Both the position numbers and the translations under genes were made by a program. Positions 1 through 64,000 of a stretch of 64,000 nt of DNA are shown one piece after another (positions within the stretch are counted from its first letter, which is position 1; every line of letters starts with the position of its first letter). The notes beneath the pieces were generated by a model that was given only the letters and a program-made list of their open reading frames with translations, had not been told where the DNA came from and searched no databases. This DNA comes from Malus domestica (taxonomy: Eukaryota; Streptophyta; Magnoliopsida; Rosales; Rosaceae): the NCBI RefSeq assembly GCF_042453785.1, contig NC_091675.1, forward strand, positions 49,982,501 to 50,046,500, read 5' to 3'.

Positions 1-2454
1 GTAAAAGCCGGTTGGGAATTGGAGGACTGGCCAAATGATGTCGATGAAGGCTGCTCTGCAATCTCACTAAAGAGCAACTGCATTTGCAAGCTTCCGGAAG
101 AATTGGTATGTCCAAGACTCCGAATTTTACTTATAGATGATAATCTTAAACTAAAGAAGATCTCAGAAGCTTTTTTCCGAAGTCTGAATGCGTTAAGGGT
201 CTTAGACCTTAGCAGCACTTGTATTTCGTCACTGCCCTCTTCGCTCAATCTCCTAACCAACCTTCAAACATTGCACCTAGATTCATGTTGGTCATTAAAG
301 GATATCTCCATACTCAGAGAACTAACCAAACTTGAGATCCTTAGTCTGAAAGACTCACGTTTTGAGGAATTGCCAAAGGAAATAGGAAACTTGGCCAGTC
401 TGAGGTTGTTGGATTTTGCTGGGAATACAATGATTCAGAGAGTTCCATCCAATGTGATATCTAGGCTGTCTCGGTTAGAGGAACTATACATGCAAGGTAG
501 TTTTGGAAATTTTGGGAGTAGAATTGAAGGAGCAGGAGAAGAAACTAATGTTGGATTCGATGAGCTAACTTGCTTGTCGTACTTAAGTAATTTGACTGTT
601 CAGATTCATTCTGCAGAATGCATTCCCGAAAATGTTGGCTTCCATCCAAATTGGGAAAAATTTTACATACTTATCAAGAGTCAAACAATACCCCTGCATA
701 AGGTTGAGTATTATGATTTTAGTACTTCATATGGTTCAAGAATCTTGGCTCTTGATACCACAATCAATAACTTGCCTAGTTGGTTTAACAGTGCAGTGAC
801 CGAAAGGGCAAAGAAAATAGTCTACAAAGAATGCAGGGGCTTGATTAACATTATCGAGGAATATGCCATTGAGAGACTACATGAATTGATGTCTCTTCAT
901 GTCGAAAGTTGCCATCAGATGCGTAGTTTGATGAACTACACGGCCACAAATTTGGTTCCGAATAAGCTCGTGTTCAAGAACTTGGAAGAGTTGTGTGTGA
1001 GTAACATGAATGAGTTAAAAGAGTTATGTGTTGGCGACTTACCAGATGGATCTCTAGGCAATCTGACGCTATTGGAAGTGAAAAAGTGTCACGCCTTTGC
1101 GAATGCACTTCTCCAATCAAATTTGTTAGAGAAACTCGAGAATCTGGAAGTACTTATTGTTGATGGTATGAAAAGTTTGGAATACGTGTTTCAATCCGAT
1201 GGTCTCAAACCGGAGCAAAGTGTCATGGGAAAATGCAGAGAGATGAAGCTGGAGGATCTACCAGCACTGAGAAACATATGGAATGGCCCTGCGCAACACG
1301 CGACATTCCATAATCTTAAAATTTTGACAGTTGCATGGTGTATGAAACTGAAGAACATCTTCACAGCGGATATGTCTCGGTGTCTTTCACAACTGGAAGA
1401 GCTGTGGCTTTCCGAGTGCGATTGCTTGGAGACAATTATCGGACCAAGCGAGGGAACATTGAACAGCAAGATCATTTTGCCGCAACTAAACTACTTATCG
1501 TTGCAGCGTCTTCCACGGTTCAAGAGCTTTTATAGCGGTGCAAGTACTGATGTCGAGTGCCCTTCAATGGAGCATTTGTATGTACACTACTGCCCGGAAT
1601 ATTTAATCTCTACGTCGGACTTCAACAGCCGGAAGGAAGTCCAAGTAAATGCAGACCAGCAAGTGCTCTTTGGCCCCAGAAAAATGTACGTACGTTTTTC
1701 TTCTTGTTTAGATTATGTACGTAAATTATTAAGCTGTAACTAATGGTTAATTAAACCACATGCAGAAAGGCTTCGTACTCGATGACCAGAGAGACTCCTA
1801 CATTGATTGACGACGGCTATGCGTGGAAGAATTGCGGACAAGATGAGATCCCTGGTTCTGATCACCCAAGGTATAATACCACTTTTTTACACAATTTTTG
1901 CACACATTTTTGTAAGGCCCATTCTGTGATGTATTTAGCAATCCAAACCGTCTATCTTTAAAACCATCACTCACATTCTTGCAAAAAGTTGGACGAATCC
2001 AAACTATTAAGATATTTATTCGTAGTGAAGAAAATGGACAAATAGTAAATACAGTTCTACAAAGAAACCCTAAACCTTTAATCAAACGGTTATATAGTTC
2101 CAGAGTTGGGTGATTTCTAGTTGACAAGATCTTTAAGGGAAGGCCTAAAAGATAGATAGTTTAGATCGTTGAAACACATTATAAAGTTGGCTCTACAAAA
2201 ATTTGCGTAAAAAATTGTATAAAAAAAGTGGTATCACGCGTCCGTCCTGTATATAAGCTTTCTTTGATCGACTATTAACCACAAGAATTCTGACTTCATG
2301 TTATATCCACAGGATCTACTATCGATGCATTCACAAGTTCAATAACGACTGCCAAGCAACCAAAGAAGTGCAAAAATTTCGAGATGATCCGCCAATGTAC
2401 GAGACTACATATTTTGGCATTCATACATGCAGGGCACATCCTAATTACATTTGA
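1..2454 (+). CDS. CNL-type NLR resistance protein (3' part) fused to a C-terminal WRKY domain
   Basis: The 5' end lies left of the window; the frame is open from base 1, so no start codon is seen. Proposed exons are <1-1685, 1766-1870 and 2313-2454. The first encodes about 560 residues of leucine-rich repeats of the At4g27190/RPS2-like CNL class: early LRRs such as LRVLDLSSTCISSLPSSL and EELPKEIGNLASLRLLDF, then the long irregular C-terminal LRRs typical of that class. CC and NB-ARC domains would lie outside the window. Without splicing the frame would stop at 1741-1743. A GT at 1686 and an AG at 1765 remove 80 bp and join in phase to a WRKY domain ending at a TGA at 2452-2454. Known of the family: intracellular immune receptors that sense pathogen effectors; extra domains often act as effector baits. 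The fusion is inferred from splice signals and phase. The alternative is an LRR gene beside an orphan WRKY fragment. Confidence 0.72.
1766..2454 (+). other. Degenerate group III WRKY domain encoded by two exons of the NLR gene
   Basis: Exon 1766-1870 reads TPTLIDDGYAWKNCGQDEI and on to DHPR. Exon 2313-2454 continues IYYRCIHKFNNDCQATKEV to GIHTCRAHPNYI and stop. The zinc ligands fit the group III pattern C-X7-C-X23-H-X-C exactly. The intron splits the arginine codon of the PR motif, which is the conserved intron position in WRKY genes. The WRKYGQK heptapeptide has become WKNCGQD, so the tyrosine and lysines that contact W-box DNA are lost while the fold-defining residues stay. Inference: an integrated decoy rather than an active transcription factor. 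Confidence 0.8.
1877..2233. repeat. MITE filling the WRKY intron
   Basis: The ends are long imperfect inverted repeats: taccacttttttacacaat at the left and its near complement, ending in gtggta, at the right. The match extends inward to aaatttttgtag/ctacaaaaattt. The element makes up about 357 of the 442 intron bases and begins about six bases from the splice donor. No clear target duplication was found. Confidence 0.55.
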
Positions 2455-3288
2455 CCATCTTTGTAGGTTAATTGCTCTTACAACCCCTGAGTTTTTTCAT
2501 ATTTTCATAAAACTTCAAGAGATCTCAAAAATTACATTGACAACAGTAACAGGAATCGCTTTCGCAAAATCCTTTGCGTGCACAAAATAAGTAAATAAAT
2601 TACAAAATTTCCTCCTCGTCCCCATATCTTTTATTTCATCAAATTTGGTCAACGTAGTTTTCAATCTGTTCCAATTTGAGGACATCTGGTAGCATCATTT
2701 GGTGCTGAAATTAAACAAAGAGAACAGATGTTCTTGAACTCGAACAGATCCGTAACTACAATAACCAAATTCGATGATGAAATCAAGCGTCTGCGCAACC
2801 GAACTACGGATTATAACTACTACCTATTCATAATTCCAAATGAAATGAACAAAGGAAAAAAAGATAATAGCTGTACCAAATCTTATTACTTCGCAACTAA
2901 TCAAACTCTGCAAGCTGCATTCCCAATCTCTACCGCCTGCTTAAATACACGATCCCTTCGACGGGAACTGTACCAAAAGTTACAGAATCTAACTAGCCTG
3001 GAATATTATGGTCCACGGGCTCGTGGCATTCCTAGAAACTTCACGTTGAGGTTGAGCCAAACAATGGCACAACTTCTACCCGTAAAATGAGTTCTAAAGC
3101 TGATAATTTACAACAGCCGATGTCTTCAAGCATTTGCTCGTCCTCAATGCAGAGAAAGACGTGATGCCACCATTCAACACCCCACCTCCAAAAGAAAACT
3201 TCCTCACTTGGTCTTTTGATTGAAGGGAGGGAGAGATTACCAGATAGAGATGGGCTAGAGGAGAAGCTGCATTTGCTAGCAACAGCCA
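2455..3288. other. Intergenic, between convergent genes
   Basis: This holds the 3' flank of the NLR-WRKY gene and, on the minus strand, the probable 3' UTR of the esterase gene. Short open frames here have no recognisable domains and no splice context. I see no other structure. Confidence 0.5.
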
Positions 3289-6200
3289 TTACCGAAATAT
3301 GTCTGGAAAAGACCACATGATGAATCTTGCAAAAATGTCGGACTCCAAAAACTCAATATGAGCAGCCCTTCCTATGAAGGTGTTCAAGTTCTTTCCATAA
3401 GAAGAGGTATCAAAGTTGACGTCACAGCGCATGAACACTCGATTCTCAGACTGAGGGGCCCGTATCTGTTCCAAGCAATCACTCAGCATTTCCTGAAACA
3501 CTTTTCCCTTCCTTGAGAAATCCAATGAAGCAGCCTGGCACGTGTCTATTCTAGCGGAATGGTAGGGAACATAACCATCCTGCAAAACACGATCCATAAT
3601 ATTAATTTATGGGTATGAGAGAAAAATACAACAAATTATTAAAGATTTTTTTTTTCTGTTACAAGAAAAAGTCACTCTCCATTCGAATAACATAGATATC
3701 ATGAGAATAATTTTGCCTCAAAATACCATATTTAGAATATGAAGAGCAAAGAAGTTTCATGAGATTTTAGCTCTTCCACTTTGGCGCAAGTAGATTGCTG
3801 CATAATTCTAAGACATCGACATTTGTAAATCTGAAAGGTACACTTCAATACAAGTGTTTCCATGACACATCAAAATAGATAAAGAGAAGAAAGTGGTATT
3901 AAGAGTTCCTCCCAACCTAACATCAAATCTTTCAGTATGTGGAGCAAAAGCAAAGAAATAATGCATGTTGTCCTAGTAATTTAGACCCTGCTCATTATTG
4001 AAGCACGAATAGTTCACTAATGCAAAATCTAGCATAATGAGCATGTTTTGGAACCAGAGAACAAACTAAAAAAAGGGTTTTAAAGGTCCTAGTTCACCAA
4101 GGTCCATAGAGTACTGCTCACATGAATGACGACTGAATGAGCATATTGAGTTTTTAATTAGTTCAGCAGTAGGATAAAAGCCTATAGGTTGAGGATGGAT
4201 GACAAACAAGTCATTTCTTTTTGGTCAGGATAATAAACAAGTCATATGGTAAATTGATTCTCAAGAGATCATAGGTGCTCAAAAACATAGTAGCTCACAT
4301 AAGAATTTATGGTCCGTGGATAGACCAATTGCACTTCAACTTGATGGAAAACAGCAGAGAGAAGCAACCAAAACAATGTGTTTCAATTAAGTAAACTAGG
4401 TTATGAAAGCCCCAGGGAAGAGATCACGATACCTGTGGTGAAGATAACAGGACTATGTGCTTGAAATTCTCAAGTGTCTTCTTCTGCAAAAAGAATTACT
4501 TTAGAACATCAGCAAATAAACACATCACATTTGTCACCATTTTTTCTTAAACCAAGTTATAATTATTAAAAAAATAAAAAAAGTCATGTTTGCCTCGACT
4601 TTGAATTACAGAAAAATGTATTGAGTATGCAATACTATTATTAAACTTTAAAAGGAAACAAAAGGCCATTATTAATATCATGATTTGATTACACTTCCCA
4701 AGATGATGAGTAGCTATTAGGCAAACACCTGATGGCTGAGCTAAATGCATTAAATACAGGAATTCAGTACCTTACACAGCTTGTAAAAGAACGTATTTTG
4801 AAGATCTGGATCATCGGTGAAGGTAAGCTGATGAATGCACTGCGTGTTCTTGAGCTTCTTCAAGAGCCACAGCCCGGAGTTGAATAAAGAGTTCGAACTG
4901 TAAAGATATCCCAAGTGTGGGCCCGATATAGAAAGATATATGTACAGGTATCTTAGGAATGGCTCCATAATGCTATCTGCAAAAATGATGCCAATAATAT
5001 CTTACACCAACTGCATATAATGGGAAAACATGACGTCAGTAGTTTGTTACCTGTTAGTGCTGTTCTTATGATAACATTCCCAATAGAATGTCCCACAAAG
5101 CTAAGCTTAATATCAGCTATGTTTCCAGATCTCGATACTTTATCCATTTTCTTCTTGAGGAAAGAAACTACTTCCTGAGCCAACCTTTGTCCCATTTCTC
5201 TGAAGTCACCAGACGTTTTGTCTTCATTTGCCTGTGACATTAGAAACTCTACCTTGGGATCTATCAATAGCCATTGGTTTCGAATAAGCCGTAAATCCAG
5301 GTGATGACCCTGTAGAGTGAGAACTGTAATAAGCATCCACTTATCTATCTTTAATAAAAATGCAGTACAAAGTACAAATAAATAGACTTATGTAGCTGTT
5401 CCATCAACTAAACAGGTATGAAGTCGTAAACTTGCAGCATAAAACATGAATGACCAACAAATGAATATTTTAACCCATAAATCACTAACGTTTAACTCCC
5501 TTTAAAAACCAAATATACACCGACTAACACAACCAAAAACTTTTATGATCACTATGTATACAAAGTATTTTGAACCTCCATAAACATAAGTTATTACAAA
5601 TAGCTAGCAAGTTTTAACCTAAATTCAAATTGATACATTGACTAGTTCAAAACTGTTAATATTTCTACTTAAAAAAACAACTAAAAAAGTCTGTCGCACA
5701 AAGAAAATACTGGGGAGCAAGAAAAGAACAGAGAAGACGATGAAATTAAAAAAAAAAAAAAAAAAAGAGGAAGCTATAAGAGAACAAAACTAGCCTGAAA
5801 CCCATGCACAAAGACGACAAGTTTTAAAACACGGCCTTTCTTTGGTGAGATATAGTCAAATTTCTTGTTTTTGGAGTCAGAGCCAGATCCACTGAGTAAG
5901 CCAGCAGAGTTAATCACGTCCAAGTTTCTCAAGTACGAATTATCACTAGTTGTACGCCAAGGCGCATTCAACACACGCTCCACAATAACAATAGGAATGC
6001 TTGATGTATCTCCAAATATATGCATGTCTTGAATTGACCGATTGTTAATCTGCATTGAAAAATCTGATTTAGAGAAAAAATCCAAGAGGACAGACAATAC
6101 GTCACTTCATCTGAAAGCAACGACTCACCTTCATTTGCGCAATACTTCGCCGATGAAGCTCAGCACGGGTAGCAGCAGTCTGGGCAGGCTGTACAGAACA

Positions 6201-9200
6201 AAAGTTAGATCTCTAAAAGATGCATTGGAATCTAAATTTGGCTCATAACTGAACTCTGCACAAGGAAGATTGAACACCCCCTTGACATTTCTCAGAACAG
6301 GTTGGACAATTTTCATTGGGAACTGTTATTAGCACTCCAAAAATCTCATTCTACACTCCTCACAAGTGAATTTTTCTTTCTATTTATAGAAACTTCGGAG
6401 TGCAAAATGAGATTTTTAGAGTGCTAATAACAATTCCCTTTTTATTTCATCACTAACAAATCATGTGGAATACTTACATCATCGGTTAATTTCCATGTCG
6501 TTAAAACCCTTTTATGGCCGCCATTGTGGGAAGACTCTTCACCCCCACTACTATTTAGAAAATGATGAGGCATCTCAACCTTAGAGTAAACCATCCATAT
6601 TGACCATTCAGCTTTTCTATCCTTAGCCCATGTGTCATGCAAGTATTCCAGTATCTTTGTTTTGTTAAACCTGCAATGAATAAATATCACCATACAAACA
6701 AGTACAGAAGATCTGGAAATTAGATCAAGAGGAGCTAGTCTTCCCTTTATTTATTGTGGGTACGAATAAGAGATTAATCAAAGGCTATATTGACAATAAC
6801 ACCTTATTGGTATTGCATGTCCGTCAATTAAATAAAGGGGCATCCACTCTAGACCCTCATACGGGGGCCCTTTCTCTTGGAGAGTATGCCTGTTTCGGTA
6901 TACATAGATGATATATATATATATATATGGATCCCCGAAATCCTCACAAAGAGAATCCGGATTCACAACTCTCACAACTTGCCCTTGGTGTTGAAGGCAC
7001 ACCGTGTACACTCCACATTCTAATTACAGACTCCTTATTTGCTATGCTGTTATTTGCCCGATGATTGATGTTGTTGTTCATTATGCCATTTTTGTCTTTT
7101 TTTTTGTTGGGGGGGGGGGGGGGTGTTGAAGCTGGGGTGAGACTGATTTGGGAGGTGTGGTGTGGTCAGGCGGGATAGATCAGGGGAAGTGGGATGGGGG
7201 GTTCTGGGCTAGTGTTCCAGGTGGATTGAAAAGACTAAATACCCTTACTTTGACTAAAGACAACAAACGTTAACCACAACGGCCATATTTACAAAATGGA
7301 AACCACATTACTAAGTTGACAATTATAGCAAATCACAGGTCCATTTATAAATTTTGGACAGACACACACGTGTATCATGTACATATGAAAATCTATACAA
7401 AAATATTCAAGTGTACAAGTCTATGATTGGGACCGTCATCCAGTACTTAAAAAACAATAAATAAAAAAACCCATAAAACCATAATAACATTGTCAAAGTA
7501 AGCGAACCTGTGGAACTTCAAAAAAGTGTTCCATAAATATAAAACTTGATCGCCCAACGAATAAAAAGAACTCTGAAGGGCATCCCTCGATAAGGGGCGT
7601 ACCAATTCACCACTTCCAAACTTTGATGTGCCATTTACTTTCTGTCAAAAACAGATAAAGTAAGGAAAAATATGAACCTTAAAGCGTAGAAATTCCAAAA
7701 AAAAAAAATAGGATAAGAACATTGTGCTGTATGAAATAAATAAAGGACCTGAAGACCATTTTGTGGCTTGCCTTGTCCTGAAACTTGGTCATCTGCTGCA
7801 ACCAAATTTTCTTGCAGGAAATCAAACTTTGTGTCATCAATTTTAGATATAAAATCAGTCAAATCAATTGCTTGGTCAATAGCCTTGCTAAGTTTCTGGA
7901 GCTCTTCAAGCAGTATGTCACGAGCATTTAACAATGATTTAGCACGAATAATGTCATTCACAACTGCAGCAGCCGCCTGTGTTGATGCCTAGTCAGTAAC
8001 AAATTTTAAACTGTAAGTATATAATCAAACAGCCTCTGAAGAAAAGAGCAAATAAAACGTAAAAAAACAGATTGAGAATACTCAAAACCTTTCATATCCC
8101 ATGTTAAGTACATATGTGCTGCAATATGTCCAGATACTAGTACATTTTTTTTTTTTAAATTTAAGTACTTTGTTTCAATCACCCATCTATATTTTATATT
8201 GTGCTCAGCACCATTTATTTTCAATGTACTTATCCACGTAACTTTAAAACCTTGAAAACACTACTAAATCTTGCATATCACAGAAGGTTTTTGTTATTCA
8301 TTCACCCTTTTCCTAAATGCATGGCTTGTTTAGTACCTATCTGGTGAGAACAGCAGGCCAAGAACTTTTACTCAACCTTGAACAAAGTTTAGATTTTACT
8401 TTTCTTCATTGATATCACTTTGCAGACAATAGATGTGTACTTTTCTACTTTCCAAGACAGGTTATTTTGTAAATCCATATCATAACCATTTTGTAATTAC
8501 GTATTAGCGCTTCTCAGATCATGCAATCCCAAAAAAGTAGATATAGCCTGTACATTAGTCAAGTCCGCTCAGTTAATTTGTTTAAGTCTTTTTGCATCAA
8601 ACAAAAAGTCATTAATTGACATTTATATTATATGATGTGGATCTTAATATAATGTGAAGGACTTCCACTGAATGGTATCCTGATCCAGAACGAAGCTCTT
8701 TCAAATGAATGTTTATGACAATTTATATAATAAGCAAACGCTAAGGATATCTGTAAGAAAAAAGCTCCAAGGATATTGGATAAATTATGGACAGTGAAAG
8801 TAATTCAAATTGTTGTAACTAGGGAAATGACTCATAAAGTTCTCTAACCTGAAAACATAAAATTAATGTCAATTCCTAAAAACTGCAATGTGTATACCAA
8901 AGCATATCCATAGGTCCCACAACCATGCAGAATTGCGTGTGCATACATGTGCCCAATCGTACAATGTTTGTGTTCTGGTATTGTGTGAAGGCCCTTGGGA
9001 AGTGCATGTGTATGCACATGTTGTTGATATTGTCAATACGAAGTACGTGAAAGAGAGAAGGAAAGATGACAAACAACCCATAAGAACACACTGTTAAAAG
9101 AGATAAAAATTCAAGAGTGAATGCTGCCAAGCTTCCCTAGGGCCAGAAAAAGGATCTAGTAGAATTTAATGGGTAACAACGTACTCGATTTAACCCAGAA

Positions 9201-11754
9201 AGACCTTCTCCATCAACATCTTCAGCAGCGGAAGAATCACTGAAATAATTCAAATATCGAGTTAATGCTACAAATAAATTGTGCACAAGAATTAGTTTCC
9301 AATATCACAAGAGTACTAATCCCCAAAATGAATGCCAAACTACCTTATAGACTAGAATATGTGACAAACCTGGGTACCTTCGATGGGTGTGTATACGAGA
9401 CAGCTTTCAGTAGACTGATGTGTACACTAACATCAACAAGCACCGCATGGAATGCATCAAAATGAACAGGACAATATGAATGCAAACCCAGAAGAGCTTT
9501 AGAAGGAATTCGAAATTCATGGACAGCGGCAGGGCTAGCATCTAGAGAAGCCTGCAAGTCAGACCTGCAATTATACAATACAATCACGAACTCCAATTTC
9601 CATTGCAAACTAAATCATGTAAGAAAAGAAAAAGAAAAAGAAAAAGAAAAAGAAAAAATATGAACCATGTCAACTCACCTATTTCCCAATATGGGGGCAT
9701 GCAGAAGCTCAAACTTCAAAATAATAGGAGATGATGATATACCCTGAAAAGTATACACTATAAATGAATACTTTATATAAACATTTCTACATTCTACTGG
9801 CCAAAATCAAATATATAATCGTCAAGTTGCAACACATTTTTCCCAACAAAGATTCTTGAAAAGTAATCTAATTCTTTCACAAAACAGTATTTTTTTTGTT
9901 ATTTTTAAGAATTTGACCTGCTTGCCTAAGAATGCAAATGGGACCTTTCAGCATTCAGAGGAAATAAGATAAGGCCAAATAAAAGCTAAGGCTAGTTGTC
10001 AATGTTGTAATGAATGTAGGTAGCTAACCCAGATACCAGACATGTTATGAGGGCTACTATCTTCAATAAAATCCTTATACGTCACAAATGCATGCAAACA
10101 CACATAGATGCACACAGAGAGGGAGTGGGAGAGAGATTAAATTACCTCATGTCCAGCAAGAGATAGATTGAACGATATCATGATTGATAAAAAAACGTCC
10201 TGCCTGGCATATTTGATACGAAATGGCTGAGTTGAGAAGCTGTTGTCTGTATCATCAATCCTCCATACTCCATATACATCATCAGAACCCAGATCAGGAG
10301 CTGCCAGTCAAACAATATAATTATCTCTAAGCTCTTGCCTCTTTAGTTTATGAACAGAGCATTACTTAAATGCCACAAACTTATTGAAATTTTTATTTAA
10401 TGAAGCAAAACATATCTCGGTGCCTGATAACATGGTATAAAAACATTTAATCATGTAAATATTAAAAAAGTGGTCCACCCAGTGGCCACTATTTATGTTT
10501 TTTTAACTTGTGAGAAAGAGACATTTGCTCGCAAACAGATGGAATAAAACTACAAAACGGATGCAGGAGTCGAGGGGACCACTACAAAAACAGAGAAACC
10601 AATACAAAGAGAGCAAACTAGAAGGCTCTCCCAAAACAACACCCAATGGTCAATATGGGGAACAAAGAAGGAAACTGTGGGTGGATTCTTCTTTACTTTT
10701 CTATTAACTGTTTTAACTTTGTTCAAGGGTTATTTCTAAACCATGAGGATATCCAATGATATGTTGGCAAAAATAGATGGACCAGAGTAGGTCATGTAAA
10801 GTTTTGACTCTACACCGTCTATCATTTGAAATATAAACCAAAGAAAGAATAACACTACAAAACAAACAATGAAAACCTAGCTCTTAAACAGCAGCAACCA
10901 ACTTGTGATAAATTGAGAAAATTGAAAAGGAGAATCCATTGACCATTGAACGAACATATACACTTTCAGTGTAAAAGGGAATTGTCAAAACTTCTAGGGC
11001 AGTTTAAGATATTTCAAGAACCAGGTTTCAAATTTTACTTAAAACCATCATTGCAACATATAACAAGGTAAAACTTGTAAATTTCATGCTGCATTACAAC
11101 ATTTTGGCTTAACCCATAAATAACTTAGCAAAAGCTTTCATACCACCAAGCCGCGCCCCGTATTTACATATATATACTTACAACTTACAAGCAAGGAACT
11201 TCACATATATTCATGATTGTACTGTAGACTAGAAGAGTGATTAATCAGAAAGCAGCCATAACAACTCCAATGAAAGTAAGTTACCTTCATATTGCACAAC
11301 TCTTGCTGGAGTCCCCACAGAAGTATATTCACTGTCCTCCCATCTCATTGTAATCTTAATTTGGTACCATCTAAACAAGCAAAATACAGAAAAGTTAACA
11401 AATTCCCATAAAATCAACTAAACAAAAACAAACACAAGCAAGGTCAAAATACACCAATTAACATCAAATGGTGGATTGCACCCAATGGGATACCGCTTTC
11501 CTCCAAAACCCATTGCGTCCCGGGTTCAAAACGCACCCTGAATTCACAAAATACAGATGGAAACAAACATACCCTTGCTGGAAAAGGTCGAGATTGTGAA
11601 ATCTGTGAATGTAAACAGCAATCTCTTGAACGGCGTCCAACATAGCCACCGGCTTAATCTCAGCCGGGGGAGGCTTGGCATCTGGCAACCTCTTTGCTGA
11701 TGACGATGATGATTTATTGTTCAGACCCACAAGCCACCCCAAATGCCGAAACAT
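3289..11754 (-). CDS. ZW18: ZW18/FAM135-type putative serine esterase (DUF676 alpha/beta hydrolase), 15 exons
   Basis: Exons in transcript order: 11573-11754, 11285-11370, 10146-10300, 9679-9743, 9370-9564, 9185-9239, 7749-7988, 7508-7641, 6478-6670, 6129-6188, 5795-6049, 5051-5309, 4771-4976, 4433-4483, 3289-3579. They sum to 2427 bases, in phase, giving 808 residues; Arabidopsis AT1G58350 (ZW18) is about this size. The N-terminus MFRHLGWLVGLN and the following DUF3657-like region match FAM135 proteins. The hydrolase core shows VVFVHGFQ (oxyanion strand, residues 533-540), GHSIGN with the nucleophile near Ser615, DGYVP near Asp713 and AAHIEF near His786, a plausible Ser-Asp-His triad. Family members are putative lipases/esterases; the substrate is unknown. 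The start at 11754 is the only ATG in frame; the codon four upstream is GTG. One intron uses a GC donor. It converges on the NLR gene. Confidence 0.88.
5793..5796 (-). other. GC splice donor after the VHGFQ exon of the esterase gene
   Basis: The exon ends ...CAT GGG TTT CAG and the intron starts gctagt. The next exon begins GGT CAT CAC, which restores the conserved VHGFQGHHLDLRL in phase. The nearest GT donor would shift the frame. Confidence 0.7.
6318..6438. repeat. MITE in an intron of the esterase gene
   Basis: A 121-bp palindromic element with ends gggaactgttattagcac and gtgctaataacaattccc and inner arms aaaatctcatt/aatgagattttt. A diverged relative sits at 36105-36214. Confidence 0.7.
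7109..7123. repeat. Poly-G run of 15 bases in an intron
   Basis: An uninterrupted G tract (C on the esterase sense strand) follows a T-rich stretch. It is a simple repeat; its length may be uncertain in the assembly. Confidence 0.7.
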
Positions 11755-12393
11755 GCGTAACACCACTCCCCAAAATTTGCATCCCTAGTCCACAAACACT
11801 TCCGATTTCAGCTCCAGCTTCCCGCCCTAATCCTCAGCAAATATCACCATCTCAGGAGCTCCATTTCATGGCGGAATTGACCCGATTACGTTGAAATTGA
11901 CCCGAATGTGCCGCCGACGAAGAAATGTGACTGTGTGGGCAAGTAGGAAAGTTCAATCAGCGAGCGATTGTGAGTGGGACAATTGGCACTGGCAGCTAGG
12001 GTTCGTACAATATGGCATTCATCATTTGTAGTCAGAGAAAAAAGTAAGAGAAGGGAAGAAAATATCACGGACCTCATCAACACGAGCAATCCAATGCGCT
12101 AATTTTGCTTCTGCTCTTTTACAATATTGTCCTTGGCGACCAAACCCATTGTCGATCAAAATTGCTACTTCTGTTATCTTACGAGCTTTTTACTTCTTTT
12201 TGCAAATTCAAGAGCTTCAAAATTGGTATTTTTGTCATCTTACGAGGGATTTTTAGTATTTTTTAACAAATTCAGAGTATTTAATTAAGATTTTAAAAGA
12301 TTAAGGTGGATTGGAAACTATGTCGTCCTGAGATTGCAGAGAAAGAGGGGTGGTAGTAGATTAAGATCTACTTTAGAAGACTCTTTCTTTAGA
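11755..12393. other. Promoter and 5' flank of the esterase gene; nothing else identified
   Basis: The bases next to the start codon are relatively GC-rich, as in a 5' UTR and core promoter. No convincing TATA box was found. Farther out the sequence is AT-rich with no coding signal. Confidence 0.4.
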
Positions 12394-12481
12394 ACAAACG
12401 ATATTATCTATATTAAAGAGAGCGGGATGACCTTAGCCTCCCAATAAAGAGAAATATCACTAAACCGTAGTGTTAAATGGC
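12394..12481 (-). mobile_element. SINE fragment (internally shortened)
   Basis: It matches the minus-strand SINE at 19906-20082 at both ends (ttagcctc... and ...actaaaccgtagt) but lacks the middle that holds the B-box-like block. It is an old, reduced copy. Confidence 0.5.
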
Positions 12482-12576
12482 TTGAAATAGGAAATTTCAA
12501 GCCTAAATCCAGGTACTAAGGGTGGATTCTAGTACATTGCACTCTGGGTCAGAGGATTCCATCAATGGTGCCAAAA

Positions 12577-13189
12577 TGTATGCACCAGTTTTCCATCTAA
12601 TTTTGCATCCGTTCATAAGATCTTGGCGATAGCAGATGAAAGTGTCACGGTCCTCTAGCTGTGCACCCAGATCATCGGAGGCTCGTAATGGATATCGTAG
12701 TTGATTGATGACACTGGCTTTGCACTTGAAGATGCGATTTCTTTGATAGGAAAATTGAAAACAAAAGTCGAAAAAGTTGAAGTTGGGAGAGGTTTGGATA
12801 TATTCCAAGATTTCTTATACTTAGAGATTCTTTGAAAGCATACGAAATGAAGAAGAAAAATCCAAGATATTTATAGGAGATATTTTTGGAATCGTCTCGT
12901 TGTTGAATCTGGAACGTCCCATCTTGAGATTTGTGCATTCGATGGTTGAAATCACTTAATAACACAAAGAAGCTCCACCTTTCTCGTGCACACATGAAGT
13001 GACATCTCTCATCATTGATATCTTTATGGCATGACTCTTGAGATCACACGCCTAAATCCGGAACGTCTCATTACCTTCCAACGATAATAAGACCAAATTG
13101 CCAAGTGTCAAAGAATATCGAACATTAGCTATTTCAATTTACTTCGAAAGACATAGTCTTTAGATAATTATCTATCTTCAAGCATAACA
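12577..13189 (-). mobile_element. Isolated LTR-like sequence of an unclassified LTR retrotransposon
   Basis: Read on the minus strand, it runs from TGTTATGCTTGAAG to GGTGCATACA, about 613 bp, with a TATA-like cctataaatatc in the middle. Just beyond the end comes TTGGCACCATTGATGGAA, which resembles the tRNA-Asp type primer site (TGGCGCC...) of Tat/Athila-like Gypsy elements. Only a short internal piece follows and no second LTR is present. The fossil is a fragment; the family call is tentative. Confidence 0.35.
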
Positions 13190-14000
13190 CCTTGTTAGAT
13201 ACATGGTCAGGGCATTTGTGGAACCATGAATTTTCAAGGGCTGGAGTAAGGCAGATTAGAATACGTGTACCTCAGAAGTTCGGTCATGGACTTAACAGCT
13301 CTGATCGGATTAAACTGCTCAAACGAACTAGCAATGCCACCACATCCTGCTGTAATCCGGAAAGGGGGTAGGCGAAGTGTGCCGAGTTCACTAAAATTAA
13401 CGATTCTTTTTCTACAAGGCACGGAAGCCTGATCTGATTGGGGATCGGACAACTTTCCTATATTCTTAGATATTCTTACAATTTAAGGATTGGCTCGTAA
13501 CGCAAGTAATCACATTCCTAAGAGGAAACAATATCTAGGCCTAGATATTTTTTTGGATTCTCCCAATTTAATACGGATTCGCTATCCTAAAAGACTATCT
13601 CCCTACTAGTAGAAATAACCTCATCTAAGGCACATCTTTGGTAACGCAATTCATTCATGTAACGCATACTCTTTGTTTATTCTCTTGCCCACCCTACTTG
13701 AGTATTAATATTGCTTACTAACTTAATCGGTACTTAAGGTCTAAATATGATTATTTGCTTTCTTACAAGTCATCACACTTGCACAACTATTTCGTCTGCA
13801 GTGCTATGCGAATTTGGTAATGCCCAAGTTGCCTTGCATGACCATGTCAAACAAATCATCCCCTCCTCCTGGGATCCATCGTACTTGATAGATTCCTTCT
13901 CAATCTTCTCAAATAGGAACCTTGTGTTTACATTTTCAATTGCATGCAACTTCTGCCATTTCAAAAGTTCATACATGATAATTCCAAACAGTTTTCTAAA
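13190..14000. other. Unassigned intergenic sequence
   Basis: A low-copy-looking stretch with short open frames on both strands. None shows a domain or splice pattern I recognise. Part of 13220-13470 could be residue of the adjacent LTR fossil. Confidence 0.3.
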
Positions 14001-14368
14001 GGCTTTTTAGTCAAAATGGTCTATAAGATTTACATAACTCATCACTTTGGCTCCTGAGATTTGAATTAATAGAATTGGTCCCTGAGATTGTCCACCATCA
14101 ATCATTTTGGTCCTTTCATGGAAAACCTCCATTAAATAAAAATAAAATGACCAAAATACCCTTAATTTTTGTCAAATCATTTTGGCCTATTGTCTATTAA
14201 ATTGATGGTATATTTATCATTTTAATCCTTATTTAACATAATTTTGCACAGAATGATCAAAATGATTGATGGTGGACAATCTCAGAAACCACTTCTATTG
14301 ATTTCAAATCTTATGGACTAAAGTGATGTGTTATGCAAATCTCATGGACCATTTTGGCTAAAAAGCAT
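14001..14368. mobile_element. Mutator-like MITE with 9-bp target duplication
   Basis: It has terminal inverted repeats of roughly 130 bp: tagtcaaaatggtc... pairs with ...gaccattttggcta, and ccctgagattgtccaccatc pairs with gatggtggacaatctcag. Flanking copies of ttttctaaa lie at 13992-14000 and 14369-14377. It is the short relative of the element at 61942-62969. Confidence 0.8.
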
Positions 14369-14377
14369 TTTTCTAAA

Positions 14378-17300
14378 ATCATTGGCGTTTTAATTAATAT
14401 GTAATTTTAAGGACTCGGCAATTTCATTGCACTTATTTGTAGTTAGTGTCTGATTACATTTGATGTTAGAGGAATACCATGCAGTAATAGTATGCCTAGG
14501 TGCCAAGCATACACGTTACCTGAGCCATGTGAGAATCGCTCGTTAAGGATATGCAAAGGTATTGTTACACATCTTCAGCTTCTAGATGATATGGGTTGGG
14601 TTTGTTGACAAATTCTGGTTTTATTGTTAAATAACTATTATACTTGATGGTAATTATACCAATTTAATGCAACCCTAAAATGAAACAGAGTGTGCTAAAA
14701 AAAAAACTAGGTTGGTCGTTGCTGGAATCGAAACATTTGATCCATGAAACAACTGGCCATTCTCTTATAAGGGCTCATATCAACGCGTACTATACGAACG
14801 ATAATAATATTTTCAGCAACATTCAAACTCTTCTCTCTCGCTGTCACTCCCGTTTGTTGCCAGAGAACAGACGATTAAACCAATCAGTACCACACAAGCC
14901 ACTACCCTCCATTGAGCTTTATAACAATGAAGAAGATAAACTTTCATAATTTGAATCAAATTTTGTAAGCATGTATTCATAGATTTGTGCCTAATGACTC
15001 ATTCATTTATATTCATTTGAGTCTATTATTTGAAACAAGATCCATTTATCTTCGCAATCTTCTCAATAAATCTTGTTATAGTTGAGATGAGGAAGTTGTG
15101 CTTTGGATCTAAAACGACGAATTGTTAAAAAGTTTATTTTCTATGTTTTTTGTTGTGTTCCTTCATTTTCTCAGCTACTGATTACAGTTCTCTTATTTAT
15201 TGTTTAATTTATTTATTTTTTCTGAATTAGGTTGATTTTGGGAGTAAATATAGCCTTTGTTTGTCGAATTGGATGTTAGTATGATATTAGTTTTGCCGAA
15301 TTGGCTGACTTGGTTAAACTTTATTGCCAAGTTGGATGCTAACAATGAAAACATCAATACATATGGCAGCATAAAATAAAAACAAAAATTACGATATGAT
15401 GCTGCTCTCAGTGCATTTGTGTATATACGTGCTGTTATAAAATAATTCTGCACTTAGACTTCTCAATGTATCTCGCAGTAGTAGCCACAAAAACCTAATG
15501 ACATCAATATATCTATGCAACAACAAAGTGGTGTGCAAACAAGAAAAACATGTGGGCCTAAACACTAATCAAATAGCAGATAAAGCTCAATGCACTAAAC
15601 CAGACATCTCTTTGCCGTTAATCTTTTGGCAAGATCCAACACCTGACATTGGAATGTTGTTAAAGATATCCTCCATTACCTTAAAGGTACTACAGATTTG
15701 GGCTTATTTTATTCTTATGCATCTCAGAATAGAACACACCTCCTTGGTTTTTAAAATGATGATTTCTTTGTTCGTAATGCTGACACATGTTTTTCTGATC
15801 GTCACAAAGTATATTCTCAAATGAGTTGTGTCTTTAATGTTGGAGATAACGCAATATCTTGGAAATCAACCAAACTGACCTTAGTTGCAACTTCTTAGAA
15901 CCATGCTAAAATTCTTGATGAGTCGATTTTATATTATATATTTTACCTTATTCTTAGTATATATTGGTATTTGTTTTGGTGAGATTTTAAATGTAGGACA
16001 TGCGACTTCCTCTTCAGCAAAAAGTGTTAAAACTACGAATTTGGAAGTGATTCTAATTGGAGGGCATTCGTGAGTCTTTCAACTTGTTTGTGTCAAAGTT
16101 TCAGATTTTTATGTCAAGCCGTTAATTTATAGTGAATAAATAACGAACCAGCACGCAAAGCTGTCAAGTGATGTTTCTTGCTTATTTGGGCTTTTTGGCG
16201 TCGATGATGACACTTTTGGCATTGGATCTTCTACAAAGATGTTCAGGATGACTCAAGCTCTAAAACAAGATCTCTTGGGCCAGTTTTTAAGCTGGTTAGC
16301 CCATGAACGTGGTAGATTTGTAAACTAGCAGATTCTTAGTGTAGGAGATTGTTTCCTATATTTTGTTTCCTAGTTTTTAGAAGACCTTTTTCTAGGAAGG
16401 ATTTATGTTACCATCAGGGGATACTCTAGGCACCAGACTTTGAGAGAATTTGGCATAGGTTTTTTAAGATTGTTTCTTTAATACAAGGTGTTTTCCTCTT
16501 TTTCTTCTAAATGATATTTTCTTTGTTTTTAATTATGAATATGTGTAACTAACTCTCTTTGCTAGGGCGAGGCCATGAGTTTTAGCAAGAATATATAGTT
16601 TCTTTTCAATTTTCTTAGAATATTATGCATGCATGTTTTGAATTATTAATCACAATGTTTAAACTATCTATATGTCTTGATGATTTGCCACCATTAGGAT
16701 ATTTAGAAAAGTAATTTGATGCAATTTTGGTTGGAGGGTTGTCCTTGACTAAGGCTTTTTGTAATTGTTAATTGTAATTTCGCTTAAAATGAATACCACA
16801 TCTTAAGGGTTGCATGATTTTTCAAAGGGTTTTTATAAAACTTAATGAGTCTTGCATGTTCAGATTTGATCCAAATGTCTGGACAAGTTGCATGTTTGAT
16901 ATATATATTCTAGTTTGGAGGTCCAAGTAGAGCATAATTTAGGAAAACCTAATTTTCAAAATATGTATGTATAAGTCATAAATAATTGGAAGAACTATGT
17001 AAGATTGTTAAGGTGACTATGGAATCCTAGTGTCTTTTAATTAGATTAGATATTCTCAAAACCATTTTCTTTTATTTTCTTTATCTTGCCGATTTCTTTA
17101 ACTGATTTTACTTAATTTATTTTTATATTTTAAGTCACAATTTTTATTCTTCTTCTAAACTTTGTTTTGAATAATTAGTCAAGAGTTGGTTTTAAATATA
17201 AATTATTTCAATAATCTTGTGGAGAATGACCTTGCATGAACATTTATACTACAATTCTACTCTTACAAGTATTTTGTGTGATTTTGACTTAGTTTTCGTG

Positions 17301-17539
17301 TGTAGTAAAATCCTATCAATTATCGCCCTTCACGAGGCCACACGTGAATGATTTGGCTAAGAGTTGTTGTAGAGCATATTCTAATGACTTGTAGACCTTT
17401 TTCATCGTTAATGTCCCCACAACGATCTATGAAGACAACACCTCATGTATCGACCATATCAAGAAATGTTACATCAAATGAGACAACACCAAGCATATTG
17501 CGCCTAAACCCTAACACATATCAAGAAATGATACATTAA
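14378..17539. other. Unassigned AT-rich intergenic sequence
   Basis: There are several 60-110 codon open frames but no domain, start context or splice pattern that I can support. Parts of 16300-16560 resemble the promoter-proximal part of an LTR, but no partner repeat was found. Confidence 0.3.
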
Positions 17540-18562
17540 AGGAGACAACACCAGTCATAATTCTTTTTCTCACATCAGCAACAAGAGAATCAAAAGATTA
17601 AAGTCAAACAAATCCCATCACAGGACAACCTTGCTGATCTCTTCACCAAGTCACTACCAAAGTCAACCTTCCAAAAGCCTGTTCAAGAAAGTAGTGTGCG
17701 TAAAGTGCCTGATTTGCAACGCTTTAGTTCTCATGGGGTTTTGTCAAACTCATGGGTTAATCCTGAAGTATACTCATTTTTCCTTAGTATAAGAACGTTT
17801 TTCCCTTTGGGTTTTTATTAACAGACAAGGTTTTGACGAGACACTCATTCTGGGATCATATCCCTTGTGTGCATTCTTCTTACGTCCTAAAGATGTTAAG
17901 TTTTGACTGATTATATTAACTCACTTTTTTTGTTATACTATGGGTTGTTTCGTTGAGTTTTACCATAGCCAGATTTTGTCAGAATTATTCCTACATGCAT
18001 TCCCTATTTGAGACTAGTGTTTGCTACTTGTGTCGACTAGATGAGATGACTTCATTAACTTCTTCTACATCATTCATGAAGATCTGATGTGCTGACTACT
18101 TAAGCATTTACACAATCAAGGGGGAGTGTTGTAGTTAGAATTATAACACATGTGTGATTGTATAAATCCTTGTAAATATTATGTTTAGGAATCTTGTCAC
18201 TTAATATTACGGTCTAGTGATATTTCTCTTCACTTGTAAATGAGAGGTCTTAGATTCGATTCTCGTTAAAAGCGAATTCGAACCAAATTATTATGGATAG
18301 CCCACTCTTCCACTCCTTAGTGTAGATAATATCAAATGTATTAGAAAAAAAAAAATTATTTAGGAATCCTATGTGATGTTGTAGATAATTTCCTTTTGGA
18401 CTTTGTGTTACTTGTAGGGTAATTAAGCTGTTTACTATAAATAAAGGCATAAGGCATGAGGAAATATCATCACACAATTTCCCCGAGCCTCTTTTTCTCT
18501 TTCTCTTTCTCTCTCCCTCAGCACCCCTATTTCCCTCCTCCAGCTAAATATAGGCCATAACA
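17540..18562 (+). mobile_element. Ty1/copia remnant: end of RNase H plus 3' LTR
   Basis: Around 17585-17690 the plus strand reads QDNLADLFTKSLPKSTFQK, the signature end of copia RNase H. A purine tract (aagggggag) precedes an LTR from tgttgtagttag at 18127 to ggccataaca at 18562, with a TATA-like tataaataaagg. The rest of the element and the 5' LTR are absent. It is broken and old, and a SINE has since inserted into the LTR. Confidence 0.65.
18194..18358 (+). mobile_element. tRNA-derived SINE inserted in the copia LTR
   Basis: It has an A-box-like region (acggtctagtgatatt), a B-box-like ttcgattctcg and an A-rich 3' end. The 10-bp target duplication tttaggaatc lies at 18184-18193 and 18359-18368. 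Confidence 0.8.
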
Positions 18563-19895
18563 TTTTGAAGTATTTTCCAAAACCAATTACAACCTAATTA
18601 GTTTTGATGACATACTTCTAACATGGAGGGTATGTACTCTGTATCCTTGCCCTACTTCTTTTAATCCCTTACCCACATGTTGAAAGTAGTTGTAATGGGA
18701 CATCTAATCTAGAAATGAATGACATTTCCGGCGAGATATGGTATTAGAAATTGTTCTCTTCATAAAAGATTATCACAATTTGAGTCTAGAATGGATTTTG
18801 TGTTCATTTTGTCAATTACTTATAAGCTGCGCATTTGACTATAGAACAAATTTTGTGACCAACTTTATTTTGATACTTGGTATAAAATGTCATCAATTCT
18901 TATATAGAAAAAAGAAAGATGTTTACTTGGATCACGTATCACTTCAAAAAATTTCTTTCTTTGTAATGTTAAACATATTACTCGCAAATGCCTCATTGTG
19001 TAAATAAAATGTGTAAATAATGGTAACTCAAAGTAGGTAAGAGTATTTTTTTTTTCGATAACTCGATATCTTGTACTTTGTTTTGCCCAGCCCAACCAAA
19101 AAAGAAAGAGAAAAAAAAAGTTTTCAATAATGTTCTCCAAAAAAAAAAAAAAAAAAAAAAAAGATCTCATTGTTAGTGTACATAGGAGGCAAATTTAGCC
19201 AAAACACAAACCAAAACCAAGCCATGATGCTACGTGCAAATAGAATAATACACATTTGAGTGACTAAATGATTTTCGATTCGAATGATTTTTTGAATGAA
19301 TGGTTTCCAAATGAAGATTAAAACATTAAATGGTCCTGATTATAAAATTTCTATAATAAAAATACATTATTAGCAAGTGAGGAAATAAAAATATTATTCG
19401 TGCAAATAATATCTAAGGCTAGTTTCTCTTAATATTTCATGTCAAAACGATCAATATTATGAATTAACTCAATACACGTCTCTCAAACTGAAGAAGAAAA
19501 AAAACATATCTCAATTTGAGGATTGTGACTCTGCCTTTTGGATTAGGTCGGCATTTTGTTATTGGGTGACATAAAGTGAATTTGAATAAACCGTACATTA
19601 TTCCAAAATTCGACAGGAACTTGCCAACCGGTCCCTTTCAGAAAATAAAAACAAATTAAAAATGAGATGAAACTAGAAAAATTAAAAAAAAAGAAAGAAA
19701 AAAGAAAACGATAACGAAAAGCCACATGCAAGAATATATATAATGGAGTCGTCTCTAGCAGTAACTTTTGTTCGGTCACTGCATGGACCATGGTGAAGAT
19801 GAAGCGTGCATGTACATCAAATTTTAGTCACATTAATCTCCATCACTAATATTTGTTCGACATGCGTCTTAGGCTTTTAATGTAACCATACACTT
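18563..19895. other. Unassigned AT-rich intergenic sequence
   Basis: Homopolymer A tracts (for example near 19139-19162) and no coding signal. I see no gene. Confidence 0.3.
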
Positions 19896-19905
19896 GTTAT
19901 ATTCT

Positions 19906-20082
19906 TTTTTTTTTTTTAACAAATGATATTATTTACACCAAGAGGGGGAATGTGGTTTAGCCTCACAATGAGCTAACAATAATATGGTTCAAATTCGTCT
20001 TTGGCGAGAATCGAACCTAAGACATCTCACTTACAAGTGAGAGAGGAATACCACTCAACCGTAGTACTAAGTGGCTACGATC
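19906..20082 (-). mobile_element. tRNA-derived SINE
   Basis: On the minus strand it reads ccacttagtactacggttga..., then the B-box-like ggttcgattctcgcc, then an A tail (T tract on the plus strand). Flanks gttatattct (19896-19905) and gttatactct (20083-20092) look like a slightly aged target duplication. Confidence 0.75.
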
Positions 20083-20529
20083 GTTATACTCTTGGTCCAT
20101 TCAAGATGCATCTTAAGCTCTTAATGTAACCTTACGTCTTATAATATTCCTTAATTTTCTCCTACTATAAAATTTCATGTAAGTATCACGACCAACTTCG
20201 ATATCGATCGGTGTAGAGTTTAGGTCAATGAGATGTTCTTATGAACTAAGAAAACATAGCATTGATTGATCTGTTTAACAAACGGATCTATTCTTTTCCC
20301 ATGTAAGCACCAATCCTAATTGAATTAAGCTTTTCATCCACTTTATATACTTACTTTCTAAGTAAAAACATATATTTATTTTTATAAGTACAATGTTAAG
20401 TTTAGTGCAAACACTTAAGGAACTTCAAACTAACTTATAATAAGGAGCAGGGTTATTGCTAATTGGTTCTGAACTAATTTCTTTCTTTGTTATAGCTCCT
20501 CCAACCTCGACTGAATAGCATTTCTTAAG

Positions 20530-22398
20530 TAGGGATGACAACATATCGGTTTGGTGACAGAAATGCTATATCTATCCACATAACCACGAAAATTAATCAT
20601 ATCCATAACCGCAAATTAACCATAGGGTATTATCCATAACCATACTCACCGGATAACGGATTCTCCATCGGTTAACGGTTATATCCATCTTTGTTAATAC
20701 GAAAAATATATTCGCCCAATTGACGCATGATAATTTAGTAAATATTAATTTCGTCATTAAATATTTGATGTATAAAATGATTTAATTAATGGATCTAGTG
20801 GAGCATGAAAATTAAAACTAAACATTGTTGGTTGATTTTTGATATCGCCCATAAATACCATTAAATTCTAATAGATTTTGATTTATATCAAAACTATTGA
20901 ACTTTGCCATAAAATGCAACTCACACAATGCAATTTTTGTATGAGAGCAACTAGACCCACCATATTGTCTTATTTTCCCACCCATGTCATAATCTCACCC
21001 ACCTTAAAAAGTTAAAAAATTAAAATGCTATCTCCCCACCCACTATTATTCCTAAAATAACCTTTAATATATACATACATATGAAATTATAAAAATTGTC
21101 TCTTAAAAAATATAACAAATAATATGTAAATGAAAACTATTAAGGTCTACAAATTCAAATGGAAACAACAGAGGTATCTAAATTCAAAAGAATTCGACAA
21201 TGTAAAAATACGATGGACAAATTTAATTGACCTACACACAAATTATTCTTCTACCTTTTCAATGGAAACATAATCTTCTACCTCTTCCGTAGAAGCATCA
21301 TCTTCCACCTGTTCAATGAAAAAGTCATCTTCTAAGTCCATTAATATTTTTTTTACTTTCTCAAAATGAAAGGAAATGAAAATATGAGTTAGGGTTTAAG
21401 GTAGACAAATCATCTCCCACGCTCAACCTTTTTTTTTATTATTATTATTTTAAAACTAAGCAAAGCAAGATAATTAATGTCCTTATTAGTCTTTTTGCAA
21501 ATGGACAAATTTGTAATTAAAAAAATTCATTAAAATGTGGGTGGAAAGATAATGTGGATGCAAATTTCCGTCTTCTTCTTCTTGGACAAAATTGCACCTA
21601 CAAAACAATTAATACCTTAGGTCAAGGCCAAGAGCCTCACGGGCCCACGATGAATTGGGGGGTACTTTGGCCGAAGAACCTCCGATGCCAAAATTAGAAT
21701 TTAGAGAGAAAAGTATTTGGAGAGTTTTTGGAAGTTTTTGCAAGAGTTTGGACTTAGCTTTTTAGAAGAAATAGGGTCCAATATATAGGGAATGAGGTGA
21801 CCGGCCCTTAGAGGATTTTGTGTGAAAATGGTGATTAATTTGGTGATTAATGGATTAATTAGGAATTAATCCATTAATTTGTATGGAAGGTTTTGAAGGT
21901 TATGGAATGAGGATGGATGAGACAATTTGAACTTGTTACCTATTTTGGGTACTCCTGATTTGGTTGATGGATGATTCTCCACTGCTCGCGTGTAGGAGAT
22001 CCGGTATGCCTCGAGGGTAAATTTGTCATCTTCACCCAAAAATCGACGTGTCACCTTGTGATTATTTTTGGCTCCACAGATAAGACATTAGGGTGGAAAT
22101 AACATCACTCTTTTTGTATTCTCAAGGTAATGGATTCGGTGAATAATGAATATATATACACACATATATATTATATAATACTTTAATATTATAGATAATT
22201 ATATTATATATTATTCGGTTCGGATTTGGGTACGGATATGAATTGGGGACCCCTATAACCATATCCAAAACAATAACCGAATAATATTCATGGTTTTTCC
22301 CCATACCCAAAATATACCTGAATTTCCATACCCAAATCCAATCCATTCGGACGGTTATTCATGGTTATCGGGTTTAATGGTTAGAATTGCCATCTCTA
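20530..22398. mobile_element. Non-autonomous hAT-like element with nested insertions
   Basis: The left end tagggatgacaa and the right end ttgccatctcta form the short inverted termini common in plant hAT derivatives. The flanks ttcttaag (20522-20529) and ttcttatg (22399-22406) are an 8-bp target duplication with one mismatch. Both subterminal regions are rich in ggttat/ataacc motifs. The middle holds other sequence: 20930-21560 with gtgggtgg-type inverted ends, and 21620-22080, which is LTR-like in texture. No transposase frame is visible. Confidence 0.55.
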
Positions 22399-22687
22399 TT
22401 CTTATGTCATAATCATAATCACTTCCGGCCACCATTATTTTCCGTGTGATTGTTACTTCAAGTCACCTTCACATTACTAATTTCACCATTAATTTCTTTG
22501 CACCCCAAGAAATTAACAATTTTATTGTTATATTTTTATCTATATCTTTGTTACATTAATGTTCTAGGTCAACCATGTTTGTCGATAATCATGCCGTCTA
22601 ATGATCAAACCTAATCTGATAAAAATGGTGGGGCGGATAGAAAGAAGATAGGATGGGTCGTCATGGGTGGCTTGTAAGTTACGGGTA

Positions 22688-22835
22688 GGGGTGTGCTATC
22701 CACACACCCCATTTTACTTCTCACACACCCTTTGATGATTTCTGTCCGTTGATCTTCTTCAATTCATCTGATTCGACGACCGAAAATTAAAAAGGTGTGT
22801 GAGAAGTAAAATATGGTGTGTGGATATCACACCCC
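22688..22835. mobile_element. Mutator-like MITE with 9-bp target duplication
   Basis: A 148-bp element with inverted ends: ggggtgtgctatccacacacc pairs with ggtgtgtggatatcacacccc, and acttctcacaca pairs with tgtgagaagt. The direct repeat ttacgggta flanks it at 22679-22687 and 22836-22844. Confidence 0.85.
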
Positions 22836-22844
22836 TTACGGGTA

Positions 22845-25179
22845 ACATGTCGCAGTCGCACTCTCCTGAGGAAGCCGTCCTCAACCTCAACCTGCGAGGT
22901 GGGTATTCTCGAACATCCGAAAATGATTGTTTTAATTAGTTGGCTTTAGAAACTTGTAGTGGCTAAAATGGGGAAAAAATAAAGAAAAAATAAAGAGAAA
23001 TCTCGATATATATTTATGGTTTAATTGGATTATTAATCATCATGACTTAAATCCTAACATATTTCATCACAGGGGCTTAAATCCTATTTTTTTTTACCAC
23101 ATGAGTTATCTTCCAGCTAACCTAATCACCACAGGAACTAATAATCCAATTAGGCCTATAATTAGACAGAATTGTGAAAGATTGTTGTAAATAATATTTA
23201 TTTATAAGTATGATTGTGTAAATTAGGAAAAAAAAAGGTAGGGTTAAAAATGAACTAGTATCATGTACTTTTGTAATTATTGTAGAACAAATAAACTCTA
23301 TCTTGGATTAATATTTAATATTAGTATAAAGAAAGGCACTATGCAAGAAAAACACACAAATAAAAAATTCTTAATGCCCCTTACTCTTTCCTGCCGTCCT
23401 TCTCTCCCTCCCTCCTCTCTCTCTAAACTTTCCCTACAACACACAGGTGAATTTTGTGATCTGAAAAGTGGCGAAGCCAGAAATAGTCGGGAGGAGGGGC
23501 GGAATTTAAAACCGTAAAAGGTCCCAAAAAATTGTAGACAATCAAATCCTTTTAAATTGTAGGCAATATTAATGTCATTCATAATTAAGGTTAAAGGTTC
23601 TAAAAGACGCTAGGTCTAAGCAGGCGGCAAACTGAAGCCTAGCGCCTAGACAAATTTAAGTAAATTTATTTATATATCATCTAACGCCTAGGCGGGAACC
23701 TAGACGTATTTGAGTAAATTTATTATGTATATATCATATACACAAGTGTCTTACACCTTAAAAAATTATACTTGTATTGAAGCTTCAATTTTATATTTAA
23801 TTAAGCTTATTATTTAACATATAACATTCAAAATTATCAAAATTTTTATTTTAATAATTTAGTGAATATGATAGTATGAGAAAAGTACACTTCTTATAGT
23901 GAGTTATTATTTTTTATAAAACTCTAAACTATAAATTAATAAAATTAATGCTCTGAAATCTTTTGTTAATATTAAAAAATAATTATAAAAAAATAAGAAA
24001 ACAATCAGAAGTGGCTTGCAACTGTATTTTCATTGGTAGCCACAACAAAAAATGAAACTGTGCGTTTCAACTTAAATAGCTGGGCCCCTTCTTCTTCCTT
24101 GCAAATCATTTGAACCGCCGCTTCTGCAACGCAGCTCCGGCGCGCACCGGAAATGGCCATATTTCGTCTTATTTCTTCACTATTCGCCAATAGTAGTTGG
24201 GATTTAAAAATAAATGAAGGCCTACGCACAACGGATGATGTACAGTAGCAGAGGAACCAAAGGGCGTTTACAGGTTTTCCGACTGACTAGAGGGGCAGCT
24301 ACCTGTTTTTGGGCTTCTTTTCCAGCGAGAGGAGGGGCAACCGCCCCTCCTTGCTCCTCTGTAGCTTCGCCCTATATACCGTCAACTGGGGTCGATCATT
24401 CTATGGACCAACCATACATGCAAAGTTTATTCGTTTGTTATTCATCAAGTATTTGTCTCTTCACTGTCCACCCACCATCTTCCATTCACACATGCAGCTA
24501 GTTACCAAGCTAGTTCTTTTAATTATATACTGAGATTTTTTGCACCGCTGATATTTCGGGTATATATCATGCCTAACATTGACAAGTAGGGTAAATCTAG
24601 TTCACGGATCATCAAACTAGTACTAGCCGATAAGATTTTAAAACTACTACTGGATTAGACAAATGCTGTAATCTTCCTGAAACTGGTGTTAAAAAAATTT
24701 ACTCTTTGGTAGTTATATTGGTCACTCATCAAGGTCGGGACAAGATTTGCTGATCTAATACAATATTGCATCCTTATCTGCATGCAAAACTTACATGTTA
24801 AAATGTTTAAGCAATAATGGTAAACGCCTACAAAATCCCGGGTCACTCATGACGTGTTTTAAATAAATTTTGTCTCTCGTTATTACTAATTGTGGAGTCT
24901 GAAGACGTCATTTTCTTGCATATATCTGCCATGTTAACACAGCTAAGTTACAAATGAAGCTAATTAATGCATAAAAAGGTGTATCTATAAGCATCCATGG
25001 TAGGACATGTTATTTAAAATCAAAGGAAACTAGGAAAGCCCAGAACATATATACCAAATTAGGACTCAAAAAAGGTGCAAGAATAATTCTAAAACTCCAG
25101 CATAAATCTTTTTTTCAGAAGTTATCTTGACCTGCGTCTGGCTTGCAAAACCAAAATTCTCTCTTTTCCACTCGTTTTG
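22845..25179. other. Intergenic, with fragments of unidentified repeats
   Basis: The stretch 23590-23740 repeats gcctag(g)cg motifs typical of a dispersed plant repeat. The block near 23465-23500 (tggcgaagcc...ggaggggcgg) is mirrored at 24330-24372 (cgcccctcc...gcttcgccc), suggesting an element of about 900 bp with inverted ends. No gene was recognised. Confidence 0.3.
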
Positions 25180-25362
25180 GATGGAATATGATTCTCTCCC
25201 ATTCTATTACCATTGTCTTCCCTTCCTTTTAATCACATTTTCCTTTTTGTCTTTTTCTCTATATAAAATATTCAAAACAAGATATTAACATGGCTTAATC
25301 ATAACCGTTTAAATATGAGAGAAATAAAGGGGAAGATATTACGAGGAGAGAGAATCATACTC
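25180..25362. repeat. MITE, relative of the one at 55504-55861
   Basis: The ends (g)gaatatgattctctc and gagagaatcatactc are inverted. The internal sequence cattttcctttttgtctttttctct and taatcataaccgtttaaatatga is shared with the other copy. Confidence 0.55.
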
Positions 25363-25823
25363 GTTCTTAACCGCAACGTGGATATGAATTAAAAAAGGAA
25401 GAAAATGATGCATTCACAAGGGTAGAAAGGAAGAAATAAATGAATTTCGTGATTGAGTTTGAGAATAAACACATGTCAGAATTCCAACCATTCTATTAAG
25501 CATATGACTGACAAAGAGGAGGAGTTCTTTAAAATAATTAGTACATTAATGCTTTGTTGATGCGCCACCAGCAATGGAAAAAATGCACATTATTATTCTC
25601 TACTAATTTTGTCTTCCAAGGATCGATGAGAATATGGGAATCCTGCATCATGTGGTCTTAATGGAACTGACATATGCAAATTTTAAATACTAACCAAAGA
25701 CGAAAAGCTGGGTCAAAATTCGCATAGAGATGATAGGCTCTTATCGTGGAGCGCGTTACTCTCTCTTAAAACTGCTACTGATTCTGGAATAAAAGGCAGT
25801 ATGCTTGCAAAGACCATTTATGA

Positions 25824-28800
25824 TACCATCATAGAAAACGTATAATGGAATATAGCTTTCATTATATATTTCTCCAACTAGGTTTACACCTTATATACAA
25901 GAATACAGTGAACAAGATCCTAAACTAAAGCCTAGACACAAGGATCGTCAAGGACTAAACAAGGAAGTAAATAACAACAATATCAATTAATAATATTGAC
26001 TAATCTGTGGAGATACTTTCCTTAACACTCCCCCTCAAGTTGGAGTGTATGTTAATGACACCCAACTTGCTAAGTAATCCTTCAAACTGTGTTGAACTCA
26101 ATGGCTTGGTGAATATGTCAGCCGGTTGATCACTTGTCCTCACGTACGCCGTACGTATCATCCCTTCCTGAATCTTCTCTCGTACTAGGTGACAATCAAT
26201 CTCTATATGCTTCGTTCGCTCATGGAAAACGGGATTGGAGGCAATGTGTAATGCTGCTTGATTGTCACAAAACAACTTAGCAGGTTGTGAGTCACTCACT
26301 TTCAGATCTTTCAAAATATTCTTCAACCATATGATTTCACAACATGTGGTGGCCATGGAACGGTATTCAGCCTCTGCACTAGAACGAGATATATTGTTTC
26401 TTAGTCTTCCAGGAAATGGGCGCTTGACCAAGCAAAATACAGTAGCCAGTTATCGACCTTCGAGTATCTCTACATCTAGCCCAATCAGCATCACAAAACG
26501 CTTGTAATTCCAGTGATCCTGTGGAAGGAAGAAAGATTCCTTGTCCTGGTGCTTGTTTGATGTACTTGAGAACTTTATGTGCTGCCTCAAGATGTGGGTG
26601 TCGTGGTTTCTCCATGAACTGACTTAGTATGTGGACGGCATATGCTAAATCAGGTCTCGTTATGGTCAAGTAAATTAACCTGCCCACAAGTCGTCTATAT
26701 GACGAAGGATCTTTCAACTCCTTTCCTTCCATTTGTGTGAGAGACAAATTTTGATCCATAGGAAACCTGGAAGGCTTAACTCCTAGAAAACCAGCATCAT
26801 CCAATATCTCTAGTGCGTATTTGCGCTGGCATAGAGTGATTCCACGTTTTGAGCGTGCAACTTCTATTCCCAAAAAATACTTGAGTTGTCCCAAGTCTTT
26901 CAGCTTGAACCGTTGAGAGAGGAACTGCTTAGTCTCTTCAATTTCATGCAGATGATTCCCCGCCAGTATCACATCGTCAACATAGACTAATAAAGCAACA
27001 AAGTTACCATGATGACTTCGGACGAATAGTGAATAATCAGACCGTGATTGATGGAACCCAGCAGCCATGAGGGCATTGGATAGCTTAATGAACCACTGCC
27101 TGGAAGCTTGCTTTAAGCCATATAGGGATTTATTCAACTTACATACTCGATTCTCCCCCTTTCGTCCGAAACCAGGAGGTAAATTCATGTAAACATCTTC
27201 GTCAAGATCACCATGTAAGAACGCATTGTTCACGTCTAGTTGATGGAGATGCCACCCTTGCACAGCCGCAACACTAAGAAGCACGCGAACTGTGGTTAAT
27301 TTAGCAACTGGAGCAAAGGTTTCTTGGTAATCAACACCTTCAATTTGACTGTAGCCCTTGGCAACGAGGCGCGCCTTGTACCGTTCGATTGTGCCATCAG
27401 GTTTGAGCTTAATCTTGTAAACCCATTTACAACCAATGGGACGTTTATGCAACGGCAAAGGCACAAGTGTCCATGTATGGTTGGCTTGAAGAGCAGCGAT
27501 TTCACGCTGCATGGCATCACGCCAGTGTGGATCTCGGACAGCTTGGGAAAAGCTGGTGGGTTCTTTGAGGAGGGTGAGTGTGGCAGTGTAAGCTTTATGG
27601 TGAGGTGAAAGACGATCATATGTTAAGTAATGGGAGAGAGGATGAGAAGTACCTGACGATGACTGGACGACGTTCAGAGAAGACATGGGATCAGGCCGAG
27701 ACGGGAGAGGAACCTCGATATGAAAATCCTGCAAAAAAGTGGAAGGTTTAGTAGGACGAGTTCCACGTCGGGGTGGAGGGGTGGGCGAAGCATTTGGAAT
27801 GGGAGAAGGTAAAGGATCTGGAGATGTAGGGTCAGAGAGGAGGTTAGTGGTGGACGGTGCAGGGTTGGTAGGAGAGTCAGGTGAAGATAAGGCTTGTGGT
27901 GTAGGGTCAGATGAGGATAATGCATGTGATGGAGGGTCAGAGGGTGCGGAAGGCATGGGAGGTGTGTCAGGAAAAGAAGCCATGTCAAAGTGGAAAAGTG
28001 GGTGGGATGTGGTGGGTGAGTTGGCAAGGGCATGGGAGTTGTCAGGGGCATCGGAAGTGTCTAAGGGGAACTGATCTTCAAAGAAAATGACATCACGGGA
28101 GACAAAAACTTTATTAAGTTGAAGATCAAGTAAACGATAGCCTTTTTGCCCATAGGGATATCCCAGAAATACACAGCGACGGGCACGGGGATCAAATTTG
28201 GAAGGTTTAAGTGGATGAGTGGAAGCAAAACACAAACAACCAAATACGCGTAAGTGTGAATAGTGGGGAATTTTGTTAAACAGTTTTTCATAAGGTGTCT
28301 TGCCTTTAAGAACGGGTGTGGGGGTGCGATTGATAAGGTAGGCTGCAGCAAGGATGGCGTCCCCCCAAAAACGTTGTGGCATTTTAGCTTGAAAAAGGAG
28401 GGCTCGGGCAACATTTAATAAGTGACGATGCTTACGTTCAGCAACACCATTTTGTTGTGGTGTGTTGACGCAACTCGTTTGATGGACGATGCCGTTCTGA
28501 GCATAAAAATTGTCAAGACGAAATTCGGGCCCATTATCACTTCTAATCATTTTGACCTTGGTGGTGAATTGTGTTTCAACCAAATGAATAAATTGCACAA
28601 GGAGATCCCGTGTATCAGATTTATGTTTCATCAAGTAAATCCATGTGCTTCGAGTGTAGTCATCAACAATTGTGAGAAAGTATCGTGCACCAGAAAGAGA
28701 AGGAACGTGATACCCCCCCCCCCCCCAAATGTCAATATGAATCAGTTCAAAACAAGATTTAGTGGATATAGAACTTAATGAAAATGGTGCTCTGGTTTGT

Positions 28801-30704
28801 TTGGCTAATGGACAAATAAAGCACTTATTAGAATCACAAGGTTTATTATTCAAGAAGGGAAATAACATGGAAACAGTTTGGGATGGATGGCCTAGACGTT
28901 GATGCCAAAGACAAGGGTTGGAAGCTTGAATGACATTGCATGTTCTTTTCTGTGGTGGATCGAGGTAGTATAGCCCCTCTCGCTTAAATCCCATCCCAAT
29001 CATCTTCCCCGAGCGTAGGTCCTGTATAACACAAATTTGTCTGAGAAAAATGGTAATATAGAAAGAATCATGGGCGAGCTTACTAATGGATATTACATTT
29101 AACGTGAAAAATGGTACACACAAAACATGATCAAGCACCAATGTGGGTGAGAAAACGACTTGTCCAATGTGGGTGACCGTGGCAAGAGAACCAGTGGGTA
29201 GTTCAACAGTATGGTTAGAAACAGGCCTCGATGATGTGAGAGAATTAGGGCTGCAAACGATGTGGTCCGTTGCACCACTATCCAAGATCCAAACAGTTGT
29301 AATACCATTGTGCATGCATGAAAAAGCTTTACCTGAGAGTTTTTCATTGTTTGATGAATTACCAACGTGATTCGCAAAGGATGACTTGTTCTTGTTTAAC
29401 ATCGCAAGTATCTGTTTGCAATCCTCCTGAGAGAAGGGAAAATTGGGCATCCCGTCCTTCTTGTCATGCACTGCAACATGATTACCCTTAGCAGAAGATG
29501 GGCGATTTTGTTCAGGTTCAGCAGCTGCTTTGCGCTTGCGACAATATTCGAATGAATGACCTTTCCATCCACAAAAAGTGCACTTGAGGTGTGCTCGGCA
29601 GTGCTTGGTAATATGGTTCGTCTTGTTACATTTCCCGCAACGAAGATTTCCGTCTTCTTGTTCATTTTCTCGGCCACCATTTTTCACGGCAAAGACTGCC
29701 GCTTCAGGTTGAGAAAGATGCTTTCCAGTTGAGACTTCTGCCTGCCTCTCATGACGAAGAACAAGGGAATAGGCCTTGTTCACTGTTGGTAAAGGCTCAA
29801 GGAGGAGAGTATTACTTCGAACGGTGGAATATGAATCGTTTAAACCCATGAGAAACTTCATGGTTTTCTGGGTTTCAACATAAGAAATAATCTCCTTTTT
29901 CGTGTCGCAACTACATGCAGGGATAGAACACAGTACATCACGTTCGTCCCAAAGCCCTTTTAATTTAGTGAAGTACGAACTCACCGTCATGTTGCCTTGT
30001 ACACAGCCATGGATCTCATTTTCTATGTGAAACAATTGAACAATGTTCACATGGGAAAACCTTTCTTGCAAATCAAGCCACATCTGCCTTGCATCTTTAC
30101 AGTGGATGACACTACTTGAGATTTCTTTGGACATAGATCCTAGGAGTCACGTCTTAACCAGATTATTACACCGATTCCACTGCTGCAGTTCTTCATGTTT
30201 GTCTTCAGTAGGCTTCTCGACTGTTCCATCGACAAGCCCTAGTTTATTTTTGACTGTTAAAGCCATGGTCATGGATTGAACCCATGTACTGTAATTGTCT
30301 TCCACCAGTGGCTGAGGCACAAGCACTGCACCAGGTTGGTCCGAATGATGGAGATAAAGTGGGTGATTAGGATTCTCCCACTTCGAATGCGAGGTCATGC
30401 CTGCGGAGGTTGACTTCTTTTCTCTATCACCCATGGCTGCGTTTTGCTAGGGTTTGTTTGTGTGTTTGCTTTTTGTTTGCCCAGATATCAATCACTCTGG
30501 TACCATCATAGAAAACGTATAATGGAATATAGCTTTCATTATATATTTCTCCAACTAGGTTTACACCTTATATACAAGAATACAGTGAACAAGATCCTAA
30601 ACTAAAGCCTAGACACAAGGATCGTCAAGGACTAAACAAGGAAGTAAATAACAACAATATCAATTAATAATATTGACTAATCTGTGGAGATACTTTCCTT
30701 AACA
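25824..30704 (-). mobile_element. Ty1/copia LTR retrotransposon, near-complete, young
   Basis: The 204-bp direct LTRs at 25824-26027 and 30501-30704 look identical by eye, so the insertion or last homogenisation is recent. On the minus strand the order is 5' LTR, primer site TGGTACCAGAGTG (tRNA-iMet type), gag with a CCHC zinc knuckle, protease (WILDSGATDH), pre-integrase and integrase core (IDIWGG...VDDYTRSTW), a proline/serine-rich linker, reverse transcriptase (YVDDVILAG), RNase H (copia order), a purine tract and the 3' LTR. Most of gag-pol is one open frame of about 1250 codons. A few interruptions remain (about two), so the copy is broken but nearly whole. No matching 5-bp target duplication is seen. 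Confidence 0.93.
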
Positions 30705-31831
30705 TCTCCTTTTATTCTCATTCATACATCATTCTTGTAAAAATCCACTCAAATCTAAAAAGGCTTAGCCCTTATATTATCATTGTGAAATTTTATTGTT
30801 TATCAAGAACATTATATTCGTTTGAGTTATCATATTACAAGAAGATAACTAAGCATCTTCCAATTTCATGAAATTTTGCAAGTATGATCGTTAAGTGATA
30901 ATCTAAAGATGGTCATTTAAGATTACAAAAAATATTGTGGAGCAAGCTTAGATGAGGGATGCACGCCGTACTAAGTTATCAACTAATTAGAGTTTGAGCG
31001 CTTCTATATATATTACTCTACATTAAACATACAAAAGTGATGCAATAAGCAATAATGCATATGTATCTTGATGTTGGTTCAACTCCTATTGATCTCTTTC
31101 CGGCCGCGTAACATTTAACAATTTAACTCATTAAAGCTATCATTTGTTAAAAAACAAAAAAAACAAATGAAAAGTAACACACTTGTTGGCACACTCTTTA
31201 ATTGAGGTTGAGCTTATCATTGTATGTGGAATTCACATGTACTACTGAGGTCAGTAAGCGTGTAATTTTTTTATATCCGAATACTCTAATTATATAATCC
31301 AACATGTTACATAATAAAACAGATATGTATAATATTATAATATATATTTATATTACTCATTAATTAATTAAATCATAAATTGTTTAAGTTTATAGTGTAA
31401 ATTGATATGGAAATTTTCAAACTAGCTAGCAAAATCTAGAACTACTTTACATGGATGTATTTAATTAAAATTTTCAGGGATTTAAAAGAGTTTAAAAATC
31501 TATATTTAATTAGAATTTAACATGAATTTAAGAAATCTAGCGAATTTTAAAGAAATTTATAAAAGTCTATGTAAATATTGGTGTTTTCAATTAAGAATTT
31601 AATTAGCAAGTATATAAAAATATGAGTTTATTTAATCATGATTTGATTTTAAAGATATTAAAAATGGAAGGATTTTGATGGATTTGGAGATTTTTCATAA
31701 TGTATGTTCGAATATTCATGCCTCTCTATCAAATTTTAAATAAACTCAAATTTCACATAAAACTTATGGGAGTTCACATTGTATTCCATCAAACTCCATG
31801 AATTTATAACTCTTTAAAAATCTAACCACTA
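30705..31831. other. AT-rich intergenic sequence; nothing identified
   Basis: No open frame of note, no inverted termini and no known repeat signature. Confidence 0.4.
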
Positions 31832-32000
31832 GCCACTCAGTACTACGGTTTGGTGGTATTCCTCTTCGCTTAGAAGTGAGAGGTCTTAGGTTCGAATCTC
31901 GTGGATGGCGAATTCGATACCAAATTAGGTTGCTCATTGTGTGGCTTAGCCGAACTCTCCATCCCCCTAATGTAAAAATATAGATGTACTAAAAAAAATA
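31832..32000 (+). mobile_element. tRNA-derived SINE with perfect 9-bp target duplication
   Basis: It starts gccactcagtactacggttt, carries the B-box-like ggttcgaatctcg and ends in an A-rich tail. taaccacta is duplicated at 31823-31831 and 32001-32009. Confidence 0.85.
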
Positions 32001-32071
32001 TAACCACTAAAGTAGATTTGAGAACTACGCGAAGAGTTTGAATCAATTTTAATTAATTATTATTTGAGCAG

Positions 32072-32130
32072 ACACATAATATTGTACCTTATTAGTATGT
32101 GGCAAACTAATAAGGTACAATATTATGTGT
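32072..32130. repeat. Perfect 25-bp inverted repeat, 9-base loop
   Basis: Arm 32072-32096 (acacataatattgtacc...) is exactly complementary to arm 32106-32130 (...ggtacaatattatgtgt). The loop is atgtggcaa. Confidence 0.9.
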
Positions 32131-32386
32131 TAAGGTCTTGATGAAATATAGTCGGCAGCCGCAGGGCCAGCAAACATTATGATAATCGTAAACAATTCAA
32201 TGGAGGTCAATGAAATATATTGTCGAATCCAGAAAGGAAAGTATGTGCTAAAACAAAATAATTCCGTGCTATTTTCAAGGTCTTGATGTAGAATGGTGGA
32301 CTCTCTGAGACCAACCCAAGTCGCAAGCAGAGGGGGGCCGCCCTAAAGCACAGGTGTATGAGATAGATGAGATTACACAAATGCAT

Positions 32387-32418
<32 letters not shown>

Positions 32419-33021
32419 CTCACACTAACTTTCAAAATCCACAATCAATGGGTACCATTCAATTTCAAACCCTCCAAATGGATGGACCAAATCCAAAAAC
32501 ACCACCGCATGTGGGGACCTTAATTTAAGCTTACCACTATCAAAGGTGCACAGGCACACTAAACCCTAATAATAATTTGGACAATTTCCAACCCAACCAT
32601 TTAGCCTAGGCTCTCAAAACCCCTATTATTATAGCCATTTTTTGTTTCCTGTTAGGAAAAGATTAGAGAAACTACGTTCATATATTTGCAAATAATGTAT
32701 TTTCACTTAATAAAATCAACGATCATAATTGTTCAATTTATTAATCTTTATTTGACAATCAATCCTACAAAAAATCATTCCAAATACAGATCATTTAATC
32801 ATCTAAACATATCAAATACATGAAAGACTCATCATGAATATATTACTTAATACCCACACCGTCGGTTGTTCTACCCATTTGAATTACTAAATAATTCATA
32901 TTATAGAGATGATTTTTCAATGAAGATTAAGAAATTAAATGATTCCGATTATAAAAGTAGTATGGTCAAGATACATTATTTCCAAGAGGTGAATGAGCTC
33001 ATCTCCAAGGGGCTCCCCTTA
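32131..33021. other. Intergenic, with an AG microsatellite
   Basis: An (AG)n run of about 13 units lies near 32387-32412. No coding signal and no other element are seen. Confidence 0.5.
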
Positions 33022-33201
33022 TTTTATTTTTTTTTATTTTTTAACAAACAATATTATATATACTAAGGGGAATGGAGTATGCTTAGCCTCACAATGGGCT
33101 AGCACTAATGTGGTTCAAAATTGTCTTTCGCGAGAATCGAACCTAAGACCTCTCACTTACAAGTGAAAGAAAAATATCATTAGACCGTAGTACTAAATGG
33201 T
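33022..33201 (-). mobile_element. tRNA-derived SINE
   Basis: A minus-strand copy with a T tract on the left (A tail) and the B-box-like block gcgagaatcgaacc on the plus strand. The flanks aaggggctcccctta (33007) and aaggctctccctaa (33202) look like a diverged target duplication. It lies about 0.4 kb upstream of the permease promoter. Confidence 0.75.
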
Positions 33202-33554
33202 AAGGCTCTCCCTAATATCCTTAGTGAATTTATCTATTAAGTATTTATTTTATGCCTAATTTATCGCATGCTATAAAACACTAATATGATATATATATAT
33301 ATATATGTATGTATGTATGTATGTGTGTGTGTGATACTCTAACATTATTTTTTGCTTTATTTGCATTTTAAAGTAAATTCGGTTCATAAATGTTTCAATT
33401 CCCTACCTACCATTTCGAGTCTTTGACTACACATGTTTTGCTTTTGTACAAGTTTTCGTTTTGACTTTGGTCCTCACCCTTCATTGTAGTATTTTATCTC
33501 CCCCAATCACCTTTTAAATATTCCCCCCACCCACCCCTCTTCATCTTCACTGTT

Positions 33555-33563
33555 CATATATAC
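33555..33563 (+). promoter_or_regulatory. Candidate TATA box of the amino acid permease gene
   Basis: catatatac, about 130 bases before the ATG, is followed by pyrimidine-rich sequence and then a (GA)n tract at about 33668-33685 in the presumed 5' UTR. The position is plausible; the transcription start is not shown by the sequence. Confidence 0.4.
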
Positions 33564-33688
33564 TCTCCTCACTCCCCATTTCTCTCTATAACCACCCAAG
33601 TACCAAACCCTTTTGGTGCCATTTCTCTCTCAACTCCGCTGCAACCAAAACTAAGAGCTACAAATCGAGAGAGAGAGAGAGAGAAGAG

Positions 33689-36600
33689 ATGGCAGGCCAG
33701 TTTCAGAAGACTAGCATGTACATAGAGCACAACCCTGCAATAATCGAAAACGGTGACTTTCGCAAGAACGTGGACGACGATGGCCGTCCCAAAAGAACCG
33801 GTATGTATATATACACAGTTGTCGTCCAAGAGATTTGAACTGAGAATCTCGTTCAGCTGTTTAATATGAAATATATGCATGTATTCACATATATACTTAC
33901 GTGACTTTGTGGTTTTGTGAAATTTTGAAGGGACATGGATGACTGCTAGTGCACATATCATAACGGCTGTGATAGGGTCCGGGGTGTTGTCTCTGGCATG
34001 GGCAATAGCTCAGTTGGGATGGGTTGCAGGGCCTGCCGTTCTCATGGCCTTCTCTTTCATCACCTACTTCACCTCCACTCTGCTCGCCGACTGTTACAGG
34101 TCTCCCGACCCTGTCAGCGGCAAAAGAAACTACACCTACATGGATGTCGTACGAGCCAATCTAGGTAATATATATATATATTATCCTCTTATTTACGTAA
34201 TTATATTATTAATTTATTAGTTTGTATTATATTAATCAAAGGTCACGTAATTAATCTGGCTATTTTTGTCGGGTTTTGTTTGAGCAGGAGGCAAAAAAGT
34301 GTTGCTGTGTGGATTGGCTCAGTATGGAAATCTGATTGGTGTTACTATCGGTTACACAATTACTGCATCCATCAGCATGGTGTAAGTAGCCGCAGCCGCA
34401 GCCGCTCGCATTAGCTTAGATATTCAACAAATGACTACTACTTTTTTGACTTACTTAGTATTTATGTGAAAAGGATCTCTATTTCTTTTCTACTTTTTCA
34501 ACGACACGAGATAGATTCGCAGAATTTGTTCACCAAATCATGCGCACTAACCTATCTATCTATGTGTTAATATATTTATTTATATATACAAATAATAAAC
34601 TCGGGCTTCATAATTTGACCATAAAATGAGATAGGTAGCCAATGATATCTGTATTTTAGATTAGTTCAGTATAAAATATTATTGAAATACAATATTTGGT
34701 TGTGTGTAAGCCATTTTTAATTAGAATCTCGGTTCATTATAGCAAAAATTAGACGATAAGACCTTTAATTGTGAAAAACTCTTATATTTTATAACAAATA
34801 AAGAAAACAGTGAAATATTTAAGAGGTTCTAAACGAATTTTGGTACTTACGATGGTTCTATATATACCGCTCTTTCTTTAATAAAACAGATTTTATTGTA
34901 AAACGATAATCAAGATTGCAATAACCTTTCTTTCTTTTGTTTTCATATTTTTGAGTGAAATTAACTTTGAGGTTTTGTAATAATGCAGGGCGGTGAAGAG
35001 GTCGAATTGTTTTCACAAGCATGGTCATCATGTCAAGTGTCACACATCAAATAACCCTTTCATGATAATCTTTGCTTGCATCCAACTCTTTCTCAGCCAA
35101 ATACAGAACTTTCATAAACTCTCGTGGCTCTCAATACTTGCAGCCGTCATGTCATTTGCCTATTCATTAATAGGCCTTGGCCTCTCCATAGCAAAAGTTA
35201 TAGGTAATATTTAACCCTAATTCCCTAATATATTCAAATATGTACAGATGATATATGTATATATATCTAATGTGTATATAAATAGATAATAAAACTTGTT
35301 ATTGTATGGAAAATGAATTAGGTGGACCACATGCAAGGACAACTTTAACCGGAACTACAGTCGGGATAGATGTGTCGGCCTCCGAGAAAGTTTGGAAGAC
35401 ATTCCAAGCCATTGGAGACATTGCCTTTGCTTATGCATACTCTACCGTTCTTGTGGAAATACAGGCAAGTCACTCCTTACCTATATATCTTCACCTTATC
35501 ATCGTAATATTACATATCCATACACACACAAAAACCTAATCTATAAACCCTACCGTATTGTGCCCACTAGAAGTAAATCAACTTATTTTACAAAAATTTT
35601 ACTTTTATTAGAAAGGTGTTCTATGTTAATTGTAAGAGATAAGATTAGTAACACTTAACGGACAAAATTTTAACTCAACAAATCTTTGTAGTGACAAGTT
35701 TATTGATACTACTTAAGCATCACTAGGTACTTATGTAGGTCTTAGAAAACTTTTAAGTGCAACAGTTACACTTATACTATAAATATTACTAATTCACGTA
35801 TTAGAATGTTCTCAAAACATAATCTCAATTAGCTAGCAACGTTGCTAATTGTTTAGCGGGAAGCGCAAATGAACAAAACAATACGAACACGCGGCTTGCC
35901 AGGGCGTGTACGTTTGTCAGATATCGATTATTTAGGTATGTATATCTCACATGCATGCAGCATGGCTTGTTTTGTCCTTACCAATCGAAACAAAATATCT
36001 TGGCACCATATCGCATATCCTTTTACGTGTGCAACTTGATATGTGTGCCTTGTTAAATGTTGGGGGAGACACAACTGTGCTAGTTTATATATATATATAT
36101 ATAGAAGGGAATTGTTACTTCAAAAATTTTTATCTACGTTTCATACTTTTTATATTTAGAAAGAAAAATACACTTATAAGGAGTGCAGAATGAGATTTTT
36201 AGAGTGCCAATAACACTTATATATATATATACACCTATAAAAAATTAGGAAAACTAATGAAAATAGCTTGAAAACTTTGAATTTTAACGATAATGACAAA
36301 ATAAAGGGTAAAGAAAATAATATCACGATTGACTTTTTAGTGTAAAAATATAATTTTTCATTAAAGTGAATAGTACCAGAAGTTTTTTTGTTAAAATTCC
36401 TTTAAAAATTAAGATAGGGTCGATATATAGAGTCCAGATGTAGGTCGGATATTAAATATGTTCATTTCCTATCTTATCTTAACTCATATCTCGATTTTAT
36501 CTATGATTACTCTTCATAATTATCGTTTTAAAAATCGAGAATTTGAACACACAAAACTACAATGTTTGTTTACGCATTTTTTTTAAATACAAATGAATCT

Positions 36601-39600
36601 CACATGCATTAGTATGATCCATCTATTTTAAAGTTCGTGTTAATAAGTATGTCAATTTAGTGCGTCGAGATATTTCTTTTACTAGATATATATAAAATCC
36701 ATCTTTTTGTATAGAAACATGGAAGCATGGAGTGTCTGGTTTTCTGCATGGATCTTTCTTGATAATTTACTCAATAATTAAGCAAGTGGCAACTTGGATT
36801 TAGGTTTTATCCGAAGTTAGCCAGATAAAAACGTAAATGTGGTCCGATAACTTAAAGTGATACGGACCTAAAGTGAGAAACTGTTTTGGAATGGAAGTGG
36901 TCCGGTAACCTCTCCATTCTAACAAAAAGACAATTAATAAATGTTACAAAAAAATTTTGTTTTTGCATCCCCAAAATGGAACATAATTTGGAAGCCTTAC
37001 GTTGTAGGTAACCAAAAAGTTAAATGGTTCAAATTTCCCAGAAGATTATATACCTTTAAATGAAAAGTTAAAGCGACATGCTTAAATCAGTTGTCGTAAG
37101 TACCATTTATTTTCTTGTATTAGAGTCTCATTTTCATAAATTATAGTACTTTAAAATATTATCTTATAAACAAAATGAAATGCTTAGGACCTTATGCTTG
37201 ATGTCCTTGTTTGTAAAATACGGTATCATTTTGTAAGAAAATGAAGAGTCAAAAGTTAAAACATGTTAATTTCTTCTAATCTAATATATAGCCTGCTACA
37301 TACGACTATAGAAAAAAGATTTCTGCGAACTCATTTTCTCCTTCTTTATGCTAATTTTGTTTATTTTTTCTTAGTTTATTCAATCTAAAAATTATAAATA
37401 ATTAAAAAAAATCACATCTCACTAAAAGCATGTTTTTAATTTTGTTATTCGAGTATGTATGTGTGTGTATATATATATTATGTTTTTATTTAACTCTTTT
37501 AACCGTACAGCCCACTTTATAAAAGATTCCAAGAGGACCATCATCAAAGGTGGTCCACAAAGGCAAAATTTGGGCCATCAAATAAGGTGGACCTTATAAA
37601 AAAATAAAAAATAAAAAGATATGAAATTCTTTCTACTTTTCTTGTCGTCCATCCTTTCTTCTTTATATAAAATAAGTTAGGTCGTTGTCATTTGTCACGT
37701 CTTTCTCCTCCGAAAATATGAGACATGAAATATGAATTAGTGAATCGTGGTTTCGTCAAATCTCCTTAAAGTTGTTCCATTATAGAACGGAACTCAGCAT
37801 CTTAAAATTGGACATAAATTTTAAGGAATTTTAACGAAAAGTTCAAAGTATTATTTATTTTAATAAAAAATCATATTTTTACATTAAAAAGTCAATTATG
37901 GTACTATTCACTTTACCATGTATTTTATCTTTATCGTTAAAACTCAAAGTTTTCAAACCATTTTCATTTCTTAAATTCTATACCATAATAAAGATTAAAG
38001 GAAAATGTGCATATCATGTCTTTATTTTCTTTTTGTTTTGATTGTTTTTGGCATGATTGTTTGATTCTTTGATTTTGGGTTCAGTTACATATACCACTCT
38101 GTGATACAAGTTTTATACAAGATTTAACTATTGTATTTATGAACCGGGTGATGCTAGAGAGACCATCTACTTAAACTATATTTTGTAGATGGTCTCCTTA
38201 GCTTTTTTCTTTTGGACCACTCCTATTGTAACATCTAACTGTTTTAATTTTCTATATCACTCAGTGGTATGTATTATAGAAGAAAATTTGGTTTATTTGT
38301 GGCTATTCCTACACTTAGTGACTTGTTAGAAAATTGCTTTTGAATTGAGTAAAAGTGCTTATGATAATTTTAAAAAAGAACATTTCTTATTAAGTTTGAC
38401 AGAAAAACTTTATACATTTTTGGGTTGGAATTTTTAATAAAAACGGTGATATATTATAATAAAAAGCGAGTAGTTTCACACCAAAAGAGTCTAAAACAAG
38501 GGGTGGGTGATCATCATCGAAGTGATTTGCTAGGCAAGTCATTTTCTCCTTACAAAAGAGGTGATGTGTATTTAAAATAATAACACAAACTATTTATCTA
38601 GTTTCTACACAATCATTTTTAATCTTATTTGTTGCTTCCGTTTAATTTACTCAATCCGATGACAAAAGATAACCCTGAAAGAGATGTATGAAAATCATCT
38701 CCCGTATTAATTACTAGAGACGCTGCTGAAAGTGAAAATTTATAGGTTGTGGAGTAAGAATAATCCTAAAAGATTATGGTTGTGGCTCATGGAATTGGCC
38801 TAATTGCAGGACACACTGAAATCACCCCCGGCAGAGAACAAAGCCATGAAGAGGGCAACTAGCATTGGCATTGCGACCACCACCCTGTTCTATGTTCTCT
38901 GCGGTTGCGTTGGTTATGCAGCGTTTGGGAATCATGCACCCGGAAACTTTCTCACCGGTTTCGGATTCTATGAACCCTTTTGGCTTGTTGATATCGCCAA
39001 CATTTGCATCGCCATCCACTTAATCTGTGCTTACCAGGTAATTAAGCCCTTATTAACCATGACTATGTTGGGTACCATCGTTCTAGTAGAGGTGGAATAA
39101 TCTATCTATCTAAGGTGAATTGTCGATTTAGTCATTGAATTATCAACCGAGTAAAATTAAATCTCTAAACTATTATCTCTGTAAAATAGGTCACAAAACT
39201 CATTAAAAACTACTAGTTTCATCCTTAATAATATATTCAAAACTATTATTTTCTTGCCTATGAGTCCATTGCATATTAGTTGCAAATCTAATTTTTTGTT
39301 TATCCGCCAAAGTTAACTCTCTTTACTCTTTTCTTCAAAAAACTTATTAATTCCTTAGACTGATGAAAAACAGACATATACCCTCCAGAGTGTATCACGT
39401 GCAAGTCACGCAACTTAATTGACTAAAAATTGAATATAATAGCTTCAAATCTTATATTAGGGATGTAACTGACATATTTTAATTAGTTTAAGGGCCGATG
39501 TTTCCAAAACAAGAGTTTATGGACGTAATTTTTAATCGCTTAATAATTCAAAATCTAAATTGGCACATTTCTGATCTACCCATGCAACTACACATCTAAA

Positions 39601-40148
39601 TGAAATGTACCTGTATTAGAGAGATGGTACACAATACAATTGGCAGTTGCGATGGTATAAATAACAATACTCTTACTGTTTCTTATACAAGACCGCGTGC
39701 ATGACATGATCATCTTCTTCAGGTCTTCTGCCAGCCCATATTCGGGTTCGTGGAAAGCAAATGCGCCAAACGGTGGCCGGATAGCAACTTCATCAACAGT
39801 GAGTACCCCATTAACATTCCGTTTTGCGGTCAATTATGCGTCAACTCCTTCAGATTGGTGTGGAGGACTGCATACGTGGTGATGACCGCAATCTTGGCCA
39901 TGTTGTTCCCGTTCTTCAACGACTTCCTGGGATTGCTCGGAGCAGCCTCGTTCTGGCCGCTGACAGTCTACTTCCCGATAGAGATGTACATGGCAAGGAC
40001 AAAAATGCCCAAGTTCACTTTCACCTGGACTTGGATGAAGATTCTGAGCTGGGTGTGCTTGGTGATTTCGCTTGTTGCAGCTGCTGCATCCATTCAAGGT
40101 CTGGCAACCGACGTCAAGAAATACAAGCCCTTCCACACTGAGCAATAG
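33689..40148 (+). CDS. Amino acid permease (AAP family, AAAP superfamily), 7 exons
   Basis: Exons 33689-33800, 33931-34164, 34288-34381, 34989-35203, 35322-35464, 38810-39037 and 39723-40148 total 1452 bases, giving 483 residues, the usual AAP length. The protein starts MAGQFQKTSMYIEHN. It has the family's first membrane segment TASAHIITAVIGSGVLSLAW, then LADCYRSPDPVSGKRNYTYM, FQAIGDIAFAYAYSTVLVE and CGCVGYAAFGNHAPGNFLTG, and ends TDVKKYKPFHTEQ. About 10-11 hydrophobic segments are visible. Known of the family: plasma-membrane proton symporters for neutral and acidic amino acids, used in phloem loading, xylem-phloem transfer and seed supply. It most resembles the AAP2/3/4 group by memory; the exact orthologue is uncertain. 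Intron 5 is 3345 bp, holds several repeats and starts with a GC donor (CAG|gcaagt). The loop reads IGGPHARTT, one residue shorter than the common IGDGPH form. Confidence 0.93.
36105..36214. repeat. Diverged MITE in permease intron 5
   Basis: The right end aaggagtgcagaatgagatttttagagtgccaata matches the MITE at 6318-6438. The left end (gggaattgtta) is only partly preserved. Confidence 0.5.
36248..36400 (+). repeat. Short dispersed repeat, copy A
   Basis: It reads gaaaatagcttgaaaactt... through gacaaaataaagggtaaag to gttaaaattcc. Inverted copy B lies at 37821-37972 in the same intron, and a third partial copy at 56179-56268. Confidence 0.65.
37821..37972 (-). repeat. Short dispersed repeat, copy B (inverted)
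   Basis: Reverse-complement match to copy A over most of its length, including acattaaaaagtcaat and tttatcgttaaaactcaaag. Confidence 0.65.
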
Positions 40149-41879
40149 TAGTCCCTTTTCCCTATTTATATAACATATATATATATAGATATATATATCT
40201 TATATATATATAGATATATAGATATATATATATATATATCTTAAATATAGGTTTGAGTAGTGTGTGATTAATTGTTTGCAGCAAAACCCTAACAGTAATA
40301 AAGTCTGTAATTTTCAATATCTCCTAAAGTTTGAAGCTATCAAACTGGTCAGGGTTGCAATGTATTTCTCAAACAAGAGAAAAAGTAAATGGAAGGAACA
40401 ACCAAAATAAAGGAATGTGGATTAGGGAAACAATATTTGAGAACAAACAGTTTCGTAAATGCTTATATCTTTAAGCTAACAAGATAGTACTATATACTAT
40501 AACACACCCTCCGGTTACTCTTAATTCATTTATGAAGGCTTTTCGGTAGGGCAAGTAACCTAGCCTAAACCTAATTCTTTTTCCCACTTATCCTCAGAGG
40601 TCTCACCACTATCCCCAGGGGTTTCGATACCACTGAATTTTCACAATAGGTAAACGAAACTGAGCTAGTTTCTCTATAAATGGCAACGACAGATGAGTCA
40701 GATGGGTCAAACTTTAAACACTATGTTGTGATTTATGCTGATCATAACATAAAAATGTTTACCCTACCAGAAATAAATAAGACATTATATTTAAACAAGA
40801 ATATTTAAGCACAAAATAAAAGAAAATAATTACGCAACACCATCCACTGTATTGTCAACATGGATCCAAGGTTAAGACATGCAACAACTTGCCTCTGTAA
40901 TTAATCAGAATTTCAGTATAGGCACAATGGAGGTTATAGATTCTATGTTGCATGTTACAATCTATAGTTAGAGAGAAAAAGAAGCCGAGTACGAAAGACA
41001 GCATACAAACCTGAACCTTAACTAAAACTGTTCTAATCAAGACATTCACTTCAAAACAAGGTAACCAAATGTTTGCCAAACACAAGAGTAAATATCTAAA
41101 CTCATCTAAGCACCTGACATGGACCGGGTTTGTTTACTGTTCTGATATTAACATTAAAGTCATTAATTGGAGTCCTACTGAAAAAGGATAGTTCAGCATG
41201 TACTAGGAAGTAATGGTAAGGCATGTTTCATTGCGCAGACGCACACAGAAGTGAATGAAAGACAAAGTTGTCATGCTTTCTGAATTTTTTTTTTATTTCC
41301 TTTCGAGAAAAAAATAGTTTAGACTGGATTTACCTTAAAATTGACATGGCAAGGTTATCTAACATTTTATATAAAAGTTTCACACATGCTCAGATTATCA
41401 GATACACAAGACAGGTTAGAATGTGATATTAGAACTTTCTCGAAACTTACTACAACCTCATTATCCAAGCCAGTCTTTTCTTCAACTTTCATGGATGCCA
41501 AAAGGGATCCTCGGATAACTTGAGAAGGAGGAACACTCTTCATGTATGGACCAACAAATTTGCACTGTTAGGTTCAGAAATCTCACGATTATTGGGACTG
41601 CAACATTATGGTTCTGGGGATCTAAATCTTTAAAGTCTTCAGCTGACAAACTGTTTTCAAATAGCAGACGTTACCAACTATATGGAGTGTTTTTTCATGC
41701 AACTGAGCAAGAGCATGAGAGACCTGACTTATAACAAAACAATAACAAAAGCATAATTTGATATTATTGTGCTACAGTGTATTTTATATAATACCAACTT
41801 CTATATATTGTGCTATTTGTGCTATAAATATACCCAGTTATGATGACCAAATTAAGAAGAAGAAAAGTATTACCCTAAA
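40149..41879. other. Intergenic, between convergent permease and KH pseudogene
   Basis: An interrupted AT microsatellite at about 40168-40240 directly follows the permease stop and probably lies in its 3' UTR. The rest shows no coding signal. Confidence 0.5.
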
Positions 41880-44800
41880 TCAAGAAGATTCGGTCTCACT
41901 CATCACAAATGCTTGAATAAGGCTCTGCGCAGCGTGCGTTTGTTCAGGTGTTCCGGATATTATAATAACAGTTTCAACTGCTCCAGGCTTGGGCTCGGTA
42001 ATGGTAACTTTTGCATCAGAAATCTGGAACAGTGTTGGTCATATTAGAAGTGTAAATGCTATGCAACAAAGCATGTTCTGACTAAATGGAACTGTAGAGT
42101 CATAAACAATTAAATATATGTATCTATATATACGCTTCCAAATTCCAATAAAATTGTAAGTTGAACTTTATCATGCAATGAAAACCAAGCACACAGTAAG
42201 CAAAGGACAGGCCAATCGAATTTGAGGTTTTTTTACAAAAATAATAACGATAATTGGCATATTGCAAACAGCTCAATTTATTTCCAAGCACAAGGCAAGG
42301 CAAGGCCTGTCGCATATAACACCCAGCATAGTGAGATCCACTTAATGTAGCGTACAAATTTAAACTTGATTATGCAAACAATTGAAGAATATTGAAATCC
42401 TAGACTACCCTCTTCTGTCCTCTCTCGCGGCCCTCTTTCTTTCTTAATTTCACCTCCCTTCTTTCTCCATATTTCTATCTATCTATGCCACTCAATTGGT
42501 TTTAGTTCAACTGGTGTATCCTGACAATTAATTCGATTCTATACATAAGTAGACTATGTATGAAGTGACGAACATATATTCTCTAATTAACATTGTGCAA
42601 ATGCAATAGAAAAAATTGGTGACCTAATTTTGTGGAATTAGGAGTCATGGGGAAGGGCGATTATGAACAAGCAAACGTCAATCAGGTGGGAGCAGTTTTT
42701 CTGAGCAGATGTACACTACCCCATATGCTTACAGGGTTCTCAGTAATTAATTAAATTTTATAACTAAAAGGGAAGCAAGGTCATGTATTTCATTCCATTT
42801 CCAAATATCCTCACAGCCCTCTATTTAATAATATGTTACAAATCCATGTTTTCTTCCTTTATGCCAACATGGTCAGATCAAGAATGTACCTGACGTATTT
42901 GCTTCAAGCATTCACCATCTTCTCCATTTATAATAGGAACAAGGGAACTAGGCAAACAACTTCAACAGTGGTGCTGGTAACTATTGCTGGTTGGCTTCCT
43001 CCAAACCCTGGAATTCTTCTTTGAGGAGCACCTTGGAAAGTTTGGCAAGCCTGGTGGACCACCACCTTCATGAAGTCCCTGTGGACAAGTTTGGGATACA
43101 AACGTAAATCAGCAACTTACGTACAATTAAACTTGCCCGTTTCAAACTAACATACAGTGAAGATCAATTTCCACACATATAATTATCTCAAGATGAAACA
43201 AGCATATGATGAAAAAGTTTGAAGCACCTGACTGAAAAAATCAACAAAAGTTGAAACAGATGTATGTGGAGAAATACAGAAACCATCTAAAGCAGAACTA
43301 TAAGTAAAAGTGTCTATAACAACTAAATACCTGAGGGCCCCAAGGTCTTCTCTCGGATAAATGTGGGCGGGCACCTAACCTATGAATATTGTGCACAAAG
43401 GGAGCACGATCGTCGTGAGGATGAAAACTACCATGAGGGGGCAGGCCACCAACAGCATCAAACTTGTGCAACGATGGGCCTAAATTAGAATGCATTCCTG
43501 GAGGTGAGAAGTCCCTCCTCAGATATGATTGAAATGGAGGTTGATCCAAAAACGCAGGATTTTGATGATAATGTATAGAAGGAAATGCATCACGAAAAAA
43601 GTGATGCCGCAACCTAGTGGTAATCTGCAGAAGAGCATCTTTAACGGCCTCAAATTCTCCATTTATCTGTAATAAGAGGAACCGTTTAGCAGCAAGCACA
43701 GCTGATTAGAAAAAAAAAGGCCGTGTTTGTTAAATATGATAAAACACGGAACACTTGCATGCAAACAAAGACAGCATTCCTGGACTATTAATATCAACAA
43801 CATGCACAAATCCACATAAAGTTTACAGCAACTAAACCGAGAAGCAAAAGCAGCCACTTCACAAAATGATACCCAAGATAGAGATATGGCCAACCTTTTC
43901 AGACTCAAAGAACCACGCATGCACTAAGGAAAACACACCTGAACAACTTCTTCATCAACTGAAGCGCCGGCAAACATATTCAATAGCTTTCCCAACTGCA
44001 TCAATGTTCCCCGAAATCTGCAGCATAATTATCAAAATACGATGTCCAAATAGAAATTTATGCATCAGAATCATCAACATATAAACGTAAACCAAATTCT
44101 AGTGCACTGTGCAAATTTCCAATGCTTAAAGATTACATACAATGCGTAAATATTACATCCGCACTATTGCATTGCATGAGCATTTTGACAACCCTGCTGA
44201 TTAAATAAAACCTGAGTGACGAACACGTTAGAGTAGGCACGACTCACTTATTCATATCTTGACTGAAATAAAATAAGGTATTCTGCAGCAATGGTTGATA
44301 GTATTACATAATATATAGTGATATTTGAAGTTACCTGAACTAGTTCATCGCAAACTGCCGCACATGACGGAAGTTTATCTCTGGGAAGGATCCGGATTTG
44401 TGCCCCACTTTCAGATGACATTTGTTTGATAACACTACCACCCTTTCCCAAGAGGCAACCCACTTGGGATGAAAGGACTAGTAATCTGCAAACAAATGTC
44501 AAAGACACATTACTTTCTTCATCCGCTCCATCGCTCTCTGTTTCCCCTTCAACCATTCTCTCAAAAACAAGTTTCAGAGCCCTCAGCAAAGATGGAGATA
44601 GATTATCAGATTTCGAATCTTCAAGATCAGATTTTGAATCTTCAATAGGAACCGATTCCCGAGTTTCATCCCTTTCTCTTGGCTCCTTAGTACCATCATG
44701 CTTTTCATCCACATTTGCCTCTTCAACACCATCCTCCTTTCTATGCTCGCTACCAACATCATTCTCTCCATCAGAACCCACGACAATAACTCTTTCATCG

Positions 44801-45045
44801 CATCCCGGGACAGCTTCCTCAATTCTGACCTTTACAAGAGTTTCTTGAAAAATCTGTGATATGACAGAGCCACCTTCCCCAGTGACATTATCAACTTTGG
44901 ACGCAGGGCACAGTACCCGGAAAGCAACATTGCCAGGGGAGAGTTCAGAAGCTTGATTTCCAGACTTCTGCAACTTCCCCTTCCCATTAGTCTCCGCAAG
45001 GCTCTCCTCATGTGGTCTCTTCGACGGCGTCAATGGAGCCGACAT
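41880..45045 (-). pseudogene. Decayed multi-KH-domain RNA-binding protein gene (HEN4/At4g18375-like)
   Basis: Recognisable exons, 5' to 3': 44333-45045 (two KH domains), 43939-44017, 43331-43666, 42890-43078, 41880-42023. KH1 is degenerate: its GxxG loop is GEGG, in SKVDNVTGEGG where relatives have GSVIGKGG. KH2 (VGCLLGKGGSVIKQM) looks intact. The second exon goes from ISGNIDAVGKAIEYV straight into a frame-shifted SVDEEVVQ, the end of a later KH domain, so roughly two KH domains appear deleted. It is 79 bases long, out of phase with the next exon (INGEFEAVKDALLQITTRLRHHFFRD). The fourth exon changes frame twice (GLHEGGGPPGLPNF, then QGAPQRRIPGFGG, then SSLVPIINGEDGECLKQIRQ). The last exon (ISDAKVTITEPKPGAVETV...) is well kept. 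Relatives have about five KH domains and act in nuclear pre-mRNA processing. A heavily mis-assembled gene is the alternative. Confidence 0.75.
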
Positions 45046-45524
45046 TTCCACCCAAAATTATAGCAGACCAACAGCACTGCCATTTGCATATAACACAAAA
45101 ACAATAAAACATAAGAAAATCTAATATTCGGATCCTCCGAAAACAGTCTCAAAATGTCTTCCACTGAAACATTAAATCTACACTAACATATCCCGGTTCG
45201 AATCCCCCTCCTCGTAGTTTAGATTAGATTCGACTATCGCTTGGATAAAAATAAACAAAAAAATAATAATCCTTATCCCAGTTGCAAACACTTCTAATCT
45301 TTTACCAGCAATGATGCAAAAGCCAGCAGACGTAACATAACCACTAATATTTTTTGTTTGGCAGCCAGGAAAATGTAGGTACAACGAAAGTTCCCTCATC
45401 TGCCCCAAATTGCAAAACACTAGAGTTCAGCCCCCAAATTGCAAAAAAAAACAAAAATTGTCTTTGGAAAATGAAATGAAGAGACAAGAGAACATGAGAG
45501 ACTGATTGACAAAGGTAGACTCAC

Positions 45525-45761
45525 CGGTTGTGGTGGGTCCGGAAGAAGCAGGGGTTTCAGTTTGGTCGGATGACAGAATTTGTTCAACTCCTGGACATTG
45601 ATTTTGCTTACTTCTTCCGATGAACGATTGCTTTGGTTTTGGGAAGCCAAAAGCATGAAATCCCTAGTACAAGTGAACCGGGTTTGGTAAAGATGACCCG
45701 GCCCAGAAGGTTGTTTATTGTTGCACTGAAAACCAATATAACCGAGAAACCCTCGATCCAT
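45525..45761 (-). CDS. Possible 79-codon first exon, unrecognised
   Basis: It begins ATG at 45761 (MDRGFLGYIGFQCNNKQPSG) and runs to a good donor, CAACCG|gtgagtc, in phase 0. The residues match no family I know. No downstream coding exon in phase could be tied to it. It could be a 5' leader exon of the KH gene or chance. Confidence 0.2.
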
Positions 45762-46113
45762 AACTGAGTTTTTCTAATAAAAAAAAAGAAAATAAATACT
45801 TCGATCCAAAGAGAAGAGCTTAATTCCTTAAGGTTAAGAAAGAGTTTTCATCAAAACATTTTAATTACAAAACTTTGTGTTTATGGTAGAAAGCGTTTGC
45901 ATTTCAAATCATTTTATAAAAATCATCTCTACAAAAAAAAAAATCAATTAAAATTAATCGACCAATTATCGCATATAAATTAGATGGTTTGTAATGTATC
46001 TATCATATTCGTTTGTGTGTTTTTATACAATTCGATGACTAAATAATATTATTTTTACAGAAAATATCCTTACAGAATGATTTATAATATGAACAATTTC
46101 GATTATAAACACA
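45762..46113. other. AT-rich flank before the LTR retrotransposon
   Basis: No element or gene recognised. Confidence 0.4.
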
Positions 46114-46118
46114 AAAAT

Positions 46119-48417
46119 TGTGACAGCCCGTCCCTAATTTTAAGAATTTTTAAAGTTTTAATAAAGGATTTTACAAAAATGCCCTTTGAGGCACGCACAT
46201 CATTCGAGGTTAATCGTTGTGTCGGGCCATCTAAGATTTGTTTTCTTGACATATCCTCGTAGTACTCGTCGTTACGGACGCGTGGGCGCAGACGGTTCGT
46301 GATTTGGAGTTATATCGAAGAAGTTATTAACGTTTGAAATTTGGAATTTTAAGGAATTATAATTTTAGTAAAATATAGAAATTCTTTTATTAAAATTTGG
46401 ATGGCCCAGATTAAAGGATTTTGAAATGGATGGCTGGGATGAGAAAAATGAAAGTTTTGTGTGGGTGTGTGCGTGGGAAGAACCAGAAAACAGAAAAGAG
46501 GAAGAGAGATTGGGCAAAAACTGCCCAATCGGAGAAGAAGGAGAGAGAGCGAATCAGAGGCAGAGAGGGGAAGAAACTGACCAATCGGAACAGGGAAAGG
46601 AGGAAGGGAGAGAGGGTGAGAAGCGGAGGAAAAGAGGAAATGGGTTGGGGAGAACCCGTGGGTCGTTTCGACCCGGCGGTGCCCACGCCCAAATTCGATG
46701 GATTTCGTCCAAATTTCCGACGAATTGAGTCAAGGTACCACTCCTAATCATCATCTAGGCCTTCCCTCTTTACGTTTCACCCCAAGAATCATTGAATTTC
46801 GTTGTGATTTCGCGAAGAACACCCCTACGGGTGCCGCGACCCTTTTGTTTAAATTCTCCAAATTTTGAAATGTTTTCTTTCAATTACTAACACCTTTAGC
46901 ATTCCTTTAGGACCTAGAACAAAGCCCAAGAGGTAATTGAGGCGTTGGAACAAGTTTGAAGGTCGAATTGGAAACACCCAAATTCTAGGGTTCTTCACGG
47001 TTTTGGTGAAATTGAAGCACTTCCAGGCCAAATTGGCCTTGGTCTCAGGTATGAAAGTTGTTCTACTCATTGAGATCTTCAAATCTGCAAATTTTGGTAA
47101 TTTTTGGAAATAGTTGAATTTTCCGGCGAGCCGGGGGCGGCCAACCGCCACCCGCGGCGGCCCGCGCGGCGGCGCGTGGCCAATGGCCCGCCAATGTCAT
47201 TATTAGCTTGTGATTAAGGTTCTAGGTTCTGTTTTGATAATTGATGGACGTAAATTGAATAATTGAACCTAAGTTGGTTACGATTCGTGGTTAGATGAAA
47301 ATGTGAATTGACGATCCGACCGTTGGATCGTCATCAAACTTTGATACGTTGTAATACGTAATATTTGAGGATTATAGGAACTTACGGATTGGGAATCCGA
47401 TTTACGGATCTTCTGGAATTGAAGTTGTAAGTTCATAAAATAGAATGTTAACCGTCACTTAGTTTTGGAAATTGACGAAGATCCGACCGTTGGATGGTAA
47501 TGAAATTTTAGGATGTTGTCCTAGAGGTATATTGTGGACCTCTGGAAGTTACGGATTTGAAATCTGAATTGCAGATCATCCGGATCGAACTACGTAGTGA
47601 CGTGTCTTATATAAGTTATGTATTCTATCGGCATAATTTCTGAGGTTGGATTTGATTGTTGTTCTAGGCGCTAATCGTCATGACGCCTTGATGTACGGTG
47701 CTAGGGAGTTGTGGGCGAACTCCAGGTGAGTGGGCAGTTTTGTTTTCGTATTACCTATATACTATTGTTTTTCCCAGAAAAAATGCTTTTATGCGAAATT
47801 ATGTTTTGAAAATGCCATGCATAGAATTATTTGGAAAATGTGAATTTCATATGAGTTATATGATTGATATATGATGCATACATGTTGCATGGTGCTGTGG
47901 AGGCACAGGTAAGTCAGGTGAGTTCGTTTATTCATTGAATTGTTGTTGTTGAGATGTTTGAGCTCATAATCTGCACCCTAGGTGTTAGTGCTTATATTAT
48001 TCACCACACCGCACGCTCGCCTTGGATCCAAGTAGGTGGATGTCGTACAGACCATGTGAGGGTTCCGACATGCCAGTCGTACAGACCATTAGAGGGGTTC
48101 CGACTGGTGGGTGACCTTAGATATGCGCGCTGATGATATGATGAGAGAAGCACTAGAGCGTATTTTACACCTTTCATCGTATAGACTACCTTACGTAGTT
48201 CCGAGTGATGTGCAGAGTAGGGCCGTATAGGTCACTGTGGTGACTCCGGCTTAGTGAGATATTGAGCTATTGAATTAATCGTATAGGACCAACTGCAGGG
48301 TCTCCGATTGATTCCTTATTTCACCTGATTTATATTTTGATTTATGGCATGACATGTTTTTCTTGAAAAATGTTAAAGATTTGGGATTCAAGCTTTGAGA
48401 TTTCATATGGTTATATA

Positions 48418-48458
<41 letters not shown>

Positions 48459-48827
48459 CTGAAAAGTGTTAAAGGTTTGAGATTTGAGCTTTTTGCTTAT
48501 ATATATGTTATATATATGCTATTTTCTGGGAAAGTATACAGGTTTTACGGTGAGGGGTTATAAATGTTTTAAATGAAAAGTCTTCGAAAAACTTTGTTTT
48601 ACTGACCCACTCAATTTTGTTTTGCGCCCCTCCAGGTTCAAGTTAGCAGAGCTTTGGTGGCCACGAGGAATCCAACGGTGTTCTGACAGAATTCACAAAA
48701 GTAGGACTCACCCTCGGGTGTGTTATCTTAGTAATTGGAATTTTTTTTAAAGCTTCCGAACTGTGTAAATGGTTACGTCACTCTCACGTGACGGCCAGCA
48801 CGCCCTCCTTCGGGACGGGGTGTGTCA
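46119..48827 (+). repeat. 5' LTR of the gypsy-like element
   Basis: 2709 bp. Short open frames inside it recur unchanged in the right LTR and are not genes. It contains an (AT)n run at about 48421-48456 and a GC-rich patch near 47120-47190. Confidence 0.93.
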
Positions 48828-51800
48828 GTTGGTATCAGAGCCTAGGTTGCAATTCTGGACATCTTGATAATTTCCTAGTGTCTTCTGTCAGAACTATACC
48901 ACCTCGTAGCGAGCCACGTAGTTCGGATGAGCCTAATTTCCCTGATATAGTAGTTTGGGGGGAAACTATTGCCATTGTGATTCAGTCTATTATCTAAAGG
49001 GACCTTTTGAGACTGGTTATAAGTTAAATTTGAATCCCTTAGGGATATGAAGGACCTAAGGGAGCAGATTGATGGCTTAATCAATTGGGAAAAGGCGTTT
49101 CAGATTATGCAAGGTTAAGGGAATTTTCCTCCCGATAGGTAGGTCGAGATGATTACCTAGTTTTTGAGTGATGAATCTGCATTTTGATGGAGATAGGAAT
49201 GTTATCCGACAATATCGGAAGGACAACTGTTTGGAAGTTGTTTAAAGAATTGTTTAAGAAAAGTTCATTCCCCCGGCATATTGTGATGGTAGTAAACAAG
49301 AAATTGCAAATGTGAGACGAGGAAAATGACGACGGATGAATATTATAGAAAGCTTACAGACTTGCCTTATTTCCATTCTGATGATGTTGTTAATTCGGTC
49401 GAGGTGTTATGTCGTTTTTGGCTGGATGATAAGAAGAAGTTGCGTTCTTTGGCGATCACTATCCATTGTACTTTTTACCAAGAGTTTACGGGATGCTGTT
49501 GGGCTTTGAAGACTTTGAGAATATGATCAGCGAGAGTAAAGAGGAATAAGAAAGGAATGAGAATCAGAATAAGACGATAAAGTTAAAGATTCGTCATATC
49601 AAAGACCTCGGAGGACTCAGAGCTTCAAAGGAAGTGAAATTAGAGCTAATTTTCCCAGCTTAAGTTTTACTGCCACTGGTCAGAGGCGAAGTGATAGATT
49701 TACTAGTGATCCCAGATTTCTGAGACAAGATGACTCTGGTAGAGGAAATGTATAATTGTGTCAAGCTAGATTGCTATGGGGAATCAGTTAATTTTTGTTG
49801 ACCTGGATGACCAGAGGTTACTTTTGGGGGTAAGTAAAGTGGAGTGAGTTATGCCATTATTCCTGTTGAGAGAGCAAAGAAGATTGTTATCAAAAGGCTG
49901 CCAAGATATTGAGTTCATATGGTGCTAAATGATGTTGATCCTAATAGTATGGAAGATGTAAAGATGGTTAGACATTTTCTTGGTGTATTCCCAGATGCCT
50001 TACCTAGATTGCCGCCAGGCAGAGATGTGGGTTTTATTATTGAATTGTTTTTAGGTACAAATCCTATGTTAGAGATTGGTTCAGGTTGAGTTAAAAGTTC
50101 CATTCAACTTATTATATCACATTGGAAAAGCTCCGGGTTATTTGTGAGGAAGAAAATGGACATTAAGGCTAGGCATTGATATTATGTAATTGAATCGGGT
50201 AACGATTGAGAGCTGTTATCCATTGTTGTGTATTGATGATTATTTGATCAGCTCTGAGGCGCCTGGGTACTTTCTGAGATTGACTTGAGGTCTGAATGAT
50301 ATTAGTTGAAGATTAACAGTGGGGATGTTCATAAGACTGAATCCAGGACTCGTTATGGTCATTTCAAGTTGGGAGGCCATACGGAGTGACGAATGCACCT
50401 GCTACTTTTATGAGTTTGCTGAAGGAAGTATTCCAGTGATATCTGGACCGGGTTGTTATTGTTTGCCATTGACGAGATTGATAAGATTAGAGCAGTGCAT
50501 GCTAGATATTTAAAGTTGGTGTTGCAAAGATTGAGGGAACGTTGATGTATGCTAAGTTTAGCAAATGCTAATGTTGGATAAATTAATTATATCTACTTAA
50601 GGTATTCAAATGGATTCTTAAAAGAGTAGCAACGATTGAGAATTTGGAACAATTGCGAACTGTGACTGAGGTTCAGAGTTTTCTCGGATTAGCAGGATAT
50701 TATCGATAGTTCGTCCAAGATTTTAATTATTGCTTCGCCCTTGGCGAGATTGATGAGAAAAGAGGTTAAGTTTGAGTGGGATAAAAAAAAAAAAAAAATT
50801 GTGAGTAGAGCTTCAGCAAGTAAAGTATTCCCTCACTCATGCATCTGTTTTCACACTCCCAGACGATAGTGGTAATTATGTGGTCTATAATAATACTTCT
50901 TTGAATGTACTTGGATGCGTGTTGATGCAACATGGTAGGATGATTGCCTATGCTTCATGGCCATTGGGATCTCATAAGATGAATTACCCTAATTATAATT
51001 TGGAATTAGCAGCTATCATCTTTGCTTTGAGAATTTGGAGACATTGTCTTTATGGGAAGAAAAGTGCATGATTGTTACAAATCAAAAGAGTACCCAATAT
51101 CTGTTTATTCAGAGGTATCTTAATCTTAGGCAACAAAGGTGGAATGAGTTGCTTAGTGATTATGATTGTGTGACGAGGGTGGTCAAGCTAATGTTGTGGC
51201 TGATGCATTTAGTAGGAAGACCCCAGTGAGAATTAATGCTTGGTACGCTTGCTATGTTCATCTTCTTGTGGATTTGAAATCTACTGGAGTAAAGTTGAGT
51301 ATCAAAAATCGAGAAGAAGCCTTACTTGCTAATTTCTAAGTTGGACCCATTTGGTAGATCGTACTCGATACTCGAGCGTTTGACGAAGAAATTCAAGAAT
51401 TTATTTAAAGCAAGGAATAACGGGAAAAAGAAGGACCTTAGAGTTAGAGAATCAGATGGCAAGCCTATGCAAAAGAACAAAGTGTTTATGCCTAATGGTG
51501 TGGAATTAAAGAAAGCAATTTTGACGATGTACATTATTCCACTTCTACAATGCATCCCAAAAGTACTAAGATTTATCATACCATTCGTTCATGTACTATT
51601 GACGGGTATGAAAAGAGGAATGGCGAAGTATGTTAGTAGGCGTATCATCAGTCATCAGGTTAAAGCAGAAAGAAATAAGTCTTTTGGAATAATGTAGTCA
51701 TTTCCCATTCCACGGTGGAAATGGGAGAATATTACTATGGATTTCGTGGACAAGCTTCCTCGTATACAAAATAGTTAGGTTGGAATTTGAATAATAATTG

Positions 51801-52625
51801 ATCGGCTGGTGACGTCAACGTATGTTACTTCAGTATGAGAACACCAACCTTTCCAGACAAGCGCAACATTTATTTGTTTGTTTTATGGAAAAAGAGATTT
51901 GGGATCTGTTAAACTTCTTGGGTATGTTGGTCCCTTCAGTTTGTTCCCTAGAGTAACGCCATAAGGCCGTGTAAAGCTATGTCTTGTGTTTCGAAATTGT
52001 TAGAATTGGGGACGGATAGTATTCAAGGCCCTGAGTTAGTGGATGAGACTATTCGGAATATTCAAGTAATTAAGTCTAACCTGGAAGTGGGCCAGGATCG
52101 GCTGAAGAGCTTAGCAGACAAACATGCCACTGACCGGATGTATATGTAGGTGATCGAATGATTTTGAAATTATCACCTTGGAAAAGTATGATTCGTTTTA
52201 AAAAAGAAAAACAAGTAAGTCCTAGATACGTCAGACCATCTGTGATCATTGAACGAGTCAGTGAAGTTACGTACGGGCTGAGTTGCCTCCAGAGCCGATG
52301 AAAGGGCATGATATGTTTTATGTTTCGATACTTCGACATTAAACCTCATATCCTTCACGAGTGATACCTTCTCAACCTTTGGAAGTCAATATGGATTTGA
52401 CGTATGATGAGGAGCCAGTGCCTATCTTGTATTAGAAAGATGATGTACTGAGAAATAAGACTATGAGTTTGGTGAAAGTTTATGGAGGAATCTTTCAGTG
52501 GAAGAAGCTACTTAGAAATCAAAGAATCGAATGAGAGAGATGTGTTTCGGGCTGTTTCATGGATATTGATGGATTGTAAAGATTGTGTAAATTTTGAGGA
52601 CGAAATTTCTGTAAGGTGGGTAGAT

Positions 52626-54924
52626 TGTGACAGCCCGTCCCTAATTTTAAGAATTTTTAAAGTTTTAATAAAGGATTTTACAAAAATGCCCTTTGAGGCA
52701 CGCACATCATTCGAGGTTAATCGTTGTGTCGGGCCATCTAAGATTTGTTTTCTTGACATATCCTCGTAGTACTCGTCGTTACGGACGCGTGGGCGCAGAC
52801 GGTTCGTGATTTGGAGTTATATCGAAGAAGTTATTAACGTTTGAAATTTGGAATTTTAAGGAATTATAATTTTAGTAAAATATAGAAATTCTTTTATTAA
52901 AATTTGGATGGCCCAGATTAAAGGATTTTGAAATGGATGGCTGGGATGAGAAAAATGAAAGTTTTGTGTGGGTGTGTGCGTGGGAAGAACCAGAAAACAG
53001 AAAAGAGGAAGAGAGATTGGGCAAAAACTGCCCAATCGGAGAAGAAGGAGAGAGAGCGAATCAGAGGCAGAGAGGGGAAGAAACTGACCAATCGGAACAG
53101 GGAAAGGAGGAAGGGAGAGAGGGTGAGAAGCGGAGGAAAAGAGGAAATGGGTTGGGGAGAACCCGTGGGTCGTTTCGACCCGGCGGTGCCCACGCCCAAA
53201 TTCGATGGATTTCGTCCAAATTTCCGACGAATTGAGTCAAGGTACCACTCCTAATCATCATCTAGGCCTTCCCTCTTTACGTTTCACCCCAAGAATCATT
53301 GAATTTCGTTGTGATTTCGCGAAGAACACCCCTACGGGTGCCGCGACCCTTTTGTTTAAATTCTCCAAATTTTGAAATGTTTTCTTTCAATTACTAACAC
53401 CTTTAGCATTCCTTTAGGACCTAGAACAAAGCCCAAGAGGTAATTGAGGCGTTGGAACAAGTTTGAAGGTCGAATTGGAAACACCCAAATTCTAGGGTTC
53501 TTCACGGTTTTGGTGAAATTGAAGCACTTCCAGGCCAAATTGGCCTTGGTCTCAGGTATGAAAGTTGTTCTACTCATTGAGATCTTCAAATCTGCAAATT
53601 TTGGTAATTTTTGGAAATAGTTGAATTTTCCGGCGAGCCGGGGGCGGCCAACCGCCACCCGCGGCGGCCCGCGCGGCGGCGCGTGGCCAATGGCCCGCCA
53701 ATGTCATTATTAGCTTGTGATTAAGGTTCTAGGTTCTGTTTTGATAATTGATGGACGTAAATTGAATAATTGAACCTAAGTTGGTTACGATTCGTGGTTA
53801 GATGAAAATGTGAATTGACGATCCGACCGTTGGATCGTCATCAAACTTTGATACGTTGTAATACGTAATATTTGAGGATTATAGGAACTTACGGATTGGG
53901 AATCCGATTTACGGATCTTCTGGAATTGAAGTTGTAAGTTCATAAAATAGAATGTTAACCGTCACTTAGTTTTGGAAATTGACGAAGATCCGACCGTTGG
54001 ATGGTAATGAAATTTTAGGATGTTGTCCTAGAGGTATATTGTGGACCTCTGGAAGTTACGGATTTGAAATCTGAATTGCAGATCATCCGGATCGAACTAC
54101 GTAGTGACGTGTCTTATATAAGTTATGTATTCTATCGGCATAATTTCTGAGGTTGGATTTGATTGTTGTTCTAGGCGCTAATCGTCATGACGCCTTGATG
54201 TACGGTGCTAGGGAGTTGTGGGCGAACTCCAGGTGAGTGGGCAGTTTTGTTTTCGTATTACCTATATACTATTGTTTTTCCCAGAAAAAATGCTTTTATG
54301 CGAAATTATGTTTTGAAAATGCCATGCATAGAATTATTTGGAAAATGTGAATTTCATATGAGTTATATGATTGATATATGATGCATACATGTTGCATGGT
54401 GCTGTGGAGGCACAGGTAAGTCAGGTGAGTTCGTTTATTCATTGAATTGTTGTTGTTGAGATGTTTGAGCTCATAATCTGCACCCTAGGTGTTAGTGCTT
54501 ATATTATTCACCACACCGCACGCTCGCCTTGGATCCAAGTAGGTGGATGTCGTACAGACCATGTGAGGGTTCCGACATGCCAGTCGTACAGACCATTAGA
54601 GGGGTTCCGACTGGTGGGTGACCTTAGATATGCGCGCTGATGATATGATGAGAGAAGCACTAGAGCGTATTTTACACCTTTCATCGTATAGACTACCTTA
54701 CGTAGTTCCGAGTGATGTGCAGAGTAGGGCCGTATAGGTCACTGTGGTGACTCCGGCTTAGTGAGATATTGAGCTATTGAATTAATCGTATAGGACCAAC
54801 TGCAGGGTCTCCGATTGATTCCTTATTTCACCTGATTTATATTTTGATTTATGGCATGACATGTTTTTCTTGAAAAATGTTAAAGATTTGGGATTCAAGC
54901 TTTGAGATTTCATATGGTTATATA

Positions 54925-54967
<43 letters not shown>

Positions 54968-55336
54968 CTGAAAAGTGTTAAAGGTTTGAGATTTGAGCTT
55001 TTTGCTTATATATATGTTATATATATGCTATTTTCTGGGAAAGTATACAGGTTTTACGGTGAGGGGTTATAAATGTTTTAAATGAAAAGTCTTCGAAAAA
55101 CTTTGTTTTACTGACCCACTCAATTTTGTTTTGCGCCCCTCCAGGTTCAAGTTAGCAGAGCTTTGGTGGCCACGAGGAATCCAACGGTGTTCTGACAGAA
55201 TTCACAAAAGTAGGACTCACCCTCGGGTGTGTTATCTTAGTAATTGGAATTTTTTTTAAAGCTTCCGAACTGTGTAAATGGTTACGTCACTCTCACGTGA
55301 CGGCCAGCACGCCCTCCTTCGGGACGGGGTGTGTCA
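52626..55336 (+). repeat. 3' LTR of the gypsy-like element
   Basis: 2711 bp. By eye it differs from the left LTR only by one extra AT unit in the microsatellite. Confidence 0.93.
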
Positions 55337-55503
55337 AAAATTCTGTGAATAAGCCACGAAATATTTGAAGAGAAGTTACTCCACGATCTTTCGAAAGGTT
55401 GGATTTAAAATAAAAATAGGGAATTGATTAGTAGAGAAGCCAAACCCATAGAGTACATAACCCTAATAGGATATAATTTTTTAAAAGAATGGGAAAAAAT
55501 TAA

Positions 55504-55861
55504 GGAGTATAATTCTCTCTCCTCCTTTCACATTTTCCTTTTTATCTTTTTCTCTCTGTAAAACAGGGAAAGAGATTCTTTTCGAATCTCTTCCACCAAA
55601 GCCCATGGATCAAGTGATCCGAACTCTTGAAATTTTGATTAAATGGCTAAAATTATTACAACTTTTAAAAATAGTCTCTGTTTTTAGCTATTTGATCAAA
55701 TTTCAAGGGCCCAAATCACTTAATTCGGGGGCTTTGGTGGAAGATATCATCTTCAAATCTCTTTCCAAAAATCAATACAAGATGTTGACGGGACTTAATC
55801 GTAACCGTTTAAATATGAAGAGAATGAAAGGGAGAGAGATTAGGAGGGAAAATCCTACTCC
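55504..55861. repeat. MITE carrying a second, nested palindromic element
   Basis: The outer ends ggagtataattctctctcctcc and ggagggaaaatcctactcc are inverted; the family relative is at 25180-25362. Inside, 55567-55766 is another palindrome: ggaaagagattc...tcttccaccaaagcc pairs with ggctttggtggaaga...ctctttcc, and cttgaaattttgat pairs with atcaaatttcaag. Confidence 0.6.
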
Positions 55862-56030
55862 AAAAAGTAATTGGATGCGTCATTCGCATTAGGAATTCTT
55901 ATGTACCTGTACTTTCCTTAATTAAGCACATAATAAAATAAAAATCCCCTTAGCCCATAAATATTTTTTCATTAAACCGTACTAGGCACAATATGTGTTT
56001 ACTTATGTTCCTTACCTTAATTGAATTGAA

Positions 56031-56178
56031 GATTTAGTAGTATTCCTTCACTTGTAAGTGAGAGATCTAAATTTGATTATCGCTAAAGGCAAATTTGAAT
56101 CAAATTATTATTAGCCTCTTCAACTTATTCTTTTACTTTATTCGTGCGAATAATATATTATTTGTTCAAAAAAAAAAA
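56031..56178 (+). mobile_element. Degraded SINE
   Basis: It retains attccttcacttgtaagtgagagatctaaatttgattatcg, followed by an A-rich end. It is the most diverged of the copies seen here. Confidence 0.5.
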
Positions 56179-56268
56179 CTAAAGAAAATGGCTTGAAAAT
56201 TTTGAGTTTTAATGATAAGGACAAAATAAAGGGTAAAGTGACAATACCGAGAGCTTAGTTGAAGTTCC
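56179..56268 (+). repeat. Short dispersed repeat, partial copy C
   Basis: It matches copy A (36248-36400) over gaaaatggcttgaaaa and ggacaaaataaagggtaaag. Confidence 0.55.
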
Positions 56269-56429
56269 AAAAAAAAACCCCAATAATTTCCGTTATCACG
56301 TGCCATGCACGTGTACATGTAACCGTTTATTATTCATTTTCCCAGTGAGGATGGGTTTCCTTTCCTTCTCTGAATGGGATTTCGTGTTTCCTACAGCGAG
56401 AGGGATTTATTTCGCTCTGCCTTTTGCAC

Positions 56430-56438
56430 TATAAAAAA
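56430..56438 (+). promoter_or_regulatory. Candidate TATA box of the SRO gene
   Basis: tataaaaaa lies about 360 bases before the ATG and upstream of a CT-rich tract at about 56488-56512, as in many plant core promoters. Confidence 0.5.
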
Positions 56439-56609
56439 CACATCCAAACAACAAATATCCACATCATCGAACCCATTCCAACGGTTCATCTCTCCTCCCG
56501 CTCTCTCTCTCTAAATAATTTTCTTTGGGCCGAAGTAAACAGATACGACAGCCGCATAACCAAGTTTACCCTTTCATACTCGAACTATTCGAACAAAAAG
56601 CGCCCACAC

Positions 56610-56648
56610 ATGAATTACCGAGTTTACCCTTTCATCAGCTCAAACTAA
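56610..56648 (+). CDS. Upstream open reading frame in the SRO 5' leader
   Basis: ATG to TAA, 12 residues (MNYRVYPFISSN), wholly within the presumed 5' UTR and 150 bases before the main ATG. Its sequence agtttaccctttcat is a repeat of one about 50 bases upstream. Translation is not shown. Confidence 0.3.
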   Translation: MNYRVYPFISSN

Positions 56649-56798
56649 AGCACCGCCATAGTGGGGCGTTCTAGTAATTCACACTCCATATTCCGCCCAA
56701 TAAATCCGTACGCCAACGCAAATTTACCTGATTCTACGAGTTTCTTTGAGTTCTGTGAGGCCGTCGCATTAGCTCGAAAGCTCTACGCAGTAGAATCC

Positions 56799-58492
56799 AT
56801 GGCCTCCAGCGCCGCCCCCACCCCCAAGAAAATTGTCCAATCTGTCACCGTTAGGGTACCTCAGGGGATGCTTTCGCCGTCGTCTTCTTCGGCGAGCTCT
56901 AAAAACTTCTGCAATCGGCCCTCCAATCGGATGCACTACCCCTCCAATTTCAAGCGGAGCGCCGCCCCGGCCCGTGTTATGTTCTTCCAGAACGATTCCT
57001 GGAATGACTTGCCGACCCCGATCGTCGAATTTCTGCGTTCGGGTTTCGCGGAGCGGAAGGCGGTCGTCAGCGTTGAAATCGAGGGGTCAACGGTTTTGTT
57101 TGACTTTGTGCGAATGTTGCAGATTGATTTGGGGGCTGGGAGTCAGAGATCGATCGCTTGGATTGACGTGAACGCCAGGCCCTTCTTCCCTAGGGCGTTT
57201 GTCAGCGAGGATTTGGTGGACGGGTCGGATAGTCCCAAGGTCCAAATCAACAAACGGATCAACGTATCGGGTCGGGTATTGGGCAAGAGGCAGACGGAGG
57301 AACGGCCGATGGATGAGGACGAAGTGACGTCGTCAATAAGGCCGCGGAGTTCGGAGTGGCCGAATGTGAGGTTGGTGGGAGAAGCTGAGAGGGTTTGCAC
57401 TGTTTGCAGCAATTTGTTTCTCGCCGGGATGAAGAAGGTTGATCTCGCGGCTGCTGTGACGGCAGTTCATCAGTGCGTTCGGGACGGGCCGTTGGATAAG
57501 GCTCGATTGGAGGTCTTTCAGAAGCAAATTGAGATCACCACGGCGGCTCGGGGCTCGGCCAATGTCATATACGCCTGGTGCGGAGTGTCGGGCAACGATG
57601 TGAAAGGCATTTTGACACATGGGTTCGGCGCACCCAGCAAGGTTTCTGGGCCGCAGTCGCATGGCGTTGGTCTTCATCTTTCGCATTTATCGGTGCCTTT
57701 TCTAAGGTACTTTCATTTGGTGTTTCATTTCCTTTTTTTGGCGGTTTAATTTAAGGGCTTTGAGTTTTTTGAATTGTTGATAATTTGATGTTGTAATGGC
57801 TGAACTCTACAGTGCTGGGCAGTCGGAGCAGGATGATAATGGCGAAAAATATGCTATTTTGTGCCGGGTTATACTAGGCAATGTTGAAAAAATTGAGGCA
57901 GGTTCTAAGCAATGTTACCCTTCTGGTGTGGAATTCGACAACGGTGCAGATGATCCTAAGAATCCTAAGTGGTATGTCATATGGTCTACCAACATGAATA
58001 GACACGTGCTTCCGGAGTGTGTTGTGAGCTACAAATCGAATTATGTGCCAGGTATGTTTCTTCTATGCTTTTTTGTTACATCTGTTTTATTTATGTTATA
58101 TTTTGTTTCATTGATGATATAACTGATTTTGTTTTGTGGATTTTCAGCTCAATCGGTGCGAAGAGCATACCCTGTTGATATGTTAATTTCGAAGATTAAG
58201 AGCTATCTTCCTCCTTCTAAAGTTCAGGAACTTTCCTCTTTGGTATGCGAGTTGAAGGTGAGCAATCTTCCTTTCACTGGTTCAGAATTGTGGTTCATAG
58301 TCTCTCTGTGCATTATAAAATATATGAACAATTAAATGTCATCTAAGAATCAAATGTTTTCGGTATTTCTCAATGTTGCAGGGTGGAAAGCTGGCCAGGG
58401 ATGATTTTGTCAAACAGTGTAGATCAGTTACCGGAGAGCAATTGATGGCATCTGCTCTTAACGACTTGCGTCTCCAGAAGCAAGGTTCTTAG
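56799..58492 (+). CDS. Inactive PARP-like SRO protein (RCD1 type: WWE, PARP-like, RST)
   Basis: Exons 56799-57706, 57813-58051, 58148-58257 and 58382-58492 are in phase and give 455 residues. The frame is open upstream to 56661 but that codon is GTG; ATGGCC at 56799 is the first ATG in frame. The WWE domain spans about residues 59-131 (RVMFFQNDSWNDLP...SIAWIDVNARPFFP), aligning with RCD1. The PARP-like domain is about 225-385 (ARLEVFQKQIEITTAARGSANVIYAW, HGVGLHLS, YAILCRVILGNVEKI). The C-terminal RST domain is about 390-455 (PVDMLISKIKSYLPPSKVQEL). The catalytic histidine position of active PARPs is not seen, as in plant SROs. Known role: nuclear hubs binding stress transcription factors through RST and controlling oxidative, salt and developmental responses. 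It is shorter than RCD1/SRO1 (about 590); which SRO it corresponds to is uncertain. Confidence 0.88.
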
Positions 58493-61068
58493 GTTTTGTT
58501 TTGCTAGGAGGCATATATAAATGTGTTGTCATGGTCTTTACAATTGATGGAACCATGTTTGACCGCTTTGTTAATGTCTACTAGGATTAGGGTGAAATGC
58601 CCAACCATACAAACGAGCAAAAACTATGTGTGAAAATGCCCAACCATATCACACATATAGCGAATATGCTTCCGGTTTAGTTTGTTTTTAAAAAAAAAAG
58701 GCAGTGTTCATTGTCTGTTAGTACTTGTGTTTTCTTGGCATGTAATTCAACAAAGAGCGTTCCTACATCTTTTGTACTTAGTAGTTACACCTTTTAGCTA
58801 TGAAGCTGGCATTGAGGTTGAGACTGGTTTTTCTATATCAAAGGTTGTACGGAAATTTAAACGTTGTCAAGTATGACACTTGGTGGGCCTGTGTTTGTGA
58901 ATGCTTGTACAGCTTATGCTCATGTGCGTGTATTTGTGTGGTGAACCATGTCTGCTGTTACAAAATTGCTGTAAAAGTTCTTTATGTTGATTCACAATTT
59001 GGAATGGCATCTTCTTACGATATTCTCTTTCATTGAAGAAGGTTGTGTTTTTGTGTGTGTGTGTGGGGCTGTGTGGGTGCCTCGCGAGCGTTTTAAATTC
59101 AACAAATGAGTATTAAGATTTTGGGAGAATTTGTTCTATCACTAATTCAAAGAAGTAGATTATTAGGAGAGTCATCCCACTGACCTCTATGTTGACATCA
59201 GTTTTACATGGGTCAGTGTTTACAGCTTTTGGTTGCTTCTATATTAGGACCTTGTGTCTGGGTATTAAGATTAAGCACATTGTATTAGAGTAAACTGAGA
59301 CTTCAATTAGAGGTTCAGTTGCTCCAGTCAGATACAGAATTTGAAAAGATTATTCGAGTAACTTATCAAGCAGATCAGAAGATCAAATGTAGATTGTTCT
59401 CAAGGGAGGGTTTACGTGCTAGTTAAGATACACTGAAGTATTTTGTTTACATTAACTTGTATTGTTTGTGGTATGCGCCTGGATCTGTTATGACGACTTA
59501 TGTGGAAGTTTACTTTTAAGCAGAAAGAGTGCATCAATCAGACTTCGGTTGCTTGACATGGATGGCTGAAAGTGTATTGTCATGTAAGTCAAGCCATCTA
59601 AAATGTATCGTTGCATGCACTGACCTTCTAAAATGTCTCGTTCCCATCACAAGTGTGCAGTGATGTAGCAACTGGTGTGGCATGGTTTTGTGGATCAATA
59701 AATGTAGATTACATTCGTGGAAGGCGAGGTGAACTCCTCCAAATCTTCAACGTGAACTGTGAGTATTTATTTTAATGATCGTTATCCAGCAATTCTGTTT
59801 ATGGTTTTGTTAATTGATAGTATATCAGGCGTGCTCTGTGATTTTATTATTTGATGTGTTGCTCAGAAAGAAAGCAAGCTATTTTAAATCAGCGAGGGCC
59901 GAGGGGTGGTAGACAATTTTGTGAGAGTATATTTGTTCAGTAGGTTTCCATAAAGACTTTTTATTGTTAGTATTACAGTTGTGCAGAAACATGTGCTGTG
60001 CCGCAGCTTTCAAGCTGCGCATATGTTTTAGAGCGGCTTACCGGTCCCAATCCCAATCTCTTTGTCCATCTGGGTGAAACAGATTTCGCAGCTGGTGGAG
60101 GAAACCTAAGTTCAGAGTCTTCAGACCCCAATCCAGTCGACTTTGAATGTGCAGCCTAATTCCGAATGAAACTGTTGTCATCATGTAAATGTTGTCTAAA
60201 GCCGGTAAGTGCTATAACAGGAGTGAAAAATGTATATGTGAGGATATCATTTCCTGAAAGATATGGGGATTTTGTTGATGTCCTCAGTTACAAATTTTTT
60301 TTTTGAGAAGGAACATGGAAAACAGAGCAAAAGGGTAACCATGCCGCAGAACCCAATCAGCCCAGGCTCGCACCATAAACAAGCCAGCATGAAGGATAAT
60401 AAAATAAAGAAGCAACTGCAGGAGGACCAAGCAATCTACAGAGAAGGAGCAATGCTGATAAATCGAAACCCGGCCAATTATTTTACGGTCAGGGAGAACA
60501 TAAGTCCGACAATCCACAGGTGATAATCGGCTGCTCATCCCCAGTTTGATCCCAGTATGGTTTCTGTTGGTTGTTGAGGCCGTGACGTGTATCTGGTTCT
60601 GGAAAAACAAAGTCGCGTACCTCTTGGCGAGTTATGGAGTTGATCATTTTGAGAACCGCGGTGACTTGAGGGGCTCGATTGTTTCTGTAGGAATCATTTG
60701 GGTTCTGACAATTCTTAGTAATCTTAAACTTTCTTTTGGGTTCTGAAATTTCTTGGTAATCTTAAACTTCCTCGTCGAAATGGAATATATTTTGTTCTCG
60801 GGCTTTAGAGGAATGAGAATCCTGTCTGCGAATCAAAAGGTTGAAGGAGTTCAATTACCAAGAAATTTCTCTGTTCATCAACATGAAGGCCGTTAAGGCT
60901 GGAATTCTCGCCCCCCACTCCAGTTGAAATCCGAAGTTTCATAATGTCCAAACAAATAAGTGCAAATTCTGACGATTCATTTTAAACAAGTAAATGTTAA
61001 TTTAAATTAAACGAACTGAAAACATGAATTAATTGGGGTAAATAAGAAGCTCTACTGACTGAGACCGA
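58493..61068. other. Intergenic, between convergent SRO and PSRP6
   Basis: It includes the SRO 3' UTR. The part around 60300-60520, more GC-balanced than its surroundings, could be an old repeat. No gene is supported. Confidence 0.4.
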
Positions 61069-61428
61069 CTACTCAGCAGAGGAGGGCTCTTCCGGAGAAG
61101 ATGCGGAAGCGGAAGCAGCTTCGTCGGCACTAGAGAGCAAGGTCCACTCTGCAGGGAGAGGAGGCAGGGAAGCGTACACAGTGGGCTTGCGTTTAACGTC
61201 CCACGGCTGCGTTTTACGTGGCCGAGTCTTCCGGTGGTGCGCAGTCGCCTTCTTCTGTGGCCTTGACGAGCACTCTATCACCAACCCACCACCACCACCA
61301 CCATTACCGGTGGTTGAGCCGTGCCATGGGGCTGAATTGGTCACTCCAAACGACGTCATCGCAGGTGGGTTCTTCACGGCCACACCCACCGGCACCAAAT
61401 GAGACCCCAACACAGCTGACACTGACAT
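61069..61428 (-). CDS. PSRP6: Plastid-specific ribosomal protein 6 (50S subunit, cL38)
   Basis: A single exon of 119 residues. The N-terminus MSVSAVLGSHLVPVGVAV is a Ser/Val-rich plastid transit peptide. A glycine run leads to the mature signature VIECSSRPQKKATAHHRK, TRPRKTQPWDVKRKPTVYA and LPPLPAEWTLL, which I recognise from Arabidopsis PSRP6 (At5g17870). The acidic Ser/Glu/Ala tail is also typical. Known role: a small structural protein of the chloroplast large ribosomal subunit, nuclear encoded and imported. I chose ATG 61428 because family members begin MSVSA; an in-frame ATG at 61500 would add 24 residues (MGSSFLNVIPRG...). Confidence 0.92.
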   Translation of the reverse strand: MSVSAVLGSHLVPVGVAVKNPPAMTSFGVTNSAPWHGSTTGNGGGGGGLVIECSSRPQKKATAHHRKTRPRKTQPWDVKRKPTVYASLPPLPAEWTLLSSADEAASASASSPEEPSSAE

Positions 61429-61941
61429 CTTCGCTTGCTCTTGCTTGGCTCCTCCTCTGTTGGTTCCTCTGGGGATAACGTTGAGGAATGAGGATCCCAT
61501 ATTGTGAAGTCCATGTACCCCTTATTATTAGAATAGACTTTCTCCTCTTCCCTCCCTTCTTATTCCCTCCCTTCTTATTTAAACAATTACGATTGAGTTA
61601 CGTCAACGTTTTATTTTAAATTTTTTATATAAAAAAAAAGACAAAAAAAAAAAGAAAGTGTGATAAGAGAAGACTATAAAAGAATGAGAGAGAATCATAT
61701 TCCATTATTAGATAAGTGGATCCCACTCCTAAAGCATATCATCATACAACACAATATTATAGAGTTTTGACATAATAACTATATTGATGTACGACTTTCA
61801 TATTCAAAGACGACATTGATAAAATTTTTAGTAGTGCTATATTTACTATTCATTTCTACTATTATATTATATGTATCATCTTCTTAATAAAAGTAGAATC
61901 CGTCAATGTGTGTGAGTTTTTTCTCTATTAGAAAGATAATA
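61429..61941. other. PSRP6 upstream region
   Basis: Pyrimidine/purine-rich sequence close to the start, A tracts at about 61630-61660, then AT-rich sequence up to the fold-back element. A TATA-like taaataag on the minus strand near 61577 is a weak promoter candidate. Confidence 0.35.
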
Positions 61942-62969
61942 GGCTAAATAGCCAAAAAGGTCTTTGAGATTTGCATAATTCATCACCTTGGTCCCTAACA
62001 TTTCAAAACGATAAAGGTGGTCCCTGAGATTGTCCACCATCCATCATTTTGGTCATTCCGTTAAAAACTCTATTAAGTGTCCCGGAGCTCTTGGCCGGAA
62101 GTTTGAGCAATTTTCAAAACTTTGTAACTCAACCATTTCTTAACCAAATTCGACCCATATTATATCAAAATAAAGATAGGAAAGTGTAGAATAAGATTAT
62201 ACCTATTTAAAAGCCCAATGGTTGCCGGAGATGGCCTAAAAAGAGCCTCAAAGTTGACTGTTCCGAGGGAAAATTGGACAACTCGCCGGAAACTGGGTAA
62301 AATTTAAACGTTCATAACTTCTTCAATACTCAAGGAAATCAAGTGATTCAAAAATGAAAATCATAGTTCTCGACAAGATGAAGAGAATGATACCTTTTAA
62401 GACGCTAAATCATTGTGGTTTGGCCGGAAAAATGCTTGAAAGTGGCTAACTCGAGACCAAGACAGCCACTTTTGAGCTGCTTTTCGGCCAAAACATGGCG
62501 AGTTAGCCATCTAAAAAGGTACTATTCTCTTTGCCTCGTCGAGAACTATGATTTTCGTTTTTGAATTACTTGATTTCGTTGATTATTGAAGAAGTTATGA
62601 ACGTTTAAAGTTTACCCAGTTTCCGGCGAATTTTCAAGTTTTTTCTCGGACCAGTCAACTTTGAGGCTATTTTCTGGCAATCTCTGGCAACCCTTGGGCT
62701 TCCAAATAATATAATCTTATCTTACACTTTCCTATCTTCATTTATATATATTATGGGTCGAATTTGGTTAAAAAATGATTGAGTTACGAAGTTTTGAAAA
62801 TTGCCCAAACTTCTGACCAAGAGCTCTGGGACACTTAACGGAGTTTTTAACGGAAGGACCAAATTGATGGATGGTGGACAATCTTAAGGACCACTTTTAT
62901 CATTTTGAAATGTTAGGGACTAAAGTGATGAGTTATACAAATTTCAGAGACCATTTTGGCTATTTAGCC
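61942..62969. mobile_element. Fold-back Mutator-like element with 9-bp target duplication
   Basis: 1028 bp. The termini are ggctaaatagcc and ggctatttagcc. The direct repeat aagataata lies at 61933-61941 and 62970-62978. Nearly the whole element is inverted: agattgtccaccatc, gagctcttggccggaag, accatttcttaaccaaattcg and agaactatgattttc each recur as complements in the other half. Only about 50 central bases are unpaired. No transposase frame is seen. It is a larger relative of 14001-14368. Confidence 0.88.
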
Positions 62970-62985
62970 AAGATAATATAAATGA

Positions 62986-64000
62986 TGTTAGATGAAAATA
63001 ATAGCATTGGGTCCAATTGACCAATATGAGCAACAAAAGTAATACTCTTATGTTGTAAAGAGTGGGTATGTTTGCTCACATGTATACAGTAAAGATTCAT
63101 ATGCTAAATAATGAAGTTTTTGTAAGTTTTCAAGGTAGTTGCTCTATAAATAGAGCACTACAAGTATTCAAAACACATGGATACAAAAGCAATAAGAGAA
63201 GAAAGATAAGTTATAATATTTTCTACATTCTCCTATTTCATTTTTACCTGCAATCATTTTGTTATAGTTAATAAACAAAATAGTGTGATATATTACACCC
63301 ACTTCTCCTCGCTCTTAGCAAATGTTATTTCTCTAACTTTTGCCTTACCTTACTATTCGCACCATGCCTGCTTTTAGTTCTCAACATAACAGTTACTTAT
63401 ATCTTTGATTTCTTGTTTGGCGCAGTTCCTAATTTCTAACCCAATGTTTATTTATCTTTGCTGCAATCAAAGATGGTGCGGTATCATCGCCTATTTTGGA
63501 CTGCAAATTTAATTTTACTGCAAATTTTAGGTGGAGTGGTATAATCGCCCACCCTACCTTGCATATTTAAATTTTCCTGCTATTTAATTTTATTGCAATT
63601 TTAGATGGTGTGGTATAATCACCCACCTTGCTCTGCATATTTTAATTTCTACTACTTGAGTTGTGCGGAATAATTGCCTATCATATGCTATTCAATGAGA
63701 ATGGTGCTATACAATCGCCCTCCTCATTCATCATGTAAATCTCGAGCTTGAAGTTTCGAATGCTTATCATTTTGGCCTGAAGATCAAAATGAAAAATTTG
63801 TAAGAATCAGAAGTTGTAACAATATATTCCTCCAGAATACACATTGTTGCAAGTTCTTACACACCTCATTTTTCTTTCAGAAAAGAAAATGGCGAACTTG
63901 GCAAAACTTGATTTTGTTGCCCTGGATATTACTGGGAAGAATTACCTTACATGGGTAATGGATGCCAAGATTCATCTGGAGACAGCGAATCTTGAAGAAA
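62986..64000 (+). mobile_element. LTR retrotransposon, 5' part, cut by the window edge
   Basis: A probable LTR runs from tgttagatgaaaa (62986) to gatatattaca (63297), with the TATA-like tctataaatagagc. A leader of about 590 bases with degenerate repeats follows, then an ATG at about 63889 opening MANLAKLDFVALDITGKNYL, the N-terminus of a copia-type gag (UBN2-like). The primer site was not identified. The rest lies outside, so completeness cannot be judged. Confidence 0.65.

What the first reader, a model, noticed from the sequence alone, without database searches (positions are those of the whole stretch)
1..2454. NLR receptor with an integrated C-terminal WRKY domain
The LRR exon of a CNL gene would stop soon after 1685 if unspliced. 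A canonical 80-bp intron joins it in phase to a full group III WRKY domain split by the conserved WRKY intron. NLR-WRKY fusions are known as a class (for example RRS1, a TIR-type receptor), but a CNL-WRKY of this layout may be undescribed in this lineage. It would be a candidate effector-sensing receptor.
Basis: partly seen in the sequence, partly recalled or inferred. Interest (0 to 1): 0.85.

Follow-up and report, generated by a model that had tools for sequence, protein, structure and literature searches.

The report
Plant immune receptor with WRKY tail
A disease-resistance receptor gene in what looks like an apple-tribe plant appears to end in the DNA-binding part of an immune gene-switch protein whose DNA-reading motif is broken, which fits a bait for pathogens and is a new example of a known kind of receptor.

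Summary
Window 1-2454 is the 3' part of an NB-ARC-LRR gene joined by canonical, phase-2 introns to a group III WRKY domain with the conserved PR intron. The genome upstream supplies an intact start, NB-ARC and LRR without TIR, so CNL; the predicted protein is 1,136 aa. (1) The WRKYGQK heptapeptide is degenerate (WKNCGQD), while all four zinc ligands and 19 of 21 other near-invariant residues are kept, so W-box binding is probably lost. (2) Three of three C11 paralogues have a phase-2 GT at the same place but no detectable WRKY within about 9 kb. Four of four WRKY genes examined in the C12/C4 group have the same phase-2 acceptor. This points to exon capture. (3) A MITE-like repeat fills most of intron 2. 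The WRKY branch has omega 0.35; neutrality is rejected (p=0.011). Best reading: an integrated-decoy CNL, a new member of the NLR-WRKY class described in RRS1, wheat YrU1, grasses, cacao and strawberry; Malus domestica is listed as having NLR-WRKY genes. No transcript evidence or other plant genome was available.

The parts
1..1685 (+). 3' part of the large first exon of a CNL gene: LRR region of RPS2-like type. The exon begins outside the window with ATG at C15:49981022 (L011:1022), 1479 bases before window base 1, and carries the N-terminal region, NB-ARC, winged helix and LRR.
1686..1765 (+). Intron 1, 80 bp, GT-AG, phase 2. A phase-2 GT lies at the same place in the C11 paralogues; the acceptor and first residues of the next exon match the C12/C4 WRKY genes.
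1741..1743 (+). Stop codon reached if intron 1 is retained: possible NLR product without WRKY.
1766..1870 (+). Exon 2: N-terminal half of the WRKY domain with its donor-like leader KASYSMTRETPTLIDDG.
1824..1844 (+). Heptapeptide WKNCGQD in place of WRKYGQK (4 of 7 residues changed).
1871..2312 (+). Intron 2 at the conserved PR position, 442 bp, GT-AG, phase 2.
1873..2238 (+). MITE-like element (approximate ends) filling most of intron 2: terminal inverted repeats about 77% identical; dispersed repeat, 40 long matches listed from 40 scored of 616 candidates, the window copy included. It starts within a few bases of the splice donor.
2313..2454 (+). Exon 3: zinc half of the WRKY domain (C 2326-2328, C 2350-2352, H 2422-2424, C 2428-2430), then a short tail and the stop TGA at 2452-2454.

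Best explanation
[quoted passage not shown] The product is CC-NB-ARC-LRR-WRKY, 1,136 residues. Most likely the WRKY domain is an integrated decoy: effectors that bind WRKY transcription factors also bind this domain, and this disturbs the receptor's resting state and triggers CC-dependent immune signalling. The heptapeptide is broken while the fold and zinc site are kept, so the domain probably no longer binds W-box DNA and does not act as a transcription factor. Any effector would have to be sensed in another way than through the heptapeptide Tyr and second Lys used in RRS1. Shown here: gene structure in DNA, domain content, and loss of the heptapeptide. Supported: constraint on the WRKY branch, and exon capture. 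Inferred: the CC type, splicing in vivo, loss of DNA binding, decoy function and its effector.
For: Open joined frame, canonical splice sites and Pfam matches. ATG, NB-ARC at 4e-42, winged helix and LRR in one 1,073-aa open frame with readable P-loop, kinase-2, GLPI and MHD. Three of three C11 paralogues have a phase-2 GT at the same place (its use as a splice site is not shown), and four of four WRKY genes examined (three on C12, one on C4) start exon 2 at a phase-2 AG acceptor with matching residues. Only 22 bases lie between the unspliced NLR stop and the WRKY exon, so there is no room for the exon 1 that a free WRKY gene needs. Omega on the fused WRKY branch is 0.35; omega=1 is rejected, LRT 6.43, p=0.011. 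Heptapeptide kept at 3 of 7 near-invariant sites against 19 of 21 elsewhere, Fisher p=0.021. In RRS1 the heptapeptide Tyr1218 and Lys1221 contact AvrRps4, and Lys1221 is the PopP2 acetylation site (PMC8685902 passages); here these positions are Cys and Asp.
Against: No transcript data. The WRKY branch may include time before the fusion, so its constraint need not all be post-fusion. The codon test uses 79 codons and one unrooted tree. In the decayed C8 copy the LRR end and WRKY part are missing, so the age of the fusion is open. Codon-position mismatches between C15 and C8 (22/235, 17/230, 27/233) show no clear constraint on the LRR since that split. The donor clade is not resolved by protein tree, and amino acid identity does not separate the cluster (48-53%) from other group III genes (46-53%). 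No partner NLR was found in the window or in 20 kb upstream, unlike RRS1/RPS4. A WRKY domain without the known effector-contact residues may have lost decoy function too.
Confidence: 0.67

Rival explanations
1. Ordinary CNL with a decaying WRKY remnant: the exons are spliced in but have no function, and the heptapeptide loss is the first sign of decay.
For: Four of seven heptapeptide residues lost; long terminal branch; MITE-like repeat in the intron; the related C8 copy is a pseudogene.
Against: Zinc ligands, splice sites and frame are intact and omega is 0.35 with neutrality rejected at p=0.011.
Confidence: 0.2
2. The WRKY exons form a separate gene or a transcribed fragment next to a CNL that ends in intron 1 (stop at 1743).
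For: The NLR frame does have a stop at 1741-1743, and no WRKY was found behind the three C11 paralogues.
Against: No space for a promoter or the WRKY exon 1; exon 2 begins at a splice acceptor shared with the WRKY genes of C12/C4; phases match.
Confidence: 0.06
3. The receptor uses the WRKY domain as a working DNA-binding output module that changes transcription on activation.
For: WRKY domains are DNA-binding in general; RRS1 WRKY binds W-box DNA (PMC8685902 passages).
Against: WKNCGQD has no tyrosine and neither lysine of the motif, the kinds of residue that Sarris 2016 calls essential for W-box recognition (passages); the second Lys is Asp.
Confidence: 0.05

Closest known systems
Arabidopsis RRS1 (RW1; TIR-NB-ARC-LRR-WRKY)
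   Same: C-terminal integrated WRKY after the LRR; second-best PDB match of the domain, E 3.9e-13.
   Different: RRS1 is TIR-type, has an intact heptapeptide and works with a linked partner RPS4; here no TIR match, WKNCGQD, and no NLR partner found in the window or 20 kb upstream.
Wheat YrU1 (ANK-CC-NBS-LRR-WRKY)
   Same: CC-type NLR with C-terminal WRKY (PMC7070047, abstract and passages).
   Different: YrU1 has an N-terminal ankyrin domain and a WRKY heptad region described as consistent with RRS1; it is a grass gene.
[quoted passage not shown]
   Same: NB-ARC-LRR, no TIR listed, with C-terminal group III WRKY (PMC4350883, section 12 part 1).
   Different: Two WRKY domains in all but one of the proteins described; monocots; independent origin is likely.
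Strawberry RW2 / FvWRKY61 and relatives
   Same: Rosaceae if the window is apple-tribe; group III WRKY from a tandem cluster fused to an NLR (PMC9229891 passages).
   Different: TIR-type NLR; not shown to share the event.
[quoted passage not shown]
   Same: Eudicot, group III WRKY; Sarris places the cacao fusions with WRKY54/70 (passages).
   Different: WRKY is N-terminal.
Wheat NLR-AP2a (Bailey 2018)
   Same: Part of an intron plus a downstream exon of the donor gene fused into an NLR intron (PMC5819176 passages).
   Different: AP2 donor, recent event, grass MIC1 clade.

Membership tests
CC-NB-ARC-LRR (CNL) receptor | NB-ARC domain with P-loop, kinase-2, GLPL and MHD | tested here: met
   Pfam NB-ARC 4e-42, residues 161-397; motifs GVYGMGGVGKTT, IILDDIW, GLPIA, MHD read by eye (motif names recalled).
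CC-NB-ARC-LRR (CNL) receptor | CC and not TIR N-terminus | tested here: inconclusive
   No TIR match at E up to 0.01 in the 1,073-aa frame; no Pfam coiled-coil model matched either. CC type inferred from the RPS2-like LRR match.
CC-NB-ARC-LRR (CNL) receptor | C-terminal LRR | tested here: met
   LRR_RPS2 6.2e-39 and other LRR models.
Group III WRKY domain | C-x7-C-x23-H-x-C zinc motif | tested here: met
   Read in the joined protein; all four ligands kept.
Group III WRKY domain | PR intron | tested here: met
   Intron 1871-2312 splits the Arg codon of HPR; an intron lies at the same place in four of four C12/C4 genes examined.
Group III WRKY domain | WRKYGQK heptapeptide | tested here: not met
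   WKNCGQD; of 15 other group III genes compared, 14 have WRKYGQK and one WRKYGHK.
NLR with integrated WRKY | One transcript joining NLR and WRKY | not testable with these tools
   No RNA data; sequence-level splice evidence only.
Integrated decoy | Binds or is modified by an effector that targets WRKY proteins | not testable with these tools
   Needs protein experiments.
RRS1-like paired sensor | Adjacent partner NLR | tested here: not met
   tblastn of the full protein (E up to 0.01) against the window and L009, L010 (20 kb upstream) found only this gene. A distant TIR-type partner could escape a CNL query.

The most novel reading that the evidence does not exclude
A Rosaceae CNL has kept, under purifying selection, a WRKY fold from which the DNA-reading and RRS1-type effector-contact residues were removed. 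It would be a true decoy that cannot act as a transcription factor and that senses effectors through a surface other than the heptapeptide, or through a remodelled, partly acidic one. It would be a capture from a tandem group III WRKY family independent of the TIR-type strawberry captures.
Probability: 0.3. Interest if true: 0.65.

Novelty: new member of a known kind. Interest (0 to 1): 0.45.

Why it matters
NLR-WRKY fusions are natural records of which host proteins effectors attack. A eudicot CNL case with a broken heptapeptide but a conserved fold makes one question testable: does an integrated WRKY need its DNA-binding motif to sense effectors, or is the fold enough? The phase-matched junction also shows a simple route, intron-to-intron exon joining, by which receptors can gain domains. 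If the apple-tribe origin is right, it is a candidate resistance receptor in fruit crops.

Tried and rejected
Dating the fusion with the duplicated C8 region: the C8 copy is syntenic downstream, but the NLR remnant stops near window 1543 and then becomes unrelated, so presence or absence of WRKY before the duplication cannot be told.

Naming the donor clade by tree: the fused domain has a long branch. Held together with the C12/C4 cluster the tree is not worse (p-AU 0.539), but grouping it with C1/C7, the other group III genes or RRS1 is not rejected either (0.337, 0.306, 0.308). Amino acid identity does not separate them (48-53% to nine cluster genes, 46-53% to six others). The donor claim rests on nucleotide identity (66-70% against 55-61%) and the shared exon 2 start. 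It is moderate.

Constraint on the LRR since the C8 split: codon-position counts not clearly biased.

A second topology turned out to be the same unrooted tree as the first, so it is no independent check.

PDB search with the LRR part returned mostly generic LRR proteins and was not informative about the receptor class.

Other NLR-WRKY fusions in this genome: not surveyed. Comparing start positions of the 150 listed WRKY hits (154 matches; 150 of 276 candidates scored) with the 123 listed NB-ARC hits (123 of 894 candidates scored) gave no pair closer than 18.9 kb. This gene's own NB-ARC is not among the 123, so the comparison is weak.

Novelty in print: in the listings I saw no paper naming this gene; two searches listed 40 of 76 and 15 of 37 papers. 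Supplementary tables, where the M. domestica NLR-WRKY genes of Sarris 2016 would be, could not be opened. Peach NLR paper PMC10598982 (passages) had no NLR-WRKY fusion in its two mentions of WRKY.

Full report
What is there. The window starts inside a gene. Joining 1-1685, 1766-1870 and 2313-2454 leaves a single open frame with two GT-AG introns and a TGA at 2452-2454. Unspliced, the LRR frame stops at 1741-1743. Pfam gives LRR_RPS2 (3.6e-40) and WRKY (6.2e-19) in the joined protein. The best PDB relatives of the WRKY part are OsWRKY45 (6.9e-20) and RRS1 (3.9e-13).

The rest of the gene. The window is C15:49982501-50046500 of an unnamed 651-Mb genome with 19 contigs; WRKY matches fall on C1 to C17. 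Seventeen chromosomes would fit the apple tribe (x=17, recalled; an inference). The exon begins at C15:49981022 with MAEIVSG and is open for 1,073 codons before the unspliced stop. Pfam finds NB-ARC (4e-42), a winged helix (2.6e-06) and LRRs, and no TIR. The spliced product has 1,136 residues (137 symbols with the stop). The N-terminal CC is inferred, because no coiled-coil model matched.

The WRKY domain. It is group III by its C-x7-C-x23-H-x-C ligands and has the PR intron. Its heptapeptide is WKNCGQD. Among 15 other group III genes of this genome (18 loci from the top of a list of 50 matches, three of other groups dropped), 14 have WRKYGQK and one WRKYGHK. Of near-invariant columns, the fused domain keeps 3 of 7 in the heptapeptide and 19 of 21 elsewhere, including all zinc ligands (Fisher p=0.021). 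In RRS1 the heptapeptide Tyr1218 and Lys1221 contact AvrRps4, and PopP2 acetylates Lys1221 (PMC8685902 passages); here they are Cys and Asp. Sarris 2016 (PMC4759884 passages) reported mutated heptapeptides in several NLR-WRKY genes and raised the decoy reading, so this feature is known in kind.

Selection. With 11 sequences (10 of the 15 plus the fused one; the near-duplicate C12_26.100 and four more distant genes left out), a codon model gives omega 0.35 on the fused branch and 0.29 elsewhere. Neutrality on that branch is rejected (LRT 6.43, p=0.011), and also without the heptapeptide columns (LRT 6.57, p=0.010). The branch can include time before the fusion, so this is support for function and not proof.

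How it arose. The three closest long NLR matches lie on C11 (54-55% identity). All three have a GT in phase 2 at the same place; its use as a splice site is not shown. None has a detectable WRKY in 1.5 kb or in about 9 kb downstream. The WRKY genes nearest in DNA sequence (66-70% for nine genes against 55-61% for six others) form a cluster of seven on C12 with two relatives on C4. Amino acid identity does not separate them from the others (48-53% against 46-53%). In four of four examined there, exon 2 starts at a phase-2 AG acceptor with matching residues. So an NLR-like donor site and a WRKY-like acceptor site now bound one 80-bp intron, and the phases match. The same kind of junction was described for wheat NLR-AP2a (PMC5819176 passages). 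Synonymous distance from the fused domain to the cluster (0.86-1.56) exceeds that between the C12 and C4 genes (0.28-0.60) and the C1-C7 pair (0.18). If those pairs come from the genome duplication, as I assume from recall, the donor lineage split before it. The date of the fusion itself is open.

The duplicated region. C8:27.19 Mb is syntenic for the downstream gene and holds a decayed NLR copy, but lacks the LRR end and WRKY. It cannot decide whether the fusion is older than the duplication. C15-C8 mismatches by codon position are 22/235, 17/230 and 27/233, not a clear sign of constraint.

Intron 2. Most of it is a MITE-like element with inverted ends. The genome search scored 40 of 616 candidates and lists 40 long matches, the window copy included; the other 39 are 73-78% identical. 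It begins within a few bases of the splice donor, which in the four C12/C4 genes examined reads GTACAT and here GTATAA.

Mechanism. Best reading: an integrated decoy in a CNL that signals through its own CC and NB-ARC. Shown: structure, domains, heptapeptide loss. Supported: constraint. Inferred: splicing, loss of W-box binding, effector sensing. No NLR partner was found in the window or in 20 kb upstream, so a linked RRS1/RPS4-type pair is not supported, although a more distant or very different partner is not excluded.

What is known. Rinerson 2015 (section 12 part 1 of 2 read) lists eight R protein-WRKY types, including NB-ARC-LRR-WRKY(III) in grasses, TIR-type fusions in strawberry and N-terminal WRKY in cacao. 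YrU1 is a CNL with WRKY (PMC7070047 abstract and passages). A 2025 survey reports WRKY at relatively high frequency in both TNL and CNL genes (PMC12787737 passages). M. domestica is listed with NLR-WRKY by Sarris 2016; the gene identities are in files I could not open. Hence 'new member of a known kind', with a notable broken heptapeptide.

Noticed in passing
window 26379-30146 (-): A 1,255-codon open frame of a Ty1/copia-type retrotransposon polyprotein (RVT_2 2.1e-77, integrase core), without a stop inside; possibly a young insertion.
   Followed up: no
window 1873-2238: MITE-like element inside the conserved PR intron, starting within a few bases of the splice donor; 39 other listed copies are 73-78% identical.
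   Followed up: partly
window 3000-6100 (-): Gene with a DUF676 putative serine esterase exon (4956-5387) directly downstream of the NLR; this neighbourhood is duplicated on C8 at about 78-94% identity over six pieces.
   Followed up: partly
window 44251-45057 (-): KH-domain protein exon (KH_1 8.4e-21).
   Followed up: no
window 56649-57746 (+): WWE-domain protein (5.1e-26), resembling RCD1/SRO proteins (recalled).
   Followed up: no
window 61072-61521 (-): DUF5323 protein of unknown function (7.9e-38).
   Followed up: no
L040 (C8:27188001-27198000) 5482-6356: Decayed NLR copy of the window NLR: three fragments at 58, 77 and 80% protein identity, 82-91% in DNA pieces, with indels, stops and loss of both ends.
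   Followed up: partly
L013-L015 and L041-L043 (C11:1.60-1.71 Mb): Three clustered, closely related CNL-like genes with long open frames (1,084-1,111 aa; dS 0.11-0.13, dN/dS 0.45-0.59).
   Followed up: partly
L010 171-1776 (+) and 5040-5972 (-): Upstream neighbours of the NLR: a tubulin gene and an FGGY-type carbohydrate kinase gene.
   Followed up: no
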